From NCBI GenBank assembly GCA_003223645.1, contig QHVT01000007.1, positions 232,531 to 296,530 on the forward strand: a stretch of DNA of 64,000 nucleotides, in the 5' to 3' direction. Positions within the stretch are counted from its first letter, which is position 1; every line of letters starts with the position of its first letter. The stretch comes from Acidobacteriota bacterium. Lineage in GTDB: Bacteria > Acidobacteriota > Thermoanaerobaculia > Gp7-AA8. Of this stretch, positions 1-64,000 are shown one piece after another. The position numbers were made by a program, and so were the translations under genes. Below the pieces are notes generated by a model. That model ran no database searches, was not told the DNA's origin, and saw only the letters and a list, made by a program, of their open reading frames with translations.

Positions 1-805
1 TCGCGCGCGCGTACGCATCGATGATGCGATCGATCACCTGATCGACCTGATCGATCGACCATTTGCCTTCGGCAGACACGGGCTTGCCGCCGAATTTCTC
101 GTTGTAGTCGCGCTGCATCGGGTCGAGCTGCGATTGCTGGTACGCGGCGGCGAGACGAAGGAACATCGACGGATCGCGTCCGGGAGGACCGGCGATCGAC
201 GCGACCTTGACGTACAGCGGCACGGCGGCGGCCGGATTTTTTGCGACGAGCGAGAGATTCGCGGCATACAGCGTGACGAAGCTCAGCGCCTCCTCGCGAT
301 TCTTGAACGGAGACCACGACGCTGAGTCCTTGCCGGCCTCGATCAGCGCGATCGCTTTCTTCGCATCGCCCAACGCTTCCGCCGCGAACGTTTCGTTCTT
401 CGCCGTCGCCTCGGACTGTCCCGCGTACACGAGCGCGAGCAGCGCCGGCAGATTGTCGGGATCCGTCGCGAGAATCTTTCGTCCGATCTCGAATGCCTTC
501 GCGCGATCGGGCTTCGCGCCGAACGCGTTCTGCGCGAGGTTGTAGCGTTCCATCGCGTTTTCGTACAAGCCGATGAATCGCTTCGCGGCTTCGGTGTACT
601 GATCGGAGCACGAAGTCCAGTTCTCGACGAATGCTTTCGCGAGCTCGTACGCGCGCTGCTGGCCGGCGGCGTCGGCCGCCTTTTTCGCGTTGTAGAAGTC
701 GTTGTAGGCGAGGTTCCGCGGCTCGTTCAGGCAGTTGACGGGCGCGGCCTCCTGCGCGGCGGCGGAGAGTGCGAGGACAAGCGTGGCAAGGGCTGCGAAT
801 CTCAT
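1..805 (-). CDS. Secreted TPR-like hypothetical protein (3' end outside window)
   Basis: Translated from the minus strand, the frame stays open from the ATG at 805 to the window edge, giving 268 residues. It begins with a hydrophobic signal peptide ending around AAAQ (residue 18). The rest is alpha-helical, alanine-rich and charged, with helix pairs of the kind seen in TPR-like proteins (for example around KAFEIGRKIL and ALGDAKKAIALIEAG). No catalytic motif is visible. It is probably a periplasmic or secreted repeat protein; the TPR assignment is by pattern only. The C-terminus is not in the window. Confidence 0.75.
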   Translation of the reverse strand, partial: MRFAALATLVLALSAAAQEAAPVNCLNEPRNLAYNDFYNAKKAADAAGQQRAYELAKAFVENWTSCSDQYTEAAKRFIGLYENAMERYNLAQNAFGAKPDRAKAFEIGRKILATDPDNLPALLALVYAGQSEATAKNETFAAEALGDAKKAIALIEAGKDSASWSPFKNREEALSFVTLYAANLSLVAKNPAAAVPLYVKVASIAGPPGRDPSMFLRLAAAYQQSQLDPMQRDYNEKFGGKPVSAEGKWSIDQVDQVIDRIIDAYARA

Positions 806-821
806 GCACCGAATTCTGCCA

Positions 822-1280
822 TCAGTTCCAGGTCTCGCCGCACTCCGTACAGCGATTGCGATCAGAGATTAACAACAGCACCGCGGCGGCGAGGACGCCG
901 AAGAAGGCGGCCTCGCTGATGTTGAGCGCGATACCGGCGCCGAGGGCGAGGACGGCGATGATGGCGAAGAGCGAGAGGCGCGGATTGCGCGCGACGTCGA
1001 GAGAGCCGCAGGCGGGACAGGAATTCGGATCGATGCGAATCTCGTCCGGCTCTTCGATCTCGTCGAGCGACTCGCACTGCGACTCCAGCACTTCGCCGGC
1101 GCGGATCGCGTCGATGTTGCGTACGCGCAGCTTCACGCCGCGCACCGCGTTGGTGATGTTCGTGGCCATGTTCTCGTCGTCGAGCACCGAGTCGATGCCG
1201 GCCGCGTCGAGCGCGTTCTGCGCGACGAGCGCGTCGGAGAGAAACCAGTAGCTGGCCACCGTCACGAGGAAATCGGACAC
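822..1280 (-). CDS. DUF2007-like protein with zinc ribbon and two TM helices
   Basis: 152 residues. Residues 1-70 fit the DUF2007 'putative signal-transducing' fold, with a pattern of A-x-N-A-L-x-x-A-G-I-x-S near residue 20-31. A split zinc ribbon follows, with C88/C91 before and C144/C147 after two hydrophobic segments at about 102-118 and 122-138. The cysteine pairs would be brought together on the cytoplasmic side by the helical hairpin. The biological role of the family is not established. It lies 16 bp upstream of the secreted TPR-like gene on the same strand, so the two may be co-transcribed. Confidence 0.75.
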   Translation of the reverse strand: MSDFLVTVASYWFLSDALVAQNALDAAGIDSVLDDENMATNITNAVRGVKLRVRNIDAIRAGEVLESQCESLDEIEEPDEIRIDPNSCPACGSLDVARNPRLSLFAIIAVLALGAGIALNISEAAFFGVLAAAVLLLISDRNRCTECGETWN

Positions 1281-1288
1281 CGAAGAGA

Positions 1289-1443
1289 ACTACAGCCGCC
1301 GCGCGATCAGGATTCCCGCGATTGGTTGCGCGGTTGCGCAGTCACGCGGTTGCAGGGCGGGCGGACGGGCCGCGCAACCGCGTAACCGAGCCACCGCGTA
1401 ACCGATTGTCACTACAGCCGCCGCGCGATCAGGATTCCCGCGA
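1289..1443. repeat. Palindromic 8-nt word array bounded by a 33-bp direct repeat
   Basis: A 33-bp sequence at 1289-1321 recurs exactly at 1411-1443. The second copy is the 3' end of the downstream SDR gene including its stop codon. The 89 bp between the copies are a hairpin-forming array: the left arm has repeated GGTTGCGC-type octamers and the right arm has the complementary GCGCAACC/CGTAACCG words. The same word family recurs at 4988-5062, 11059-11142, 51419-51511 and 52397-52475. Confidence 0.85.
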
Positions 1444-2395
1444 GGAGGCACGCGCCCGCCGCGACGAGCGGCGCGCGGTTCACGTTCGCGAGGAGTTGCA
1501 GGCTCGCCGGCTTCGCGCGATCGTCGAAGCGCCCGTGCGCGCCGTGGTCGCCCGGCAGCGGCTCCCACAAATTGTGCGGGCGTCCCGCCGTCTCCGGCTC
1601 GTCCGTCTGCTGGGCGTCGTAGCCGTGCTTCGCGAGATAGCGATCGGCATACGCCGGCGCGAGATTGTTTCCGATCACGCTCTTGGTCGTCGGCCATCCG
1701 ACGTTCAGCTCACGCCGCTCGTGATACGCAGCCCACACGATGGCATCGGCGGCGACTTCCGGCTGAAAGATCGGCGGCACCGGCTGCGCGCGATTCGGCA
1801 GCTTGCTGAGCACCCAATCGAACTGCGGCGTGTTGATCGCCGGAAGATTCACCATCGTCAGCCGCACGTTGCTGCGGTCGTGAATCAGCTCGGCGTAAAG
1901 CGAGTCGTTGAATCCCTGGATCGCATGCTTCGCCGCGCAGTACGCGGCCTGCAGCGGAATGCCGCGATAGGCGAGCGCGGAGCCGACCTGCACGATCGTG
2001 CCGCGGTCGCGCGGCAGCATGCGCCGCAGCGCGGCCATCGTGCCGTGCACGACGCCGTGATAGGTGACGTCGGTGACGCGATGCACTTCCTCCGGCGTCA
2101 GCTCGCGGATCGGCGCGAACACGGACGCCATCGCATTGTTGACCCAGATGTCGATCGGACCGAACGCCTCTTCCGTCGCGCGCGCCGCCGCTTCGACTTC
2201 ATCGTGATTCGCGACGTCCGCACGCGCGATGATCGCCTGTCCGCCGAGCTCCTCCACTTCGCGCTTCGCCGCCTCGAGCCCGTCGATGCCGCGCGCGACG
2301 AGCCCGATGCGCGCGCCGCGCCGCGCAAACTCGCGCGTGACCGCGCGTCCCACTCCGGCAGTCGCTCCGGTGATCACGACGACGTCGCCTTTCAT
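1412..2395 (-). CDS. SDR family NAD(P)-dependent oxidoreductase with C-terminal TM anchor
   Basis: 327 residues, a classical short-chain dehydrogenase. The Rossmann glycine motif TGATAGVG is at residues 9-16, NNAM at 86-89 and the catalytic Ser139-Tyr152-x3-Lys156 triad is present. The C-terminal ~75 residues extend beyond the catalytic domain and end in a hydrophobic stretch (around LVAAGACLLAGILI) followed by RR. This looks like a membrane tail and is known for SDRs in which the catalytic domain is cytosolic. The substrate cannot be inferred. The last codons are duplicated downstream of the gene (see the 33-bp repeat). Confidence 0.9.
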   Translation of the reverse strand: MKGDVVVITGATAGVGRAVTREFARRGARIGLVARGIDGLEAAKREVEELGGQAIIARADVANHDEVEAAARATEEAFGPIDIWVNNAMASVFAPIRELTPEEVHRVTDVTYHGVVHGTMAALRRMLPRDRGTIVQVGSALAYRGIPLQAAYCAAKHAIQGFNDSLYAELIHDRSNVRLTMVNLPAINTPQFDWVLSKLPNRAQPVPPIFQPEVAADAIVWAAYHERRELNVGWPTTKSVIGNNLAPAYADRYLAKHGYDAQQTDEPETAGRPHNLWEPLPGDHGAHGRFDDRAKPASLQLLANVNRAPLVAAGACLLAGILIARRL

Positions 2396-2513
2396 TTCGC
2401 GTGCTCCTTTGCAGTCCTGAGCAGTTCATTCCGCGCGTAGACGCGGGATCTCCGGTTCCACCGCAATGCAGCGGCCCAATGACGCTGCACGTGCCTCGCC
2501 AGTCGGTTCGTGT

Positions 2514-2609
2514 TGTGGTGACCGCTGCCCTCAGCGGTCACAGCGCCGCCGATGGCGGCGCCGGCGGCGCGGTGCGCCGCTGCGACCGCTGAGGGCAGCG
2601 GTCGCCACA
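2514..2609. repeat. TGTGG..CCACA palindromic element, copy 1
   Basis: Terminal inverted repeat of the form TGTGG[T/C]GACCGCTGCC followed by an internal small palindrome (CCGCTGCCCTCAGCGG), a G/C-rich centre, and the mirrored arm. The same element is at 17873-17967, 24942-24997 (shortened, within a reading frame) and 28937-29067 (inside a larger palindrome). The arms are well conserved and the centres are not, as in REP/MITE-type elements. Confidence 0.85.
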
Positions 2610-2634
2610 TATGGCGTTTCGAGATCCGGTCGAT

Positions 2635-3105
2635 TCAGTCTCGTCGCGCGAGCACGCCGTCCATCGTGAGGAACATGCTCGCGAGCCGTTCCTTCACCTG
2701 CGGATCGGCACTCGCGAGCTGGCTCATGATCTCGTCGCGCTGCGCGGCGTACGACGAGAACGCGATGCGCGTACGCGGCTGACTCGCGAACGCGTCGGAC
2801 GTCACGACCGCGCCGCATCCGTCGAAGAACTCGCGCGCCGCGGCCGATGCGCTCGCGTAGTTGTTGCGCTGCGCCTCACCGGCGGCGACGCCGAGGCGGC
2901 GATGCAGATTCGCGAGCCGCAGCTCGAGCTCGTTGCTGTGCAGCGTCGTTTCCAGCGCGCGCGCGTGCCACGTCGCCGGCACATATCCGCCGAGGAAGGC
3001 CGCGATGAGCAGCAGGAGCACGAGCAGGACTCGCTTTCCGGACCCGCGGCGCGCGGGCGGCGGATTCGGCAGCGGCGGAGAAGGCGTCACATCGTCGGAT
3101 TGCAT
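2635..3105 (-). CDS. Membrane-anchored hypothetical protein
   Basis: 156 residues from the ATG at 3105. A proline/arginine-rich cytoplasmic head (residues 1-23) is followed by a single TM helix (about 25-44, VLLVLLLLIAAFLGGYV), then a soluble helical region with one cysteine. The in-frame extension to 3723 reads through the divergent DUF2231 gene and is rejected. Its start lies a few bases from the start of the divergent downstream gene, so the two share a very short promoter region. Function unknown. Confidence 0.65.
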   Translation of the reverse strand: MQSDDVTPSPPLPNPPPARRGSGKRVLLVLLLLIAAFLGGYVPATWHARALETTLHSNELELRLANLHRRLGVAAGEAQRNNYASASAAAREFFDGCGAVVTSDAFASQPRTRIAFSSYAAQRDEIMSQLASADPQVKERLASMFLTMDGVLARRD

Positions 3106-3111
3106 CGCTCC

Positions 3112-3687
3112 ATGGTACGCAACCTGCTCGCCAGATTCCGCATGACGCAAACACTTCCGGTCCGCCTCGTCGCACAGCAGGAATGGCTGGAGAACCTCGG
3201 CGAAGCTGTGCAGCCCGCCGTCCGCCAGCTTCTGCAAAACCTCGGCGACGGTGTCGTCGATCTGCTGCAAGGAAAATGGCTCGGGCATCCGGTCCATCCG
3301 GCGCTGACGGACGTTCCGGTCGGCGCATGGACCGCCGCGCTGGCGATGGACGCGGTGGAGTTGATGAGCGACAGCGACGGCGTCAGCGATGCCGCCGATC
3401 TCGCTGTCGGCGTCGGCGTCGCCGGCGCGTTGGCCGCGGCCGTCACCGGGATCGCGGATTGGTCGGAGGTCGACGACGAGCCGGCGCGCAAGATCGGCGT
3501 CGCACACGCGCTGCTCAACGTCACCGCCGTCGGCCTCTATACGACGTCCCTCATCATGCGCCGCACCGGCTCGCGGCGCGCCGGCATCGGCGTCTCGCTT
3601 CTCGGCTACGCCGTTGCCAGCGTGTCCGCGTATCTCGGCGGGCATCTCGTGTTCGGCGAGGGTGTGGGAGTGGAGTCGCGCGAGTAA
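3112..3687 (+). CDS. DUF2231 family membrane protein
   Basis: 191 residues from the ATG at 3112; an alternative ATG lies at 3142 and would leave more promoter space. The signature LGHPVHPALTDVPVGAW identifies the DUF2231 domain, followed by about four TM segments including AVGVGVAGALAAAVTGIADW and the C-terminal VSLLGYAVASVSAYLGGHLV. Members are integral membrane proteins of unknown function; some sit next to cytochrome or Rieske genes, which is not the case here. Divergent from the gene at 2635-3105. Confidence 0.8.
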   Translation: MVRNLLARFRMTQTLPVRLVAQQEWLENLGEAVQPAVRQLLQNLGDGVVDLLQGKWLGHPVHPALTDVPVGAWTAALAMDAVELMSDSDGVSDAADLAVGVGVAGALAAAVTGIADWSEVDDEPARKIGVAHALLNVTAVGLYTTSLIMRRTGSRRAGIGVSLLGYAVASVSAYLGGHLVFGEGVGVESRE

Positions 3688-3697
3688 GCTTGCTTCC

Positions 3698-4594
3698 GTG
3701 GCGCGAGCCTTCATCGTGAGCATGGCGATCGCGGCGTCGTTCGCCGCCGACGCGGAGGTGCGCCGCGGAGGGATTGCGTTCCATTACGCGACGCCGCTGA
3801 CGGCGCGCGAGCTGGCGTTTTATTCGCGCTTCGAGGTGCTGGTCACGCACGATCCGCTGCCGCGCGCGCAAGTCGATGAGCTGCATCGGCGCGGGACCAG
3901 GCTCGCGCTGTATGAATGGGCGGTCGCGTTTTATTCGTCGCTCGCGACGCCGTGGCAGCGCTCGATCTCGCCGTTGAATCGCACTCCGCTGCGCGGTCAC
4001 CTCGGCGCGACCGACGCGGACGCGTATTACTACGATCCGCTGGCGATGCGCGGCCGCGCGGACGCGATCGCGCACAAGCTCGCGTCGATCGGCTACGACG
4101 GAGTGTTTCTCGACGCGACGACGTCGGAGAGCGTGCATCCGGACGCGATGAAAGAGTTCGCGCGGCGTCATCCGTCGCGTGATTACGACGAGGCGTTCGC
4201 GGACTTTCTGCGCGCGCTGCGGCGCGACGTGAAGCTCGTGGTCACGAATCAGGGCTATCGCAAGGCGAAGAACGTGCTGCCGTTCGTCGACTGGGACATC
4301 AGCGAGAGTCTGATCACGTATCCGCGCGACGGGAAGTTCGTGTTGCGTCCGTGGGACGATCCCGCCGATCGATGGAACAGCATCGCGTTCCTGATGCGGA
4401 AGCTGATCGCGCCGGCGATGAAAAAATATCCGCGCGTGCGGTTCGAGCATTTGAATTACGTCGACGCGGCCGACAGTTCGCTGGTGAAGGAGATCGTCGC
4501 GATCGCGCGGCGCTATCACGCGCAGGCGTTCGTGACGCTGCCCTCGCTCGGCGCGGCGATCGAGACGGAGGCGTATTTTGATCGACGTCCGTGA
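3698..4594 (+). CDS. Secreted GH114-like / putative glycoside hydrolase TIM barrel
   Basis: 298 residues from GTG 3698, with a short signal peptide ending around SFAADA. The body reads as a TIM barrel of the type annotated as putative endo-alpha-1,4-polygalactosaminidase (GH114-like). It has a strand with RLALYEWA, a DGVFLDATTSE strand carrying the expected acidic residue, and KLVVTNQGY. The enzyme assignment is by overall pattern and is tentative. The 3' end overlaps the following GNAT gene by 17 bp, suggesting co-translation. GH114 proteins are often found with exopolysaccharide loci, which fits the Pel-like cluster nearby. Confidence 0.65.
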   Translation: MARAFIVSMAIAASFAADAEVRRGGIAFHYATPLTARELAFYSRFEVLVTHDPLPRAQVDELHRRGTRLALYEWAVAFYSSLATPWQRSISPLNRTPLRGHLGATDADAYYYDPLAMRGRADAIAHKLASIGYDGVFLDATTSESVHPDAMKEFARRHPSRDYDEAFADFLRALRRDVKLVVTNQGYRKAKNVLPFVDWDISESLITYPRDGKFVLRPWDDPADRWNSIAFLMRKLIAPAMKKYPRVRFEHLNYVDAADSSLVKEIVAIARRYHAQAFVTLPSLGAAIETEAYFDRRP

Positions 4595-5453
4595 AGGGAC
4601 GCGCGCCGACCGCGATGCGATTCTCGCGCTGCGCGGCCGCTGCTTCGCGGGCGAGGATCCGGAAAAGCAGGACCCGCGATTCTGGGAGTGGGAGTTCGGA
4701 CAGGGCGGACGATTCTTCGTCGCCGTCGACGGCGATCGCGTCGTCGCGCACCTCGGATTTGTGCCGCAGCTGAAGATGCTCGCCGTCGATGCGATGACGG
4801 ATCCCGATTCCCGGCGACAGCATCTCTTCAGCCGCGTCGTCGAATGCGCGCGCGACACGCTGCGCAACGACGTCGACTTCAGCTGCGCGTTCCAGATTCG
4901 CGAGGCCGTGCTGCCGGCGATGGTGCGCGGCGGGTGGCGGCCGGCCGCGCGTGCGTTCGTGCTGGTGAGGCCGTTGGTGGTTGCGCCGTCGCGCGGTCTC
5001 GCGGTTACGCAGCGGCTGGGCGGGACCGAGCAACCGAGCGACCGAGCGACCGAGCAACCCATCCCGTCCCATCTCCATTGGCGCTTCCTCGAAAACCCCC
5101 TATGGAAATACGACATCCACGCGAACGACGACGCGTACGTCGTCACGCGCCGCACCATGCTTCGCGGGCACGACTCCGTCGCCATCGCGGACCTCGGCTG
5201 GCCGAAAGGCAAAGAGCGCGCGGGGCGCGCCTTGTTGCGCGAGGTGTTCGCGAAGGGGAGGGCGGAGGGGGCGCAGGTGGCGGCGGTGCTGATCACGCTC
5301 GCGCATCCGGCGCTGCCGGTGCTCGTGCGCGCGGGCTTTCTTCCGTCGCCGCATCGATTTCGATTTCTCGTCAATTACTTCGGCACGGACTTCGGTACGC
5401 CGCGCAAACAGAAGCGGTGGCCGCTGACGTGGGCGGACACGGATCACCTCTGA
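4578..5453 (+). CDS. GNAT family N-acetyltransferase
   Basis: 291 residues from a TTG start inside the preceding gene. The N-terminus (IDVREGTRADRDAILALRGRC) and the strand FFVAVDGDRVVAHLGFVPQ are typical of GNAT beta1-beta3. Around residues 137-156 the protein is encoded by a palindromic word array (SRGLAVTQRLGGTEQPSDRA) that interrupts what looks like the hinge between two GNAT-like halves without breaking the frame. The acyl acceptor is unknown. The TGATG junction couples it to the PIG-L gene. Confidence 0.75.
   Translation: MIDVREGTRADRDAILALRGRCFAGEDPEKQDPRFWEWEFGQGGRFFVAVDGDRVVAHLGFVPQLKMLAVDAMTDPDSRRQHLFSRVVECARDTLRNDVDFSCAFQIREAVLPAMVRGGWRPAARAFVLVRPLVVAPSRGLAVTQRLGGTEQPSDRATEQPIPSHLHWRFLENPLWKYDIHANDDAYVVTRRTMLRGHDSVAIADLGWPKGKERAGRALLREVFAKGRAEGAQVAAVLITLAHPALPVLVRAGFLPSPHRFRFLVNYFGTDFGTPRKQKRWPLTWADTDHL
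4988..5062. repeat. In-frame palindromic word array in the GNAT gene
   Basis: The left arm has octamer-like words GCGCGGTCTCGCGGTTACGC; the right arm has three to four GACCGAGC/CCGAGCAA words. It belongs to the same family as the array at 1322-1410. The reading frame of the acetyltransferase stays open through it. Confidence 0.75.
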
Positions 5454-6229
5454 TGCCGCACGCGCTCTTCGTGCTCGCGCACCAGGACGACGAGATCGCA
5501 ATGGCGGCTCGCATGAAGTACCTGCTTCGGGAAGGCTGGGCGTTGTCCGTCGTATATCTCACTGACGGCATCCGTCCCGAAGTGCGCGATGACGAGGCGC
5601 GCGCGGCGCTCGCCTGCATCGGCGTCGATCTCGCGCGTGTCTACTTCTTCGGCTTTCCTGATGGTTCGCTGGTGGACCATCTCGATCGAGCGTTCGAGAT
5701 GCTCGAGCGGATGGCAGATGGCGGATGGCGGATGGCTCTTCGCGATCGGCCATCTGCCATCCGCCATCCGCCATCCATTCTCGACGCTGTCTACTGCCTG
5801 GCGTGGGAAGGCGGACATCAGGATCACGATGCGTCGCATCTCGTCGCGATGGCGTTCGCGACGCGCCGCAACCTTCCGTGCATCGAGCTGCCGCTGTATC
5901 ACGGCCATCGGACTCCCGGTCAGCTCTTCCGTTCGTTCGCGCCCCTCGGCGACGGTTGGACCGCGCGCAAAATCACCGCGCGCGAAGGACTCGACGTCGC
6001 GCTGCTCTGCCGTTTTCATCCGTCGCAGCGGCGCACGTGGATCGCGTTGCTGCCGGAGGCGCTGCTGCGGTTGATCGTCGGACGCAAAGAGTGGACGCGG
6101 CCTGCGAGTATCGAGCGATTGCGCGCGAAGCCGCACGCGGGGCGCTTGTATTACGAGCGGCGGTTCGGCGTCACGTGGACGGAGTTCGAGGCGAAAGCTC
6201 GCTCGTTTGTGGCCGCGCGTCTTCCCTGA
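5453..6229 (+). CDS. PIG-L family deacetylase
   Basis: 258 residues; the ATG shares its A with the TGA of the GNAT gene. The metal-binding HxDDE motif is HQDDE (residues 10-14) and the second metal site is GHQDHD (121-126), as in the LmbE/PIG-L Zn-dependent N-acetylglucosamine deacetylases. Residues 87-109 are encoded by an ATGGCGG-type palindromic array inserted in frame between the two metal sites. Co-location with a GNAT enzyme and polysaccharide genes suggests amino-sugar acetylation/deacetylation. The 3' end overlaps the convergent glycosyltransferase gene by about 59 bp. Confidence 0.85.
   Translation: MPHALFVLAHQDDEIAMAARMKYLLREGWALSVVYLTDGIRPEVRDDEARAALACIGVDLARVYFFGFPDGSLVDHLDRAFEMLERMADGGWRMALRDRPSAIRHPPSILDAVYCLAWEGGHQDHDASHLVAMAFATRRNLPCIELPLYHGHRTPGQLFRSFAPLGDGWTARKITAREGLDVALLCRFHPSQRRTWIALLPEALLRLIVGRKEWTRPASIERLRAKPHAGRLYYERRFGVTWTEFEAKARSFVAARLP
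5710..5776. repeat. ATGGCGG heptamer palindrome inside the PIG-L gene
   Basis: The left arm has tandem heptamers ATGGCAG/ATGGCGG; the right arm has the complementary CCGCCAT/CTGCCAT heptamers, with an 11-base centre. The same family occurs at 8285-8356, 9324-9468 and 22372-22502. Confidence 0.85.
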
Positions 6230-7220
6230 CGATTGGACCCGTGTTGATCGGCTCGCGCGGGATCGCCTGCAGATCGAGATTCACCGCGGAGATCAGCAAT
6301 TGCGTGCCGAGGGTGATGAGCAGTGCGGACAGCACGACCGTGCCGACCGGCGCGGCGAGTCCGCGGCTCGTGTACCACCACCAGTGATAGCCGCCGTACA
6401 CCAATCCCGCGAGCAGCAGCGGCAGGCCGGTGGCGAGATGGAACGACTCGAGATTGAAGTCGTAGACGAAATTCTTCATCGTTAACCGGCGAACGAGCGA
6501 CCAGAAAAGACGCGGCGGAAATTGGTGGAGCACCTGCGCGATCGAGAGGCTCGACGTTTCGCCCGCGTAGCGCGCCGGCATCGGAATCTCTTTCACGACC
6601 GCGCCGAGAAGATAGAGGTGGCTGAGCATCGAGGTCTCGAAGAAATAGCCGCGATCGATTTTGTCGAGCGGGATCTGCGAGAGCACGTCGCAGCGGATCG
6701 CGAGGAAGCCGTTCGCGGGATCGAACGCGTTCCAATATCCGGTCGCGGCTTTGGTGAGGAAGCTGAGGATCACGTTGCCGAGGCGGCGGACGAGCGGCAT
6801 CGCACGGATGGCCTGAAAGTCGCGGAAGCGATTGCCTTTCGTGTAGTCGGCCGTGCCGTCGATGAGCGGCTGCACGAGCTCCGGCACGAGCCAGAGCGGC
6901 ATCTGTCCGTCGCCGTCGATCTTCACGACGACGTCCGCGCCGGCGTCGATCGCATGTTTGAAGCCGCTGATCATCGCGCCGCCGACGCCGCGATTTTTCT
7001 CGTGGCGGACGACGACGACCCGCGGATCGATCTGCGAGTAGTGCTCCGCGACCGCCGCCGTGTCATCCGACGACGCGTCGTCGACCACGATGATGGTCGT
7101 GAAGAGCGCCGGCATCGCCCGCAACACCTCGGGCAGTTCGCGCGCGACGTTGTACGCCGGCACGACCGCCGCGATGTGCGCGGCGGCGCGCGTGCGCAGC
7201 AGAAGGCGCGTCACCGTCAC
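6171..7220 (-). CDS. Family 2 glycosyltransferase (polyprenyl-phosphate type)
   Basis: 349 residues from GTG 7220, whose GTGA overlaps the stop of the upstream GT-C gene. GT-A fold motifs are visible: PAYN near residue 21, VDDASSDDT at 46-54 and the DGDGQ metal/nucleotide motif at 102-106. The C-terminus carries two TM helices (about 268-320) and resembles dolichol/undecaprenyl-phosphate sugar transferases. It probably loads a sugar onto a polyprenyl carrier for the cluster's GT-C enzyme. Upstream in-frame methionines lie inside the previous gene and are rejected. Confidence 0.85.
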   Translation of the reverse strand: MTVTRLLLRTRAAAHIAAVVPAYNVARELPEVLRAMPALFTTIIVVDDASSDDTAAVAEHYSQIDPRVVVVRHEKNRGVGGAMISGFKHAIDAGADVVVKIDGDGQMPLWLVPELVQPLIDGTADYTKGNRFRDFQAIRAMPLVRRLGNVILSFLTKAATGYWNAFDPANGFLAIRCDVLSQIPLDKIDRGYFFETSMLSHLYLLGAVVKEIPMPARYAGETSSLSIAQVLHQFPPRLFWSLVRRLTMKNFVYDFNLESFHLATGLPLLLAGLVYGGYHWWWYTSRGLAAPVGTVVLSALLITLGTQLLISAVNLDLQAIPREPINTGPIVREDARPQTSELSPRTPST

Positions 7221-9319
7221 AGCGAGCCCACCTGCGCGCCGCGATCGATCATGTAGACGCGGACGTGCTCGTCGTCGCGAAAGACGTGCATGTCGCGATG
7301 CTGCAGTTGATAGAGGAAGCACCACGTCTGCAGCCGCTGCTCGAGATCGGTGCGCGAGAACTTCGCCGCCCAGCTGTTGATCTGGAATCGATGAGGCGTT
7401 TTCTCGACGGCGACGAAGATGTATCGCGTCGGAATGTTGAGTCGCGCATCCGCCGGATCATACTGTTCGAGAAATTCGGCGGCGGCGATGTGGAAGCCCC
7501 TGCCGAGGACCATCGGGAACTCCTGGCCGTACGTGACGAGCGTCCAGGTGAACGGCTCCAGCTTGCGCTGGATGTCAATCACGGCCTGCGCCGTGCCGCT
7601 GAAGCCGGAGTAGTTGATCAGCTTCTCGTTCGCGCCGGCGACCGGCACGCGCCACAGCCACAACACCAGCACGACCGCGACCACCGGCTTCCACGCGCGC
7701 GTCCGCGCGAGCTCCGCGAGCATGATGCCGAGGAGGATTGCCAGCGACATCGCGAGCCACGATGCGTTGCGCCGCACCTCCACGATCTCCGGAAGTCCGA
7801 AGCGCGACGCGAAGTGCGTGAGCGTGAACACGAGCACCGCGAGTGGAATCCAGAGTGCGGTGTAGGGCAGGCTTTCCAGCCTGCGCTCCGGGGGCAGGTT
7901 AGAAAACCTGCCCCACACCGAGGCGGCGTATGCGATCGCGATCACCACACAGGCGATCAGAAACGGCGTGACCGACACCCACGTCACGATGTGCGCGATG
8001 TCGCCGCCGCGAAGGAACGGGAAGTAGTACGCAACCGTCGATCCCGTTCCGCTTGCGCTGGCGACGTCGCGCGTCGAGCCGACGTGGGGGTAGACGAGAT
8101 AGGCGAGCATCCACGTCGATCCGGTGAGCACGCCGAGCGCGCCGGCGGCGATCGCGCGTTTGACATCAATCCACGGAATCGCGATCGCGGAAAGCAGCAC
8201 CAACGGAATGAGCACGCCCGGATGGACGGCGGCGATCGCGGCGGTGCAGAAGAAGTAGCCGGTGAGATGCCAGGCGCTGCGCGCGATGGCGGATGGCGGA
8301 TGGCGGATGGCAGAAGAATCGTTTTTCGCCATCTGCCATCTGCCCTCTGCCCTCCGCGCTCCAAGCAGGAACATCACCGCCGGAAAAAGAAACACCAGCG
8401 CGAGCTCCTGCGGCAGCGTGGCGGTCTGTCGCTGAAAGACGGTGCCGAGGATGTCGACTTCGGCGCCTTCGGGGAGCAATCGATACGGCATCGCCAGCAC
8501 GGATCGCGCTTCCGTCGCGTTGTCGGTGGCGATGCTGCCGCCGAGGAGAAAGTACTGGCGAGCGCCGCCGATCATCGTCGCGAAGATCAGACCGGCGAGG
8601 AGGCCGGCGATGGTGCTGCGCGAGAGGCGGCGTGCGGTATCGGCGACGGCGATCGTCATCAAGACGCCGACGATCGCGCCGAAGAAATTCATCAGCAGGA
8701 TCATGTCGGCGTTGGTCAGCTCGTGAATCGCCATCAGCAGGAAGTGCATGCCGCGCGGATACGGGCCCCATGATGGATCGACCTGTTTGCCCTCTTGCAG
8801 GAGGCGCATCAGGTAGAGGTGCACGTAAGTGTCGGAGAAGCCGAGGTTCGCGGTGACGAAGGGGCGGTAGAGGCGGAACGCGGCGGCGATGGCGATGAGC
8901 GCGGCCCAGGCGGCGACGAGCCACGACGTGTGCAGCGCGCGACGGCGTCGGATCATGCGCCGGATGCGGCGCGCGACGTGGACGCGGCCTTCGAGCGTTT
9001 TCAGCGAGATGAGGATCGCGGCGCGATAGAGATCGTGCAGTAGCGCGATCGGCCTCCGCTGCGACACCCGCGCGCGCACGAGCAGCACCGCGGCCGCGAG
9101 CAGCAAGAGGAGCGTTGCGGTCGAGTAGGCGTTGATCAGCGTGAACGCCTGTCCCGCGAGCGTGAGCAGCGTGACGCCGGCGGCGAAGCACCACCAGAAC
9201 CATTGCATCGCATCGAGCTCGCGCGGCCGCGCGCGCATCAACGCGGGCACGGCGACGAACAGCAGTGCCATCGCCGCGACGATGCGCACTACGGTGTCGA
9301 TGCCGAGCAGGAGGTACAT
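7217..9319 (-). CDS. Large polytopic membrane protein, GT-C glycosyltransferase-like
   Basis: 700 residues from the ATG at 9319 (MYLLLGIDTV); the longer frame starts inside a repeat array and is rejected. About 11-13 TM segments are followed by a C-terminal soluble region (YDPADARLNIPTRYIFVAVE). The architecture, partner GT2 gene and location fit a GT-C type transferase using polyprenyl-linked sugars, but no family motif is decisive. Two palindromic repeats lie inside the frame: an ATGGCGG array near 8285-8356 and an AGGCAGG palindrome at 7858-7920, each encoding a loop between predicted helices. Confidence 0.7.
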   Translation of the reverse strand: MYLLLGIDTVVRIVAAMALLFVAVPALMRARPRELDAMQWFWWCFAAGVTLLTLAGQAFTLINAYSTATLLLLLAAAVLLVRARVSQRRPIALLHDLYRAAILISLKTLEGRVHVARRIRRMIRRRRALHTSWLVAAWAALIAIAAAFRLYRPFVTANLGFSDTYVHLYLMRLLQEGKQVDPSWGPYPRGMHFLLMAIHELTNADMILLMNFFGAIVGVLMTIAVADTARRLSRSTIAGLLAGLIFATMIGGARQYFLLGGSIATDNATEARSVLAMPYRLLPEGAEVDILGTVFQRQTATLPQELALVFLFPAVMFLLGARRAEGRWQMAKNDSSAIRHPPSAIARSAWHLTGYFFCTAAIAAVHPGVLIPLVLLSAIAIPWIDVKRAIAAGALGVLTGSTWMLAYLVYPHVGSTRDVASASGTGSTVAYYFPFLRGGDIAHIVTWVSVTPFLIACVVIAIAYAASVWGRFSNLPPERRLESLPYTALWIPLAVLVFTLTHFASRFGLPEIVEVRRNASWLAMSLAILLGIMLAELARTRAWKPVVAVVLVLWLWRVPVAGANEKLINYSGFSGTAQAVIDIQRKLEPFTWTLVTYGQEFPMVLGRGFHIAAAEFLEQYDPADARLNIPTRYIFVAVEKTPHRFQINSWAAKFSRTDLEQRLQTWCFLYQLQHRDMHVFRDDEHVRVYMIDRGAQVGSL
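7858..7920. repeat. CGGTGT..ACACCG / GGCAGG palindrome inside GT-C gene
   Basis: 63-bp inverted repeat with outer arms CGGTGTAGGGCAGG and CCTGCCCCACACCG. Inner partial palindromes include GGCTTTCCAGCC. The length is a multiple of three and the host frame remains open. Confidence 0.8.
8285..8356. repeat. ATGGCGG heptamer palindrome inside GT-C gene
   Basis: The left arm is four ATGGCGG/ATGGCAG heptamers; the right arm is GCCATCTGCCATCTGCC; the centre is A/T-rich. It is in frame with the host gene and encodes a short MAKNDSS-type loop. Confidence 0.8.
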
Positions 9320-9323
9320 GGTC

Positions 9324-9468
9324 AGATGGCGGATGGCAGATGGCGGATGGCAGATGGCGGATGGCGGATGGCAGATGGCTGATGGCGGATGGCGGATGGC
9401 AGATGGCAGATGGCGGTTGGCCGCGACGGGTTCGCCGTCCGCCATCTGCCATCCGCCATCTGCCATCT
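9324..9468. repeat. Long ATGGCGG heptamer palindromic array
   Basis: About thirteen 7-nt words (GGATGGC, AGATGGC, with one CTGATGGC slip) form the left arm; about five complementary words form the right arm, separated by TTGGCCGCGACGGGTTCG. It fills the gap between the PelG-like and GT-C genes. The asymmetric arm length shows expansion or contraction on one side. Confidence 0.9.
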
Positions 9469-11050
9469 AATAGGCCGCGTAGTAGTAGTAATCCAACTCA
9501 TCGATCACCTTGCGCATCGCGCGCGACGAGAGCAGCGCCAGCGTGATCGCGCCGGCGAGCAATCCGAGGACGGCCGCGGAGTAGTGAATCGCGCGGCTCG
9601 CGAGAAAACCGACGATGACGTTCACCGCGAGCGCGATCGCGACGGCGCGCACGACCATCTCGATGCGAGAGAGCGTCAGCAGCATGAGCACATTTTGCAG
9701 CGCGAACATGAACACGACGTATGCGACCGCGGCGCAGGCGAAGACGCGCGTCGTCGTCGCGGTGAGGAGCGGCGCGTAAATCGGAAGCGACGGCATTCTG
9801 CGCAGCAGCAGCGCGACCGCGATCGCAACCGAGAGCGCGATCACGGATGCGCCGGAGAGCGCGAAGAAGCGGCGGCGATGTTCGCGGCGCGACGCATCGA
9901 CGAAGTGCGACACGTCGACGCTCTGCACGCGCTTCTCGCGCGGCACGAGCGTCTCCGAAAAGCGCTGCGTCGCGTGCTCGACGATACCGGAGAGGAGCAT
10001 GACGACGATCAGGGCGAGATCCATCCCCAATTCATAGCGGACGTTCAGCCAGAAGCCGTACGGCGGAAAGTCTTCGCGTCCCGTTGCCGACGTCCAGGCG
10101 ATGAAGCGATCGGCGAAGAGGAAGCAGTTGTACAGGAGTCCGTACAGGAAATAGCGCGAGGTGCTGTAGACGAGCACCGTGAGCCGCGGCGGATTGACGA
10201 CGCTCTTTTGCTTCGCGAGCGCGTTGAGGTGATAGAGCGCGAGCGCGAAGCTGAGGGCGTCGGCGACGATGAGACCGATCGCATTCGCCATGATCGGCGA
10301 CGCGTAAAACGACTTCGCGGCGATGAGCACGCATCCGAGTGCGATGGCCGTCGTGACGAGAAAGAGCCACGTCTTGCGCACGAGGTAGATGAGCGCCCAG
10401 TTCAGCCAGAGAATCGCCAGCGCGGCGTAGTAGCCGCAGGCGATGAAGACCATCGTCCACGGCAGCACGCCAAATAAAGCGTTGAACGCGAGGGCGGGAA
10501 CGATCAGCGCGAGCACGATCTGCAGCGCGCGCGACCACGCCCGCAGCGCGATCCATCGCGCGAGCGACTCCTCGCCCTGATACATCGAGAACAATCCGCG
10601 GCGGACGATCGTCTGCGTGAAGCCGCCGCTGATGACGTAGCTGGCGATGAACCCGAGCGCGATCGCGCTGCCGGTACGCTGATCCATCGCGATCGCGCCC
10701 CACACGCCGTAGCCCCACACCAGCATCGTCACGGCCTGCAGCGCCATCGGCAGCGAGAACGTGAGCCCGGTCAGGTAGTTCTTGAAGAAACGCACGAGCG
10801 GCGTGCCGCGCTCCGGATCCTCCCCTTCGACGAACCAGCGGAAGCGCCCTTCCTCGAACCCGTCGTAGATCCGCCGCGCGAGCTCGAAGAGATCGCGCGC
10901 GCCGAAGTCAGTGCGTGCGTCTACGTCGCGCAGTCCCATCACTTCCAGCTGCGCCGCGATTTCCCACTCATCCTTCGGAATGCCGAGCAGATCGATGACC
11001 TGCTGCCCGAGCTCGTGCGCACGATCGCCGTCGAGCGGCTGCGCCGTCAT
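9467..11050 (-). CDS. pelG: PelG-like exopolysaccharide transporter
   Basis: 527 residues. An N-terminal soluble region of ~85 residues precedes about 12 TM segments, in the MATE/flippase-like layout of PelG. Diagnostic stretches include YVISGGFTQTIVRRGLFSMYQG and the YELGMDLALIVVMLLSG helix. It sits downstream of a PelF-like glycosyltransferase, the usual partner of PelG in Pel loci. It is expected in the inner membrane, moving polymer across with PelF. The protein ends in a run of aromatic residues (DYYYYAAY). The pelG symbol reflects family resemblance; the polymer need not be Pel. Confidence 0.75.
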   Translation of the reverse strand: MTAQPLDGDRAHELGQQVIDLLGIPKDEWEIAAQLEVMGLRDVDARTDFGARDLFELARRIYDGFEEGRFRWFVEGEDPERGTPLVRFFKNYLTGLTFSLPMALQAVTMLVWGYGVWGAIAMDQRTGSAIALGFIASYVISGGFTQTIVRRGLFSMYQGEESLARWIALRAWSRALQIVLALIVPALAFNALFGVLPWTMVFIACGYYAALAILWLNWALIYLVRKTWLFLVTTAIALGCVLIAAKSFYASPIMANAIGLIVADALSFALALYHLNALAKQKSVVNPPRLTVLVYSTSRYFLYGLLYNCFLFADRFIAWTSATGREDFPPYGFWLNVRYELGMDLALIVVMLLSGIVEHATQRFSETLVPREKRVQSVDVSHFVDASRREHRRRFFALSGASVIALSVAIAVALLLRRMPSLPIYAPLLTATTTRVFACAAVAYVVFMFALQNVLMLLTLSRIEMVVRAVAIALAVNVIVGFLASRAIHYSAAVLGLLAGAITLALLSSRAMRKVIDELDYYYYAAY

Positions 11051-11058
11051 TGCACCAC

Positions 11059-11142
11059 CGCCCGCACGGTTGCGCAGTCGCGCAGTCGCGCAGTTGCGCA
11101 GCGCTGCGCAACCGCGTGACCGCGTGACCGCGCAACGGTCCG
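11059..11142. repeat. GTTGCGCA octamer palindromic array
   Basis: The left arm is GTTGCGCA/GTCGCGCA octamers repeated four times; the right arm is GCGCAACC/GCGTGACC words. It lies immediately upstream of the pelG-like start on the coding strand. Confidence 0.85.
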
Positions 11143-11462
11143 AGGCGCATAGGCGCCTGGGCTCAGAGGCTCATAGGGGAGCGGTACACCAATCGTCATC
11201 CTGAGAGGCTGTGAAAAAATCCCGTCATCCTGAGCGAAGCGAAGGATCTCAAAATGCGATGAGCGTAGTTTGAGATCCTTCGTCGCGCTTCGCCGACTCA
11301 GGATGACGGAGATTTTTTCACAGCCTCTGAGTCGGCGAAGCGCGACGAAGGATCTCGAAATGCGAAAACGCCTGCAATTTCGAGATCCTTCGCCGTCTGC
11401 GCGGCTCAGGATGACGGAGGCCCAACTATGAGCCTGTGCGCCCATGAGCCTCTGAGCCTGGC
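11143..11462. repeat. Nested palindromes: GGCTCAT arms around GTCATCCTGAG elements
   Basis: The 415-bp gap between the pelF-like and pelG-like genes holds no gene. Its outer arms are GGCTCAGAGGCTCATAG at 11160-11178 and the complementary CTATGAGCCT words at 11426-11460. Inside is a GTCATCCTGAG..CTCAGGATGAC palindrome (11195-11418), interrupted after CTGAG by a second, complete element (11206-11326). The order shows successive insertions of one repeat into another. Confidence 0.85.
11206..11326. mobile_element. MITE-like element with terminal inverted repeats and 5-bp target duplication
   Basis: 121 bp beginning AGGCTGTGAAAAAATC and ending GATTTTTTCACAGCCT. The inverted repeat continues inward into CCGTCATCCTGAG. 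It is flanked on both sides by CTGAG in direct orientation (11201-11205, 11327-11331). Removing the element plus one CTGAG restores an uninterrupted GTCATCCTGAG palindrome. It has no coding capacity, so a transposase would have to act in trans; none is visible in the window. Confidence 0.75.
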
Positions 11463-11465
11463 GAT

Positions 11466-12896
11466 TCACGCCGCCAGCCCTCGGTACATATCCAGATACT
11501 TCCCGATCGAATGATCGAGCCGGAACTCTTCGATGACGCGCGCCCTGGCACGAGTGCCGAGGCGGAGGCGGAGGGAGGGATTGTCGAGGAGGCGCGCGAC
11601 TTCGGTTGCGAAGGCTTCGTCGTCGCGCGGCTTCACGAGCACGCCGCAGCCTTCGAGCGCTTCACCGACACCGCCGACGTCGCTGGCGACCACGGCTTTC
11701 TCGCAGGCCATTGCTTCGATGACGGAGTAGGGAAACGCCTCGGAGATGCTGGTGAGGAGCACGACGTCAGCGTCGCGATAAGCCTCGACGACGTCATCGA
11801 CGGCGGTGCCGAGGCTGACCGTGTCGTCGACGCCGAGGTGCTTGCGCAGCGCGAGACAGCGTTGGTAGTACGCGTCGTCGGCGACGGCGCCGAAGACGGA
11901 GAACTTCGCGCGCGGATGCGTCTTCTTGATGCGCGCAGCGACGCGGATCAGCGTCTCGATGTCCTTCAGCGGATCGATGCGCGCGGTGGCGACGACGTGC
12001 GGATCGCCGTGCAGCTTCGGCACGGGACGAAAGAGATCGGGATCGACGCCGTTGTAGACGACGCGGATCTTCTGCTGCGGCGTTCCGTGCGCGACTTCCC
12101 AGCGCGTGTTGTAGTGACACACCGGCGCGATGACGTCGGCGAAGTGATAGTTCGCGCGCGTCACTGCTGTGATGAGGTTGAGCAGGAACTGCTTGCAGAA
12201 AAAAAGGCGGCGGAAGCGCGAGAGAAAGAGGTACTGCTCGCGAAGGTAGACGCCGTGCTCGGTGAGCAGCATCGGCGTTCCGTGACGCACTTTCGCGGTG
12301 ATGCAGGGGATGCCGCAGAACGCGGCGGCGGTCGCATGCGTGACGGAGACGCGCGGCACGCGGACATTCAGAATGATGAGAAAGTGATAGAGCCAGCGCA
12401 GGCATTCGGTGAGATCGAAGAGCGTCGGATCTTTGTGCAGATAGGACCTGAACTCTTCCCAAACCGGCCGCGACTTGAACGTCTCGTTGTAGTCGTAGAC
12501 GCGGAAGTAGTCTTCGAGCGCAACGAGCACGCGTCCGAACGTTTCGGAGTCGGACGGATCGGCGCAGATGACGTGCAGCAGTTTGCGGAAAAGCGGGATG
12601 AACTCGCGCTCGATGTCGGCGTTGCTCGTGCGCCGCTTGCGATCGTAGAGCTGCGCGAACGGAATGTCGGCGATGAACTCGGCCGGCTCTTCGATGCCCC
12701 ACAGCGGCACGCCCAACATCTTCCGGACGTTCGGCGGCGGATCGAACTTCTGTTCGATGTGCGGGTTCATCATCAGCGGCAGCAATGTCCATCGAATGTC
12801 GGGCGTGTTGCGCAAGAGGGCGTCGCACCACGTGCTCACGCCGCCCGCGCTGTGCGGATACGTTCCCTCGGTGGTCATGAGCACGGAGAGCGTCAT
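11466..12896 (-). CDS. pelF: PelF-like glycosyltransferase (GT4)
   Basis: 476 residues from the ATG at 12896, overlapping the stop of the TolC-like gene by 4 bp. The N-terminus has EGTYP and AGGVSTWCD (residues 10-24), the hallmark of the DUF3492/PelF N-terminal domain. The C-terminal GT-B half carries an E-x7-E motif (EAFPYSVIE) and VVASDVGG. PelF is the soluble glycosyltransferase of Pel-type polysaccharide systems and uses UDP-sugars. Pairing with the PelG-like gene supports the call. A longer in-frame start inside the previous gene is rejected. Confidence 0.85.
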   Translation of the reverse strand: MTLSVLMTTEGTYPHSAGGVSTWCDALLRNTPDIRWTLLPLMMNPHIEQKFDPPPNVRKMLGVPLWGIEEPAEFIADIPFAQLYDRKRRTSNADIEREFIPLFRKLLHVICADPSDSETFGRVLVALEDYFRVYDYNETFKSRPVWEEFRSYLHKDPTLFDLTECLRWLYHFLIILNVRVPRVSVTHATAAAFCGIPCITAKVRHGTPMLLTEHGVYLREQYLFLSRFRRLFFCKQFLLNLITAVTRANYHFADVIAPVCHYNTRWEVAHGTPQQKIRVVYNGVDPDLFRPVPKLHGDPHVVATARIDPLKDIETLIRVAARIKKTHPRAKFSVFGAVADDAYYQRCLALRKHLGVDDTVSLGTAVDDVVEAYRDADVVLLTSISEAFPYSVIEAMACEKAVVASDVGGVGEALEGCGVLVKPRDDEAFATEVARLLDNPSLRLRLGTRARARVIEEFRLDHSIGKYLDMYRGLAA

Positions 12897-14017
12897 CGGT
12901 CCCGGCGAAGCTGCTGCTCGAGCTTCCACCCCTCCACCCGCGCCTCCACGAGCGCGCTCTCGCGCCGCGCGACCTCGCTCATCGCGTCGAGCGCATCCCC
13001 CTCCGCCCGCACGCCCGCGCGCACGAGGCGCGTCACCGACTGCTCGCGCTGCCTCGCGACGTCGACGGCCTGCGCGAGCAGCGCCAGGCGCTTCTCGTTC
13101 GCGGATGTCGCGACGCGCAGCAACTCGATGCGATTGCGCTGCGCGGTCTCTTCGATTTCGCGCTCGCGCGACCGCTCTTCCGCCTGCAGGATGCGCCGCT
13201 GCGCGGACGCGTCGAACATCGGCAGCGAAAGCATGAAGCGGATGCCGTAGAGGCCGAACGTGCCGTCGCTAACGTTGGCGACGCCGCCGAAGGCGGACAT
13301 GAGGAGTTGCGGTTTGCGCAGACCGCGCGTCTCGACTTGCACTGTGGAGCGGCGCCCGCTTCGGGCGCCGGAATCTCGCGAGGAATCGGCGGCCGAAGCG
13401 GCCGCCGCTCCACTGTCTAAGACGACGTGCAGCGGTTCCTCGGAACGATCGCCCATCAACTGCTTGAGCCGCGTTTCCGCGTCGAGTCTTTGCAGCTGCA
13501 GGTCGACGAGCATCGACTCCGCGGCCAGCGCCTGGTCCTGCCACTGGGCGGCGACGTTGTTCGTGATCAGACCGGCGGCGAGCATGGTGTCGGCGTGCTC
13601 GCGCAGGGTGCGCGCGCGCGCTGCGCTGTCGCGCAGCGAGTCGAGGCGCGCGTCGGCGAGGTAGAGGCGCGCGAAGGCGTCGAGTGTGTCGCGGAAGACG
13701 TCGTCTTCTTCGCGCGCGGCACGATCGCGAAGGAGTGCGGCTTCGTCGCGCAGCTCCTGTTGCGAGTTGCCGAGGAGCGGATAGTCGAGGGTTATGAGCG
13801 CGGTCAGCGCGTCGACGCGCGTGACGCGGCTGGTGATGAGATTGAGATCGTTCGCGCTGCTCGCGCCGGTCTCCGCGCGAATGGACGGGAGCGTGCGCGC
13901 CGATTCGAGCGCGCTCGCGCGTGTGTCGTAGAACTCGGTGGCGCCGCGCGTGTGCAGCGCGCGCTCGAGCGCGTCGGGAAACGTGAGCGTGGCGGCGAGA
14001 AGAAGAACGGCGTGCAT
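12893..14017 (-). CDS. TolC-like outer membrane factor
   Basis: 374 residues from the ATG at 14017 (a GTG at 14020 is the alternative). A short signal peptide is followed by the long alternating helices and duplicated layout of TolC/OEP proteins (for example LRDSAARARTLREHADTML, then EERSREREIEETAQRNRIELL). It forms the outer-membrane exit duct for an export complex. Near residue 204-228 a palindromic GTGGAGCGG repeat is translated in frame as an Ala/Ser/Arg-rich insertion. Together with the HlyD-like gene it could serve the PelG-like transporter in place of PelB/PelC. Confidence 0.8.
   Translation of the reverse strand: MHAVLLLAATLTFPDALERALHTRGATEFYDTRASALESARTLPSIRAETGASSANDLNLITSRVTRVDALTALITLDYPLLGNSQQELRDEAALLRDRAAREEDDVFRDTLDAFARLYLADARLDSLRDSAARARTLREHADTMLAAGLITNNVAAQWQDQALAAESMLVDLQLQRLDAETRLKQLMGDRSEEPLHVVLDSGAAAASAADSSRDSGARSGRRSTVQVETRGLRKPQLLMSAFGGVANVSDGTFGLYGIRFMLSLPMFDASAQRRILQAEERSREREIEETAQRNRIELLRVATSANEKRLALLAQAVDVARQREQSVTRLVRAGVRAEGDALDAMSEVARRESALVEARVEGWKLEQQLRRDR
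13344..13413. repeat. GTGGAGCGGC palindrome inside TolC-like gene
   Basis: Arms GTGGAGCGGCGCCCGC and GCGGCCGCCGCTCCAC, with a second inner palindrome on each side. The second copy of this family is at 53180-53254. The host frame remains open. Confidence 0.8.
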
Positions 14018-14943
14018 CACTTCACCGTGATCACGGCCTGCTGTCCCGGTTGCAATACGCGATCGGGATTCGGGAGATCGATGACGAGTGTCGTCGTGCC
14101 GCCGCTGCCCGGCACGATCGCGCGGACCGGCGCGCTGAAGCGGCGCGGCGGAACGGTAAAGATCTTGACCTGTAGCGGCATGCCGGTGCGGATGTAGCGG
14201 GTCAGCTCCGGTGCGACTGCCGCGCGCACCTGCGCTTTCGTGTTGTCCGTGATCTCGACGATCGTGTCGCGCGGAAACACGCTCTCGCCGGCGCGCGCGT
14301 TCACGCGCGTCACCGTTCCGGAGATCGGCGCGACGATCGTGAGCAGCGACTTCCGGTCTTCCGTGAGCGCCTGATCGCTGCGCGCTTTCTCCAATTCCAG
14401 TTTCAGGAGACTGGTGTCGGCTTGCACGGCCGGCGGCGGCGTGGCGCGCTCGCGCTCCGCGAGCCAGTCGCGCAGCGCGGCCGAGTATTCATTCTCCGCG
14501 TCCTCGAGATCCTGCTTCGAGACATCGTGCGTCTTGTACAACTCGCGATAGCGATCGCGCTTCGCTTCGCGATTCGCGAGGATCGCGGCTGCCGCGCGCT
14601 CGCGTTGCGGATTGACGGTCGCGTTGCTGCGACGCGGATGCGACGCCTCGCGAAGCCGCTGCTCCGCGACTGCGACCTGCGCGCGCGCGAATGCGATATC
14701 GCGATCGATCGTCGCGTTGGAAAGCGTCGCGATCACCGCGCCGGCTTCGACGAGCGATCCCTCGCGAACGGCGATATTGGCGACGCGTCCGTCGATCGAC
14801 GTGATCGCCGCCGCGGTGTCGGCGGTTCCGACTTCACCGCGCAGCTCCAACTCCGGCACGCCCGCAGCGACCGCGTCCTGCTGATTGTTGCAGCGCGCGG
14901 CGAGCAGGAGCGCAGCGACGCCGAGGGAGAGCCAGATGCGCAT
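14017..14943 (-). CDS. HlyD/RND-type membrane fusion (periplasmic adaptor) protein
   Basis: 308 residues with an N-terminal hydrophobic segment and a Cys at residue 18 (LLAARC, a poor lipobox). A biotinyl-lipoyl half-motif (VREGSLVEAGAVIATLSNATI) is followed by a coiled-coil hairpin (about 80-180), the second lipoyl half (IVAPISGTVTRVNARAGESV) and a beta-barrel domain. It bridges an inner-membrane transporter to a TolC-like duct. No ABC or RND pump gene accompanies it, so the likely inner-membrane partner is the PelG-like protein. First gene of the minus-strand export operon. Confidence 0.85.
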   Translation of the reverse strand: MRIWLSLGVAALLLAARCNNQQDAVAAGVPELELRGEVGTADTAAAITSIDGRVANIAVREGSLVEAGAVIATLSNATIDRDIAFARAQVAVAEQRLREASHPRRSNATVNPQRERAAAAILANREAKRDRYRELYKTHDVSKQDLEDAENEYSAALRDWLAERERATPPPAVQADTSLLKLELEKARSDQALTEDRKSLLTIVAPISGTVTRVNARAGESVFPRDTIVEITDNTKAQVRAAVAPELTRYIRTGMPLQVKIFTVPPRRFSAPVRAIVPGSGGTTTLVIDLPNPDRVLQPGQQAVITVK

Positions 14944-14952
14944 TGGGCGAGT

Positions 14953-14977
14953 TTCTTGCAGGGCTCGCCTGCAAGAA
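14953..14977. promoter_or_regulatory. Perfect inverted repeat between divergent export operon and histidine kinase
   Basis: Ten-base arms TTCTTGCAGG and CCTGCAAGAA with a GCTCG centre, in the 50-bp divergent spacer. The position fits an operator for a regulator controlling both operons, but it could equally be another small palindromic repeat. Confidence 0.45.
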
Positions 14978-14993
14978 GCGTGTCAGTCGCGCC

Positions 14994-16268
14994 ATGAAGA
15001 TTGTACCGGTCGTGACCTCCCTCGTGGCGGCCGCGGCTCTCCTCGCAAGCGGTGGGGCGTCGTGGATCCTGTTGCGCGACGCGCGCGCGAACGCCGCGCA
15101 CGAAGTCTCGCTCGTCCTCGCGTCGCCGCCGCGTACGCTGCAGGCGCTCGAGGCGTTTCCCGCAATCGAATCGGCGAAGCGCTACCGCGCGAACGGCATG
15201 CTGATCGAACAGTACCGGCGCGCGCCGCACAGCGTCGCGTTCGCATCGCTCGCCGCGCGCGTCGCCCGTCCCGACGTCGTCTGCACGACTGCAAACGGCA
15301 CGACGCTTTGCATCGAGCCTTCGCCCGCCGCGATCGCGCCGCAGGTGCAGCAGGCGGTTCTGCTCATCGCGATCGCGACGTTCATCGGCTTGATCGCCGG
15401 CTGGCTCGCCGGCACCGCGCTGGCCCGCTCCGCCGGCGCTCCGGCGCGCCGCATCGCCGACGTTGTGGAGAAAGCCGCGCGCGACCACACCTATTCGCTT
15501 CGCGTCGAAGAGCGCGATCTCGACGCCCTCGGACGATCGGTCAATGAGCTACTCACGCAGATGCAGGAGCGCGAGGTCGAGCTGCGCCGCCGCACGAACG
15601 AGCTGGAGACGGCGAACAAGGAGCTCGAGTCATTCGCCTATTCGGTGTCGCACGACCTGCGCGCGCCGCTCGGCAGCATCGACGGCTTCTCGTACGCGAT
15701 CGAGCTCGATTACTCCGACCGCCTCGACGACACGGCGCGCGACTACCTCGCCTGGATCCGCAAGGGCTGCGTGCAGATGCGCGACCTCATCGAAGGCCTG
15801 TTGCAGATGTCGCGGCTGTCGCAAACGGAAGTGCAGCGCGAGCCGGTCGATCTGACGGAGATCGCGCGCAACGTCGCCGGCACGCTGCAGCAGACCGATC
15901 CGAACCGCGACGTGCAGTTCGAGATCCACGACAACGTGCGCACGGTCGGCGATCAGCGGCTGCTGCACGCGGTGGTCGAGAACCTGATGTCGAACGCGTG
16001 GAAGTTCACGCGCAAACAGAGGCCGGCGCGCATCGAGTTCGGCAGCTCCGGCGGCGCGTTTTACGTGCGCGACAACGGCGCGGGATTCGATCCCGCGCAC
16101 GCATCGAAAATGTTCCGCCCCTTCCAGCGTCTCCATTCGTCGCGCGAGTTCGAAGGAACGGGAATCGGCCTTGCGACGGTTCAGAAAATCGTCGAGCGTC
16201 ACGGCGGCCGGGCCTGGGCGGAAGGAGAGGTCGGCCAGGGCGCGACGATCTATTTCACGACGGTATGA
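14994..16268 (+). CDS. Membrane sensor histidine kinase
   Basis: 424 residues. TM1 (about 5-26), a periplasmic sensor region, TM2 (121-141), a HAMP-like segment, a coiled coil (187-212), then HisKA with the phospho-acceptor H220 in SVSHDLRAP. The HATPase motifs VVENLMSNAWKF (N box), VRDNGAGFDP (G1) and GTGIGLATV (G2) are present. The organisation resembles phytochrome-type/CHASE kinases that phosphorylate a downstream receiver. It overlaps the next gene by 4 bp (ATGA), so its likely partner is the REC-PAS-GGDEF protein. Confidence 0.9.
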   Translation: MKIVPVVTSLVAAAALLASGGASWILLRDARANAAHEVSLVLASPPRTLQALEAFPAIESAKRYRANGMLIEQYRRAPHSVAFASLAARVARPDVVCTTANGTTLCIEPSPAAIAPQVQQAVLLIAIATFIGLIAGWLAGTALARSAGAPARRIADVVEKAARDHTYSLRVEERDLDALGRSVNELLTQMQEREVELRRRTNELETANKELESFAYSVSHDLRAPLGSIDGFSYAIELDYSDRLDDTARDYLAWIRKGCVQMRDLIEGLLQMSRLSQTEVQREPVDLTEIARNVAGTLQQTDPNRDVQFEIHDNVRTVGDQRLLHAVVENLMSNAWKFTRKQRPARIEFGSSGGAFYVRDNGAGFDPAHASKMFRPFQRLHSSREFEGTGIGLATVQKIVERHGGRAWAEGEVGQGATIYFTTV

Positions 16269-17860
16269 AGAAGCCGCTGCACGTTCTGCTCGTCGAGGAT
16301 TCCGATCTCGATGCCGCGCACCTGATGATGGAGCTGCGCCGCGGCGGATTCGAGCCGGAGTCGCATCGCGTGGAATTGCCGGAGCAGTTCGAGGCCGCGC
16401 TGCGCAACGACACCTGGGACGTCATCATCTGCGACTATCACCTGCCGCGCTTCAGCGCGCCGCAGGCGCTCGATCACTATCGTGTCGCGGGGCTCGACAT
16501 TCCGTTCATCGTCGTCTCCGGCGCGATCGGCGAGGAGACGGCGGTCGATTTGATGCGCGCGGGCGCACATGACTATCTGCTGAAGCATCGCCTCACCCGA
16601 CTCGCGGCGGCCGTCGATCGCGAACTGCATCAGGCGGAGTCGCGGCGCGCGAAGCGTCGCGCGGAGAGTCTGTTTCAGGCCGTGCTGCGCGCGTCGCCGC
16701 TGCCTGGCCTCCTCGTCGATCGCGCGACCGCGCGCGTGATCGACGGCAGCGACAGTTTTCGCCGGCAGTTCCTCGACGGCAATCCGGGCGCCGCGCAACG
16801 CGCGCTGTTCGAGCTGATCGAGTTCTCCCAGACGGAGCGCATCGAGCAACTGCTCGCGCGCGGATCGGGGACGGCTTGGTACGCGGTGTACTACGTCGAC
16901 GGCGCGGCGCGCATCGCGAACGTGCGCTGTTACTCGGTCGCGCACGAAGGCGGCGCGTATGCGTACGTCGTGCTCGAGGACGTGACGGAGCAGCATTACC
17001 TGAAGGCCGCGTTCGACGCGGTGCCGGATCCGCTGCTGATCATCAGCTCCGAACAAACGCTGCTCTACGTCAACCGCGCGGCGGAGGAGCTCTTCGGCGA
17101 TCTCTATTTCGGAATGGCGATCGGTTCGGCGCTTCGCTTCCCGAATCTCGAAGGCGACTGGTGGCGAACGTTAGGCCGCTTCGACGAGCGGCGCATCGAG
17201 ATCGCCGGGCAGCCGTACGACGCGAGCGCGAATCCCTTCCGCTTCGCGGGCGAAGCCGAGACGTCGACGATTCTCACGCTGCATAACGTCTCCGACGAGG
17301 AAGAGCTGCGCCACCTCGCGATGCACGACGCGCTGACGGGCGTGTACAACATGCGCCACTTTCAGGACGCGGTCGAGCCGCAGCTCGTGGACGGCGGCAC
17401 GCTGGCGCTGCTCGACGTCGATCACTTCAAGACCATCAACGACGAACGCGGTCACGCCGCCGGCGACGTCGCGCTCATCACGTTCGCCAACCTCGTCCGC
17501 TCCGAGCTGCGCGCCGGCGAGCTCTTCGCCCGCCTCGGCGGCGACGAGTTCGCGGTCTTCTTCCCGCCGGCAGCTGCGAGCGCTGCGCTCGACGTCGTCC
17601 GCGCGATCTACGCGCGCATCGCCCGCACGCCGTTCCGCTACGACGGCGCCGATTATCCGTTCACGGTGTCGTCCGGAATCGCGAGCGCACACGCCGGCGA
17701 CTCGCTGGAATCGTTGCGGCGTCGAGCAGATCAAGCGCTTTACGAAGCAAAGCGGCAGGGACGCGCGCGATGGATCGTGGCGGAAGCGCCCCTCATCCGC
17801 CCTTCGGCCACCTTCTCCCCGCAAGCGGGGAAAAGGGCAACGAACGACGAACAGGCGTAA
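16265..17860 (+). CDS. Response regulator with PAS and GGDEF domains (diguanylate cyclase)
   Basis: 531 residues. The receiver domain has the acceptor D57 (IICDYHLP) and K107. PAS-like regions occupy about 130-340, and the GGDEF domain begins with HDALTGVYN near 354. The catalytic GGDEF motif is intact at 425-429, so c-di-GMP synthesis is expected. The inhibitory I-site reads RAGE instead of RxxD, so product inhibition may be absent. It is coupled to the upstream kinase by ATGA overlap and lies next to the Pel-like cluster, a class of pathway commonly controlled by c-di-GMP. The last ~20 residues fall in low-complexity sequence. Confidence 0.9.
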   Translation: MKKPLHVLLVEDSDLDAAHLMMELRRGGFEPESHRVELPEQFEAALRNDTWDVIICDYHLPRFSAPQALDHYRVAGLDIPFIVVSGAIGEETAVDLMRAGAHDYLLKHRLTRLAAAVDRELHQAESRRAKRRAESLFQAVLRASPLPGLLVDRATARVIDGSDSFRRQFLDGNPGAAQRALFELIEFSQTERIEQLLARGSGTAWYAVYYVDGAARIANVRCYSVAHEGGAYAYVVLEDVTEQHYLKAAFDAVPDPLLIISSEQTLLYVNRAAEELFGDLYFGMAIGSALRFPNLEGDWWRTLGRFDERRIEIAGQPYDASANPFRFAGEAETSTILTLHNVSDEEELRHLAMHDALTGVYNMRHFQDAVEPQLVDGGTLALLDVDHFKTINDERGHAAGDVALITFANLVRSELRAGELFARLGGDEFAVFFPPAAASAALDVVRAIYARIARTPFRYDGADYPFTVSSGIASAHAGDSLESLRRRADQALYEAKRQGRARWIVAEAPLIRPSATFSPQAGKRATNDEQA

Positions 17861-17872
17861 GTGCTGTTGGTT

Positions 17873-17967
17873 TGTGGTGACCGCTGCCCTCAGCGGTCAC
17901 AGCGCGGCCATGGCGGCGACGGCGGCGTTTGGCGCCGCCGCGACCGCTGAGGGCAGCGGTCGCCACA
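17873..17967. repeat. TGTGG..CCACA palindromic element, copy 2
   Basis: Arms as in copy 1 (2514-2609). It separates the convergent GGDEF and EAL genes, where it could act as a bidirectional terminator or transcript-end hairpin. Confidence 0.85.
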
Positions 17968-17981
17968 TAGTGAGGGGCGGC

Positions 17982-18734
17982 TCACGCCGCGAGATACTCG
18001 CGCACCGCGTCCAGCGTGAGTGGCTTGGAGTAGAGGAAGCCCTGCATCAGCGTGACGCCGAGGCTCTGCAAGCACTGCGCGTCTTCCGGCTTCTCCACTC
18101 CCTCGGCGATCAGGTGCGCGTGCGAGTCGGCAGCGAGCTGGCGGATCGCGCCGATCACCGAGCGGCGCCGCGGATCGATTGCGCAGCCGTCAACGAAATA
18201 GCGATCGAGCTTCAGATAGTCGGGGCTGACGTCGAGCAGCATCTTGAAATTCGATTGGCCGAGGCCGACGTCGTCGACGGCGATCTGCGCGCCTAACTTG
18301 CGCAGCTGTTCGATCGCGGCGAGAAAACTGACGCCGTCCCACGGCGGCGCGTGCTCGACGATCTCGACGGTCAATCGCCGGACGTCGATCTGCGCCGCTT
18401 CGACGGTCTTGCGCAGGAAGTTGATGAAACCGTGGTCGCGTCCGAGCGTCGACGCATGAACGTTGATGCCGAGGCGCAGCGCACCCGGGAGCATGCGCGC
18501 ACCGCGTAATGCTTCGGAGATGCAGGCGCGATCGACCAGCGATTCTTCGCGTTTGAGCCGGACGTATTCAAACAACACGTCCGCCTGCTCGAAGTTCGAT
18601 CCCTTCGGTCCGCGCGAGAGGCACTCGAGTCCGAAGGTTTCCACCGTGCCGTTTTTTGAGCGCACCACCGGCTGATACACCGGCGTAATTCCGCCAGGTT
18701 GCAGAATCCGGTTGAGCGCGCTCTCGCCAGTCAC
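17982..18734 (-). CDS. EAL domain protein (putative c-di-GMP phosphodiesterase)
   Basis: 250 residues, a stand-alone EAL domain. The signature is ECLSR instead of EALxR, keeping the metal-binding Glu. Other conserved positions are present: NVHAS, E in TVEIVEHA, VDDVGLG (loop 6 DD), LKLDR (Lys), AEGVE and QGFLYSKP. Catalysis is therefore plausible though not certain. It is the last gene of an operon with the receiver and PAS-GAF kinase genes and would oppose the neighbouring GGDEF protein. Confidence 0.85.
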   Translation of the reverse strand: MTGESALNRILQPGGITPVYQPVVRSKNGTVETFGLECLSRGPKGSNFEQADVLFEYVRLKREESLVDRACISEALRGARMLPGALRLGINVHASTLGRDHGFINFLRKTVEAAQIDVRRLTVEIVEHAPPWDGVSFLAAIEQLRKLGAQIAVDDVGLGQSNFKMLLDVSPDYLKLDRYFVDGCAIDPRRRSVIGAIRQLAADSHAHLIAEGVEKPEDAQCLQSLGVTLMQGFLYSKPLTLDAVREYLAA

Positions 18735-18742
18735 CGGAACGG

Positions 18743-19144
18743 CTACCCTTGATCCAGCAGGTTCATTGCGACACTGGCAATCTCCATCATCGACTTCGGC
18801 TTGTGCAGAAACGCGTCGGCGCCGCGGTTGTACGACTCGCGCTCGATCTCCGGCGTGCCGAATGCGCTGAGCAGTACGACGCGCGTGTTCGCGCAGCGCT
18901 GGTGAATGTCGGCAACGATCTGCAATCCTTCGACGCCGCCGATGCCGGTCAATCGCAGGTCGCAGATCACGAGATCGTAGCGGCGATTCGCGAGCAGCGC
19001 CTGCGCCTCTTCGAGCTCGTGAGCGGCATCGACGCGATAGCCGAGGCCTTCGAAGTACTTCCGCATCGTGAGGACGATCAACTCTTCGTCATCCACGATG
19101 AGAATGCGGTCGGGACGATTCGACATCAAAGCTCTTTCCATCAT
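18743..19144 (-). CDS. Single-domain response regulator
   Basis: 133 residues: acidic pocket VDDEE (17-21), phospho-acceptor D62 (VICDLRL), Thr/Ser at LLSAF and Lys at HKPKS. There is no output domain. ATGA overlap with the upstream histidine kinase makes them a cognate pair; output probably runs by protein interaction, perhaps to the EAL protein 8 bp downstream. Confidence 0.9.
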   Translation of the reverse strand: MMERALMSNRPDRILIVDDEELIVLTMRKYFEGLGYRVDAAHELEEAQALLANRRYDLVICDLRLTGIGGVEGLQIVADIHQRCANTRVVLLSAFGTPEIERESYNRGADAFLHKPKSMMEIASVAMNLLDQG

Positions 19145-21045
19145 AACGAGAAGACCGGGAAGCGGACCGTGATGACGGCTCCGCCGTCGGGCGAGTTCCC
19201 TGCAGTGATGATGCCACCGTGCTCATCCACGACGCGCTGGGCAATCGACAGCCCTAATCCGGTGCCGCCGCGGCGCTTGGTGAAGAAAGGCTCGAAGATG
19301 CGATGCAGGTCGGCGGGATTGAAGCCCGGACCGTGATCGCGGACCGCGAAGGTGACGAAGCCGCCGTCGCGGCGCGCGGCGACCTGCACGCGCTGCTGCA
19401 TGCTCGAATGCTGAATCGCGTTGATGATGAGGTTCTCGAAGGCGTGGCCGAGGCGATGCGCATCCAGCAGCATCACGAGATCGGATTCGATCTCGGCATC
19501 GATGTGCACGCTCGACTGCGCGGCGATCTGCCGGCATTCGTCGACGACGACGCGCAACACGCTGTCCAGCGATCCTTCTTCGAGGCTCAGCGTCCAGCTC
19601 TTTCCGTACGCCAGCAGATTCTCCATCAGGCGATTCAGCCGCCCGAGCCAGTTGCGCAAAACCTCCGCGAGCTCGTTGATGTCGGGACGGTCGGGCAGCA
19701 TCTGCTGCAGCGTGTCGATGGTGATGCCGATGCCGAAAATCGGATTGCGCACTTCGTGTGCGACGCCGCCGACGAGCTCTCCGAGGGCTGCGAGCTTTTC
19801 GCCGCGGCGGACGGATTCCGCGAGGCGCACGAGATCGGTCGTATCGCGCATCGCGATGATCACGCGGTCTTCGCCATCGAACGTCGAGTGATACCACGCG
19901 CCGTTCACGTCCCAGTAGCGATCGTGTTCCGCGATTTGCGCAGTGCACGGCGTGCGGCTGTCGCTGACCGATGTCACGGTGTCGGCGAGCGTCTTCCACG
20001 GCTCGTCGCCGCTGACGGCGATGTTGCGTCCGAGAACGTCCTTGAACTCGCCGCCGACGAGATCGCGCGCGGCGCGATTGACGCGCATGATCGTGCCGTC
20101 CATCCGCGTGATGAAGATCGGCAGCGCGATCGCGTCGAACGTCTGCGTCCACTCGTAGCTTTTCTTTTCGACGATCTGCTGCAGCTGGCGCCGGGCGATG
20201 AGACGGCCGAGTGTTTTTCCGGCACGGCCCAACGCCTGCTGCCGCCGGTCGCTGATCGGACGGACCGCGCGCGTCGCCATTTCCAGCACGCCGACGACGC
20301 GCTCTGAGTCATACAGCGGCACCGCGGCGGCCGCGTGCAACCCGGAAAGCGCAGCGACTTCGCGGCGAAGGAACCCCGTTTCGTCCATGAGATCGGGGAC
20401 CCAGAACGGTCCTTCGCGCGACCACGCCTTGCCGGGGATGCCGCGTCCGCGCGCGAAGCGAAGCTCGTTCACGCGCTCGCGAAACGAGCCGGCGTCGATG
20501 TCGGGCCGCGTCCAGATCACCGAAGGCGCGAGGTGTTGTCCGTCGGGTTCGATCAGCCAGATCACCGCGCAGTCCCATCCATCCGACTCGCACACGAACT
20601 CGAGCACGTCGCCGAGCACCGCCTCCAGCGGCTTCGCCTCGGTGAGAATGCGCGTGACCGCCAGGTCGAACAGCTCTTCCGGGTCGGCGCGGCTCCGTTC
20701 CGTGACGTCGCGCGCCGCGAACACAGCCTGCACGACTTCATCGTCACATAATACCGGCATGCCGGAAATCGTGAAGTACCGTTTTGACCCGTCGAGGAAC
20801 GGCCGCCGGTCCGCCGTGACGTGCCGTCCCGTGAAGACGCGCGCGCAGACGTCGCGCCACCACGCGTTCGCCTCCGGCTCGTGCACGAGCGCGTCGAGCG
20901 CGACCGGCGCCTCCGGCGCAACATTCGTGACCCGTTCGCAGATCGCGGCGAACGGAGCATTGAACGCCGTGACCACGAGATCGCGGGTCATGATCCACGT
21001 GGGATCGCTCGCGGATTCGAGGATGGCGCGGGATAGGGCATCCAT
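19141..21045 (-). CDS. Cytosolic PAS-GAF-PAS histidine kinase
   Basis: 634 residues with no TM segment. PAS1 covers about 5-120, GAF about 125-285 (VCESDGWDCAVIW, AAVPLYDSERVVGVLE) and PAS2 about 295-405. HisKA has H430 (GGVAHEVRNPIFGIG), and HATPase motifs follow (NLIINAIQHS, VRDHGPGFNPADL, GTGLGLSIAQ). The ATG follows directly on the stop codon of the truncated toxin (TAGATG), so translation may be coupled to it. Confidence 0.9.
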   Translation of the reverse strand: MDALSRAILESASDPTWIMTRDLVVTAFNAPFAAICERVTNVAPEAPVALDALVHEPEANAWWRDVCARVFTGRHVTADRRPFLDGSKRYFTISGMPVLCDDEVVQAVFAARDVTERSRADPEELFDLAVTRILTEAKPLEAVLGDVLEFVCESDGWDCAVIWLIEPDGQHLAPSVIWTRPDIDAGSFRERVNELRFARGRGIPGKAWSREGPFWVPDLMDETGFLRREVAALSGLHAAAAVPLYDSERVVGVLEMATRAVRPISDRRQQALGRAGKTLGRLIARRQLQQIVEKKSYEWTQTFDAIALPIFITRMDGTIMRVNRAARDLVGGEFKDVLGRNIAVSGDEPWKTLADTVTSVSDSRTPCTAQIAEHDRYWDVNGAWYHSTFDGEDRVIIAMRDTTDLVRLAESVRRGEKLAALGELVGGVAHEVRNPIFGIGITIDTLQQMLPDRPDINELAEVLRNWLGRLNRLMENLLAYGKSWTLSLEEGSLDSVLRVVVDECRQIAAQSSVHIDAEIESDLVMLLDAHRLGHAFENLIINAIQHSSMQQRVQVAARRDGGFVTFAVRDHGPGFNPADLHRIFEPFFTKRRGGTGLGLSIAQRVVDEHGGIITAGNSPDGGAVITVRFPVFSL

Positions 21046-21204
21046 CTAACGGCCCAGCACGATGTCGATTCCGGCGAAGATGAGCTCCGTGAGTGGTATG
21101 CAAATCACCGTCGCCAATTTGCTTCGATTGAACGCATCGCTCTGAACCACGACGACCGGCCGGCGAGCATGGTCCGCCGGCAACATCTCACTCTGCGAAA
21201 TCAC
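21046..21204 (-). pseudogene. Internally deleted MazF/PemK-type toxin remnant
   Basis: 52 codons from GTG 21204 (GTGA overlap with the antitoxin stop). It retains the family's N-terminal VISQ, the central core RRPVVVVQSDAFNRSKLATV with ICIPLT, and a C-terminal AGIDIVLGR. It lacks the segment between them that normally carries the WxDL/PxRG region and the whole second half of the SH3-like barrel. MazF-family toxins are usually about 105-120 residues, so about half is missing through what look like two in-frame deletions. It is almost certainly not an active endoribonuclease. Confidence 0.75.
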
Positions 21205-21398
21205 CACTCTATTTTCTCCAGAGTTCGTCTGGCTGCCTCTTTCACAAAAAAATCCAACTGGTCGTCCTGGTCGTCACCAAGTTGCTCGACTACGGCATTG
21301 ATCGCCTGTGTAATCTCGTCCGGTGAAGGCCGTCCAACGTGCTTGCGCAGAGCAACGGGGCGCATTTCGCCCTTCGACTTCCGTGAACGCTTTCTCAT
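21201..21398 (-). CDS. Antitoxin-like small protein upstream of toxin remnant
   Basis: 65 residues, very basic N-terminus (MRKRSRKSKGEMRPV), then a predicted helical region (SPDEITQAINAVVEQLG) and a C-terminal helix (DFFVKEAARRTLEKIEW) of the kind that covers the toxin in MazEF/PemIK pairs. The 4-bp overlap with the toxin remnant is typical of TA operons. The antitoxin frame is intact although the toxin is not. It shares the short divergent region with prs. Confidence 0.65.
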   Translation of the reverse strand: MRKRSRKSKGEMRPVALRKHVGRPSPDEITQAINAVVEQLGDDQDDQLDFFVKEAARRTLEKIEW

Positions 21399-21406
21399 GT
21401 GATCGA

Positions 21407-21412
21407 TATAAT
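21407..21412 (+). promoter_or_regulatory. -10 hexamer for prs
   Basis: Perfect TATAAT ending 9 bp before the TTG start codon of prs. The -35 region (TGAACG near 21384) is weak. A normal start 6-8 bp after the -10 would give an almost leaderless prs mRNA. Confidence 0.5.
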
Positions 21413-21421
21413 CCCCCCGCC

Positions 21422-22369
<948 letters not shown>

Positions 22370-22371
22370 GC

Positions 22372-22502
22372 GCGGCTGCGCTGATGGCGGAGGGCGGCTG
22401 CGCTGATGGCGGATAGCTGACGGCAGATGGCGAACGTCGCACTTCGGTTCTCCGCCATCCGCCACCTGCCATCAGCGCAGCCGCCATCGCGCGCAGCGCG
22501 AG
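22372..22502. repeat. ATGGCGG/GGCTGCGC palindromic array between prs and rplY
   Basis: Left arm: GCGCGGCTGCGCTGATGGCG, repeated with drift; right arm: CGCCATCCGCCACCTGCCAT and GCGCAGCCGCC. The array could attenuate transcription between prs and rplY. Confidence 0.8.
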
Positions 22503-22557
22503 GGAATAACACCGCAATCTCAGACATTTACGCGCTTCGCACAAAGGAGTCTGCACC

Positions 22558-23214
22558 ATGGCTGAGGTGACGTTGGAAGTGGAACGCCGGGAGGCGACCG
22601 GCAAGGAAGTGGCGAAGAAGCTTCGCCGGGAAGGCCGCGTGCCGGCGGTCGTATATGGCGGGCATCGCGAGCCGGTGGCGATCACGGTCGACCGCAAGTC
22701 GATCTCAGAGCTGATCCAGAAGAGCGATCACGGCATCCGCTCGGTGTTCCTGCTCCAGATGAAGGGCACCGATCAGCAGCGCCACGCGATGATCAAGGAA
22801 GTGACGATCGATCCGATATCGCGCAAGATGATGCACGTCGATTTCGTGCGCGTGGTCATGGATGAGAAGGTCCGCGTGACCGTGCCGATCCATCTGAACG
22901 GAACGGCGATCGGCGTGAAGGAAGGCGGTCTCCTCGACTTCCAGCTGCGCGAGGTTCACATCGAGTGTCTCCCGAACGCGATCCCTGATGCCATCGAAGT
23001 CGACATCACGCCCCTCGGACATCACGACTACTACCGCATCAAGGACCTCCAGGTCCCTGAGGGCGCGAAGGTGATGGACGATCCGGAGCGGGTGGTCGTC
23101 GGCGTAACGCATGCGCGCGCGGAAGTCACCGAGGCGGCGCCGGCCGAGGCTGCGGCCGCGACGGCGGCGGAGCCGGAAGTCATCAAGAAGGGCAAGACCG
23201 AAACCGAAGAGTAA
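22558..23214 (+). CDS. rplY: 50S ribosomal protein L25 (CTC/TL5 type)
   Basis: 218 residues preceded by a good AAAGGAG ribosome binding site. The N-terminal L25 domain (EVERREATGKEVAKKLRREG, PAVVYGG) binds 5S rRNA. The C-terminal TL5 beta domain (about 95-185) and an acidic/Ala-rich tail make it the long CTC form. It lies directly downstream of prs and is closed by a strong rho-independent terminator. Confidence 0.95.
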   Translation: MAEVTLEVERREATGKEVAKKLRREGRVPAVVYGGHREPVAITVDRKSISELIQKSDHGIRSVFLLQMKGTDQQRHAMIKEVTIDPISRKMMHVDFVRVVMDEKVRVTVPIHLNGTAIGVKEGGLLDFQLREVHIECLPNAIPDAIEVDITPLGHHDYYRIKDLQVPEGAKVMDDPERVVVGVTHARAEVTEAAPAEAAAATAAEPEVIKKGKTETEE

Positions 23215-23237
23215 GTTTTCACTCGACCGGTTTCTGC

Positions 23238-23272
23238 AACGCCCCGCCGTCGTGCGGGGCGTTTTGTTTTTT
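23238..23272 (+). terminator. Rho-independent terminator of rplY
   Basis: Ten-base stem AACGCCCCGC / GCGGGGCGTT with a six-base loop, followed by a T-rich run (TTGTTTTTT). Confidence 0.9.
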
Positions 23273-23472
23273 AGGCGAAAGGCAAAAGGGCAAAAGGTAA
23301 AAGTAGAATCCGTCGTCATCCTGAGGCGCATCGACGCCGAAGGATCTCGAAATTGCAGGCTCTTCGTAGTTTGAGATCCTTCGTCGCGCTTCGCCGACTC
23401 AGGATGACGCGGGAAATTTTCGACTTTTACCTTTACCCTTTTACCTTTTACCTTTTACCTTTGAGCTTTTGC
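23273..23472. repeat. Nested palindrome: AAAAGG word arms around a GTCATCCTGAG element
   Basis: The left arm has GGCAAAAGGGCAAAAGGTAA words; the right arm has CTTTTACC/CTTTTACCTTTT words. Between them is a GTCATCCTGAG..CTCAGGATGAC palindrome (23317-23407) with GAAGGATCTCGAAATTGCAG-type inner arms. It lies between rplY and the AhpD-like gene. Confidence 0.85.
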
Positions 23473-23473
23473 T

Positions 23474-24013
23474 ATGGCACGACTGACGAAGTTGACTAAA
23501 GACGAAGTCACGACCGACGTGAAAGAGCTGTACACCAACGTCGGCAAGCAGCGCGGCAACGTGCCGAACATGTTCCGCGTCTATGCGCACCGGCCGGAGA
23601 TCCTGAAAACGATGATCGCGCACATGAACGCGGTCACGAACACGGGAACCGTTCCGGTGCGGACGAAGGAGTTCGTGGCGACGCTGGTATCGCGCATCAA
23701 CGGCTGCGAGTATTGAAACCGCTCGCACACCGCGCAGGCTGCGCGGCACGGAGCGACGGACGAGCAGTGCGCGGCGCTGATGGAGTTCGAGAGCGGACCG
23801 TTCAGCGACGCGGAGAAAGCGGCGCTGGCATACGCGAAGCAGTTGACGATCGATGCGCACGCGATCGACGAAGCGCTGTTCGCGCGATTGCGCGCGCACT
23901 ACGACGAAGGAGAGATCGTGGAGATCTCGGCGATGGCCGGACTGTTCAACTACTTCAATCGCGTCAACGACGCGCTGCTGATGGAGCCGACGAAACCGGG
24001 AGAGGGACTGTGA
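23474..24013 (+). CDS. AhpD-like/CMD family protein, probable selenoprotein (in-frame TGA at codon 81)
   Basis: The frame continues unchanged through one TGA (23714-23716), giving 179 residues. The family's redox motif C-x-x-C-x-x-x-H appears as C78-E-Y-(TGA81)-N-R-S-H85, so TGA replaces exactly the resolving cysteine. Both sides match the carboxymuconolactone decarboxylase/peroxidase-related family: LVSRINGCEY before, and HTAQAARHGATDEQCAAL with GLFNYFNRVNDALL after. A SECIS-like hairpin follows. AhpD-like selenoproteins with CxxU are known from bacteria. A nonsense-mutated CxxC gene is the alternative; selA, selB and tRNA-Sec are not in the window. The next gene starts in the overlapping GTGA. 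Confidence 0.8.
23720..23755 (+). promoter_or_regulatory. SECIS-like stem-loop downstream of the in-frame TGA
   Basis: Lower stem CGCTC/GAGCG, internal loop, upper 7-bp stem CCGCGCA/TGCGCGG and a GGC apical loop at 23737-23739. The loop starts 21 nt after the TGA and opens with G, consistent with bacterial SECIS elements, in which the hairpin lies just downstream of UGA inside the coding region. High GC makes chance hairpins common, so this supports but does not prove recoding. Confidence 0.65.
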
Positions 24014-25122
24014 GGCGATTGCTCTGCTGTCTCATCGCTGCAGTCGGATTGAATGCGGCCGAGTTCAAAGGCGCGGTGCCGAACATCGCCGGTGACGGCT
24101 CCGGCGGATTCGTCGTCAGCTACATCGACGGCAACTCGTTCCGCTTCGTCTCGATTCGCGATGACAAAGTCTCGTCGCCGCGCGAGATCGCGAAAGGAAA
24201 TCTGCTCGTCAATCGCGCCGACTTCCCGTCGATCGCGGTCAACGGCAAAACGATGATGACATCGTGGCTGACGAAGAACGGACACGGCTCGATGATTCAC
24301 GCTGCGCGCTCGACGGACGGCGGCGCGACGTGGAGCGCGGCGAAGACGCCGCATCCGGCGATGGTGTCGGAGTTCGGGTTCGTGTCGCTCGATGCGAACG
24401 GTGACGCGATCTGGCTCGACGGACGCGGACTGAAAGGCGGCGTGGAAGGGGAGGGCGACATGGAGCTGCACTACGCCGCGTTCCCGTTTGCGAACGACGT
24501 CGCAATCGACAAACGCGTGTGTGACTGCTGCCAGACGGCGATGGCGATGACGAGCGACGGTCCGATCGTGGCGTATCGCGACCGCTCGGCGGACGAACTA
24601 CGCGACATCGCCATCGTGCGCCGCACGAAGTCGGGCTGGACATCGCCGAAGTTGATTCACGCGGATGGTTGGAAGATCGCCGGCTGTCCGGTGAACGGTC
24701 CGCAGCTCGATGCGAGCGGCAAGCGCGTCGCGATCGCGTGGTTCACCGCGGCGAACGACGAGCCGCGCGTGTATGCCGCGTTCTCGAGCGATACCGGCGC
24801 GACATTCAGCGCGCCGCTGCGCGTCGACGCGAACAAGGCATCCGGACACGTCGACGTCGTGCTGCTTTCCGACGCGTCGGCGGTCGTGACGTGGGTCGAA
24901 GTGCGCGGCGACAAGTCGATCGCGTTCGCGCGACGCGTGAATGTGGCGACCGCTGCCCTCAGCGGTCGCGGTGCCGCTGAGGGCAGCGGCACCCACATGA
25001 GTACGCCGGTGGAGCTCGGCGACGCGCGCGGATTTCCGCGCATCGCGGTTTCGAAGGAGAATGTCGGCGTCGTGTGGGCCGCGGACGATCGCGTCCACTT
25101 CAAGACCATCAAACTGCCATGA
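24010..25122 (+). CDS. Secreted BNR/sialidase-like beta-propeller protein with CDCC motif
   Basis: 370 residues from GTG 24010. Signal peptide (about 1-16) and six-bladed propeller-like repeats with Asp-box motifs STDGGATW (101-108) and SSDTGATF. A CDCC cluster at 171-174 is a feature of a sialidase-like family that need not cleave sialic acid. Catalytic sialidase residues were not identified. The ATGA overlap with a TlpA-like gene and the upstream AhpD-like gene suggest a redox-linked operon in which the cysteines are thiol-exchange or metal sites. A TGTGG..CCACA palindrome is translated in frame near residues 312-330. Confidence 0.7.
   Translation: MRRLLCCLIAAVGLNAAEFKGAVPNIAGDGSGGFVVSYIDGNSFRFVSIRDDKVSSPREIAKGNLLVNRADFPSIAVNGKTMMTSWLTKNGHGSMIHAARSTDGGATWSAAKTPHPAMVSEFGFVSLDANGDAIWLDGRGLKGGVEGEGDMELHYAAFPFANDVAIDKRVCDCCQTAMAMTSDGPIVAYRDRSADELRDIAIVRRTKSGWTSPKLIHADGWKIAGCPVNGPQLDASGKRVAIAWFTAANDEPRVYAAFSSDTGATFSAPLRVDANKASGHVDVVLLSDASAVVTWVEVRGDKSIAFARRVNVATAALSGRGAAEGSGTHMSTPVELGDARGFPRIAVSKENVGVVWAADDRVHFKTIKLP
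24942..24997. repeat. TGTGG..CCACA palindromic element inside sialidase-like gene, copy 3
   Basis: Shortened 56-bp copy with almost no central spacer, in frame with the host gene. Confidence 0.85.
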
Positions 25123-25673
25123 GGAAACTCTCTCTCCTTCTCTCACTGATTGTCGTGCTCGCCGCCTGCAAAGCGCGGGAGAACACTGTCGCGACGACAT
25201 CCGCGGAAGCGCCAAAGAAATCTGCGCCCGCGCAGACTGCGACAGGCACCGACGTCGGCGCGACGATGCCGGAGTATTCGGCGATGTGGCTCGACGGCTC
25301 GAAGTTCGAGCTCGCCAGCAAGCGCGACAAAGTCCTGCTGGTGAACGTCTGGGCCACGTGGTGCGCGCCGTGCCGCGAGGAGATCCCGGAGCTGCAGGCG
25401 CTGCACGACAAACTGAAAGCGAAGAACTTCGAAGTCCTCGGCGTCAGCGTCGACGACTCCTCGGCCGAGCTCGTGAAGCAATTCGTCGCCGAGCAGAAGA
25501 TGACGTTCCCGGTCGCGCTCGATCCGGAAGGAAAAATCGCGTCGATCCTCGACACCGGCGTGCTGCCGACGACGGTCCTGCTCGACCGCACCGGCAAGAT
25601 CCTCTGGAAACACTACGGCCCGATTCCGAAGAACGATCCGGAGCTCGAGCAGACGATCGCGAAGGCGTTGTGA
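25119..25673 (+). CDS. TlpA-like thioredoxin lipoprotein
   Basis: 184 residues. Lipobox LAAC with Cys17, a linker, then a thioredoxin fold with W-C82-A-P-C85 (in VWATWCAPC) and a cis-proline region GVLPTTVLLD. It is a periplasmic membrane-tethered thiol-disulfide oxidoreductase. The ATGA overlap with the preceding gene ties it to the propeller protein, whose CDCC motif could be its client. Confidence 0.9.
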   Translation: MRKLSLLLSLIVVLAACKARENTVATTSAEAPKKSAPAQTATGTDVGATMPEYSAMWLDGSKFELASKRDKVLLVNVWATWCAPCREEIPELQALHDKLKAKNFEVLGVSVDDSSAELVKQFVAEQKMTFPVALDPEGKIASILDTGVLPTTVLLDRTGKILWKHYGPIPKNDPELEQTIAKAL

Positions 25674-25675
25674 CC

Positions 25676-25775
25676 TCTCAGCCTCCTGGCCTCCCAGCCT
25701 CCTGGCCTCCAAGGCTCCGAGTCTCCGGAAAACGGTTCTCCAGGAGGCTTAGAGGCCAGGAGGCCAGGAGGCCAA
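25676..25775. repeat. CCTCCTGGCC word palindrome
   Basis: Left arm CAGCCTCCTGGCCTCCCAGC etc.; right arm AGGAGGCCAGGAGGCC. Spacer near CCGGAAAACGG. Fills the convergent gap after the TlpA-like gene. Same family at 52320-52394. Confidence 0.85.
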
Positions 25776-25964
25776 CTACGTGTGGCGCCGGTCAGGCGTG
25801 TCGCGCTCGGTGCGGCGGCGGTCGCGTTGCCGCTGGATGAACTCGCGGACGTTGCGCGCCATTTGTCCGACCAGCAGGCGCATCGGCAGGTAGGCCAGCG
25901 CGATCGAAAGCGCCAGCGCTACGGCCATCAAAAGGAAGAGAGCGATGAGAGCGATCGGTGACAT
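25776..25964 (-). CDS. Small single/two-helix membrane protein
   Basis: 62 residues: a long hydrophobic stretch (IALIALFLLMAVALALSIALAYLP, in two parts) followed by a highly basic, arginine-rich tail. No family recognised. The stop codon lies at the edge of a palindromic repeat. It could be a small membrane protein co-transcribed with the SGNH-like gene 15 bp upstream. Confidence 0.5.
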   Translation of the reverse strand: MSPIALIALFLLMAVALALSIALAYLPMRLLVGQMARNVREFIQRQRDRRRTERDTPDRRHT

Positions 25965-25979
25965 CGGGCCTCGAAAACC

Positions 25980-26825
25980 TCACTCTCTCAATAGCAAACG
26001 GCGGGCCGCGAGCGCGTCGCGGATCGCGGCCGTCAGCTTGCGCGCGCCATCGGGATTCGCGTGCATGGGATCGAGAAATTCCCGCTCCGAAAGCAGGCGC
26101 GTCAAATCGACGCAGTCGATGCCGGATGGACAAGCGACGCGCGCGTGCAGTCGCGGATGGACCGGCGCGAGCACGACAAGGTAGCGTCGCCGCGCACGCG
26201 CAGCGCACTCGCGCAGCATCTGCACCTGCGACGCGCTCATCGTGAATTGCGCGCCGGCGAGATCGGCGAACCGTTGTTCGGGCAGCCATCCGCCGGGGCG
26301 ATGTCCGCGCAGCACATCGCGCGCGAATCCCTCGATCGCGGCGCGCACGTGACGGCGGCCGTACCAGCGGTCGCGGAGCGGATGCGGGTCGAGATCGAAT
26401 CGAAACACGCGCGCAATCACGGCGCGCGTTTCCACGTGAGGCGTGTAGCCGCACAGACGCATCGCGTTGTAGTGATCGGGATCGACCGCGTCATTGCGGT
26501 CGAGCATCGACGGCGTGACGAGATGGACGACGACGTTCACGTTCGGCGGCAACTCCTGCTGCAGAAGAAATCCTTCGCCGATCGTCTGCGCCGGCGAGCA
26601 GAGATTCGAGCCGCCGAGTTGCCGCGTGTCGACGCCGAAGAGGCCGACGCTGTCGCCGAACAGGACGAGCGGGGGAGTGCGATCGGAGTGGAGCGCGTCG
26701 AGGATGGTGCAGAGACGCGCGGTGTCGTCAGGCGAGACGCGCGCGATGCGCGGCATCAGGACGAGCGCGACGGCGGCGCCGGCGATGACGCACAGCGAGA
26801 GCGCGATCGCGCGTCGGAGGAACAA
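25980..26825 (-). CDS. SGNH-hydrolase-like membrane-anchored protein
   Basis: 281 residues with an N-terminal TM helix (8-24). Block I-like LFGDSVGLFG contains GDS at 57-59, and the C-terminal DPMHANPDGARKL supplies the D-x-x-H block V. This is the arrangement of SGNH/AlgX-AlgJ-like esterases or acetyltransferases that modify cell-surface polysaccharides. Substrate unknown. Confidence 0.65.
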   Translation of the reverse strand: MFLRRAIALSLCVIAGAAVALVLMPRIARVSPDDTARLCTILDALHSDRTPPLVLFGDSVGLFGVDTRQLGGSNLCSPAQTIGEGFLLQQELPPNVNVVVHLVTPSMLDRNDAVDPDHYNAMRLCGYTPHVETRAVIARVFRFDLDPHPLRDRWYGRRHVRAAIEGFARDVLRGHRPGGWLPEQRFADLAGAQFTMSASQVQMLRECAARARRRYLVVLAPVHPRLHARVACPSGIDCVDLTRLLSEREFLDPMHANPDGARKLTAAIRDALAARRLLLRE

Positions 26826-26854
26826 GTGTTGATTGTAGTAAGTTCGCTTTCATC

Positions 26855-27940
26855 GTGGAGACGCCGATCATTCCGGAGCGCATCGCCGCGCCGGTGCGCC
26901 GTGCGCTCGCCGGCGAAGCCGTGGAGTGGCCCGACCTCACCGACGAAGAAGCGCGCGCGCTCACGCTGCACGGCGTCGCACCGCTCGTCTACTCCATCGC
27001 GCGCGTCCCGCGGCTGAGAGAACAGGCAATGCACGCGGCCGTGCTCGAAGCGATGCGGCTCGAAGACCTGCACGCGGTGCTCCCTGCGCTCGCATCGCGC
27101 GACGTTGTTCCGCTTCTCATGAAAGGAACGCCGCTCGCGTACGACCTCTATCCCGCGCCGGAGCTGCGCCCGCGCGGCGACACGGATCTACTGATCTCTC
27201 GCGATGCAATCGAAACGACGCGTGAGGTTTTGCTCGAGCTCGGATTCGCGGAACGAATGACGAGCGGCGACGAGCACGGCGTGCGGCAGGCGCTGTTTTC
27301 GCGGCTCGACGCCTACGGTCTCGAGCATGCGTACGACGTGCACTGGGACATCACCAACACCGCGCTCTTCGCGGAGACGCTGCGCTTCGACGAGCTGTGC
27401 GCGCGCGCGGTCAACGTACCAACGATCGACGCCCTCGCTCTCTCGCACGTCGACGCGCTGCTGCTCGCGTGCATCCATCGCGTCGCGCATCATCACGACA
27501 GCGATCGCCTGATCTGGCTCTTCGACATCGCGCTCTTGCGCGACCGCATGTCGCGCGACGAGCACGAGCGTTTCTGGCGGCTCGCCGCCGACCGTCGCGT
27601 CGCCGGCGTCTGCATCCGCTCGATCGAGCTGGCGGACGAATGGTGCGGACGCGCGGCGCACGATCGCGCGGAGGATTTTCTGTCGCGGGAAGAAATTGAG
27701 CGCGACGAGCCGTCGCGCGTCTATCTCGATCGCGAGATCACGTACGGCCGCGCGATGCTCGCCGACCTGCGCGCTCTGCCGTGGCGCGCGCGCGTGGAGC
27801 GATTGCGGCAGCTCGCGTTTCCGCCGCGCGACTTCATGCAGCAGACGTTTCACACACGCAGCCGTTTCGCGCTGCCGTGGCTGTACGTCTATCGCGGGGC
27901 GCGCGGCCTGGTGCGGCTGTTCCGCCGCGCGCGCAAGTGA
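26855..27940 (+). CDS. Nucleotidyltransferase family protein (NTP_transf_5-like)
   Basis: 361 residues from GTG. The motif LLMKGTPLAYDLYP (88-101) followed by RPRGDTDLL (105-113) is characteristic of this nucleotidyltransferase group, in which the D-x-D acidic pair binds metal. Members often sit with sugar/peptide modification genes but activity is mostly untested. A long helical C-terminal domain follows. It is convergent with the response regulator gene 6 bp away. Confidence 0.8.
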   Translation: METPIIPERIAAPVRRALAGEAVEWPDLTDEEARALTLHGVAPLVYSIARVPRLREQAMHAAVLEAMRLEDLHAVLPALASRDVVPLLMKGTPLAYDLYPAPELRPRGDTDLLISRDAIETTREVLLELGFAERMTSGDEHGVRQALFSRLDAYGLEHAYDVHWDITNTALFAETLRFDELCARAVNVPTIDALALSHVDALLLACIHRVAHHHDSDRLIWLFDIALLRDRMSRDEHERFWRLAADRRVAGVCIRSIELADEWCGRAAHDRAEDFLSREEIERDEPSRVYLDREITYGRAMLADLRALPWRARVERLRQLAFPPRDFMQQTFHTRSRFALPWLYVYRGARGLVRLFRRARK

Positions 27941-27946
27941 CGCCCG

Positions 27947-28324
27947 TCATTGGACTTCGTGCGCGTCGTAAACGTGCGTGACCAACTGCTCGATATCGAA
28001 CGGCTTGGAGAGCACGCGGAAGACCGGCTTCGCGGCAGTGGTCGCGGTCGCGCTCTGCAGGTTGGCCGTCATCACGATGACCCACGGCTTCGGCGCGTTG
28101 CGCTCATGCTCGAGGTATTGAATCACCCCGTGGCCGTCAACGCGCGGCATCATCAGGTCAAGCAGGACCATTCCGTACTCGTTGTGCGCGAGCTTCTCGA
28201 TTGCCTCGTGGCCGTCGCGCGCGGAGTCGACTTCGAATTTTTCCCGCCGCAACACGCGCTCGACCATCAGCCGGATCGAATCGTCGTCGTCCACGACCAG
28301 GATTTTTTTATTAGGATTCGACAA
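27947..28324 (-). CDS. Single-domain response regulator
   Basis: 125 residues from TTG 28324 (SNPNKKILVVDDDDSIR); the upstream ATG at 28372 overlaps the divergent gene's start and is less likely. Acidic residues DDDD near 12-15, acceptor D56 (LLDLMMP) and Lys in LSKPFD are present. No output domain; no adjacent kinase. Confidence 0.85.
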   Translation of the reverse strand: MSNPNKKILVVDDDDSIRLMVERVLRREKFEVDSARDGHEAIEKLAHNEYGMVLLDLMMPRVDGHGVIQYLEHERNAPKPWVIVMTANLQSATATTAAKPVFRVLSKPFDIEQLVTHVYDAHEVQ

Positions 28325-28370
28325 TCTTCTGTACGCCTTCGGAAAATCACATAGCAAGCGAACTGCCATC

Positions 28371-28946
28371 ATGCACGTGATCCTCTACACCAGATCAAGC
28401 TGCCATCTGTGCGACGAAGCGAAGGCGGCCATTCGCATGTCGGGCGTCCGCGCGCACGTCACCGAGATCGACATCGACCGCGATCCCGAGCTGCAGCGGC
28501 GTTACACGAACGACGTGCCGGTAATCGTGATCGATGGAAGGGAAGCGTTTCGTCATCGCGTTGATCCGCAGGCATTCGCGCGCTACGCCGCGCAAAGGAG
28601 AAGCGACATGCCCGATCTTGCTGCTGAAAAATGCGTACCGTGCCGCGGCGGAGTGCCCGCGCTGCAAGGCGAAGAGCTGCGCTCGCTGCAACACGACCTC
28701 GGCGGCGGATGGAACGTCGTCGACGAACATCATCTCGAGAAGGAGTTCACCTTTCCGGACTTCGCGTCCGCACTGGAGTTCACCAACCGCGTCGGCGCGA
28801 TCGCCGAGGAAGAGGGACATCATCCCGATATCCATCTGGCGTGGGGCAAAGTGCGCATCACGATCTGGACGCACAAGGTCGACGGGCTGACGCGGAGCGA
28901 CTTCGTGCTGGCCGCGAAGATCGAACGATCCGCACCGTCATCCTGA
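28371..28946 (+). CDS. Glutaredoxin-like domain fused to pterin-4a-carbinolamine dehydratase
   Basis: 191 residues. Residues 1-78 are a glutaredoxin/DUF836-like domain with C11-H-L-C14. From residue 80 a complete PCD (PhhB-like) domain begins (PDLAAEKCVPC), with the conserved EEEGHHPDIHLAWGKVRI. PCD recycles the tetrahydropterin cofactor. An AAAGGAG at 28594-28600 lies 7 nt before the internal ATG at 28608, so free PCD could also be made. No stop codon separates the domains. The stop codon itself lies inside a palindromic repeat. Either a true fusion or loss of a stop codon between two overlapping genes. Confidence 0.75.
   Translation: MHVILYTRSSCHLCDEAKAAIRMSGVRAHVTEIDIDRDPELQRRYTNDVPVIVIDGREAFRHRVDPQAFARYAAQRRSDMPDLAAEKCVPCRGGVPALQGEELRSLQHDLGGGWNVVDEHHLEKEFTFPDFASALEFTNRVGAIAEEEGHHPDIHLAWGKVRITIWTHKVDGLTRSDFVLAAKIERSAPSS
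28594..28610 (+). promoter_or_regulatory. Internal ribosome binding site and start for the PCD domain
   Basis: AAAGGAG, 7-nt spacer, ATG in frame within the fused gene. Much stronger than most start regions in this window. Confidence 0.6.
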
Positions 28947-29067
28947 GCAACTTTGTGGCGACCGCTGCCCTCAGCGGTCGCGGCGGCGCTACGCGCCGCT
29001 GGCGCGGCCGTGAGGCGGCGCTGTGACCGCTGCGGGCAGCGGTCACCACAAAGTTGCTCAGGATGAC
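28937..29067. repeat. Composite palindrome: GTCATCCTGAG outer arms, TGTGG element core
   Basis: Outer arms GTCATCCTGAGCAAC and GTTGCTCAGGATGAC enclose a TGTGG..CCACA element (copy 4). It lies between convergent genes and supplies the stop codon of the glutaredoxin-PCD gene. Confidence 0.85.
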
Positions 29068-29077
29068 GACTGCGTCG

Positions 29078-31144
29078 TCACTTATTCGTCGCGACCTGCT
29101 TTTCCACCTGCCGCCGCACGCTCATCTCCGACGTGTTGCCGGCCGCGTCGATGGCGACCGCGGAGAATGCGCGCTCGGTTGGTGTTGCCGCGCGCAACAC
29201 GTCGTGGGCCCAGATGTCGGTGTCGCGGTCGACGTCTTCGCCCGACGCTTCGGTGCGCTTCACGATGTTGAACGGGAACGTCGCCTCGAACGTGCCGTCG
29301 CTGGCGGTGTTGGCGGAGCCGATGTAGTTGAACTCGCCGATCGACGGCAGCGCGACGTCGCGCTCCTGCGTCGTGATGGTCTCGCGCTCCGTCTTCACTC
29401 CGCGAATGCGCGGCATCTCGGCTACCTTTTCGCGCACGGACGATGTAGCGAACGACTGGTACAGCTCGACGACTTCGCCGGGGCACGCACGTCCGCGAAT
29501 CGTGACCCGCGCATTGACGCTGTTCTCGTCGCCGTCGACTTGCGCGCTGGTGATCACCGGCGGGGAGATGCCGAGGTTTGCGGCGGTGGTGATGTGGTCG
29601 CAGGAGGCGGACGCGCGCGCGAGGATGTTTGGGTCGCTTCGCAGATTGAGGATGATCGGACGCAGTCCGTTTTCGTCGTAGCGATTCGCACTCAGGCGAT
29701 TCTCGCGCGGCGCGCTGTTGTCGTTGAAGGGCGTGACCGTGACGCCGCCGAGGCGGTTCCACATGATGTCGTTGCGCGTGACGGTGTTGCGCGTGACGCC
29801 GGGCGAGAGGACGACGCCGGCCTGGTTGCCGCTGATGGTCGTGCCGTCGATGACGTTGCCGCTCACCGGACGGCTGCCGTCGGGCTGGCCGATGACGATG
29901 CCGGCGCCGCGATTCTCGTTGAAGACCGACGAGTGAATCTCCGATCCGTTCGAGAGCAGCGCGAGGCCGCCGCCGCTCGTCGGCTCGCCGCAGCGCGACA
30001 CGTCGAGATGATCGCCCTGGAAGCGTCCGTTCGGACCGACGGCGATGCCGACGTTCGATTGAGCGGTGACGAGCACGAGATGCGCGATCGTCAGTCCGTT
30101 CTCGATCTGCATGCCGACGTTGCTGCGCTGCACGGCCGGAAGCGCATCGGGCGACGCGCCGATGAGCACGTGCTCGAGACGCGCGTCGGCGCGCAGCACG
30201 ACGGTACTCGCGGCGCCGCGCACGGCGAAGTCGCGCATCGCGCAGCGCGACGCGCAGACGATTCCCTCCGCGCCGCTGACGACGAGCTCGAGCTCCGGCT
30301 TCTGCAGGCGATCGGCCGCAAGATCTTCCGGCTCGATCGTCGCACTGTCGCCGACGCGTCCGGGATGAACGTTCGTCGCGGAGGCGGGCGAGAGATAGTT
30401 GCGCGCGACGCCGTCGATCAGCGTGTCCTGATCTTTCAGCTCCGGCAGCGGCGTGTTGAACGTGATCATCCACCAGCGCTGCGGCACGCCCATGATCGGA
30501 TCGCGCTGTTGGGCCGCGGGCAGGAGCGGCACGAAGCGCATGCGATTCGGGCCGGGAACATTGTTGGCGTTGACGACGAACTGGCGGAACGATCCCTGGA
30601 TGTTTTCGCCGTCGATGGCGGACGTGACGGCGTCGAAGCTGAACGCGAAGTCGACATTCGACTGCGGAGCGTCGAGCTTCACGCCGGCGACGTGCTCGGA
30701 CGTCGCGAGCGCCGTCGCGTCATCGGACCCGGCGGTGCGCCCGCCGAAGCAAGGTCCTTCCGCTTGAATCGTGACGGTCGTTCCATCGGGACGCGCGCAG
30801 AGTGCGCCGGCCGGACCGAACGTCTGCTCCGGCCACGCGCCCGCGCGGATGCTGCGCGAGTCAATGGCGACCCAGTAGTCGCCGCGGTCCGCGCGGAACA
30901 CGTAAAGGCCGTCGGCTTTGGTCTTCGTCGATGCGACGAGAACGTCATCCGCGGAAGGCGCGTGATCGCCGCCGTCGCGATAGAGCTTCACGGTAACGCC
31001 GCCGAGCGGGAGCACGAGATCGGTGCGCAACGCGAGCGACGGCCGGTCTTCGTAAACACCGCCGGCCAGCATGAGCGCGCTCTGCGCGTGCGCGAGCATC
31101 GGCGCGGCAGCCGCCGCGACTACCACCACCCATCGTTTGAGCAT
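29078..31144 (-). CDS. Secreted right-handed beta-helix protein
   Basis: 688 residues from ATG 31144 with a signal peptide ending AHAQ. An N-terminal SdrD B-like/Cna-like domain (GGVTVKLYRDGGDH..., SADDVLVASTKTKADGLYVF) is followed by parallel beta-helix repeats (about 300-500) rich in NxIxGN-type turns (SGNVIDGTTISGNQAGVVL, RNTVTRNDI). C-terminal Ig-like segments end in AVAIDAAGNTSEMS. Likely a surface or secreted protein, possibly carbohydrate-binding; no catalytic site seen. Confidence 0.75.
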   Translation of the reverse strand: MLKRWVVVVAAAAAPMLAHAQSALMLAGGVYEDRPSLALRTDLVLPLGGVTVKLYRDGGDHAPSADDVLVASTKTKADGLYVFRADRGDYWVAIDSRSIRAGAWPEQTFGPAGALCARPDGTTVTIQAEGPCFGGRTAGSDDATALATSEHVAGVKLDAPQSNVDFAFSFDAVTSAIDGENIQGSFRQFVVNANNVPGPNRMRFVPLLPAAQQRDPIMGVPQRWWMITFNTPLPELKDQDTLIDGVARNYLSPASATNVHPGRVGDSATIEPEDLAADRLQKPELELVVSGAEGIVCASRCAMRDFAVRGAASTVVLRADARLEHVLIGASPDALPAVQRSNVGMQIENGLTIAHLVLVTAQSNVGIAVGPNGRFQGDHLDVSRCGEPTSGGGLALLSNGSEIHSSVFNENRGAGIVIGQPDGSRPVSGNVIDGTTISGNQAGVVLSPGVTRNTVTRNDIMWNRLGGVTVTPFNDNSAPRENRLSANRYDENGLRPIILNLRSDPNILARASASCDHITTAANLGISPPVITSAQVDGDENSVNARVTIRGRACPGEVVELYQSFATSSVREKVAEMPRIRGVKTERETITTQERDVALPSIGEFNYIGSANTASDGTFEATFPFNIVKRTEASGEDVDRDTDIWAHDVLRAATPTERAFSAVAIDAAGNTSEMSVRRQVEKQVATNK

Positions 31145-31172
31145 GTCGGACCTCGTCCCGTAATTATGCGCC

Positions 31173-31264
31173 ATGAAAAAGCAGAAATCAGAAAGCAAAA
31201 AGCAGAAATCAGAAACGCAGCCTTGGCCTTCTTCTTTCTGCTTTTGCTTTCTGCTTTCTGCTTT
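31173..31264. repeat. GCAGAAATC/AGAAAGC word palindrome
   Basis: AT-rich palindromic array: the left arm has AAAAAGCAGAAATCAGAAAG words, the right arm has CTTTCTGCTTTTGCTTTCTG words. It fills the gap between the beta-helix start and the AI-2E gene end, upstream of the former. Confidence 0.85.
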
Positions 31265-31265
31265 C

Positions 31266-32327
31266 CTACACGAGTCCCCACTCGCGGAGCTCGCGTTTGA
31301 CGAACGCGTACGCGATCGGGGCCATGATCACTCCGCTCACACCGAACGCGGCCTCGCCGACGAGAATTGCCAGGAGGATCTCCCAGGCCTGCGAGTCGGT
31401 CTCGCCGCCGACGATGCGCGAGTTGATGAGGTACTCGAGTTTGTGGATGACGACGAGAAACGTCAGCGACGCGATCGCCGTCGGCACGGAGACGCCCAGC
31501 GACAGGACCGTGACCACGGCGTTGGAGATGAGGTTGCCGAGAACGGGGATGAGGCCGCACAGAAACGTGATCACGATCAGCGTCGTGGCGAACGGGATGT
31601 GGATGCCGAAGAGCGGCAGCACGACGAGGAGGTAAAGGCCGGTGAGCGACGTGTTGACGGCGGAGATCTTGAGCTGCGCCGAGGCGATTTTCACGAACGC
31701 ATCGGTGAGGTGTTTTACTTTTTCAATCAGATGACTCGCGAGCGGCCCGCGCTCTTTTCCGTCGTGCTTCGTTGCGTGGCGGAAGAAGACGAGCAGCGCG
31801 AGGAGGCCGCCCATGATCATGTGCACGATGCCGATGCCGATCCAGAGGCCGCCCGCGCGCAGGGTCTGCGCGTGCGCCTTCAGCCATCCCATGGCCAGCA
31901 GTTTGAAATCCTCCGCATCGGTCATGACCTCGGGGATCACCTCGCGTCCCAATCCCCCGAACCAGAGACGCATCGAGCCGAGGATGTCCGCCATCTGCTC
32001 CATCATCGCCGGCACACTGCCCGCGCCGCGGCGCAGCATCAGGATCATCAGCGCGACGAACGCGGTGACGAGCGCGCCGGTTGCCGTCGCGACGATGAGC
32101 AGCGCGAGCGGCCGCACGATCCCGCGCGACATCCGTCCGTGAAAACGCTTCGAGAGGCGATCGAGAATCACGAACAGCGTCAGCCCGAACACCAGCGCGC
32201 CGACGAGATGCCGGTACAGGATGAACAACGTCCCCGCACCGATGATCAAGTACGCGGCGAGCTCTTCCCACGACATGCGCGGACGAGCGGCTTCCGACTT
32301 GATCGGGACGACCGATGTACTACTCAC
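31266..32327 (-). CDS. AI-2E family transporter
   Basis: 353 residues from GTG 32327 (ATG 32275 is an alternative). About eight TM segments, with the family-typical C-terminal stretch GIHIPFATTLIVITFLCGLIP, NLISNAVVTVLSLG and GVSGVIMAPIAYAFVKRELREW. The family includes TqsA-like and Na+/H+ antiporter-like members; the substrate cannot be told here. Confidence 0.85.
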   Translation of the reverse strand: MSSTSVVPIKSEAARPRMSWEELAAYLIIGAGTLFILYRHLVGALVFGLTLFVILDRLSKRFHGRMSRGIVRPLALLIVATATGALVTAFVALMILMLRRGAGSVPAMMEQMADILGSMRLWFGGLGREVIPEVMTDAEDFKLLAMGWLKAHAQTLRAGGLWIGIGIVHMIMGGLLALLVFFRHATKHDGKERGPLASHLIEKVKHLTDAFVKIASAQLKISAVNTSLTGLYLLVVLPLFGIHIPFATTLIVITFLCGLIPVLGNLISNAVVTVLSLGVSVPTAIASLTFLVVIHKLEYLINSRIVGGETDSQAWEILLAILVGEAAFGVSGVIMAPIAYAFVKRELREWGLV

Positions 32328-32424
32328 GCGTTCATTGTACGGCTTCGTTTGGCCGCTTCGACCCGCCGACTGAAATATGCCGGACCGCGTCCTTCGACCG
32401 CAGCGGCCCACGCTTCCCTAACAA

Positions 32425-32443
32425 GTGGGTAGGGAATTCCCAC
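32425..32443. promoter_or_regulatory. Inverted repeats upstream of the five-gene operon (1)
   Basis: GTGGG..CCCAC flanks the perfect palindrome GGGAATTCCC (32432-32441). Possible operator. No clear -35/-10 pair is seen in the gap. Confidence 0.4.
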
Positions 32444-32490
32444 GCGGCGTCACTCCATAAGTGCTGGGTTTGAGAATCATCAGAAAAATT

Positions 32491-32506
32491 ACGTGCGTGT
32501 ACACGT
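32491..32506. promoter_or_regulatory. Inverted repeat upstream of the five-gene operon (2)
   Basis: ACGTG-CGTGTA-CACGT palindrome about 15 bp before the start codon, followed by the ribosome binding site AAGGAG. Confidence 0.4.
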
Positions 32507-32520
32507 CTAAGGAGTAGCTC

Positions 32521-34551
32521 ATGGACACCGAAGACGTGCCGATCGAGCAGGCGGCTGCGTCGGCACTCGAGCTGTTATCGCGCAACGAGACTTCCATCGC
32601 GACGTTCGCAGACGTGATGGACGTGACGACTGTTCTCGAAACGTTCAGCGAAGATCCCTCGGCCGAAGAAGCATGGCTGAGCGATTGGGTTGATGCGTTG
32701 CAGGCGGACATTGAAAGCGCCATTCGCGCTCGTGGCGATGGCAAACGCGCGAGGCTGTTGCATGAGGTGGAGCTCTGCCAGTTGCGATTGCAGGAGCGTG
32801 TGCAACTGCTGCGGGACCTGGAAGTGCATCGAAGAGATGCAGGTACGCTTCAGAAGGAGATCGATGATGTCGAGATTTCCGAAGCAAAACGGCGCCGCGA
32901 TTTGATCAATCGCAGAATCGCAGCAGCCAAGCAGCGCGTAGCCGAGCAGATCCAGAAGCTCGAAGAGGAGCGGGTGAAGGCACAAGAACAGCTCGAACGC
33001 GCGGCGCTCGGCGATTACGTCGAGCGGAAGAAACAATGGGAGGACTCTGCGAGCGATCGCGAAAGACGAGCCGGCGCTCTCAGACAGGATGCGGAGTATG
33101 CCCGGAAATTAGCTGAGGCAACGCAAACGCGAGCGGCGACATTCAACAAGAATCTCATCACACGCACGGTGGCCGGGTACCTGGTGTGGATCGGCTATGC
33201 ATCGGTTCCTGCAACCGGGGCAGTGTTCGCGCAGCTCATCGCCGGTGAGAACTTCTCGCTCGACTGGATTATCGAAACCGCGCGCAGTTTCGCCGATACT
33301 CCATGGGTCTGGTTCCAGCGTTTCTGGCCCCTCATGCTGCTGTTCCTCATAGGACTGGCGCTGCTGCTCGTGACTACCTATGCCGTCGACAAATTGATCT
33401 ATCGCCTCGATCCGCGCTGGCGCTGGCGCCAGCGTGAGCGAGCCAATCCGATCGGACAGCCGGCCATTACTCGTCGCTCATTTGTGCGTCTGTTCGCGCT
33501 CGTTCCTTACGCTCTAATTGGCTGCATGGCCGTCGCGTTCGTCGCAGCCGGGCAGGTTAAGGACGACATCTTCCGTTCATTCATCTCTTCGGCCGCGGAC
33601 ACCGCGATCGGCAGTACCATCGCGATGATGGCTACTGCCGTGATGATGATGTACATCATCAAGGTCATCGAGCCGCGAGAGAGTGGTCCCACCTTCCGTC
33701 GTTCGTGGGAAATGGTCCTGGCACCTGGCGCAATCGTTTTCGCTGTTGCGTTAGCCGCTGTCATCGCGAATGACAAGCGCTGGAGTGCATGGATGTTGTT
33801 TATGCTTCTCGGCTCTCTGTCGCTGGCCTACGGTTTGATCTATCACGGCATCTACAAAGACGCGGAGAAGGCACAGGAAGAGCTGGACACGATCAACGCT
33901 CAAATTTTCAGCGAGCAATTCGGCCCGGAGCGGCCGAAATTCACCGGTGCTTTCCTGCAACAAAGTACTGAGCTCGCTGTACGCTATGCGCGCGATCGGC
34001 AGCATCTCGAGAACATTGCAGCTAGGCTGAGTCTGGGATTCATCCCGCTGTACGCACCGCCTCCGCCAAAGTTGAAGGTTGTCCGTTACTGGCTGACGCC
34101 AGCGCACTGGTTCACGAGCGTCCGCACTAACGGCCACGAGCCACCGCAGAAACAATTCGAGATCATGGATAGCGAGATCGCACCGGAGATTCTCGAGGAA
34201 CTAGATCGATTCACGCGACAGAAAGCGCATCTGGAAATTGCGAAACGCGCGGCCGACAAAAAAGTCGAGGAACTCGAGCAGGCGACGAGCCGAGAGCGGC
34301 ACGAACAAATCCGAAACGACCTTTCCGACATGCTCGGCCGGATCGACGAGTTCAATGCCGAGGACGAGGAGTGGATCGCGAGGGCAGACAAGGGGGCGAA
34401 TGAATTGTGGCTGCGCATTCGCGGCCAGGCCGCGTCGTCGGCGCCACTTCGACAAAGCGTTCGGTCGTGGAATGGCCAGCGAACGCCAAATTCACGCCCC
34501 GGCACGCGGCCGCCTGCGTTGCCACCGGATTCAGGAGAAGACAGAAAATGA
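32521..34551 (+). CDS. Operon gene A: coiled-coil and multi-TM protein of unknown function
   Basis: 676 residues. The N-terminal 100 residues are helical and acidic; a long coiled coil covers about 100-210 (KRRRDLINRRIAAAKQRVAE). Six TM segments lie between about 220 and 446, and a second coiled coil at about 560-625 is followed by a Pro/Arg-rich tail. No domain recognised with certainty. Base and codon use are visibly less GC-biased than neighbouring genes, hinting at transfer. It is coupled to gene B by ATGA overlap. Probably an inner-membrane scaffold or sensor. Confidence 0.75.
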   Translation: MDTEDVPIEQAAASALELLSRNETSIATFADVMDVTTVLETFSEDPSAEEAWLSDWVDALQADIESAIRARGDGKRARLLHEVELCQLRLQERVQLLRDLEVHRRDAGTLQKEIDDVEISEAKRRRDLINRRIAAAKQRVAEQIQKLEEERVKAQEQLERAALGDYVERKKQWEDSASDRERRAGALRQDAEYARKLAEATQTRAATFNKNLITRTVAGYLVWIGYASVPATGAVFAQLIAGENFSLDWIIETARSFADTPWVWFQRFWPLMLLFLIGLALLLVTTYAVDKLIYRLDPRWRWRQRERANPIGQPAITRRSFVRLFALVPYALIGCMAVAFVAAGQVKDDIFRSFISSAADTAIGSTIAMMATAVMMMYIIKVIEPRESGPTFRRSWEMVLAPGAIVFAVALAAVIANDKRWSAWMLFMLLGSLSLAYGLIYHGIYKDAEKAQEELDTINAQIFSEQFGPERPKFTGAFLQQSTELAVRYARDRQHLENIAARLSLGFIPLYAPPPPKLKVVRYWLTPAHWFTSVRTNGHEPPQKQFEIMDSEIAPEILEELDRFTRQKAHLEIAKRAADKKVEELEQATSRERHEQIRNDLSDMLGRIDEFNAEDEEWIARADKGANELWLRIRGQAASSAPLRQSVRSWNGQRTPNSRPGTRPPALPPDSGEDRK

Positions 34552-35765
34552 GCGATACAAACAATTGGCCGATTGTCGGGATCGACAGTAACGAGCGTTA
34601 CGATCACAGTTCGGGCGAGCCGTTACCGATGACTTACGGAGAAGTGGAGTATCGCCGCGGCTGGACTGATGGGCGTCTCGGCGTGCGAGTGCCTCATACA
34701 TATGAGGTCTACCAATTCCGAGCGCGACGCTGGTGTGACGAACATCGGCTCGCGATCGAACAAAAGGTTGAACGGGCGAGAGCGGAACGTAACTTTGCGC
34801 AGGCTCGTGCCCAGCGCGCAGAAGGCGAGGTATCACGCATCTACGTCCATTTCGTAGATGTCGATACGGAGCGCCTCGGAAGTCCAAGCAGTTACTCAGT
34901 GCTGCTTGGCATTGTCTACTGCTTCGTCGCGCTACTGCTGTGGATCGCTGATCTCCCGCTGTCGCTGCTTGCCGCGGACGGTCTCGATATTCGTACAAAC
35001 TACGCGCAGATTGCCGATCTCACGTCTCTCTTCCAAGGCTGGAAGTCGATGTGGGAACCGCTTGCCTTCTCCATCGGTATCGCTGTGCTCGGGCTTTTTT
35101 TCAAATTCGTAGCCGACTTCTTCTTCAAGCCGAAGCTGCAGCGACATGTCTGGATGAGGGTCCTCTCAACAATTCTCTTGATTGGTCTAATTACGCTCGT
35201 GATCTGGAATCTTTATTCGCTCGCGCAACTGCGTACGGGAATCAAATCGCTGCATGAAGCACAGCGTGCGGCCGCCGCCTCAGGGACGCCGCTCAACGTT
35301 ACCGCATTAACGGAGAAGATGCAAAAAGAGGCGGCGAGATCGTTCATCCTGTTAACCCTCACGTTGCCTATTATCGGCGGCATCTGTGCGTCAGTTGGCT
35401 GGAGCCGCATTGAAAGCGTGGTTCGGTACCGAACCCTTAAGAGCACTTGGGAAAAGTCACAAATGGCTGCCGACGAGCTAAATCACGAGAGTCTCGCTGC
35501 AGACGCGAATCTGCGCAGTCTCGAGAATGATGCCAAGGCGGCTCGCCAGGTTCCTGCCGAAGATGTGGCCGCTGCGGCCGAATACCTTTATGAGCAGGGA
35601 TTTACGCGCGGACGTTTAGTGCCGGAGACAATTCACAATGGTCGCCGTCTTCACGAGAGGGCGCAGTTCGCTGTGAAGCGCCTTCTGGGAATTTCGGAGC
35701 GGCAATTGAGCGAGTCAGCGTCTTCACTCGTGGAAGAGCAGATGCCGGAGGTGAGGACGCGATGA
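34548..35765 (+). CDS. Operon gene B: four-TM protein with flanking coiled coils
   Basis: 405 residues from ATG 34548 (AGGAG upstream). A cytoplasmic N-terminus with an aromatic YGEVEYRRGWTDGRLG motif is followed by a coiled coil (about 65-100) and TM helices near 118-140, 165-190, 205-228 and 268-292. A C-terminal helical domain ends in SASSLVEEQMPEV. The layout parallels gene A (coiled coil-TM-coiled coil), suggesting that the two form a membrane complex. Function unknown. Confidence 0.75.
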   Translation: MSDTNNWPIVGIDSNERYDHSSGEPLPMTYGEVEYRRGWTDGRLGVRVPHTYEVYQFRARRWCDEHRLAIEQKVERARAERNFAQARAQRAEGEVSRIYVHFVDVDTERLGSPSSYSVLLGIVYCFVALLLWIADLPLSLLAADGLDIRTNYAQIADLTSLFQGWKSMWEPLAFSIGIAVLGLFFKFVADFFFKPKLQRHVWMRVLSTILLIGLITLVIWNLYSLAQLRTGIKSLHEAQRAAAASGTPLNVTALTEKMQKEAARSFILLTLTLPIIGGICASVGWSRIESVVRYRTLKSTWEKSQMAADELNHESLAADANLRSLENDAKAARQVPAEDVAAAAEYLYEQGFTRGRLVPETIHNGRRLHERAQFAVKRLLGISERQLSESASSLVEEQMPEVRTR

Positions 35766-36592
35766 GCCGAGGTTCGCTCTCGGCGTTCGCGTTCTTGATT
35801 TTGGCGTGTGGTGCGGGGCCGGATACCGCCGTTAAGGCAGCCGCTCACAACTCCGGGGCGGCGACTCCGATTAAGGCATCATCCAGCTTGGGACCGACCA
35901 CGTTCATCGTGTTTGCTGATGTGACCCGTAGTCTCACGGACGAGGAACAACACTCGGTCATCGAAAATGTGCAGAAAGTCGTAGACATCCTTCCCCCGCG
36001 AGGTCGTCTTCTCGTATTTCCGATTCTTGAAGATGTCGAGCGCGCGAACGCGCTCATGGATCGGCAACTGCCGGAGTTACAAACAACGAGCGATGCGGTT
36101 GCGGCTGACATGCAACGCGCGTCAATGCGTAAGCAGGTCGCGGCGAGCCTCGAATCCGTTCTCCGTGGTCCGGCGCACGGCAGAGATCGTACCTGCGTTT
36201 CGGGGGCGTTGCGCAAGGCGGACGAGCTAGCAATGGACCTGCGAGACACCGTGGAGATTGTGCTCGTCAGCGACATGCTCGAGGATTGTGATGACTCTCT
36301 TCTGCGCACGCCGCTGCGACTTCAAAAATCGTCGATCAGCCAGGAACTGAAACGCGCCCGCGACTTGGCGTCTGGAGCCCTCCTGGATCTCAACGGGGCA
36401 AGCGTAACGGCAGTTTTGCCCACTGTCCCCACGTCAAAGCAGAAGGTTGCGCGCCCCCCGGTGCACGAGTTGAAGGCATTCTGGCGCGCAATTCTCGATC
36501 ACTGTGGCGATCAGCCGGCGAACTATCGGTTCGGCACGGGCTTCCCCAAGCGTTTGCTCGACTACAAGCAGCGCCAGGAAGGAGGTATTTGA
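35762..36592 (+). CDS. Operon gene C: VWA-like lipoprotein
   Basis: 276 residues. Short signal sequence with a Cys at 17 (FLILACGAG), probably lipidated although the lipobox is not ideal. The fold reads as a von Willebrand A domain: strand TTFIVFADVTRSLTDEE contains the MIDAS motif D-x-T-x-S, an RTCVSGALRKADE loop supplies a Thr/Ser position, and strand VEIVLVSDML ends in SD. It would bind a divalent metal and a protein partner at the outer face of the inner membrane. ATGA overlap with gene B. Confidence 0.75.
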   Translation: MSRGSLSAFAFLILACGAGPDTAVKAAAHNSGAATPIKASSSLGPTTFIVFADVTRSLTDEEQHSVIENVQKVVDILPPRGRLLVFPILEDVERANALMDRQLPELQTTSDAVAADMQRASMRKQVAASLESVLRGPAHGRDRTCVSGALRKADELAMDLRDTVEIVLVSDMLEDCDDSLLRTPLRLQKSSISQELKRARDLASGALLDLNGASVTAVLPTVPTSKQKVARPPVHELKAFWRAILDHCGDQPANYRFGTGFPKRLLDYKQRQEGGI

Positions 36593-36594
36593 GC

Positions 36595-36984
36595 ATGGCA
36601 GTGAATGAAGTACGCCTACTCGACGGAGCGCTGATCAAGTATGAGCGGCCGGCGAAGAATCTCTACGAAAGGGTCGAAGCTCTGGTCGAAGGTGATAAGG
36701 CGGCCAGCCGCATCATTGTCAGCATCATCGTCGGAGGGACGACAGCGTTTACCGGCGTCGCATCCGTGGCAGGCCTGGCCACGGCCATTGCCGAACGCGA
36801 ATTCTTCTTGCTCGCGACGGCAACCATCGGGACTCTCGTTGCCACTGTCTGGAGGGCGGCGACCCGCGGTCCGACGGGCGAATTGGGGGCGGCGGTAAGA
36901 CGGATCAAGGAACGCACCATGGGTGCCTATCGCGACGCGATTGCTAACGCGGGGTTAATTTCGAAAGAACGGAAAAGCTTATGA
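36595..36984 (+). CDS. Operon gene D: small two-TM protein
   Basis: 129 residues preceded by a strong AGGAAGGAGG ribosome binding site. Hydrophobic segments at about 40-63 and 71-89 with a soluble helical tail (TGELGAAVRRIKERTMGAY). No family recognised. ATGA overlap with gene E suggests the two are made in equal amounts. Confidence 0.7.
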   Translation: MAVNEVRLLDGALIKYERPAKNLYERVEALVEGDKAASRIIVSIIVGGTTAFTGVASVAGLATAIAEREFFLLATATIGTLVATVWRAATRGPTGELGAAVRRIKERTMGAYRDAIANAGLISKERKSL

Positions 36985-37370
36985 ATTTATCTATCTCCGA
37001 CGCAGCACGCAAACAGTTACGGGGCGTACCGAGCGAACCATTTGCCGTTGACGGTTTCGCAGAATTCCAGAGCTCAGTCGAGCGGTACATCGATGATTTG
37101 ATCATGGAATCCGTTCAAGTCATGAGGCGTCATGATTCGGCATCGATTTCGCCGCAATACGTCAAGATGGCTGCACAGAACATCATTCGGCGGCGAGGTC
37201 GAAAGTTGTCGGCGTTGATCAGCGCCGCCGGTGGCGCATGCCTTGCCGGCGCAGTTACGTGCGCGTGGGAGATCGCGCAGCATAAAGCTACACCTAGTGC
37301 CACAATTGCTGCTTTTGTGTTCCTGGCTGTCGGGTTGACTCTCACCTTTGTCTATGCCAACCGCCAGTAG
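36981..37370 (+). CDS. Operon gene E: histone-fold-like domain with C-terminal TM hairpin
   Basis: 129 residues. Residues about 25-70 (FQSSVERYIDDLIMESVQVM, then RRHDSASISPQYVKMAAQNI) match the pattern of the histone fold: a long central helix, a loop with a basic residue and S/T-I, then an I-x-x-x-x-V-x-x-A helix. Two TM segments follow (about 80-97, 105-125). A membrane-tethered histone-fold protein would be unusual in bacteria; the assignment is by pattern and needs profile comparison. Confidence 0.6.
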   Translation: MNLSISDAARKQLRGVPSEPFAVDGFAEFQSSVERYIDDLIMESVQVMRRHDSASISPQYVKMAAQNIIRRRGRKLSALISAAGGACLAGAVTCAWEIAQHKATPSATIAAFVFLAVGLTLTFVYANRQ

Positions 37371-37374
37371 AAGG

Positions 37375-37399
37375 GAAAGCTGCGACCTAATGGAAGTCG
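37375..37399. terminator. Hairpin between operon gene E and dnaE2
   Basis: AGCTGCGAC and GTCGTAGCT arms (one G-T wobble) in the convergent gap, overlapping the dnaE2 stop codon. There is no T-tract, so terminator function is doubtful. Confidence 0.35.
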
Positions 37400-40300
37400 T
37401 AGCTATACACGTCCATCACACCATCCAACGGCCAGAAACGCTCCGCGCGCACCGACGCCTGTCCTTCCTGGTTCTGCACGATGCCTTCGACGATGAGGCC
37501 GGAGTTGGTGAGGATGACGGATCGTTCGTCCGCGAAGAGTTGCGGTTTGACGATCGCCTGTGAGAGTCCGGTCTCGTCTTCGAGCGTGAGGAAGACGAAT
37601 CCTTTTGCGGTTCCGGGTCGCTGGCGCACGATCACCGCGCCGGCGGTCGTGACGCGGCTGCCGTTCGGAACGTTCTTCAAGTCCGCCGCGCTGAGCACTC
37701 CCTGTTTGCGCAGTTGCGGGCGGAAGTGTTCGAGCAGATGTTTGCCGGCGGTGAGCTCCATCGACGTGTAGTCGGCCATCGTTTCTTCGGTGGCGGACAT
37801 GTCGCGGAGCGGTGAGTTGTTCGCGTGCGACGCGTCCTCGAACATCTCGCCCGCATTTCTTGCGGCGTACGACGCCTGCCACAGCGCGGCGCGACGGGTC
37901 ATGCCGAACGATGCGAGTGCGCCGGCGTAGGCGAGCTTGGTGAGTTGATCGTCACGCAGTTTCGCGCGGCGCGCGAGGTCGTCGGCGGCGCGGAACGGCT
38001 GCGCGGCTTCGACGCGCAGTCCCGATTCCGCGCGCAGCCCTTTCACGAAACGCATGCCGAGGCGCACGGCGCCGTCTTCCCAGCGGCACATCCATCCCGA
38101 TTGGTTCACGTCGACCGGCAGCACTTTCACGCCGTGCCGCTGCGCGTCCTTCACCAACGTCGCTGGATGATAGAAACCCATCGGCCACGCGTTGAGCAGC
38201 GAGACGTAGAACGACGTCGGGTGGTGCGCCTTGAGGTACGCGCTCGCGTACGCGATGAGCGCGAAGCTCGCGGCGTGCGACTCGGGGAAGCCGTACAGCG
38301 CGAACGACGTGATCGACTTCACGATCTGGTCCTGCGCCTCGCTGCCGATGCCGCGCTGCGTCATGCCCGAGCGCAGCCGCTTCTCGATCTCCACCATCCT
38401 CTCCATCGATCGCTTGAATCCCATCGCACGCCTCAGCTCCTCGGCCTCGCCTCCGGTGAATCCGGCCGCGACCATCGCGATGCGCAGCAGCTGCTCCTGA
38501 AACAGCGGCACGCCGAGCGTGCGCTCGAGGATCGGCTCGAGACACGGATGCGGATATTCGACCGGTACTTTTTTCTGTCGGCGATCGAAGAACGGCTTGA
38601 TCATCCCGCCGACGATCGGACCGGGACGGATGATCGCGACCTGCACGACGATGTCGTAGAAACAGTTCGGCGCGTTGCGCGGCAACGACGCCATCTGCGC
38701 GCGGCTCTCGACCTGGAACATGCCGATCGTGTCGGCCTCGTTCAGCATCTTGTAGACGAGCGGGTCGTTCTCCGGCAGATGCGCAAGGTCCACTTCTTTA
38801 CCTTCGCAGCGCCGGATCGTCGGGATCATCTCCTCCATCGCGGCAAGCATGCCGAGTCCGAGGAGATCGACTTTGATGAGGCCGAGATCGGCGCAGTCAT
38901 CCTTGTCCCACTGAATCACCACGCGGCCGGGCATCGACGCCGGCTCGAGCGGCACGACTTCGTCGAGCCGTCCCTTCGCCAGCACCATCCCGCCGGAGTG
39001 CTGTCCCATATGGCGCGGCAGGTTCTGGATCTGCAGATACAGCCGCATGAAGTGCTGCATGCGCAGATCATTCGGGTCGAATCCCGCGCGCGACAGCTCC
39101 TGGGGGAGGTTGTCCATTTTTTCGCGAATCTCGCCGAAGTGCCACGTGCTGACCATCTTCGAGAACTTGTCGGCCTGCTCGAGCGAGAAGCCGAGGGCCT
39201 TGCCGACTTCGCGCGCGGCGGAACGGTCGCGATACGTGATCACGTTCGCCGTCATCGCCGCGCCGTGCTGGCCGTATTTTTTGTAGACGTGCTGGATGAC
39301 GCGCTCGCGCTGGTCGCCGGACGGCAGATCGAGATCGATGTCCGGCCACTCGCCGCGTTCTTCGGACAGGAAGCGCTCGAACAGCAGATCCATTTTCACG
39401 GGATCGACGGCGGTGATGCCGAGCGCGTAGCACACCGCGCTGTTCGCCGCCGAGCCGCGGCCCTGCACGAGGATCTTCTCGCGATTGCAGAACTGCACGA
39501 TGTCCCAGACGATGAGGAAGTAGCCCGCGAGCTGGAGCTTCTCGATCATCGCCAGCTCCTTCTCGAGCTGCGCCTGCGCGCGCGCCGTGAGCGGGCGGAA
39601 GCGGACCCTGGCCGCGTTCCACGTCATCTTGCGAAGAAACGAATCATTCGTCTCGCCGGGCGGCAGCGGATAGTCGGGGAATTGATATCCGAGATCGTGC
39701 AGATCGAACGCGAGGATGTTCGACAGCTCCCACGCATTGCTCAGCGCGTGCGGCAAATCCGCGAACAACTTCGACATCTCTTTCGCGTTCTTGATGTGCC
39801 GCTCGCGATTGATGCCGAGGAGCCGTCCGGCCGTGTCGACGTTCACTCCTTCGCGAATACAGGTGAGGACATCGTGCAACTCCTTGTCCTCGGGACGCGC
39901 ATAACGAACGCCGTTCGTCGCAACGACCGGCAACCGCATCCGCTGCGCGAGATCGACGAGTCGAATGTTGTGATGCTCTTCCTCCCGAATGAAATGCCGC
40001 TGCAACTCGACATGCGTGCGCCCTTTGAAGATGCCACTGATCTTATGCACCGTCTCGTCGTCCGCCCGCGTGAGCGCATGCAGCCCCTCAGCGTACTGTT
40101 CGATCAATTCCCACGCGTAACGCGCCTCGCGCTTGGGATGGCTCAGCGCGCCGGCCGTGAGGAGCTTGCACAAGTTTTTGTAGCCAGCGCGATTTTCGAC
40201 GAGCAGCGTGAGCGTCTCATTGCGAGGAGGACGCGCCTCATGAAGACCGGGCTCCGTGTCATCGAGAGTCAGCTCCGTCCCGAGGATCGCCTTCACGCCA

Positions 40301-40473
40301 TTCTTTCGCGCGGCGGTGAAAAAGCGCGGCGCGCCGTAGAAACCATCCTTGTCGATGATGGCCATTGCGGGGATGTCGTTTTGGATGGCGTGGTAGATGA
40401 GGTCCTCGGGCAGGGTGGCGCCGTTGAGGAAGTAGAAGGAGGAGGCGGCGCGGAGTTCGACGTAAGGAGGCAT
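37387..40473 (-). CDS. dnaE2: Error-prone DNA polymerase III alpha subunit DnaE2
   Basis: 1028 residues. C-family polymerase with GRGSAANSAVCYALGI and the DnaE2-type catalytic motif EWPDIDLDLPSGDQRERVI (two of the three acidic residues), then YGFPESHAASFALIAYASA and a C-terminal OB domain ending in WPLDGVMDVYSYDFH. The N-terminal PHP region starts ELRAASSFYFLNGAT instead of the metal-binding H-x-H form, so PHP activity is probably lost. DnaE2 performs translesion synthesis with ImuA/ImuB, which are encoded 3 kb away on the same strand. Confidence 0.95.
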   Translation of the reverse strand: MPPYVELRAASSFYFLNGATLPEDLIYHAIQNDIPAMAIIDKDGFYGAPRFFTAARKNGVKAILGTELTLDDTEPGLHEARPPRNETLTLLVENRAGYKNLCKLLTAGALSHPKREARYAWELIEQYAEGLHALTRADDETVHKISGIFKGRTHVELQRHFIREEEHHNIRLVDLAQRMRLPVVATNGVRYARPEDKELHDVLTCIREGVNVDTAGRLLGINRERHIKNAKEMSKLFADLPHALSNAWELSNILAFDLHDLGYQFPDYPLPPGETNDSFLRKMTWNAARVRFRPLTARAQAQLEKELAMIEKLQLAGYFLIVWDIVQFCNREKILVQGRGSAANSAVCYALGITAVDPVKMDLLFERFLSEERGEWPDIDLDLPSGDQRERVIQHVYKKYGQHGAAMTANVITYRDRSAAREVGKALGFSLEQADKFSKMVSTWHFGEIREKMDNLPQELSRAGFDPNDLRMQHFMRLYLQIQNLPRHMGQHSGGMVLAKGRLDEVVPLEPASMPGRVVIQWDKDDCADLGLIKVDLLGLGMLAAMEEMIPTIRRCEGKEVDLAHLPENDPLVYKMLNEADTIGMFQVESRAQMASLPRNAPNCFYDIVVQVAIIRPGPIVGGMIKPFFDRRQKKVPVEYPHPCLEPILERTLGVPLFQEQLLRIAMVAAGFTGGEAEELRRAMGFKRSMERMVEIEKRLRSGMTQRGIGSEAQDQIVKSITSFALYGFPESHAASFALIAYASAYLKAHHPTSFYVSLLNAWPMGFYHPATLVKDAQRHGVKVLPVDVNQSGWMCRWEDGAVRLGMRFVKGLRAESGLRVEAAQPFRAADDLARRAKLRDDQLTKLAYAGALASFGMTRRAALWQASYAARNAGEMFEDASHANNSPLRDMSATEETMADYTSMELTAGKHLLEHFRPQLRKQGVLSAADLKNVPNGSRVTTAGAVIVRQRPGTAKGFVFLTLEDETGLSQAIVKPQLFADERSVILTNSGLIVEGIVQNQEGQASVRAERFWPLDGVMDVYSYDFH

Positions 40474-40512
40474 GAAGGCAGAAGGCAGAAGGCAGAAGGC
40501 AGAAGGCAGAAC
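40470..40512. repeat. AGAAGGC heptamer array, left arm
   Basis: Six tandem GGCAGAA heptamers between the dnaE2 start and the four-helix-bundle gene stop. Complementary to the arm at 40879-40915. Confidence 0.85.
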
Positions 40513-40913
40513 TAAGAAGTTTGGGTTTTGGGGAGGCTTGCTTTTTTTACGATTGACGTAAGGATTGCGACGATCTCATTTGCTTCGTCAACGAGAGGTT
40601 GGACACTGGCCGGAGCGATCATTGCAGTTGCGGCGATGATTCGTAGCCAGTAGTGCGATTCGCGCGCTTCTTTCAGCGCGATTCGATTCTTTGCAACGAA
40701 ATCCGGCCGGCTCTGAGCTGCTTCCGCCTCTTCGAGATTTGAACCGATCGAGGTGCCCGAGCGCAGAAGTTGATTCGCGGCGACACGATCTGTCCCGCGT
40801 TTTCGTGTCATCGCGCGATGCAATCGAATCACACGACACGCGAATTCAAACGCACGCTCGCGAATATCCTGATTTCTCACTTCTGCATTCTGCCTTCTGC
40901 CTTCTGCCTTCAT
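40512..40913 (-). CDS. Four helix bundle protein (23S rRNA-IVP/S23 family)
   Basis: 133 residues. The core is the TIGR02436-type helical bundle: AFEFACRVIRLHRAM, QLLRSGTSIGSNLEEAEAAQ, FVAKNRIALKEARESHYWLR, and a C-terminal helix ending ILTSIVKKA. Members are found in rRNA intervening sequences and near retroelement genes; function is unclear. The first ~13 residues are translated from the right-hand AGAAGGC array, and the gene lies exactly between the two inverted arms. Confidence 0.85.
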   Translation of the reverse strand: MKAEGRRQNAEVRNQDIRERAFEFACRVIRLHRAMTRKRGTDRVAANQLLRSGTSIGSNLEEAEAAQSRPDFVAKNRIALKEARESHYWLRIIAATAMIAPASVQPLVDEANEIVAILTSIVKKASLPKTQTS

Positions 40914-40915
40914 TC
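40879..40915. repeat. GCCTTCT heptamer array, right arm
   Basis: Reverse complement of the array at 40470-40512: CTTCTGCATTCTGCCTTCTG followed by further words. It encodes the N-terminus of the four-helix-bundle protein. Confidence 0.8.
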
Positions 40916-41027
40916 GTTTCTCTACCCGAAGTAGCGTTTCACCTCATCGTCTTCCGCCCATGCCTCCATTCCGATACATCCTGTAGCCCTCGCGAAACGC
41001 CTCTCCTTCACCATACGTATTCATTCC

Positions 41028-43241
41028 GTGTCCCGCCTCATCGCGATCCTCCTCGCCATCGCCACGCCTGCGGCTGCCGCCACCGTCACCCTCACGCGCG
41101 ATGGCGCGCCCGTCGCCGGCGAGGTTTGTCGCTTTCGTGCGGGCGATGCGCTGAATCCGTTCAAGCGTTGGTTCGCTTCGCAGGACGTTGTATGCGACGG
41201 CGCGATTCCGAGGGGGATGTGGAATGTGTTTGGCCGCACGGCGGATGCGGTTTCGGCGCAGCCGGTGTTCGTCAACAGTAATGATGTTGTTTCGCTCGAG
41301 CTCGCGCCTGCCGCGACGGTCGTGCCGTTGTTGCCGCAGGGGAAGAGCGGGGTGATCTATGTGCCGCGTCGCGGGAGCGGGTTTGCGTTCGATGAAAAAA
41401 CACAACGCGTGAGTGTGCCGGCGAATGAGGATTTGTGGTTGTTCGTCGTGGACAAGGCGAAGCCGGTGGCGTTGTTTCCGGTCGCGGCGATCGAGGCGGG
41501 GAAAGAGTTGCGCGTGGATGCGCGCGGGGATGGGCCGCCGGCGGTGGTGGGGTGGCTGCAGATCCCGGATGAAGATCGGCCGGCGATCGAGAATGCGTCC
41601 GGCATCGTTGCGCCGGCCGTGCGAGCGGGTACGCGCGAGTCGGATCCGTTGCCGTCGCTTCGCTTTCTGCATGGCGCGTTGTTTCGAGTCCGCGATGTTC
41701 CCGCGGGTGATGCGGAGTTGCGGATCGAGGGTCGCGGGTGGCTGCACGATCGCGTCGCGGTGAAAGTCGAGAACGTGCTCACGGTCGCGCCGCAGCCGCT
41801 GATGGTGCGTGCGGCAGGCAGCCTCACCGTGCACTGGAGCAGCGCGGATCTCATCGCGCTCAACAACACTCTCGGCGAGTGCGAAGCCCGGAATGACTCG
41901 ACGTTGGTTGAGGTCGCGATCTCAAAGTGTCCGAAGGAACGGAGAGGGGAGCCGGTCGATCCGAAGGGATGCGCGCCGATCCGTCAGGAGAGCTTCGATC
42001 CGCTGCCGCGAATGGGAAGCGTGACGCTCGACGACATTGCGCCGGGCACGTATCGGGCGGAAATGCATTACGGGAAGCTGCCGCCGATCAGCGGACAGGC
42101 AACAGTCGCGCCGCTGCAGTCGAAGGAGCTGTATCTCACCGCGCAGTATCTCGGCGCATACGGCAGCGTCACGCGCGGCGGCGAGCCGCTCGGCGAAAAG
42201 GTGCAGCTCAAATTTCAGAGCGGCGACGGATTCGCGCCCGCGGAATTGGACGAGTATCACGCGGTGCTGCGCTCGCCGGTCCCTCCGGACGCACAGATCA
42301 AAGTCGCGGCGTGCGACGGCTCGCCGGGCGCGATCGTGCTCACCGATGAGCCGATGCGCCCCAACGCGCGCTACAACGTCGACATCCCCGCGAACAAGCT
42401 CACGCTCAGCGTGACGGACACGTTCACGCGCGAGCCGCTGCGCGGATCGACGGTGCGTTACGAAGTAATGTCGAAGCTGCAGCGGCGGGGTGTGGTGATG
42501 CAGGAGACGGTGCTCACCGACGGCGATGGACGTTTCATTATGGAAGGCGTTCCCGTGCGCGAGATTCACATCGCGGTCAGTCATCCCGGCTATCAGAAGC
42601 AGGAGCTCGAGGCGCTCACGATGCCGGCGCGCGACGAGAAAGAAATCGACGTGCAGCTCGTGCCGTTGCGCGGCAACAACGGAAAGATCATTTCCGATCG
42701 CGCGTTCGAGAACGGCGTCGTTGTTTGGTATTCAGCGGCGGGATCGGAGACCGAGCGCGCGGACCTCGCCTCGGACGGAACATTCATCTACATGAACGCG
42801 CACGCGCCGGACGAGACGATGGCGGTCGTGTCGCTGTCGCATCCGCTGTGGGTGCTGCGCTCGCCGGAAGTCGAGCGGCACGAGGCGATCAAGGTGCACT
42901 TCCCAACCGCGGTCGTGCGCAGCTTCACGGTCGCACTCGCGACCGCGGATCGCCGCAGTAGCTGGCACATCGGATTCGTGATCGGCGGCGTGCGCGTGCC
43001 GCCGCCTGTGTTCGCGATGCACCAAGCGATGCGAAAAGAAGCGGCGGTTGCGCGCGGCAACCAGCTGCTGCAAGTCCGCGATCTTCTCGAGACCGGCCCG
43101 ATCGAAGTTCTCCTCGGGCCGACGACCGCCGAGCTCTCCAATAGCGGAAGACCGTTCGACTTCTTCGCGCTGCCGAAGTACGCGAATGTGCCGCGTGAGC
43201 GGCTGGCACCGAATGCGATGCACGTGACGCTCACGCCGTAG
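41028..43241 (+). CDS. Secreted protein with carboxypeptidase-regulatory-like beta domains
   Basis: 737 residues from GTG 41028. Signal peptide ends PAAAA. A chain of beta-rich domains follows, including carboxypeptidase-regulatory-like segments (TREPLRGSTVRYEVMS, VLTDGDGRFIMEGVP, HPGYQKQE). It is probably an extracellular or periplasmic structural protein; no catalytic motif. It separates dnaE2 from imuB and runs on the opposite strand. Confidence 0.75.
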   Translation: MSRLIAILLAIATPAAAATVTLTRDGAPVAGEVCRFRAGDALNPFKRWFASQDVVCDGAIPRGMWNVFGRTADAVSAQPVFVNSNDVVSLELAPAATVVPLLPQGKSGVIYVPRRGSGFAFDEKTQRVSVPANEDLWLFVVDKAKPVALFPVAAIEAGKELRVDARGDGPPAVVGWLQIPDEDRPAIENASGIVAPAVRAGTRESDPLPSLRFLHGALFRVRDVPAGDAELRIEGRGWLHDRVAVKVENVLTVAPQPLMVRAAGSLTVHWSSADLIALNNTLGECEARNDSTLVEVAISKCPKERRGEPVDPKGCAPIRQESFDPLPRMGSVTLDDIAPGTYRAEMHYGKLPPISGQATVAPLQSKELYLTAQYLGAYGSVTRGGEPLGEKVQLKFQSGDGFAPAELDEYHAVLRSPVPPDAQIKVAACDGSPGAIVLTDEPMRPNARYNVDIPANKLTLSVTDTFTREPLRGSTVRYEVMSKLQRRGVVMQETVLTDGDGRFIMEGVPVREIHIAVSHPGYQKQELEALTMPARDEKEIDVQLVPLRGNNGKIISDRAFENGVVVWYSAAGSETERADLASDGTFIYMNAHAPDETMAVVSLSHPLWVLRSPEVERHEAIKVHFPTAVVRSFTVALATADRRSSWHIGFVIGGVRVPPPVFAMHQAMRKEAAVARGNQLLQVRDLLETGPIEVLLGPTTAELSNSGRPFDFFALPKYANVPRERLAPNAMHVTLTP

Positions 43242-43271
43242 CGAATTCTCTTCCAAAGACTGCAATCGGAC

Positions 43272-44756
43272 TTACTCGTACCGCGCGTCGACGAACCAGC
43301 CCGCGTCTTTCGGTCCTTCGTACACACGATAGATGCCGCCTTTGTCCAGCTCGACGTCCCAGTACTCGCGCGCGGCCGGATTCTCGGTCCACCATTCGGC
43401 TTCGATCGGCCACGGACCTGACGATGTGCGCACGCTGCCGGAAAGGTCGCCTTCGCCGTGGATCGACATGATCTGTTTGTCGTCGGTCGTGACTTCAACG
43501 GGAATCGGCGGACGGAAGACGCGCACGGCGGCGAGTCCTCCGCTCTTGCGCGGCTTGCGTTTCATGTCCGGCGGCGGAAGCGGCGCGAAGTTGCCGATCG
43601 CGTAGCGCTCGGGGAGATGGCCGTCGACGCTCATCGGCATGCCGACGCGGTCTTCGCCGAGGATCGACACGAGTCGCGCGATGGTCGTCGCGAGTTTTTC
43701 CGGCGACAGCGCGGCGGGGCCGAACAATGAGAGTTGTGCGCGTCGCGGGCGTTCGGGATGTGCGACGAGCGAGAAGCCGACGACCGCCGCGCCGGGCGGA
43801 GACTTCTCGAGGTCGAGGCGCAGCAGCGTGAGCATGGTCTTCGTGTCGCGCGTCGGCGCGGGGAGATCGATCGCGCGCGCGTGATAGCCGTCGGGCTCGA
43901 GCGTCATCGTGAGCTCGAGTCGCTTGCACGCGAATCCCTGAAACTCCATCCGCTTCGACAATCGATCGAGTGCGTTGCTGGCGATGAAGAGGAACGGCTC
44001 GAGTGCGACGAGCGGCCACTCGAGCTCCATCCCTTCGCGAAATTCGGGCGGGAGCGCGCGCGGGATGAGCGGACGCGGATCGACGCCGCGCGCGGCGTAG
44101 TGCAGCTCGCGTCCGAGCTCGCCGAGGCGCGCGGCGATTTCGGACTCGGGGAGTTGCGCGAGCTCGCCGATGGACGAGATGCCCCAGCGTTGCAGCGTCG
44201 ATGCGGCGTCGAGCTGCGGCGTGAGGCGCGCCAGCGGAAGCGGCGCGAGGAATTCTGCTTCGTGTCCCGCGTCGACGATCGTCGGCGACTTCGGCTGCTC
44301 GGCGGCGACGCGCGCGGCGAGCTTGCTCGCGGCGAGTCCGAAGCGCGCCGGAAGTCCGATGTTGTCGCAGGCGCGCAGCGCGGCATCGCCGAGGTCTTTC
44401 TCGCTCGCGAAATGGCGCCCCATGCCGCTGACGTCGATGAAGACGAATCCGTCGCCGGCATCTTCGACACGCGGCGAAAACGTCTCCGCGACTTCGAGCA
44501 GCGCTTCCTGGGCGGTGCGCTCGCATTCGGCGTCACGCGCGCGGGCGATGAGCTTCGGCAGAATCGAGCGCGCCTGCGCGAGCGTCATTCCGGCGCGGAT
44601 TCCTTTCGTGCGCGCGCGCCGCGTCGCGGCGACGAGATGCGCGGTGCTGCCGTTGCCTTCGACGATCGCCAGCGCTTCGCTCAGCAGCTCCGGCTCGCTG
44701 CGCAATCGCGCGGCGAGGGGGAACATCGGGACGTAGAGGCAGGCGATGCGCGTCAT
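43272..44756 (-). CDS. imuB: ImuB, catalytically degenerate Y-family polymerase
   Basis: 494 residues. Y-family layout, but the first metal motif is replaced by CLYVPMF and the SIDE-like motif reads GFVFIDVSG without the paired acid, so polymerase activity is not expected. The clamp-binding motif QLSLF is at 341-345. ImuB links DnaE2 and ImuA to the beta clamp in translesion synthesis. Coupled to imuA by 4-bp overlap. Confidence 0.9.
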   Translation of the reverse strand: MTRIACLYVPMFPLAARLRSEPELLSEALAIVEGNGSTAHLVAATRRARTKGIRAGMTLAQARSILPKLIARARDAECERTAQEALLEVAETFSPRVEDAGDGFVFIDVSGMGRHFASEKDLGDAALRACDNIGLPARFGLAASKLAARVAAEQPKSPTIVDAGHEAEFLAPLPLARLTPQLDAASTLQRWGISSIGELAQLPESEIAARLGELGRELHYAARGVDPRPLIPRALPPEFREGMELEWPLVALEPFLFIASNALDRLSKRMEFQGFACKRLELTMTLEPDGYHARAIDLPAPTRDTKTMLTLLRLDLEKSPPGAAVVGFSLVAHPERPRRAQLSLFGPAALSPEKLATTIARLVSILGEDRVGMPMSVDGHLPERYAIGNFAPLPPPDMKRKPRKSGGLAAVRVFRPPIPVEVTTDDKQIMSIHGEGDLSGSVRTSSGPWPIEAEWWTENPAAREYWDVELDKGGIYRVYEGPKDAGWFVDARYE

Positions 44757-45703
44757 GGTCGCCCCTCATCTGCCGAGGAGAGCGGGCGTCCCGCCCGCCC
44801 CCGGGAGGCGGGCAGGATGCCCGCTCTCCTCGGCGCTGGGGGAGAAGGGCTGTCTGCCGTGTTGCCCTTCGCGCCGGGTGAGGGGTCATCCATCGCGCCA
44901 GGCGCGAGCAACGGCAGCGACGCGTGTGCGCCCGGTTTGAGATGGCGATGTTTCTCGAGTGTGAGATCGACGGTGATACCGGCGAGGACGCGCGGCGATT
45001 TGCCGCGTCCGAGCCATTTCGTGCGCGATCGTTTCGCGGCGACGACGGCCTCGGATGCGGTGCCGGTGAGCGGGTACGGCGTCGAGATCAGCATCGCCGC
45101 GCCGTGCGCTTCGGCGCTGCGCCCGAGCCGCACCCACGCGGCGTCGGGAACGCGGCGGCCCGGCATCGGATGCAGTCCCGTGTCGAGGACGACGAGCTGG
45201 AATCCCGTCGCCGTGATCATTTCCGTGCACATCACTGCCTGTTTGAGCGTCGCCGGACGAATCCAGAGGAGGCGGCGCAGATCGACGCCGTTCGCTTCGG
45301 CGAGTTGCGGATCGAGGTGATCGCCGAGATCGATGAGCACGGCCGCCTCGCCCACGCTCGTCGCGGCGGCGAGCGCGGAGATCACGATGGAGAAGCGTCC
45401 GGCGGCGCGGCGGCCCGTGAGCTCGACCATCTTTCCGCGCGGCAGTCCGCCGCCGAGGAGCGCGTCGAAGGGGGCGAGGGTGGTGGGGATCGACTCATCG
45501 CGCCGCGCTTTTTCGAGCGCGCGGATCAGCTCCGCGCCGTTCGTCATCTTCGCGGCCGCGGTTCCGGCGAGCGAAGCGCGAAGGCGCGCGAGATCCTCGC
45601 GTTCTACACTGGGGAGATCGGGAACCGGAGCGGGCCACGCCTGCGCCGGCTTGGGATTCAGCAGCGGGAAGAGAGTTTCGAAAGAGTGCGCCGTTACCGA
45701 CAC
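44753..45703 (-). CDS. imuA: ImuA (SulA/RecA-like) mutagenesis protein
   Basis: 316 residues from GTG 45703. RecA-like core with FDALLGGGLPRGKMVELTG (where RecA has its Walker A) and LQLVVLD-type strand (FQLVVLDTG). The C-terminal ~45 residues, from about SPGAKG onward, are translated from a palindromic GAGAGCGGGCG repeat and are not part of the family. It forms the ImuA-ImuB-DnaE2 mutasome. The upstream region carries a promoter whose spacer and start overlap an inverted repeat. Confidence 0.85.
   Translation of the reverse strand: MSVTAHSFETLFPLLNPKPAQAWPAPVPDLPSVEREDLARLRASLAGTAAAKMTNGAELIRALEKARRDESIPTTLAPFDALLGGGLPRGKMVELTGRRAAGRFSIVISALAAATSVGEAAVLIDLGDHLDPQLAEANGVDLRRLLWIRPATLKQAVMCTEMITATGFQLVVLDTGLHPMPGRRVPDAAWVRLGRSAEAHGAAMLISTPYPLTGTASEAVVAAKRSRTKWLGRGKSPRVLAGITVDLTLEKHRHLKPGAHASLPLLAPGAMDDPSPGAKGNTADSPSPPAPRRAGILPASRGRAGRPLSSADEGRP
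44773..44833. repeat. CCGAGGAGAGCGGGCG palindrome at imuA 3' end
   Basis: Inverted repeat CCGAGGAGAGCGGGCGTCCC / GGATGCCCGCTCTCCTCGG. It extends the ImuA reading frame and ends shortly before the imuB start. Confidence 0.85.
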
Positions 45704-45738
45704 GGAAGTAATGTACGGCGGTAACGAAGCGTAAGCAA
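45692..45738 (-). promoter_or_regulatory. imuA promoter with operator-like inverted repeat
   Basis: On the minus strand: -35 TTGCTT (45738-45733), 17-bp spacer, -10 TACATT (45715-45710), then GTG at 45703. CGTTACCG lies in the spacer (45719-45726 as CGGTAACG on plus) and is repeated in inverted form at 45692-45699 over the first codons. A damage-responsive repressor is the obvious candidate; this is inference. Confidence 0.5.
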
Positions 45739-45807
45739 GATGGGGTTATATTGCCGTAAGTGTTGTAGGGAATAGATTTGTCTCTTTTTAGACATGGCGG
45801 AGTCGAG

Positions 45808-46004
45808 GGCGATGCTTCTCGCGGGCAAGTGCAATGCTCCTCGCGGCGAGTGTGATGTTCCTCGCGGCGAGTGCAATGCTCCTCGCGGCGAGTGCGATGT
45901 TCCTCGCGGTGAGTGCGATGTTCCTCGCGGCGAGTGCAATGCTCCTCGCGGCGAGTGCGATGTTCCTCGCGGCGAGTGCGATACTCCTTGCGACGAGTGC
46001 GTTG
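45808..46004. repeat. 21-bp tandem repeat (about nine copies)
   Basis: Unit of the form TGCGATGTTCCTCGCGGCGAG, alternating GATGTT and AATGCT versions, with degenerate first and last copies. As 21 is divisible by 3, it stays open in several frames: on plus it reads DVPRGEC/NAPRGEC, on minus SPRGTSH/SPRGALH. The rest of the 336-bp gap from 45704 to 46039 is the imuA promoter region. It is a minisatellite; whether translated is unknown. Confidence 0.9.
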
Positions 46005-46039
46005 TACTAGGCGCGCCGGTTGCTCTTCTCCTTCTCATC

Positions 46040-46267
46040 ATGAACGAAACTCAACCCATGTCTCTCCGCGACACCGCCAAAGGTATCGCCATTCGCGCGG
46101 GAGTGCTCACCGTCGGCGGCGTGGTTGTCGGCGCGTGGCTCTTCAGCGTCGCGGCGAAGGCCGCCAGCGGTCTCGTGAAGACATTTGCCGCGCTGTTTCT
46201 GCTTGCGGTCGGGGCCGGTGTCGCCACCTGGGAAGTAAAAAAGGTGCAGCGCCGTCTTGCGCTCTGA
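46040..46267 (+). CDS. Small membrane protein
   Basis: 75 residues from ATG 46040. Two hydrophobic segments (about 19-38 and 45-62: AGVLTVGGVVVGAWLFSVAA and TFAALFLLAVGAGVATW) and a basic C-terminus. No family recognised. In-frame start at 45794 would add the Cys-rich 21-bp repeat product; considered less likely. Confidence 0.55.
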   Translation: MNETQPMSLRDTAKGIAIRAGVLTVGGVVVGAWLFSVAAKAASGLVKTFAALFLLAVGAGVATWEVKKVQRRLAL

Positions 46268-46274
46268 TCGCGTA

Positions 46275-46372
46275 CCCGCGCCCGAGCCCGCGTCCGAGCC
46301 TGAGCCCGGGGCGAGCGAAGCGACTGCCATGGCCCCGGCCCGGGGGCAGAAGCGGGCTCGGGCTCGGGAAAT
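46275..46372. repeat. CCCGAGCCCG word palindrome
   Basis: Left arm CCCGCGCCCGAGCCCGCGTC; right arm GCGGGCTCGGGCTCGGGAAA. Fills the gap before zapA. Confidence 0.8.
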
Positions 46373-46435
46373 CGGGTTTCTATAGATTGACGGCCATGTC
46401 ATAATCCGCCGCGACATTGGAAGGTAACCTTCTCG

Positions 46436-46726
46436 ATGGACGCGAAATACGACTCGACCGGTGTGGACATTTTCGGTCAGACGTATCACGTTCGGGGAGA
46501 CGGGGATCCTGACTATTTAACGGAGCTTGCGCGGTTTGTGGACACCAGGATGCGCGAGGTGGCGGCCCAGGTCGCAACCGTCGACCCCATGAAGATCGCG
46601 ATCCTGGCGGCCTTGAACATAGCCGACGAGTTCTCGAGATACCGGAAACAGCGGGAGGATGCCGCTGGAATCTGGATCGAGAGAACGGAGGAAATATCGG
46701 ATCGTCTCAGCAAGGTAATAGGCTGA
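46436..46726 (+). CDS. zapA: Cell division protein ZapA
   Basis: 96 residues. VDIFGQTYHVRGDGDPDYLTEL is the ZapA N-terminal signature, and the C-terminal helix (IAILAALNIADEFSRYRKQRE) forms the coiled coil. ZapA bundles FtsZ filaments at the division site. It is followed by a 6S RNA candidate, the arrangement found in many bacteria. Confidence 0.9.
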   Translation: MDAKYDSTGVDIFGQTYHVRGDGDPDYLTELARFVDTRMREVAAQVATVDPMKIAILAALNIADEFSRYRKQREDAAGIWIERTEEISDRLSKVIG

Positions 46727-46744
46727 GCAACTAAGGTTGTAAAG

Positions 46745-46957
46745 TTTTCGGAGCCCCTGCGGAGTTCGTGATGCTCGATCAAGCACTTGAACCGTACTTC
46801 TTATCCCGGGTTAGCTCGCGTCTCGAGTCGCGTGCACGCCTTCGTCCCGATTTGGGAGCTCAGAAGGTAGCCTAAACGGCAAGAGTAGGGCGCCCACCTG
46901 TCATGTACAGGTTCAGGTAAGAATCACCCACACGGCTCAGGCGGGGTTCTCCGAATT
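46745..46957 (+). ncRNA. ssrS: 6S RNA (ssrS) candidate
   Basis: Non-coding interval between zapA and rny. A terminal stem pairs CGGAGCCCCTGC (46750-46761) with GCGGGGTTCTCCG (46941-46953). The 5' part has CCCTGCGGAGTTCGTGATG and CACTTGAACC, resembling the 5' side of 6S RNAs, and the 3' part has CACACGGCTC. 6S RNA binds RNA polymerase holoenzyme and typically follows zapA. The ends are approximate. Confidence 0.75.
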
Positions 46958-46998
46958 CTTCCTCACTCGCGCAAGCCTCCCATCGCGGAGGTGCGGTT

Positions 46999-48570
46999 TT
47001 GAACATCATCCAGGGATTGATCGCGGCCGGCGTCGGAATCGGCGTCGCCGTCGTTCTCGCCCTCATCTGGTCGGCAGTCTCCCGGCGGCGCGTACAGGCG
47101 CAGCTCGCCGAGGCGAAGGCGGCCGGTGAGCGCATCATCGAGGACGCAAAGAAGCAGGCCGGTTCACGAGTCAAGGAAGCCGATCTGGAGGCGAAGGAAA
47201 AGCTCCTCCAGATGCGCTCGGACTTCGACCGGAATGCGCAAAAGCAACGCGACGAGATCAAGTCGGTCGAGCGGCGCCTGCAGCAAAAAGAAGAAACGCT
47301 CGACAAGAAGACGCAGCAGATCGACAGCCGCATCGCGGAAGTCGAAAAGCGCGACCGCGCGGTCGGCGATCGCGAGAAACGCGTCGAGGCGAAGGAAACG
47401 GAGCTGGACGCGCTCGTCGAACAGCAGCGGCACAAGCTCGAACAGGTCGCCGGCCTCACGGCCGAGGAAGCGAAGCGCGAGCTGATCCGCGGCATCGAGA
47501 ACGAAGCGAAGATCGATGCCGCGAACATCATCAAGCGCATCGAGAGCGAAGCGACCGAGCTGGGCAATCAGAAGGCGAAGAAGATTCTCGGCATGGCCAT
47601 CCAGCGCATGGCGTCGGACTACGTGGCCGAGAACACCGTCTCCGTTGTCGACCTGCCGAGCGAGGACATGAAGGGACGCATCATCGGACGCGAGGGACGC
47701 AACATCCGCGCGCTGGAGCTCGCGACCGGCGTCGATCTCATCGTCGACGACACTCCCGAAGCCGTCATTCTCTCCGGCTTCGATCCGATCCGCCGCGAGA
47801 TCGCGCGCATCTCACTCGAACGGCTAATGCAGGACGGACGCATCCACCCCGCGCGCATCGAAGAGCTGGTCGAGAAAGTTCGCCAGGAACTTGACCAAAA
47901 GCTGTTCGAGGAAGGCGAAGCCGCCGCATTCTCCCTCGGCCTCACCGACATCAATCCCGAGGTCCTCAAGCTTCTTGGACGTCTGCGCTACCGCACGTCC
48001 TACGGACAGAACGTGCTCGTGCATTCGCTCGAAGTCGCGCAGCTCGCGGCGTTGATGGCGGTGGAGCTCGGCGTCAACGACACGATTGCCAAGCGCGGTG
48101 GATTGCTGCACGACATCGGCAAAGCGATCGATCGCGAGATGGAAGGCACACACCTCGAGCTCGGACGCCAGGTGCTCGAGAAGTACGGCGAGAAGCGCGA
48201 AGTCATTCACGCGATGGAGTGCCACCACGGCGACTACGATCCGACGACCGTCGAGGCCGTCCTCGTCAACGCCGCCGACGCGCTCTCGGCCGCGCGTCCC
48301 GGCGCGCGCCGCGAGATTCTCGAAAATTACGTGCACCGTCTCGAGCGCCTCGAGTCGATCGCCAACGCGATGGAAGGCGTCTCGAAGAGCTTTGCGATTC
48401 AGGCAGGGCGCGAGCTTCGCATCATCGTCAACTCCGAGAAGATCAGCGACGAGCAGTCGATCTGGCTGTCGAAGGATGTCGCGCGGAAGATCGAGAGCGA
48501 GTTGCAGTATCCGGGACAGATCAAAGTGACGGTGATCCGGGAGATGCGGGTGATTGAATATGCGAAGTAG
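46999..48570 (+). CDS. rny: Ribonuclease Y
   Basis: 523 residues from TTG 46999 with GGAGG 7 nt upstream. N-terminal TM helix (about 3-25), long coiled coil (30-190), KH domain (GRIIGREGRNIRALE near 225) and HD domain with HDIGKAID (about 372) that binds metal. RNase Y is a membrane-anchored endoribonuclease that initiates mRNA decay. It is followed by ymdB, the usual neighbour. Confidence 0.95.
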   Translation: MNIIQGLIAAGVGIGVAVVLALIWSAVSRRRVQAQLAEAKAAGERIIEDAKKQAGSRVKEADLEAKEKLLQMRSDFDRNAQKQRDEIKSVERRLQQKEETLDKKTQQIDSRIAEVEKRDRAVGDREKRVEAKETELDALVEQQRHKLEQVAGLTAEEAKRELIRGIENEAKIDAANIIKRIESEATELGNQKAKKILGMAIQRMASDYVAENTVSVVDLPSEDMKGRIIGREGRNIRALELATGVDLIVDDTPEAVILSGFDPIRREIARISLERLMQDGRIHPARIEELVEKVRQELDQKLFEEGEAAAFSLGLTDINPEVLKLLGRLRYRTSYGQNVLVHSLEVAQLAALMAVELGVNDTIAKRGGLLHDIGKAIDREMEGTHLELGRQVLEKYGEKREVIHAMECHHGDYDPTTVEAVLVNAADALSAARPGARREILENYVHRLERLESIANAMEGVSKSFAIQAGRELRIIVNSEKISDEQSIWLSKDVARKIESELQYPGQIKVTVIREMRVIEYAK

Positions 48571-48648
48571 GCTCACAGGCTCACAGGCGCATAGGCTCAA
48601 AGCGACGAGCCACCCTGTGAGCCCATGCGCCTCTGAGACTCTGAGCCT
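48571..48648. repeat. GGCTCACA word palindrome between rny and ymdB
   Basis: Left arm AGGCTCACAGGCTCACAGGC; right arm GAGCCCATGCGCCTCTGAGA and GAGCCTATG. Same family at 49438-49508, 54616-54692, 63793-63873 and outer arms near 11160/11426. Confidence 0.85.
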
Positions 48649-49437
48649 ATGATCAGAGTTCTCTACATCGGCGACGTCGTCGGCCAGCCCGGCCGGCGCG
48701 CGTTGCATCAGAAGCTCGAGCCGGTGACCGACCGCGAGAAGGTCGACTTCACGATCGTGAATGTCGAGAACGCGGCCGGCGGCTTCGGCGTCACCGAGGC
48801 GATCATGGAGGAGCTCGCGGAGCTCCCGATCCATGCGTACACCTCGGGGAACCACATCTGGGACAAGAAAGACTTCGTCGACAACTTCGAGCACTACCCG
48901 CAGGTCGTGCGGCCGGCGAACTATCCGGCCGGAAATCCCGGCAAGGGCAAAGTCATCCGCCAGACCGCGAGCGGAATCAACGTCGCGGTGCTGCAGCTGA
49001 TGGGCAACGTGTTCATGCCGCCGATCGACAATCCGTTTTACTGCGCGGACCGCGAGCTCGCGGAGATCGGCGACGCCGCGAAAGTGATCATCGTCGACAT
49101 TCACGGCGAAGCGTCGTCGGAGAAGCAGGCGATGGGACGCTATCTCGACGGCCGCGTGTCCGCGGTCCTCGGCACGCACACGCACGTGCCGACCGCGGAC
49201 GAGCGCATTCTTCCGAACGGAACCGCCTACCAGACCGACATCGGCATGACCGGCGCGTACGACTCGGTGATCGGCTTCCGTCCGGAAGAAGCGCTGCAGC
49301 GCTTTCTGATGAACACGCCGCGCAAGCTCGAAGTCGCAAAGCGCGACATCCGCTTGTCGGGCGCGCTCATCGAGGTCGATGAGACGACCGGCCGCGCGCA
49401 TCGCATCGTGCGAATTTCCGAGCACCTCGGGGAGTAG
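48649..49437 (+). CDS. ymdB: YmdB-type metallophosphoesterase (2',3'-cyclic-nucleotide phosphodiesterase family)
   Basis: 262 residues. Metal-binding motifs GDVVGQPGR (8-16), NAAGG, SGNHIWD (about 65), DIHGEASSEK and GTHTHVPTADE. TIGR00282-type phosphoesterase; the B. subtilis homologue hydrolyses cyclic nucleotides. Position directly after rny is conserved in many genomes. Confidence 0.9.
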   Translation: MIRVLYIGDVVGQPGRRALHQKLEPVTDREKVDFTIVNVENAAGGFGVTEAIMEELAELPIHAYTSGNHIWDKKDFVDNFEHYPQVVRPANYPAGNPGKGKVIRQTASGINVAVLQLMGNVFMPPIDNPFYCADRELAEIGDAAKVIIVDIHGEASSEKQAMGRYLDGRVSAVLGTHTHVPTADERILPNGTAYQTDIGMTGAYDSVIGFRPEEALQRFLMNTPRKLEVAKRDIRLSGALIEVDETTGRAHRIVRISEHLGE

Positions 49438-49508
49438 GCTTAGAGGCTCAGAGGCTCATGGGCTCATAGTCGCGGTTTCTATGAGCCTCTGAGCCTCTGA
49501 GCCTGTGC
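49438..49508. repeat. GGCTCAGA word palindrome
   Basis: Arms AGGCTTAGAGGCTCAGAGGC and GAGCCTCTGAGCCTCTGAGC. Located between ymdB and the next gene, whose GTG start lies in it. Confidence 0.85.
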
Positions 49509-50083
49509 GCCTATCCATCATCACCCTCGGCCACGTTCACACGGAGGATCTCGAGCCTCTCACGAAAACGTTCGAGCACCTCGAACAGCTCGTGCTCGAT
49601 GTTCCGCCGCGTGACGCGCTGACCGATCATCGCGCGGAGCTCAATCGCGCGGTCGACGCGGCGAGCGCGGACTGGATGCTCGTCGTCCGCGAGCGCGAGA
49701 CCATCGATGACGCGCTCGCGCAGGAGATCGCGAGTGCGGCGGCGGGAGGGCGGGCGTGGGGCTTTCGGATTCAGTCGCTCGCGATTTACGCGGGCAAGCC
49801 GCTGCGCATCGCGCAGAACGATCTCGAGCTGCGACTCTTTCATCGACGTCATTTCCTGCGCCGCGGCGACGTTGGCGTGCAGGGAACGGTCGTGCGTCTC
49901 ACGCATCCGCTTCGCGCGAACACGTTCGCATCGGCTGATGAACATCACGACTATCTCGCGCAGAAAGCAGCGAAGCGATCGACGTTGCAACGCGCCGTGA
50001 TGTTCTTTCGCTACTTCCTCGGCGCGCGCACGTTCGACGCGAACACGCTGCGCTATTTGTGGGTCGAATCCGCATTCAAATAG
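49505..50083 (+). CDS. Glycosyltransferase-like protein (family 2-type fragment)
   Basis: 192 residues. SADWMLVVRERETIDDALAQEI and GFRIQSLAIYAGKPLRIA, ELRLFHRRHFLRRGDVGVQG follow the pattern of WaaE/KdtX-like GT2 proteins. The usual Asp-x-Asp is replaced by R-E-R-E, so catalysis is doubtful. The start at GTG lies inside the repeat array; a later start cannot be excluded. Confidence 0.55.
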   Translation: MRLSIITLGHVHTEDLEPLTKTFEHLEQLVLDVPPRDALTDHRAELNRAVDAASADWMLVVRERETIDDALAQEIASAAAGGRAWGFRIQSLAIYAGKPLRIAQNDLELRLFHRRHFLRRGDVGVQGTVVRLTHPLRANTFASADEHHDYLAQKAAKRSTLQRAVMFFRYFLGARTFDANTLRYLWVESAFK

Positions 50084-50104
50084 TTATTTAGTATCATTGG
50101 CGTC

Positions 50105-51415
50105 ATGCGCCGCATCGTGTTCCTCTTCCTCGTTCTCGCTGCCGCTGCGTCCTATGCGGATGTGTTTCGAATCGAGCCGGTTGCGCCGACTTCGGCGTCC
50201 GGCGTTTTCGTTCGCGTTGACACGTTGTGGAACGGCTGCCTTCCGCGTGACGCGAAGGTGACGCGCAACGGTCAAGACGTTGACGTTCTCTGGACCGTGC
50301 CGCGCGGAGGCGGCTGCGTCACCGCGTTCATCCCGTGGTCCGATCGCGTCTCCCTTGGCGCGCTGCCGCCCGGCACGTATAAGGTCACACTGCGCGTCGA
50401 CTCGCCGACCGGATTGCAGACGATCGGCACGAAGACGATCACCGTCGCCGAGGGCGCGTCGGCGTTTCAACTCAATCCCGCGTTCGTCAGCACCACGGGC
50501 GGCATGGTCGAGCTGATCGCACGGGTCCTGTGCGTCGCGAACGGGAGTGACGTGAAGAAGGTCGTCGTCGACGGCGCGGAAGTTCGGATCAACGTCGATC
50601 CCTGTTCCGTGATCGCGTTCCTGCCGCCGCACGCGGCAGGTCCCGTCGACGTATCGGTGCAGGTGAATGACGCGACGTACACGGTGAAGTCGACGCTGCG
50701 CTATCTCGACAGGAGTGCGACGCCGGATGAAGCGACATTCGAGCGCGTGCTCATTCCCGTCCTCTACTTCGGCCCGGGCGCGTTCGGATCGCAGTGGCAG
50801 ACGGATGCAACGCTGCGCAATCTCGCTTCCACACAGTTGCAGTGGTTCTCGAGCGTCGCGTTTCCGACTCTCTGCGACGTCGGCGACTGCGGCGTCCCTT
50901 CGGGCGGAACGTTTGGTCTCTTCGAGTTCGGCAATCGTCCGAAGGGTCTCGTGCTGTTCGTGCCGCGCACGATCTCGGACGACGTGCACTACGGCCTCAT
51001 CGCGCGCGATACGTCGCGTGACGACGGCGCGTGGGGAGCCGAGGTGCGTGTGGTGAGGGAGAAGGACGCGCGGTATGGAAAGTTCGTGATCGAGAACGTG
51101 CCGCTCGACTCGCGCTACCGCACGACGCTGCGCATCTACGCGATCGACGGCGGCGCGTCCGAAGTGAAGATGAGCGCGTTCGTGGGCGATGTCGGCTCCG
51201 TTGCGACAGTCAGAATCGAAGGATGCGACGCACCGCCGTGCAACAGCGCCGATCCGGGATTCGGCACGTTCGACGTCCGCTCGCTCTTCCCGCGCCTGCC
51301 CGACAAATCGCGGATCACGTTGTACATCGAAGCGCCGTCGCTTCGTCCGCACTGGGCGCTGGTCTCAGTCACGAACAACACCACGCAGCACGTGACGGTG
51401 ATCTCGCCGCAATAG
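50105..51415 (+). CDS. Secreted hypothetical protein with Ig/IPT-like N-terminus
   Basis: 436 residues, signal peptide ending AAAASYA. Residues 25-210 are beta-rich, with repeated cysteine pairs and strands like TYKVTLRVDSPTGLQTIG. The C-terminal half (about 215-430) contains FGSQWQTDATLRN and a hydrophilic beta structure ending THWALVSVTNN-type strands. Probably extracellular; no enzyme motif. A TATCAT -10-like hexamer ends 7 bp before the ATG. Confidence 0.7.
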   Translation: MRRIVFLFLVLAAAASYADVFRIEPVAPTSASGVFVRVDTLWNGCLPRDAKVTRNGQDVDVLWTVPRGGGCVTAFIPWSDRVSLGALPPGTYKVTLRVDSPTGLQTIGTKTITVAEGASAFQLNPAFVSTTGGMVELIARVLCVANGSDVKKVVVDGAEVRINVDPCSVIAFLPPHAAGPVDVSVQVNDATYTVKSTLRYLDRSATPDEATFERVLIPVLYFGPGAFGSQWQTDATLRNLASTQLQWFSSVAFPTLCDVGDCGVPSGGTFGLFEFGNRPKGLVLFVPRTISDDVHYGLIARDTSRDDGAWGAEVRVVREKDARYGKFVIENVPLDSRYRTTLRIYAIDGGASEVKMSAFVGDVGSVATVRIEGCDAPPCNSADPGFGTFDVRSLFPRLPDKSRITLYIEAPSLRPHWALVSVTNNTTQHVTVISPQ

Positions 51416-51418
51416 TTT

Positions 51419-51511
51419 CGGTTGCGCGGTCGCGCAGTTACGCGGTTGCGCGGCAATGCAGTGCGTTCGGTTTCCGCGTAACCGAGCGACCGAGCAACCG
51501 CGCAACCGACT
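51419..51511. repeat. GGTTGCGC octamer palindrome between convergent genes
   Basis: Left arm GGTTGCGCGGTCGCGCAGTT; right arm AACCGAGCGACCGAGCAACC. Same family as 1322-1410. Confidence 0.85.
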
Positions 51512-51512
51512 G

Positions 51513-51884
51513 TTAGGCCGTCGCCAGCGCGATCTGCGGACGACGCGGCGCCGCGCGCAAGGTTCCATTCGCGCGGAACTGCCGCGGCGACATGCCGTAG
51601 CGGATGCGGAACTGCTGACGGAAATAGTTCTCGGAGTCGAATCCACAGCGGCGCGCGACCTGCGAGACGCGGAGGGTTCCGCCTTTCAGCAGCCGCGCCG
51701 CTTTCTCGAGTCGCTTCTCTTTGAGGAACTGGCTGAGCAGACGGCCGGTGATGCGATGAAAACGGCCGGAGATGTATTGACGCGTGTAGCCGAGCTCTTT
51801 CGTCACGGCTTCCACCGTCACTTCTTCGTCGGCACGAAGGCGCCGCCGCACCGTTTTGATGAGCGAACGCAGGAGGCCGTCCAT
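51513..51884 (-). CDS. AraC-type DNA-binding protein
   Basis: 123 residues, essentially only the two helix-turn-helix motifs of the AraC family: first VEAVTKELGYTRQYISGRF, second RVSQVARRCGFDSENYFRQQ followed by YGMSPRQFR. There is no ligand-binding domain; it could be controlled by its own level or partners. A perfect 16-bp palindrome lies 50 bp upstream. Confidence 0.85.
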   Translation of the reverse strand: MDGLLRSLIKTVRRRLRADEEVTVEAVTKELGYTRQYISGRFHRITGRLLSQFLKEKRLEKAARLLKGGTLRVSQVARRCGFDSENYFRQQFRIRYGMSPRQFRANGTLRAAPRRPQIALATA

Positions 51885-51934
51885 ACCGCTTCTCCCTTGG
51901 CTACGCTGTCAATGTTGATGACTCAGTGACCGCG

Positions 51935-51950
51935 GTGCTCGCGCGAGCAC
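51935..51950. promoter_or_regulatory. Perfect 16-bp palindrome upstream of the AraC-type gene
   Basis: GTGCTCGCGCGAGCAC, centred about 58 bp before the start codon. Candidate operator in the promoter region. Confidence 0.45.
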
Positions 51951-52003
51951 TCCGGCTGCTGTTCCCATGACCTTTTTTGGATGGAAACAATGATAGCGCA
52001 GCG

Positions 52004-52318
52004 TTACCGCTTCGTCCAACGATTCGCGTCGCGCGTGCGAAATTTCGCCATCATGTCGGCGAATGCGCGGTCGAGATCGACGCCGAGTGAATTCGCGAGA
52101 CAGACCAGCACGAAGATCGTGTCGGCGATCTCTCCGGCAACGTCGCCCGCGTCTTCGTCTTCCTTCGGCTTCTTGCCGCCATAGTGATGCATCAGCACGC
52201 GCGCGAGCTCTCCGACTTCCTCGGTGACGCGCGCAAGCATCGGCAGCGGCGCGAAATAGCCTTCCTCGAATTGCGAGATCCACTCGTCGACTTCCTGCTG
52301 AATCGGTGCAAACGACAT
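52004..52318 (-). CDS. MazG-like nucleotide pyrophosphohydrolase
   Basis: 104 residues. EEVGELARV (E-E-x-x-E) and EIADTIFVLVCLANSLGVDL (E-x-x-D) are the paired motifs of all-alpha NTP pyrophosphatases. Single-domain MazG proteins remove damaged or excess (d)NTPs. No partner gene nearby. Confidence 0.85.
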   Translation of the reverse strand: MSFAPIQQEVDEWISQFEEGYFAPLPMLARVTEEVGELARVLMHHYGGKKPKEDEDAGDVAGEIADTIFVLVCLANSLGVDLDRAFADMMAKFRTRDANRWTKR

Positions 52319-52319
52319 T

Positions 52320-52394
52320 GAGCCTCCCAGTCTCTCGGCCTCCTGGCCTCCCAGTCTTTCTTGGAGGCTGGGAGGCTTGGAGGCTCGGAGGCCG
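52320..52394. repeat. CCTCCTGGCC word palindrome
   Basis: Left arm CTCGGCCTCCTGGCCTCCCA; right arm TTGGAGGCTGGGAGGCTTGG. Same family as 25676-25775. Confidence 0.85.
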
Positions 52395-52396
52395 AA

Positions 52397-52475
52397 TCCT
52401 CGGTTGCGCAGTCACTCGGTTGCGCGGCACTCGGTTCTCCCGCGAAACCGCGCGACCGAGCAACCGCGTAACAGG
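52397..52475. repeat. CGGTTGCG octamer palindrome
   Basis: Left arm CGGTTGCGCAGTCACTCGGT; right arm GCGCGACCGAGCAACCGCGT. It directly abuts the previous palindrome of another family, upstream of the transglycosylase gene. Confidence 0.85.
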
Positions 52476-52499
52476 GGACTAGGATAAACTGACTCAGCA

Positions 52500-53180
52500 A
52501 TGCGCATGATTGGTGCGGGGGTCGCCGTCCTGATGGTCGCGACGGTGGCGAGCGGAGACGTTCGCCTCAAAGTGCAGAAGGACGGGAAGAAGATCATCTA
52601 CAACGTCGGCGGCATGAGCTCCGGCAAGGGCACCGATTACAACTGGCTGGCCAAGCGGCACGACCGCCGGTCGAAGTACGACGCGATCATCGAGCGCTAC
52701 GCGAAAAAATATCGCGTCGATCCCGTCCTCGTGCGCGCCGTCATCCAGGTCGAGTCCGATTTCAATCCGCTCTGCGTGTCGCACAAAGGCGCGCGCGGTT
52801 TGATGCAGCTCATCCCCGAGACCGCGCGCCGCTACGGCGTCACCGAGCTCCACGATCCCGATCAGAACATTCACGGCGGCATTCGCTATCTCGCCGACCT
52901 CCTAGACATGTTCAACGACGATCTCTCGCGCGCGCTCGCGGCGTACAACGCGGGCGAGGGTGCGGTGCAGAAGCACGGCGGGATTCCGCCGTATGACGAA
53001 ACGACCGAGTACGTGCATCGCGCGCTGACGGTGTATTACGGCCGTCCTTACGGCGGCGGCGCGGTTTCGTTCTCCGGACGACGTGGCGGCGCGAAGCTGC
53101 GCGGCGGATTCGGCGCGAGTCTCGTCCCGCCGATCGCGGCCACACTTTTGCCCGGCGCAAGGTACCTCGGGACGAACTAG
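52500..53180 (+). CDS. Lytic transglycosylase (SLT domain)
   Basis: 226 residues with an N-terminal signal peptide (about 1-19). SLT fold with catalytic Glu85 (VIQVESDFNP), GARGLMQLIPETARRYGV and ALAAYNAGEGAVQKHGGIPP. It cleaves peptidoglycan glycan strands to anhydro-muropeptides. The C-terminal extension is glycine-rich. Confidence 0.9.
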   Translation: MRMIGAGVAVLMVATVASGDVRLKVQKDGKKIIYNVGGMSSGKGTDYNWLAKRHDRRSKYDAIIERYAKKYRVDPVLVRAVIQVESDFNPLCVSHKGARGLMQLIPETARRYGVTELHDPDQNIHGGIRYLADLLDMFNDDLSRALAAYNAGEGAVQKHGGIPPYDETTEYVHRALTVYYGRPYGGGAVSFSGRRGGAKLRGGFGASLVPPIAATLLPGARYLGTN

Positions 53181-53254
53181 TGGAGCGGCGGCCGCCCTCG
53201 ACCGCCGACGCCCTCGCGAAAAATCGGCGGCCGAAGCCGCCGCCGCTCCACCTT
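53180..53254. repeat. GTGGAGCGGC palindrome
   Basis: Arms GTGGAGCGGCGGCCGCC and GGCGGCCGAAGCCGCCGCC / GCTCCAC with an inner CTCGACC.. segment. It begins at the stop codon of the transglycosylase gene. Second copy of the element at 13344-13413. Confidence 0.85.
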
Positions 53255-53262
53255 CTCCACGG

Positions 53263-53268
53263 TACAAT
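53263..53268 (+). promoter_or_regulatory. -10 hexamer of TPR-AIM24 gene
   Basis: TACAAT ending 9 bp before the ATG; suggests a leaderless or near-leaderless mRNA. No clear -35. Confidence 0.4.
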
Positions 53269-53277
53269 CGCCGCCAC

Positions 53278-54615
53278 ATGCCCGAGCGCTCGCCGGCAGT
53301 CGTGCCTCCATTCGATCAAGGTGTTTTCCTCCTGCACTACAACCGCGGGCGGGAGGCGTTTCAGGAAGGGCGCTACGCCGAGGCGCGGCAGCAGCTGGAA
53401 TCCGCGCAGCGGCTGCGGCCCGATGACGCGGACGTGCTGAATCTGCTCGGGCTCGTGTATTTCAAGACGAATGCGTTCCCCGAAGCCGAGGTCATTTATC
53501 GAAGACTGATTCGCGAGAATCCGAACGTCTTCATCCTGCACTCGAACCTCGGGCTGATTCTCTTCAAACAGAGCAAGCACGACGAAGCGGAAAATTTTCT
53601 GCGGCGCGCGATCGAGCTGCGTCCGAACTACGCGAAGTCGCATCTCTACCTCGGACTGCTTTACCGGCAGCGGCGAAAATATGCAGACGCGCTCGAACAT
53701 TTGAAATTCGCGGGCGCGGACAAACTCGTGCGCGAAGTCGAAGCGGAGATGCGTCCGCCGGCGCCCGCGCCGAAGCCTGTCACGCAACCCGCGGCAGCGG
53801 CGCCGAAGCGCGTCATCACCGAGAAAATCGCCGCGATCCAAACCGACGACATCACGCGCGCGGCGATGGAGCACCGCACGCAGCCCGGCAAAGTCGCGAC
53901 TCCGTCGGTGACCGCGGAGATTCCGAAGATCACGCTGCCCGATCCCGCGCACGTCACCGCCGCGCGCAAGCTGCAGGACGCGGTTGACGAGACACAGCAC
54001 ATCGAAGCGAAAGTCATCGACGTCGCGCGCAAGATCGAAGGCGCGTCGAAGACGTTTGCGCTGCACGAAAACGGCTTCCTCGAGATCAACTTCGCGCGCA
54101 GCGTCCACGTCAAGCGCGGCACCGTGTCGAGCTACTCCGGCAATCTCAAATTCGTCGCCGAGTCCGGACTCCTCGGCACCACCGCGCAGACGCTCGTCAA
54201 AGCGGTCGGGCAGGGAAAGATCTTCGTGTACGAGAAGGGACGCAAGACGTTCCTCCTCGACCTCAACGACGAGTTCATCTACGTCGAAGGCCGCAACCTC
54301 CTCGGACTCGAAGACTCGCTGACCTACCGCGTCGAGCCGATCTACGACGGGTCATACCAGCGAAAAATCGACACCGTCAAAATCTTCGGCAAAGGCTCGC
54401 TCGCGATCTCGACGTCGATCGAGCCGCTCACACTCCGCGTGACGAAGGAGTACCCGCTCTCCATTTCGTCAAACGCGCTCGTCGCCTGGACCGGCGATCT
54501 CATCCCGACCGTCGTCGACGATCAGTCCCTCGAGCACGTGATGATCGAGACCGAGGGCGTGGTGGGATTCAAGATTCGGTTTGAAGGGGATGGCGTTGTC
54601 GTGAGCGAGCAGTAG
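53278..54615 (+). CDS. TPR repeat protein with C-terminal AIM24-like domain
   Basis: 445 residues from ATG 53278. Four TPRs cover about 17-150 (for example AREAFQEGRYAEARQQLESA, then NLLGLVYFKTNAFPEAEVIY). A Pro/Ala linker (155-175) precedes a beta-rich AIM24/DUF124 domain from about 255 to the end (GFLEINFARSVHVKRGTVSS, GKIFVYEKGRKTFLLDL). AIM24-type proteins are of unknown biochemical function. Confidence 0.85.
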   Translation: MPERSPAVVPPFDQGVFLLHYNRGREAFQEGRYAEARQQLESAQRLRPDDADVLNLLGLVYFKTNAFPEAEVIYRRLIRENPNVFILHSNLGLILFKQSKHDEAENFLRRAIELRPNYAKSHLYLGLLYRQRRKYADALEHLKFAGADKLVREVEAEMRPPAPAPKPVTQPAAAAPKRVITEKIAAIQTDDITRAAMEHRTQPGKVATPSVTAEIPKITLPDPAHVTAARKLQDAVDETQHIEAKVIDVARKIEGASKTFALHENGFLEINFARSVHVKRGTVSSYSGNLKFVAESGLLGTTAQTLVKAVGQGKIFVYEKGRKTFLLDLNDEFIYVEGRNLLGLEDSLTYRVEPIYDGSYQRKIDTVKIFGKGSLAISTSIEPLTLRVTKEYPLSISSNALVAWTGDLIPTVVDDQSLEHVMIETEGVVGFKIRFEGDGVVVSEQ

Positions 54616-54692
54616 AGGACAAGGCTCACGGGCGCATGGGCTCAGAGGCTCATAGCAGTTCTGTGAGCCTATGCGCCTGTGAGCCCATGCGC
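54616..54692. repeat. GGCTCACG word palindrome between convergent genes
   Basis: Arms AGGCTCACGGGCGCATGGGC and GAGCCTATGCGCCTGTGAGC. Same family as 48571-48648. Confidence 0.85.
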
Positions 54693-55181
54693 CTACTCCT
54701 CGTGCGCCGCGCCCCATTCCATCGCCAACCTGTACGCCTCGCGTAAACCCTCATCGCGCTCCCAGCTTGCGAAGAACGGCCGTACGGCCGCATCTTCGAA
54801 CGCGTGTTCGAGGACGCCGCAGAGGATGCGGTTGCGCATGGCGTGGTCGCCGCTGCGATAGAGTTTGTCGAGGTCGGTCGCGATGCCGCGCAGTACCTTG
54901 TTGCTGCGCCACTTCTTGAGACACGCGGCCAATTCCCAGGCGGCTTCGTATCCGCCGTGAAGGTAATCGCCGCCGGGCGGATTTTCTTCGATGCACCGCA
55001 AGAGATAGCGGCGCGAAAAGTCGATGGAATCGTCCCCGAGAAGTTCAGGATGCGAGCGCGTCAGCTCGTACACCGCGCCCCACGTCAACAGATCGCCGGA
55101 ATCGATCCATCGCCGCACGTCTTCGCGCGTGACCGCGTCGTCGCTGTCGAGATGGCGCGCGGCCTCGGCGTACGTGGACAT
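54693..55181 (-). CDS. Helical hypothetical protein
   Basis: 162 residues, acidic and alpha-helical. There are no TM segments and no motif I recognise. It starts 4 bp after the CPBP protease gene ends, so it is translated from the same transcript. Confidence 0.7.
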   Translation of the reverse strand: MSTYAEAARHLDSDDAVTREDVRRWIDSGDLLTWGAVYELTRSHPELLGDDSIDFSRRYLLRCIEENPPGGDYLHGGYEAAWELAACLKKWRSNKVLRGIATDLDKLYRSGDHAMRNRILCGVLEHAFEDAAVRPFFASWERDEGLREAYRLAMEWGAAHEE

Positions 55182-55185
55182 GGCG

Positions 55186-55977
55186 TCACGCGCCCGCGCC
55201 CATCAGCTTGAATGCGATCGGCACGAGGACGAAGAGCTGGATTGCGTCGAAGACGCCATGTGCGATCACCCCAGGCAGCACGTTTTTCGTGCGATAGAAC
55301 GCGAGGCCGATGATCGTGGAGATCACGAACACGCCGATCAGCAATAGCGGATTGCCGTACGAGAAATGCGCGAGTGCGAAGAGGACGGTCGACGCGATGA
55401 GGCCGATGCGCTTCTGCAGGAACGAGCGGAAGAACAGCTCCTCGACCGTCATCGCCGTAAAGACGATCACGGCTTTCTTCCACAGCGGCAGCGCGGCCAT
55501 CCAGATGATCGCCGCGGGCGGCTCGCCCGGCTCATCGAGCACGCCGGTCGCGCGGAGGATCAGCGACACGATGAGCGCGAAGAGGATCGTGATGATCCAT
55601 CCGGCGACGCCGACGCTCAATCCGATCGCCGCGACTTCAACCGGCTTCTCGTGGCGGATGTTGAAAAACTCCCGCAAATTCGGCCGGCCGGTCAGCAGCC
55701 ACCAGCCGAGGAGGAACGCGAGCAGAATGAAGTGCAGCGTGAAGAGCGAATAGAACGGCGCGCCTTTGAGCTGCTTCAGCGTGGGCGGCGCGAGCGCGGA
55801 GCCGGTGATCATCACCGCCAGCATCAGCATCAGCACGCCGAGGAGCAGATACGCGATGTACTTCGCGGCGGGATTCGGGAAACGATCGCAGCTGAGGAGG
55901 CCGGTCGTTTCATTGAGGATGACGATCGCGAGCCACACGATCACCACGAACGCGACGGAGACGGCGAACGGAATCAT
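55186..55977 (-). CDS. CPBP family intramembrane metalloprotease
   Basis: 263 residues, about seven TM segments. Motif 1 EE-x3-R is E179-E180-L-F-F-R184; motif 2 is H204 (ALAHFSYGN) and motif 3 H240 (VIAHGVFDA), together forming the metal site of the CAAX/Rce1-like proteases. The start shares a base with the stop of the upstream molybdopterin oxidoreductase gene (TAATG). Confidence 0.85.
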   Translation of the reverse strand: MIPFAVSVAFVVIVWLAIVILNETTGLLSCDRFPNPAAKYIAYLLLGVLMLMLAVMITGSALAPPTLKQLKGAPFYSLFTLHFILLAFLLGWWLLTGRPNLREFFNIRHEKPVEVAAIGLSVGVAGWIITILFALIVSLILRATGVLDEPGEPPAAIIWMAALPLWKKAVIVFTAMTVEELFFRSFLQKRIGLIASTVLFALAHFSYGNPLLLIGVFVISTIIGLAFYRTKNVLPGVIAHGVFDAIQLFVLVPIAFKLMGAGA

Positions 55978-58025
55978 TAGTGGACTCGCACCTCGACGAG
56001 ATTGTCGAAGAACGTTGCGCCGTTGCCGATGTCTGTAACGGCCTGCGATGTCGTGTGATTCGCGTTGCGCCCGTCGTCAGACAACTTCGCCCACCAGATC
56101 GACGGAGCGACCACGACTCCCGGCCGCACGCGATCGGTGACCACCGCCTCCGCGGTAAACGATCCGCGGTCATTGAAGATGGTGACTTTCTTTCCGTCGT
56201 TGATCCCGCGCGGCTTCGCGTCGTCGGCGTGAATCTCCAGCGTCGGCTTTCCCGCGGAGCGGCGCAGCGACACGACGTTGACGAACGTCGAGTTGAGAAA
56301 CGAATGCGCGGGCGGAGAGATGAGCGCGAGCGGAAATCGTTTCGCGAGCTCGGGATCGCGCTCGCCTGATTCGTACGGCGGCACGTATTCGGGCAGAAGA
56401 TCGAGTCCTTTCGCGACCGCGCGCTGCGAGGCGATCTCGATCTTGCCGCTCGGCGTCGGCACGTGCGCGCCGATGCGGTACGGCAAGTGCGGTGATCCGA
56501 CATCGAGGCGGATGGAGCCGCGCTCTTTCAATTCATCGAGCGTGAACGGCATCCCGGACAGCACCTGTCGCATCATCGTCTCGTCGCTCTCGCGCAGCTC
56601 CGGCGCGTCGAGATTCATGCGCGCGGCGAGACGGCGAAAGATTTCGCTGTTCGGCAGCGACTCGCCGAGGGGAGCGATCGCGCGGCGGTTGTACATCATG
56701 TACAGATGGCCGTAGGCCTTGTGCAGATCGTCGTGCTCGAGCTGCGTCGTCGCGGGCAGCAACACGTCGGCGTAGTCGGCGGTGTCGGTCTGGAAGTGTT
56801 CGAGGACGACGGTGAACAGATCGTCGCGTTTCAATCCGGCGATCACGTTCTCGCGATCGGGCGCGATCGAGCCGGGATTCGAGTTGTAGACGACCAGCGC
56901 CTTCACGGGCGGATCGTCGGTCTTCGTCAGCGCCTCGCCGAGGCGCGTCATGTTGATCATGCGCGTACCGGGAGGCGAGAGGTCCTTCCGCTCCAACGCG
57001 GAGAGGTTGAGCTCGTGAAACGTGCCGCTCGTCGAAAGCAGACATCCGCCGCCGACGTCGTTCCACGCGCCGGTGACGGCGGGGAGGAGCGAGATCGCGC
57101 GCACGGCCGATCCGCCGCCGCCGTGTCGCTGCAATCCGTAGTTGAGGCGGATGAACGTCGGGCGCGTCGTCGCGTAGCGATGCGCGAGGTCTTCGATCAC
57201 CGACGGCTCGACGCGGCAAATGTGCGCGACTTTTTCCGGCGCGTAATCGCGCAGTACGCGATCGCGCAGTCCTTCCCAGCCAAGCGTCATCGCTTCGAGG
57301 TACGCGCGATCTTCGAGGCCGTCGCGGAAAATCACGTGCATCATCGACAACGCGAACGCGCCGTCGCTGCCGGGCCGCAGCGGGATGTGCTCGTCGCTCG
57401 CCAGCGCCGTGCGCGTGCGCAGCGGATCGAGGCAGACGATCTTCGCGCCGTTGTCTTTGGCCTTGCGGATGAACGGCCAGAGATGCGGATTCGCGGTGAG
57501 CGTGTTCGTGCCCCACAAAAAAATCAGCTTCGCTTCGCCGACGGTTTCCGGATCGGTCCCCATCCGCGTTCCGTACGTCACGTTCAGCGCCTCGGCGCCG
57601 GCGCTCGCGCAAATCGTGCGTTCGAGCAGCGATGCGCCGAGAGAGTGAAAGAAACGGCGGTCCATCGACTCGCCCTGAATGAGACCCATCGTGCCGGCGT
57701 ACGAGTAGGGGAGGATGGCCTGCGCGCCGTGCTCGTCGATCACGCTCTGCAGTCGCGCCGCGATCAGGTCGAGCGCTTCGTCCCACGTCGCGCGGCGAAA
57801 TTTTCCCTCGCCCTTCGCGCCGGTGCGGATTTGCGGCTGGAGCAAACGCTCGTCGTGATACGTGCGTTCGAGATACTTCGCGACCTTCGTGCAGAGAAAT
57901 CCCTGCGTGAACGGATGCTCGGGATCGCCGGCCATGCGGATCGCGCGGCCGTCGTCGTCGACGGTGACGAGCATGGAGCAGGTGTCGGGGCAATCGTGGG
58001 GACAAACGGCGCGGATGACTTCCAT
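55977..58025 (-). CDS. Molybdopterin oxidoreductase with [4Fe-4S] cluster
   Basis: 682 residues. The N-terminal cluster motif is C8-x3-C12-x3-C16 and C45 (CPHDCPDTC ... FLC). The core includes GxNTLTANPHLWP, LDPLRTRTA and a C-terminal dinucleotide-binding domain (PLALISPPAHSFLNSTF). It is close to the assimilatory/unclassified DMSO reductase superfamily. There is no Tat signal; the N-terminus starts at the cluster, so it is likely cytosolic. No dedicated partner subunit or cofactor genes are adjacent. Confidence 0.9.
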   Translation of the reverse strand: MEVIRAVCPHDCPDTCSMLVTVDDDGRAIRMAGDPEHPFTQGFLCTKVAKYLERTYHDERLLQPQIRTGAKGEGKFRRATWDEALDLIAARLQSVIDEHGAQAILPYSYAGTMGLIQGESMDRRFFHSLGASLLERTICASAGAEALNVTYGTRMGTDPETVGEAKLIFLWGTNTLTANPHLWPFIRKAKDNGAKIVCLDPLRTRTALASDEHIPLRPGSDGAFALSMMHVIFRDGLEDRAYLEAMTLGWEGLRDRVLRDYAPEKVAHICRVEPSVIEDLAHRYATTRPTFIRLNYGLQRHGGGGSAVRAISLLPAVTGAWNDVGGGCLLSTSGTFHELNLSALERKDLSPPGTRMINMTRLGEALTKTDDPPVKALVVYNSNPGSIAPDRENVIAGLKRDDLFTVVLEHFQTDTADYADVLLPATTQLEHDDLHKAYGHLYMMYNRRAIAPLGESLPNSEIFRRLAARMNLDAPELRESDETMMRQVLSGMPFTLDELKERGSIRLDVGSPHLPYRIGAHVPTPSGKIEIASQRAVAKGLDLLPEYVPPYESGERDPELAKRFPLALISPPAHSFLNSTFVNVVSLRRSAGKPTLEIHADDAKPRGINDGKKVTIFNDRGSFTAEAVVTDRVRPGVVVAPSIWWAKLSDDGRNANHTTSQAVTDIGNGATFFDNLVEVRVH

Positions 58026-58092
58026 TCACCGGGAGTTTAGCGCGATGTCACATCCATTCGCTGGAGGGGGTGATGCAAAATCAGCACATCGC

Positions 58093-60612
58093 ATGAATCG
58101 AAAACTCTCGCTCGTCCTTCTGATCGCACTGACGCCGCTCGCGCGCGCCGCCAACTGGCCCGATCGTCCGGCGCTGCACGCCGTGCGCGCGATGTCGCCG
58201 ATCGCGGTCGACGGCGATCTCTCCGATGCCGCGTGGCAAAGCGCGCCGGAGTTCACCGACTTCACGCAGCACGATCCCGCCGACGGCGCGCCGCCGACGA
58301 TGAAGACGACGCTGCGCATCGTGTACGACGACAAGGCCATCTACTTCGGCATGATGATGTACGACCCCGGCAAGCCGACCGCGTTGCTGGTGCGCCGCGA
58401 CAACTTCGGCACCTACGACTTCATCTCGATCAACATCGACTCGCAGCACGATCGGCTGTCCGGCAATGCATTCACGCTGACGCCGTCGAACGTGCAGGTC
58501 GACACGGTTCTGTACAATGACATCAGCGAAGACATCAGCTGGGACGGCGTTTGGGACTCGGCGACGAAGATCACGCCGGAAGGGTGGATCGCCGAGGTGC
58601 GCATCCCGTTCTCGCAGCTGCGCTTTCCCGACAAGCCGAGCCACGTCTGGGGACTCAACATCACGCGCCGCACGGTGCGCAACAACGAATGGGTGCGCAT
58701 CGTCAACACGCGCAAAGGCGGCACGGGCTTCGTCTCGCACTTCGCCGACCTCGACGGACTGGAAGGCATCCATCGCGAGCGTCCGCTGGAGATCGTACCG
58801 TACGTCGTCGCGCGCTCCGACATCCGCAGCCGCTTCGATCACTCGAATCCGTTTCTCGACCAGCGCGCGCAACGTGCCGACGCGGGACTCGACCTCAAGT
58901 ACGCTTTAACTTCGAGCCTGACGCTGACCGGCACGATCAATCCCGACTTCGGACAGGTCGAAGTCGATCCCGCGGTCGTCAATCTCAGCCAGTTCGAGAC
59001 GTTCTATCCCGAGAAGAGGCCGTTCTTCACCGAAGGACTCAACATCTTCCGTTTCGGCGACTCGCCGGCGAGCTCGCACTTCAACTTTTTCTTTCCTCCG
59101 AGCGTGTTCTATTCGCGGCGCATTGGCCGCTCGCCGCAGGTCGGCGTCGACGCGGATTTCGTGACCGCTCCCGAAGAGACGACGATCCTCGGCGCTGCGA
59201 AAGTCACCGGCAAGGTCGGACCGTGGGCGATCGGCGTGCTCGACGCGCTCACCGACGCCGAGCGCGCGCGTTTCGTCAACGGATCGCTCAGCGGCCGGCA
59301 GCAAGTCGAGCCGATGACGAATTACTTCGTCTCGCGCACGACGAAAGAGATCGGCGCGAGCTCACGCGTCGGACTTTTCCTGACGTCCGTGAATCGACGA
59401 CTGCCCGAAGAGCTGGAGCCGTCGCTGCGCGAGAACGCCGTCACCGTCGGCACGGACGGCTACACCTGGCTGCACGCGAAGTCGTGGGTCTTCGAGTGGA
59501 CGGCGGCGGGCTCGCGAGTGTCGGGAAGCAAGGAAGCGATCGCGCTGACGCAGGAGTCCTCGTCGCGCTATTACCAGCGGCCCGACGCGGAGTCGTTTCA
59601 TTTCGATCCGACGCGCACGTCGTTGAGCGGGTGGTCGGGGCGGGCGATGCTGTCGAAGCAGACGGGATTGTGGCGGCCGAACATCCAGGTGCAGGCGTAC
59701 TCGCCGGGATTCGAGACCAACGACGCCGGCTTCATGCAGCGCACCGACATCATCTCCACGCACGCACTCGTGCAGTACGTGAATCAGGAGCCGAACAAGC
59801 GCTTTCGCGAGCGCAATCTGTGGACCGGCGTCTGGATGAATCGCAACTTCGATGGCGACACGATCGAGCGCGGCGTCTTCGCCGACACGTTCGGTACGCT
59901 GCAGAGTTACTGGAACTATCGCGCGTCGCTGTTCGTCACGCCCGGCGCGTTTTACGACCGTGCGACCCGCGGCGGACCGGTCGTCCGCTCGCCGTTCGGC
60001 TGGAGCTCCGACCTGCACGTCGGCAGCGACGATCGCAAGCGATTCTTCATCAACGCCGACAGTCACCTCGAAGACAGCCGCGACGGCTCCTACGTCCACG
60101 GCGGCGGCCTCGGACTCACGTATCGTCCGGCCTCGAACCTCACGCTGAACCTGACGCCGTACTACAACCGCTCGCACGCGTTCAATCAATACGTGACGAC
60201 GACCGGCGACAAGTACGTCTTCTCCGAGCTCGAACAACATTCCTTCGAGCTCGGCACGCGCGCCGACTGGACACTCAGCTCGCGCCTGTCACTGCAGCTT
60301 TACATGCAGCCGTTCGTCGCCTCCGGCGACTTTCACGACTACCACACGCTCGCCCGCGCGCGAACGCGCGACTACGATCCCTACACGCCGACGTTCCCCG
60401 ATCCCGACTTCAACCTGCGCAGCGTCCGCGGCAGCGCCGTCATGCGCTGGGAGTTCCGCCCGGGATCCGCGCTGTACGTCGTCTGGAACGAAGCGCGCGC
60501 GGACGTCGTCCCGCTAGGCGACTTCCGCTTCCGCCGCGACTTCCGCGCGATTCCGACCGCGCCGTCGCACGATGTGTTTCTGGTGAAGTTGTCGTACTGG
60601 CTGCCGCTGTAA
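58093..60612 (+). CDS. DUF5916-type outer membrane/secreted protein with CBM9-like domain
   Basis: 839 residues from ATG 58093 with signal peptide ending ARA. Residues about 25-230 form a carbohydrate-binding family 9-like domain (AVDGDLSDAAWQSAPEFTDF, DDKAIYFGMMMYD, GWIAEVRIPFSQLRF). The remainder carries the DUF5916 features NPDFGQVEVDPAVVNLSQFE and FYPEKRPFFTEGLNIF, then a beta-barrel-like region with alternating aromatic strands ending in Phe/Trp-rich VFLVKLSYWLPL, consistent with an outer-membrane barrel. The in-frame extension to 57862 overlaps the divergent oxidoreductase and is rejected. Confidence 0.85.
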   Translation: MNRKLSLVLLIALTPLARAANWPDRPALHAVRAMSPIAVDGDLSDAAWQSAPEFTDFTQHDPADGAPPTMKTTLRIVYDDKAIYFGMMMYDPGKPTALLVRRDNFGTYDFISINIDSQHDRLSGNAFTLTPSNVQVDTVLYNDISEDISWDGVWDSATKITPEGWIAEVRIPFSQLRFPDKPSHVWGLNITRRTVRNNEWVRIVNTRKGGTGFVSHFADLDGLEGIHRERPLEIVPYVVARSDIRSRFDHSNPFLDQRAQRADAGLDLKYALTSSLTLTGTINPDFGQVEVDPAVVNLSQFETFYPEKRPFFTEGLNIFRFGDSPASSHFNFFFPPSVFYSRRIGRSPQVGVDADFVTAPEETTILGAAKVTGKVGPWAIGVLDALTDAERARFVNGSLSGRQQVEPMTNYFVSRTTKEIGASSRVGLFLTSVNRRLPEELEPSLRENAVTVGTDGYTWLHAKSWVFEWTAAGSRVSGSKEAIALTQESSSRYYQRPDAESFHFDPTRTSLSGWSGRAMLSKQTGLWRPNIQVQAYSPGFETNDAGFMQRTDIISTHALVQYVNQEPNKRFRERNLWTGVWMNRNFDGDTIERGVFADTFGTLQSYWNYRASLFVTPGAFYDRATRGGPVVRSPFGWSSDLHVGSDDRKRFFINADSHLEDSRDGSYVHGGGLGLTYRPASNLTLNLTPYYNRSHAFNQYVTTTGDKYVFSELEQHSFELGTRADWTLSSRLSLQLYMQPFVASGDFHDYHTLARARTRDYDPYTPTFPDPDFNLRSVRGSAVMRWEFRPGSALYVVWNEARADVVPLGDFRFRRDFRAIPTAPSHDVFLVKLSYWLPL

Positions 60613-61497
60613 TCACGACATCGGCTCGGGCTGCGGCTTCGGACGAAGATCGGGAGGAAGCGGGACGAACTCGCGATCGTCGTCCGGCGGAAGTGGAATC
60701 CGCTGCGCGAGCCAGTCTTCCTTCGCCTCTTCGATGCGTTCCTTCCGCGAAGAAACGAAGTTCCACCACATGAACCGCTTCCCGATCGGCTCGCCGCCGA
60801 GGAGGAGCAGCTCGGTGTCACGCGCGGCGGTGAGCAACGGCTCGCCGCCTGCGGCTGCAACGAGGAGGCGTCCTGCGTCGTACGTCTCGCCTGCGAATTC
60901 AACCGCGCCCGTCGCGATGTACGCGGCGCGCTCGCGATGCTCGCGCGGAAACGCGATGCGCGCGCCGCGCGCGAGACGGCCGGCGACGTAGAAGTGCGGT
61001 GAGAACGAAGGCGCGGGACTCGCGAGCCCGTAGGCGGAGCCGGAGAGAAGACGCATGTCGATGCCGTGCTCGTCGAGTCGCGGCAACTCGTCCGTGTCGA
61101 AGTGACTGAAGCCCGGCTCCGTCTCCTCGTTTTCTTCCGGCAGCGCCACCCACGCCTGAATGCCGTGCATCGTCGCAATCTGCTCCGCGTTGCTGCGCTC
61201 CGAATGCGCGATCCCGCGCCCCGCCACCATCCAGTTCACCTCCCGCGGCCGGATCGCCTGCGTGTTGCCGAGACTGTCCCGATGCAGGACCTCGCCGTCG
61301 AAGAGATAGGTGAGCGTGGCGATTCCGATGTGCGGGTGCGGCAACACGTTCATCCGCGCGCTCACCGGCCCCATGTGATCGAGAAACGCAAATGGCCCCA
61401 CCATGCGCCGCTGCACCGAGGGAAGCGTGCGGCGGACCGTGAACGCGCCGATCGACTCTTCGCGTGCGGTGACGATGACTTCGAGCTCGGCGGGCAT
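60613..61497 (-). CDS. Pirin family protein
   Basis: 294 residues. Cupin metal site: H54, H56 (LPHPHIGIATLTY), H98 and E100 (GRGIAHSE). Pirins are metal-binding bicupins, some of which have quercetinase activity. The stop codon abuts that of the convergent DUF5916 gene. Confidence 0.9.
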   Translation of the reverse strand: MPAELEVIVTAREESIGAFTVRRTLPSVQRRMVGPFAFLDHMGPVSARMNVLPHPHIGIATLTYLFDGEVLHRDSLGNTQAIRPREVNWMVAGRGIAHSERSNAEQIATMHGIQAWVALPEENEETEPGFSHFDTDELPRLDEHGIDMRLLSGSAYGLASPAPSFSPHFYVAGRLARGARIAFPREHRERAAYIATGAVEFAGETYDAGRLLVAAAGGEPLLTAARDTELLLLGGEPIGKRFMWWNFVSSRKERIEEAKEDWLAQRIPLPPDDDREFVPLPPDLRPKPQPEPMS

Positions 61498-61511
61498 TTG
61501 GGGAGGTGGGA

Positions 61512-62006
61512 TTAGCGGCCGCGGGCTTCGACGATCAATACACGCTTGCTGAGGGCGTCCTGCTCCTTCTTGTTTTCTTGCTTAAAGCGGCCCAGCTTAT
61601 CGTCGACCATTTTGAACGCGTCGTGCATTACGCCGAACTTCTTCTGGAAGTCTTCGACCAGAATGCGCACCTGATGGCGAAACTCTTGGCCGAGTGTGTC
61701 GAATCGTTTGTAAACCTTGATGAAGCGTTTGTTGACTTGCGCAAATCGCTCGTCCATCTGGTTGAACCGCTTGTCTACTTGTGCGAACTGTTTGTCGATT
61801 TGCGCGAACCGCTTGTCGACCTGCACGAACCGCTGGTCGATCTGCACGAACCGCTGGTCGACCTGTACGAACCGCTGGTCGACTTGTACGAACCGCTGGT
61901 CGACTTGAGCGAACCGCTCATCGACTTTCGCGAATCCGGCATCCATCCTCTTTTCGAGGTTATTGAACCGTCGATCAAGGTAGGCAACCAATTCCTCATT
62001 TGTCAT
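61512..62006 (-). CDS. Heptad-repeat coiled-coil protein
   Basis: 164 residues. Residues 10-110 consist of about 13 copies of a 7-residue unit of the form R-F-[AV]-Q-V-D-Q/K, encoded by 21-bp DNA repeats. It is a continuous coiled coil, as in apolipoprotein-like or phage-tail-fibre-associated stalks. There are no TM segments. It overlaps the start of the next coiled-coil gene by about 11 bp. Function unknown. Confidence 0.75.
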   Translation of the reverse strand: MTNEELVAYLDRRFNNLEKRMDAGFAKVDERFAQVDQRFVQVDQRFVQVDQRFVQIDQRFVQVDKRFAQIDKQFAQVDKRFNQMDERFAQVNKRFIKVYKRFDTLGQEFRHQVRILVEDFQKKFGVMHDAFKMVDDKLGRFKQENKKEQDALSKRVLIVEARGR

Positions 62007-62346
62007 CGCGGATCGATGCTACCTCGGTATCACCATCGAGCGGAAACCTTCTACGTCGCGTAGATGCTTCGATCGTCTTGATGCGCTCCTCGAGTCCCGC
62101 ATGCTCCCACTGCAGCTTCTCGATGCCCTCTTTCAAGAGCCGCAGCTGCGACTGCAGATTCGGTGGATGGAGCTTGTCGATTCGGCGCTCGAGCTGCCAC
62201 AAATCTGAGGTGGCCCGACGTAGCGCTTCGTCAATCGAGCTGTCGCCGTGTTCAAGCCGCTTCAATTGCTCCATTGGATCGAGGAGAAGAAACTCGAGAC
62301 CGACCAAACGTCGCTCGATCTCCGCAAGCCGATCTTCGTTGTCCAT
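61996..62346 (-). CDS. Coiled-coil hypothetical protein
   Basis: 116 residues, helical (LAEIERRLVGLEFLLLDPME, LKEGIEKLQWEHAGLEERIK). It forms an operon with the repeat coiled-coil gene. No recognised domain. Confidence 0.65.
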   Translation of the reverse strand: MDNEDRLAEIERRLVGLEFLLLDPMEQLKRLEHGDSSIDEALRRATSDLWQLERRIDKLHPPNLQSQLRLLKEGIEKLQWEHAGLEERIKTIEASTRRRRFPLDGDTEVASIRDDK

Positions 62347-62481
62347 GCGCCGATCCTACCTCGGTCGCTGCACTCGACGGCACCACCAATGATGTCGTGG
62401 ACAACGATACGTTCCTTCGTCGACGAACGGTTCGGCTCCGCTGGGGAACTCGGAGACCAGGAGACTCGGCGACTGCGCCTC

Positions 62482-63777
62482 CTACTCCCTCTCCAAAACC
62501 ATCGCCGCCCCGATCCCCCCCGCCGCGCAGACGGTCACGAGTCCGTATTGCTCGCCGGTCCGCTGCAGTTCGTTGCACACGGTGGTCACGATGCGGGCGC
62601 CGGTCGCGCCGAAGGGGTGGCCTAACGCGATCGAGCCGCCGGTGCGGTTGATTTTTTCGGGGTCGATGGTGCCGACGGGCTCGCTGCGCCCGAGTTTTTC
62701 CTGTGCGACTCTTTTCGACGCGAGCCATTGGATGTTGGAGAGGACCTGCGCGGCGAAGGCTTCGTGCATTTCGATGACGCCGATGTCTTCGAGTTTCACT
62801 TTCGCGCGATCGAGTGCGGTGGGCACGGCGAAGATCGGTCCCTGCAGCAGCTGATCGAATGGATCGGTGGCGGCATAGGCGTAGCTCCTGATGAAGCCGA
62901 GCGGTTTGATGCCGAGGGATTTCGCTTTGTCTTCGGACATCAGGAGGACGGCGGCGGCGCCGTCGGTGAGGGGCGAAGCATTGCCGGCGGTGATCGTGCC
63001 GTATTTGCGGTCGAAGACCGGTTTCAACTTCGACAGACTCTCGAACGTCGAGTCGCCGCGAATCAGGTTGTCGGTCTCGACGATGTTCTCGAATTGCGGA
63101 GGAACGACGACGGTCATCACTTCGTCTTTGAATCGTCCGCTCTCGGTCGCTGCTGCGGCGCGTTGATGGCTTTGCAATGCAAAACGGTCCTGCGCTTCGC
63201 GCGAGATGCCGTTGGCCTTCGCCATCTTCTCGGCCGACTCGCCCATCGTGAGGCCGGTGGTCGACTCCGCGATCGCCGGCGCGTCGGGCGCGAGGTCTTT
63301 GATCTTGACGCTCTTGAACGCGCCGAGCTTTCCGCCGATCGATTTTTGTTTCGTCGACGACACCAAGGCTTCGGCGAATTTCTTCGAGAAGAGAATCGGC
63401 ACATCCGACAGCGACTCCGCGCCGCCGGCGATCACGGTGTCGGCGTAGCCGCGCGCGATCATGTCGGACGCGCCGGTGATCGCCTGATTCGCCGACGCGC
63501 ACGCCTTGCTGACGGTGTACCCCGGAAGTTTTCGCGGCAGTCCCGTGCCGAGGATGATCTCGCGCGCGATGTTCGGCGCCTTCACCGACGGGATGACGTT
63601 GCCGAAGATGACTTCCTGCACTTCCGACGGATCGATGCCGGAGCGCTGCACGAGCTCGGCGACGACGAGCTTGCCGAGGTCGAGAGCGGAGAGATGTCCG
63701 TAATGCGTGCCCGATTTTGCGAACGGCGTGCGGAGGCCGCGGATCACGGCGACGCGCGGTGTGTATTGCCAGGTCAT
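62482..63777 (-). CDS. Thiolase family acetyl-CoA C-acyltransferase (FadI-like)
   Basis: 431 residues. Catalytic Cys93 (VSKACASANQA), His in EMHEAFAAQ, GHPFGATGARI and the second Cys in VCAAGGIGAAM. The segment AESLSDVPILFSKKFAEALV is characteristic of the long FadI-type thiolases of beta-oxidation. No FadJ partner gene is nearby. Confidence 0.9.
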   Translation of the reverse strand: MTWQYTPRVAVIRGLRTPFAKSGTHYGHLSALDLGKLVVAELVQRSGIDPSEVQEVIFGNVIPSVKAPNIAREIILGTGLPRKLPGYTVSKACASANQAITGASDMIARGYADTVIAGGAESLSDVPILFSKKFAEALVSSTKQKSIGGKLGAFKSVKIKDLAPDAPAIAESTTGLTMGESAEKMAKANGISREAQDRFALQSHQRAAAATESGRFKDEVMTVVVPPQFENIVETDNLIRGDSTFESLSKLKPVFDRKYGTITAGNASPLTDGAAAVLLMSEDKAKSLGIKPLGFIRSYAYAATDPFDQLLQGPIFAVPTALDRAKVKLEDIGVIEMHEAFAAQVLSNIQWLASKRVAQEKLGRSEPVGTIDPEKINRTGGSIALGHPFGATGARIVTTVCNELQRTGEQYGLVTVCAAGGIGAAMVLERE

Positions 63778-63792
63778 AGCGCCCGAGCATAG

Positions 63793-63873
63793 TCGTTAGA
63801 GGCTCATGGGCGCAAAGGCGCAAAGGCTCAGAGCAGACCTATGAGCCTATGAGCCTCTGAGCCTGTGCGCCTA
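63793..63873. repeat. GGCTCATG word palindrome upstream of zwf
   Basis: Left arm AGAGGCTCATGGGCGCAAAG; right arm GAGCCTATGAGCCTCTGAGC. Lies between the thiolase and zwf starts. Confidence 0.85.
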
Positions 63874-63877
63874 CAAT
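63872..63877 (+). promoter_or_regulatory. -10 hexamer of zwf
   Basis: TACAAT ending 8 bp before the ATG, at the outer edge of the repeat; suggests a leaderless mRNA. -35 not evident. Confidence 0.4.
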
Positions 63878-63885
63878 CTCCGGCT

Positions 63886-64000
63886 ATGACCGCAGTCGAG
63901 CTCGAGCCGAATCCGCTTCGCGAAGGGTTGGACCAGGAGCGCGTCCCCGAGGCGTCGTGTCTGGTGATCTTCGGCGCGTCGGGGGACCTGACGCAACGGA
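63886..64000 (+). CDS. zwf: Glucose-6-phosphate dehydrogenase (5' end)
   Basis: First 38 codons only. The NADP-binding motif [12 protein letters not shown] identifies G6PD, preceded by a short N-terminal extension. First enzyme of the oxidative pentose-phosphate branch. The rest is beyond the window. Confidence 0.85.

What the first reader, a model, noticed from the sequence alone, without database searches (positions are those of the whole stretch)
23474..24013. AhpD-like gene with TGA at the resolving-cysteine codon and a SECIS-like hairpin
Both halves of the family are present in one frame, interrupted only by TGA at position 81 of the C-x-x-C-x-x-x-H motif, giving CxxU. A 7-bp plus 5-bp hairpin with a GGC loop begins 4 nt and peaks 21 nt after the TGA. 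Random nonsense mutation would rarely hit precisely this codon without other damage. It heads an operon with a CDCC protein and a TlpA thioredoxin, so a selenium-based thiol oxidoreductase system is plausible.
Basis: partly seen in the sequence, partly recalled or inferred. Interest (0 to 1): 0.75.

Follow-up and report, generated by a model that had tools for sequence, protein, structure and literature searches.

The report
AhpD-like selenoprotein with in-frame UGA
This gene of an Acidobacteriota bacterium almost certainly reads a UGA stop codon as selenocysteine in the active site of an AhpD-like redox enzyme, but AhpD-like selenoproteins with exactly this CxxU motif have been known since 2005, so it is a well-supported new member of a known family.

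Summary
In detail: 23474-24013 is one frame interrupted only by TGA at codon 81 (23714-23716), followed by a 5+7 bp hairpin with a GGC loop 20 nt after the TGA. The selenocysteine reading is strongly supported. The genome has selA, selB, tRNA-Sec(UCA) and a selD that itself carries an in-frame TGA. Ten other homologues (48-82% identical) have TGA at the same codon. The upper stem is paired in all 11 sequences, with compensatory changes at three pairs, and is the strongest peak of synonymous-site conservation in the gene. The one Cys-containing close homologue (TxxC) has lost the hairpin. All five AhpD proton-relay positions are kept and the model matches AhpD-like crystal structures (TM 0.89). 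The protein passes the cut-off of TIGR01926, which a 2026 review already lists as a CxxU selenoprotein family, first found in Sargasso Sea data. So: a real recoding event and a new member of a known kind. The 'selenium-based operon system' is weaker: a TlpA gene is a frequent neighbour, but TlpA and the CDCC protein begin with export-like sequences and the AhpD-like protein does not. Substrate unknown.

The parts
23474..24013 (+). AhpD-like (TIGR01926, CMD/PF02627) selenoprotein gene, 179 residues, ATG start, TGA stop at 24011-24013
   Evidence: homologues
23714..23716 (+). in-frame TGA, codon 81, Sec of the C78-E-Y-U81 motif
   Evidence: same codon TGA in ten close homologues, TGC in one
23720..23755 (+). 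bacterial SECIS-like hairpin: 5-bp lower stem, internal loop, 7-bp upper stem, GGC apical loop at 23737-23739
   Evidence: fits the published bSECIS constraints quoted in PMC13188914
24010..25122 (+). 'CDCC' BNR-like protein with a signal-like N-terminus, GTG start overlapping the stop of the selenoprotein gene (GTGA)
   Evidence: the BNR_2 match is below Pfam's cut-off
25119..25673 (+). TlpA/ResA-like thioredoxin-fold lipoprotein (WCAPC), ATG overlapping the previous stop (ATGA)
   Evidence: a homologue lies close downstream of the AhpD-like gene in five relatives

Best explanation
The gene encodes an apparently cytoplasmic AhpD-like thiol/selenol oxidoreductase in which the second residue of the usual CxxC is selenocysteine. 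SelB carrying Sec-tRNA(UCA) binds the hairpin just after the UGA and makes the ribosome read UGA as Sec (shown: all parts exist and the signal is conserved; inferred: that insertion happens). The protein then uses the C78/U81 pair, with E66, Y80 and H85 as proton relay, to reduce a peroxide or another small substrate through a selenenyl-sulfide cycle (inferred from the family; substrate and reductant unknown).
For: The genome has selB over cut-off, selA, tRNA-Sec with UCA anticodon, 69.9 bits against gathering 47 and selD with one in-frame TGA in GGUACK. TGA at the same codon in nine relatives found by genome search (48-82% identity) and in L054 (52%). Upper stem 100% paired in 11 sequences, three pairs changed on both sides, covariation 0.288 against 0.131 +/- 0.021 in shuffles, 0/500. 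Fourfold sites 94% identical in codons 86-92 against 47% on either side, the top stretch of the gene. The Cys homologue L035 lost the stem. Both halves of the protein stay similarly conserved (66-81% and 64-86%). Fold and active-site residues of AhpD-like proteins. CxxU AhpD-like selenoproteins, including TIGR01926, are published.
Against: No direct protein evidence. The same-genus genome G001 has no copy at E <= 1e-15, so the gene is not universal in the lineage. The enzymatic activity is inferred only.
Confidence: 0.96

Rival explanations
1. Pseudogene or sequencing/assembly error: a nonsense change in an ordinary CxxC AhpD-like gene.
For: A single TGA in one draft genome can be either.
Against: TGA at the same codon in ten separately assembled relatives; downstream half under the same constraint as the upstream half; hairpin covaries.
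Confidence: 0.01
2. UGA is read through as another amino acid (for example Trp), or by ordinary stop-codon readthrough, without Sec.
For: Readthrough would also give a full-length product; no protein data exist.
Against: The gene itself ends with TGA; full Sec machinery present; the position is Cys in CxxC homologues; SECIS-type stem conserved at the right distance.
Confidence: 0.02
3. Two separate proteins are made: an 80-residue N-terminal one, and the C-terminal part from an internal start (23780), with UGA as a true stop.
For: An ATG at 23780 opens a 77-residue frame.
Against: The split would fall inside the catalytic helix 79-91 of a single compact domain; the UGA and the hairpin would have no reason to be conserved.
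Confidence: 0.01

Closest known systems
AhpD-like selenoprotein, TIGR01926 / COG2128, CxxU (Sargasso Sea 2005, PMC1088965; GOS 2008 'AhpD-like 1', PMC2398784; review PMC13188914)
   Same: Same profile family (over cut-off), same Sec position (second residue of CxxC), bacterial SECIS after UGA
   Different: Here in Acidobacteriota (relatives titled Thermoanaerobaculia), with TlpA as a frequent neighbour; no difference in kind
NF053654 YciW-related (seleno)protein
   Same: Same length and layout, CxxU; some relatives in the same bacterial family carry both types
   Different: The window protein scores 94.7 against cut-off 310, so it is not a member; the members seen lack the His four residues after Sec (CEFUQDINAAVG)
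AhpD-like CxxC peroxidase-related proteins, e.g. Deinococcus radiodurans 6k40, PA0269 2o4d
   Same: Fold (TM 0.89 for 6k40) and the proton-relay positions described for PA0269
   Different: Cys instead of Sec

Membership tests
AhpD-like / TIGR01926 peroxidase-related | profile match over curated cut-off | tested here: met
   100.8 against 81.8 bits; TIGR00778 core 46 against 27.8; PF02627 61.3 against 23
AhpD-like / TIGR01926 peroxidase-related | CxxC(x3)H with upstream Glu and Tyr/His (proton relay as in PMC3141380) | tested here: met
   E66, C78, Y80, U81, H85; E66, Y80 and H85 invariant in 12 sequences, C78 in 11, position 81 Sec in 11 and Cys in 1
AhpD-like / TIGR01926 peroxidase-related | all-helical AhpD fold | tested here: met
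   model pLDDT 93.1; Foldseek to 2prr, 6k40, 3c1l with TM 0.84-0.89
AhpD-like / TIGR01926 peroxidase-related | peroxidase or AhpC-reducing activity | not testable with these tools
   needs purified protein
Bacterial selenoprotein | selA, selB, selD and tRNA-Sec(UCA) in the genome | tested here: met
Bacterial selenoprotein | in-frame UGA aligned with Cys of homologues and conserved | tested here: met
Bacterial selenoprotein | bSECIS: loop 3-9 nt, upper stem 4-16 bp, G in first two loop positions, 16-37 nt from UGA, MFE <= -7.5 (PMC13188914) | tested here: met
   loop GGC (3 nt), 7 bp, 20 nt, -11.1 kcal/mol for the upper stem alone
Bacterial selenoprotein | Sec physically present in the protein | not testable with these tools
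   needs 75Se labelling or mass spectrometry
NF053654 YciW-related (seleno)protein | profile match over curated cut-off | tested here: not met
   94.7 against 310 bits

The most novel reading that the evidence does not exclude
The Sec-containing AhpD-like protein and its TlpA neighbour form a dedicated redox couple of this Acidobacteriota lineage, with the selenoprotein working on an unknown substrate rather than as a peroxidase, so that the operon is a lineage-specific selenium-dependent pathway.
Probability: 0.1. Interest if true: 0.4.

Novelty: new member of a known kind. Interest (0 to 1): 0.22.

Why it matters
A tool-less reading of raw sequence found what is almost certainly a true selenoprotein that a standard gene caller would cut at residue 80 or start at an internal codon. 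The family is known; the useful extras are a clean SECIS covariation set and a Cys-containing relative that lost the SECIS together with the UGA.

Tried and rejected
Hairpin energy alone and the presence of a hairpin after a TGA do not distinguish this site; dropped as evidence. The second selB-like hit (C40:34848, 398 aa) has the size of EF-Tu and lies beside an EF-G-sized hit, so it was not counted as selB. The NF053654 'YciW-related (seleno)protein' label was tested and rejected for the window protein. Plasmid and phage collections hold only relatives below 60% identity. Presence of selA does not separate Sec from Cys carriers here, since nearly all relatives (138 of 147) have it. No paper joining Thermoanaerobaculia and selenoproteins was found in the library.

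Full report
Observation. The frame 23474-24013 translates to 179 residues with a single internal TGA at codon 81, between ...INGCEY and NRSHTAQAARH..., and ends with TGA at 24011-24013. The stop overlaps the GTG of a BNR-like protein with a CDCC motif, whose stop overlaps the ATG of a TlpA-like lipoprotein, so the three are probably one transcript (inference from the overlaps).

Is it more than chance? The hairpin by itself is not: z = -0.68 for the stretch, and about one TGA in ten in this G+C-rich window is followed by a stem at least as long in the permitted position (169 of 1651). Evidence must come from relatives and from the genome.

Genome. The window lies in a 6.38 Mb genome, 96.67% complete. 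It has selB (375 bits, cut-off 242.25), selA (473.7, cut-off 267.9), selD (373.9, cut-off 125) and a tRNA-Sec with UCA anticodon on contig 12 (69.9 bits, gathering 47). The selD gene itself has an in-frame TGA in the motif GGUACK.

Relatives. Among 147 related genomes, nine close homologues other than the window's own have one TGA inside (48-82% identity), always at the same codon of CxxU; one more came from genome contigs (L054, 52%). By record title they are Thermoanaerobaculia and other Acidobacteriota MAGs. One close homologue, L035, has TGC at that codon and Thr in place of the first Cys (TRYC). In L035 the hairpin is gone, although the protein around it is similar. More distant AhpD-like relatives, among them the NF053654 type, also have CxxU, mostly followed by stem-loops.

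RNA. In the 11 TGA-containing sequences the seven upper pairs are kept in every sequence, with changes on both sides at three pairs (G-C to U-A, A-U or C-G; C-G to U-A; A-U to U-A); the loop GGC is invariant. Covariation score 0.288 against 0.131 +/- 0.021, none of 500 shuffles reaching it; sliding the partner by 1-3 columns destroys it. RNAalifold finds essentially the same structure unaided. In the eight closest sequences, fourfold sites are 94% identical in codons 86-92, against 47% before and after; this is the highest stretch of the gene. The element meets each of the bSECIS constraints listed in PMC13188914.

Protein. TIGR01926 and the AhpD core model are passed, also PF02627. The five proton-relay residues of PA0269 and M. 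tuberculosis AhpD (Glu, Cys, Tyr/His, Cys, His; PMC3141380) are E66, C78, Y80, U81, H85 here. The AlphaFold2 model (pLDDT 93) matches 2prr, 6k40, 3c1l and other AhpD-like structures with TM up to 0.89.

Mechanism. Decoding by SelB and Sec-tRNA at the UGA-SECIS is near certain on genomic grounds. Catalysis through a C78/U81 selenenyl-sulfide with the H85/E66 relay is inferred from the family. The AhpD-like protein has no export signal, while both downstream products begin with signal-like sequences (read from the sequence; no signal-peptide program was run), so a direct electron path between them is not obvious. A TlpA homologue follows within the held flank in five relatives, the CDCC gene in one other (L030/L053, the same locus). 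The neighbourhood is thus conserved in part.

Comparison with the known. AhpD-like CxxU selenoproteins were found in the Sargasso Sea data (27 sequences, PMC1088965), in bacterial genomes (COG2128, PMC1794560), in GOS data (299 sequences, PMC2398784), and are listed under TIGR01926 in a 2026 review (PMC13188914). The window protein is a new member of that kind. I found no paper that names it in this lineage, which is a small extension of range.

Noticed in passing
24950-24989, also 2522-2601, 17881-17959, 28962-29042: A palindromic repeat with core CCGCTGAGGGCAGCGG occurs as paired arms (TGTGGYGACCGCTGCCCTCAGCGGTC...) 207 times exactly in the genome (0 for the reversed control). One copy sits in frame inside the CDCC gene and is absent from its 48% identical homologue in L053, so it looks like a REP/MITE-like element inserted into a coding frame.
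   Followed up: partly
L018 1402-2580 (- strand): The selD gene of this genome is itself a selenoprotein gene (in-frame TGA in GGUACK).
   Followed up: yes
L045 1501-2013 (- strand), also L046 and L039: Relatives in the same bacterial family carry another AhpD-like CxxU gene near NF053654 (296 bits against cut-off 310 for L045), with CEFU and no His four residues later.
   Followed up: partly
L035 1501-2037 (- strand): Close homologue with TRYC instead of CxxU, in a genome that has selA: Sec replaced by Cys together with loss of the first Cys and of the SECIS hairpin.
   Followed up: partly
23290-23460 and 25676-25790: Intergenic stretches with inverted and simple repeats (ATCCTGAG...CTCAGGAT palindrome with AAAGG/CCTTT runs; GGCCTCCCAGCCTCCTGG runs) on both sides of the operon.
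   Followed up: no

What the first reader, a model, noticed from the sequence alone, without database searches (positions are those of the whole stretch)
32412..37390. Unrecognised five-gene membrane operon with a VWA lipoprotein and a histone-fold-like membrane protein
Genes A-E are joined by ATGA overlaps (A-B, B-C, D-E) or a 2-bp gap with a strong ribosome binding site (C-D). Two are large coiled-coil/multi-TM proteins of parallel layout, one is a VWA-like lipoprotein with a MIDAS motif D-x-T-x-S, and two are small membrane proteins. Base and codon use are clearly less GC-rich than in the flanks, and no palindromic word arrays lie inside the block although they fill the surroundings, both pointing to recent transfer. 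It matches no defence, secretion or stress cassette I know. A periplasmic VWA receptor passing a signal through membrane proteins to a histone-fold (DNA- or protein-binding) domain is one possible reading.
Basis: partly seen in the sequence, partly recalled or inferred. Interest (0 to 1): 0.8.

Follow-up and report, generated by a model that had tools for sequence, protein, structure and literature searches.

The report
Mobile membrane operon with VWA lipoprotein
Five neighbouring genes that match no catalogued protein family make what looks like one membrane complex; the set has moved as a unit between Acidobacteriota genomes, is probably switched on by a dedicated stress-type sigma factor, and in relatives sits beside cell-suicide and immunity-type genes.

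Summary
The five-gene block A-E is real. It recurs in the same order in two other genomes of the same GTDB family, at unrelated sites. A is split in one of them and D-E are fused in the other. Three relatives, including the same-genus one, have dnaE2 directly next to the AI-2E permease gene (the empty site), so the window block is a ~5-kb insertion. A core of B plus C recurs in three deeper lineages of the phylum. C is confirmed as a VWA (integrin-I-like) fold with an intact MIDAS on a lipoprotein. The histone fold of E is moderately supported. No A-E protein hits a Pfam, NCBIfam or PADLOC family; A and B are not paralogues by profile comparison. New here: the operon lies behind an ECF-type promoter, GGTAGGGAA-N11-CGTCACTCC, with 28 exact genome-wide copies against 0 for the reversed control. 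The same motif precedes genes of one sigma-factor clade, an apparently autoregulated regulon. In the same-genus relative the block ends a CHAT/caspase/VWA/tubulin-like operon, and a remote C relative lies in an operon with a TIR protein. Best reading, inferred only: an accessory envelope sensor or effector module of a conflict or envelope-stress response. Function is untested.

The parts
32428..32456 (+). ECF-type promoter motif GGTAGGGAA-N14-CACTCC upstream of A
   Evidence: Only match in the window, 0 expected; 28 exact copies in this genome, 0 for the reversed control; same motif twice upstream of A in G014
32509..32514 (+). AAGGAG ribosome binding site of A
   Evidence: sequence
32521..34551 (+). 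Gene A, 676 aa: N-terminal coiled coil, about 6 TM helices, C-terminal helical domain; no family
   Evidence: 43% identical in G001; split into two ORFs in G014; distant relative next to B and C in G238
34548..35765 (+). Gene B, 405 aa: 4 TM, conserved LWIADLPLSLLAADG and TLTLPxIGGICAS segments; no family
   Evidence: 59% and 42% identical copies; profile match to G321/G271 B-like proteins 96%
35762..36592 (+). Gene C, 276 aa: lipoprotein (Cys16) with a VWA domain, MIDAS D53-x-T55-x-S57 ... T144 ... D171
   Evidence: AF2 pLDDT 79.6; VWA matches in PDB
36580..36585 (+). AGGAGG ribosome binding site of D
   Evidence: sequence
36595..36984 (+). Gene D, 129 aa: 2-TM protein, no family; fused to E in G001
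36981..37370 (+). Gene E, 129 aa: cytosolic histone-fold-like helical domain (residues 6-66) followed by 2 TM helices
32328..37386 (.). Approximate extent of the insertion between dnaE2 and the AI-2E permease gene
   Evidence: these two genes are adjacent in G001, G011 and G009; nucleotide homology to G001 stops at the dnaE2 stop codon and resumes at about 32292

Best explanation
A-E encode one membrane-anchored complex carried as a mobile accessory cassette. C is an outward-facing VWA lipoprotein that binds a protein ligand through its MIDAS site. B, the constant partner of C, and A are inner-membrane proteins with cytosolic helical domains that relay or scaffold. D and E are a small 2-TM pair, E carrying a cytosolic histone-fold-like domain that most likely dimerises as a protein-protein adaptor. 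The operon is transcribed from an ECF-type promoter by an autoregulated sigma-factor clade, so it is induced by an envelope or infection signal. It most likely acts as the envelope sensor or membrane-execution part of a conflict (immunity or cell-death) or envelope-stress response. Shown: gene order, insertion, C fold, promoter motif and its link to the sigma clade. Inferred: complex formation, topology, ligand binding, use of the promoter by that sigma factor, and the conflict role.
For: Conserved order in three genomes with a D-E fusion and an A split. B-C core in G238, G321 and G271. VWA fold for C. Empty site. ECF-type motif, -35 GGTAGGGAA and -10 CGTCACTCC, in front of A in two genomes. 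Nine of 30 loci of one sigma clade carry the motif upstream of the sigma gene, including the five best matches; sigma copies and motif counts rise together over six genomes, r = 0.84. In G001 the block follows CHAT, caspase, CHAT-TPR, VWA, Tubulin_2 and VWA genes in one co-directional run, with an ECF sigma gene divergent at its head. In G515 a C relative shares an operon with a TIR protein.
Against: The CHAT/caspase/tubulin context is seen in one of three close copies; G000 has Tubulin_2 genes elsewhere and G014 none. No enzymatic effector lies in the window block. PADLOC gives nothing. The G515 C relationship is weak (70% profile probability) and its B-like and A-like genes are not confirmed homologues. 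Regulon members are mixed (transport, lipase, ferritin-like, multicopper oxidase, membrane proteins), which fits general envelope stress as well as conflict.
Confidence: 0.4

Rival explanations
1. A-E is a membrane module of the FtsZ-like-1 (Tubulin_2)/VWA membrane-remodelling machinery; in the window genome it works with Tubulin_2 proteins encoded elsewhere.
For: In G001 it directly follows Tubulin_2 and two VWA genes in one run; G000 has Tubulin_2 genes at C21 and C23. Published FtsZl1 operons carry VWA and unrecognised TM proteins (PMC2875224).
Against: G014 and the B-C genomes G238, G321 and G271 have no Tubulin_2 match; the G001 tubulin has only a weak match in G000.
Confidence: 0.2
2. 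An ordinary envelope-stress or homeostasis complex, mobile only as part of normal accessory-gene turnover, with no conflict role.
For: ECF-type regulon with lipase, PLD, FadL, metallophosphoesterase, ion channel and many small membrane proteins.
Against: Very patchy distribution (3 of 18 family genomes), insertion at unrelated sites, and CHAT/caspase/TIR neighbours in relatives.
Confidence: 0.22
3. Part of a transfer or secretion apparatus: B and C belong with a VirD4/TraG/FtsK-like ATPase.
For: TraG/FtsK-like ATPase genes lie next to B-C in G321 and to C in G475.
Against: No such ATPase beside A-E in the three full-block loci or in G238; no conjugation genes recognised beside A-E.
Confidence: 0.1
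4. E tethers DNA to the membrane as a histone, and C-A-B control nucleoid organisation.
For: Histone-fold-like profile match of E.
Against: The fold itself is not secure (model pLDDT 52.8). The known transmembrane histone category lacks conventional DNA-binding residues (PMC11390915).
Confidence: 0.05

Closest known systems
FtsZ-like-1 (Tubulin_2)/VWA operons (Makarova and Koonin 2010, PMC2875224)
   Same: VWA protein with MIDAS, several unrecognised TM proteins, predicted membrane complex; the G001 copy of A-E sits in such an operon
   Different: No FtsZ-like gene, GTPase, protein kinase or OmpA gene in the window block
GAP1-N2 GTPase/tubulin conflict systems with two vWA proteins, one membrane-bound with vWA outside (Kaur et al. 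2020, PMC7159879)
   Same: Outward-facing vWA, tubulin, and conflict-type effectors near the G001 copy (CHAT, caspase)
   Different: No GTPase and no effector in the window block; vWA is a stand-alone lipoprotein; A, B, D and E not described in the passages read
Transmembrane histones, a minor prokaryotic histone category (Schwab et al. 2024, PMC11390915)
   Same: E: histone-fold-like domain plus TM helices
   Different: Always beside A-D in the three copies here; fused to D in G001; fold not proven for E; direct comparison with that category was not possible
Bat-type VWA proteins (BatB, PDB 3ibs)
   Same: VWA fold at the membrane
   Different: C is a lipoprotein, not TM-anchored; no MoxR, BatA or BatD-type partner in the block

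Membership tests
VWA / integrin-I domain (protein C) | alpha/beta VWA fold | tested here: met
   AF2 pLDDT 79.6, pTM 0.78; Foldseek E 1e-6 to 1e-5 to VWA chains; VIA Z 14.1, rmsd 2.9 over 161 residues to 4fx5
VWA / integrin-I domain (protein C) | MIDAS residues D-x-S/T-x-S ... T ... D | tested here: met
   D53, S57 and D171 invariant in 6 homologues, T55 conserved or S
Bacterial lipoprotein (protein C) | signal peptide with lipobox Cys | tested here: met
   LILAC in the window; Cys16 column invariant in the three close copies; by inspection, no signal-peptide program was available
Histone fold (protein E) | short-long-short helix fold with histone-like sequence pattern | tested here: inconclusive
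   61-column ungapped hhalign to archaeal histones, score 19.7, maximum of 300 shuffles 15.4, but probability 9%; Foldseek prob 0.5-0.75 to NF-Y and H4 but E above 1; model pLDDT 52.8; VIA list gives generic helices
DNA-organising histone | DNA binding | not testable with these tools
   needs biochemistry
FtsZ-like-1/VWA system | FtsZ-like (Tubulin_2) gene in the same operon | tested here: not met
   Met only in G001; not in the window, and no Tubulin_2 match in G014 at all
MoxR-vWA ternary conflict systems | MoxR AAA+ ATPase partner | tested here: not met
   No AAA+ domain in A-E by Pfam
Known anti-phage defence systems | match to a PADLOC model | tested here: not met
   no hit up to E = 1
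ECF-sigma regulon member (operon A-E) | promoter of the ECF-type motif shared with the sigma genes | tested here: met
   motif upstream of A in G000 and G014 and upstream of 9 of 30 sigma-clade genes; use by the sigma factor itself untested

The most novel reading that the evidence does not exclude
A previously undescribed mobile immune or cell-death module in which a periplasmic VWA lipoprotein senses a protein ligand and signals through two coiled-coil membrane proteins to a membrane-tethered histone-fold adaptor. It is pluggable into different effector contexts (CHAT/caspase/tubulin, TIR, TraG-type ATPase) and controlled by its own sigma-factor regulon.
Probability: 0.22. Interest if true: 0.82.

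Novelty: new variant of a known kind. Interest (0 to 1): 0.55.

Why it matters
Four of the five proteins (A, B, D, E) have no recognised family, yet they travel together with a VWA lipoprotein as an insertable unit. The unit sits next to immunity-type effectors in relatives and behind a highly specific, apparently autoregulated ECF-type promoter. The promoter gives a direct way in: it defines a regulon of roughly 13-28 mostly uncharacterised, membrane-rich operons in the genomes richest in it, and names the sigma clade to test.

Tried and rejected
Homologues of A in viral contigs and in GTDB genome contigs with single-sequence patterns: none. B alignment in viral contigs: none. B (G238) and C in plasmids by tblastn: none. 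The C alignment A4 was too diverse for pattern search. Weak P0001 hits in G280, G208, G180, G171, G201 etc. look like symporters and other unrelated membrane proteins and were dropped. PDB sequence search with C and E profiles: nothing. C against a VWA profile by hhalign: weak (78% for the full set, 95% for the remote subset), settled by structure instead. A-B paralogy: not supported. VIA-align on the D-E model: generic helical matches only, no conclusion. The first VWA profile was built on wrong strands and redone; the first shuffle parse was wrong and redone. Other phyla could not be sampled beyond the pattern scans, so absence there is not shown. Whether the window lies in a wider defence island was not tested.

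Full report
OBSERVATION. The window is part of a 348-kb contig of an Acidobacteriota genome (G000:C51); two relatives found later are public MAGs titled Acidobacteriota bacterium and Thermoanaerobaculia bacterium. GC3 is 0.59-0.68 in A-E against 0.83-0.85 in dnaE2 and the 706-aa gene. Palindromic words are depleted rather than absent. No A-E protein matches Pfam, NCBIfam or PADLOC meaningfully.

RECURRENCE. Among 61 genomes only G001 (same genus) and G014 (same family) carry A besides the window's own. Both have the whole block in order, with informative differences: in G014 A is two ORFs with an ATGA overlap, in G001 D and E are one ORF. Identities to the window: B 59 and 42%, C 60 and 47%, E 48 and 31%. 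Only these two were found by pattern in the GTDB collection.

INSERTION. The AI-2E permease gene and dnaE2, which flank the block, are neighbours within a few tens of bases in G001, G011 and G009. At the nucleotide level, homology with G001 stops at the dnaE2 stop codon and resumes at about 32292. The block is therefore best read as an insertion. The same-genus relative holds its own copy on another contig (G001:C4; the empty site is on C2). No recombinase or terminal repeat was identified, so the mechanism of movement is open.

A B-C CORE. A profile of C found relatives in G238, G321 and G271, and a wider profile found G475 and G515. G238 has A, B and C in the same order. G321 and G271 have B-like proteins beside C (profile-profile: B 96.2%, E 2e-9; C 97%, E 1e-10). 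B and C are thus the constant pair and A, D and E are more local. In G321 and G475 a TraG/FtsK/VirD4-like ATPase gene is near.

STRUCTURE. C was modelled at pLDDT 79.6 and matches VWA/integrin-I domains throughout (Foldseek E 1e-6 to 1e-5; Z 14). D53, S57 and D171 of the MIDAS are invariant across six relatives. With its lipobox, C is most likely a periplasm-facing lipoprotein (inspection). The D-E fusion modelled poorly (52.8). E has a helix pattern of about 10, 28 and a helix running into TM1. Its profile aligns without gaps over 61 columns to archaeal histones, with a score above all 300 column shuffles, but at only 9% probability. Foldseek lists NF-Y and H4 chains at prob 0.5-0.75 without significant E-values. 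I rate the histone fold as likely but unproven. K/R-rich ends suggest cytosolic termini for A, B, D and E.

PROMOTER AND REGULON. Comparing regions upstream of A in the window and G014 revealed GGTAGGRAA-N(13-15)-CACTCC, once at 32428-32456 and twice in G014. Genome-wide there are 28 exact copies in G000, 27 in G014, 24 in G005, 13 in G001, 3 in G011 and 1 in G009, against none for the pattern read backwards. Forty-seven fetched sites (27 in G000, 20 in G014) give the consensus GGTAGGGAA-N11-CGTCACTCC-T(A/T), with spacer 14 in 39 and 15 in 8. This resembles ECF promoters (GGGAA at -35, CGT at -10; general knowledge). Start codons usually follow within about 50 nt. Two G014 sites precede sigma-factor genes (L163 and L171, 31% identical to each other; L171 hits Sigma70_r2). 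Of 30 loci of that sigma clade, nine have the motif (at most 2 mismatches) upstream, including the five closest to the query, and sigma copy number tracks motif number over six genomes (r = 0.84). Regulon genes include a cyclase-NB-ARC-TPR protein conserved in G000 and G014 (62% identity), an LCAT-type lipase, a PLD, a metallophosphoesterase, a ferritin-like protein, FadL, DUF4407, an ion channel and many unknown membrane proteins. No sigma-70-type promoter was found near the block.

CONTEXT IN RELATIVES. In G001 the block is not behind this motif. It is the 3' end of a co-directional run: CHAT, a 454-aa unknown, caspase (Peptidase_C14), CHAT-TPR, VWA, Tubulin_2, VWA, A, B, C, D-E, with an ECF sigma gene divergent at the head. 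In G515 a C relative ends an operon that begins with a TIR-domain protein. Published parallels are the FtsZl1/VWA operons (PMC2875224) and the tubulin/two-vWA GTPase conflict systems (PMC7159879). None of the passages read describes A, B, D or E.

MECHANISM. Shown: operon, insertion, C fold, promoter motif and sigma-clade linkage. Inferred: C binds an extracytoplasmic protein ligand; B (with A) passes this through the membrane; D-E form a small membrane adaptor. I favour a conflict or envelope-stress response at 0.4. Rivals are a part of a tubulin-like membrane-remodelling machine, plain envelope homeostasis, a transfer apparatus, and a membrane-tethered DNA-binding histone.

Noticed in passing
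G000, G001, G014, G005 genome-wide; window 32428-32456: An ECF-type promoter GGTAGGGAA-N11-CGTCACTCC defines a regulon of about 13-28 sites in the genomes richest in it, and the motif precedes genes of one sigma clade; it is nearly absent in G011 and G009, which carry few of these sigma genes.
   Followed up: partly
L148 and L160: A cyclase-NB-ARC-TPR protein behind this promoter is 62% identical between G000 and G014, the only protein-level match between the two fetched site sets.
   Followed up: no
L150:310-10816 and L013:11390-19928: G001 operon ECF sigma (divergent) / CHAT / unknown / caspase / CHAT-TPR / VWA / Tubulin_2 / VWA upstream of A-E; a CHAT, a caspase-like and a similar-looking unknown gene also lie together in G000 at C21 (L036), without A-E.
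   Followed up: partly
L057:3547-10145: G515: TIR-domain protein, membrane and secreted proteins and a C-like lipoprotein in overlapping genes.
   Followed up: partly
L027:8395-12391 and L056:4912-9372: B-like and/or C-like genes beside a TraG/FtsK/VirD4-like ATPase in two remote relatives.
   Followed up: no
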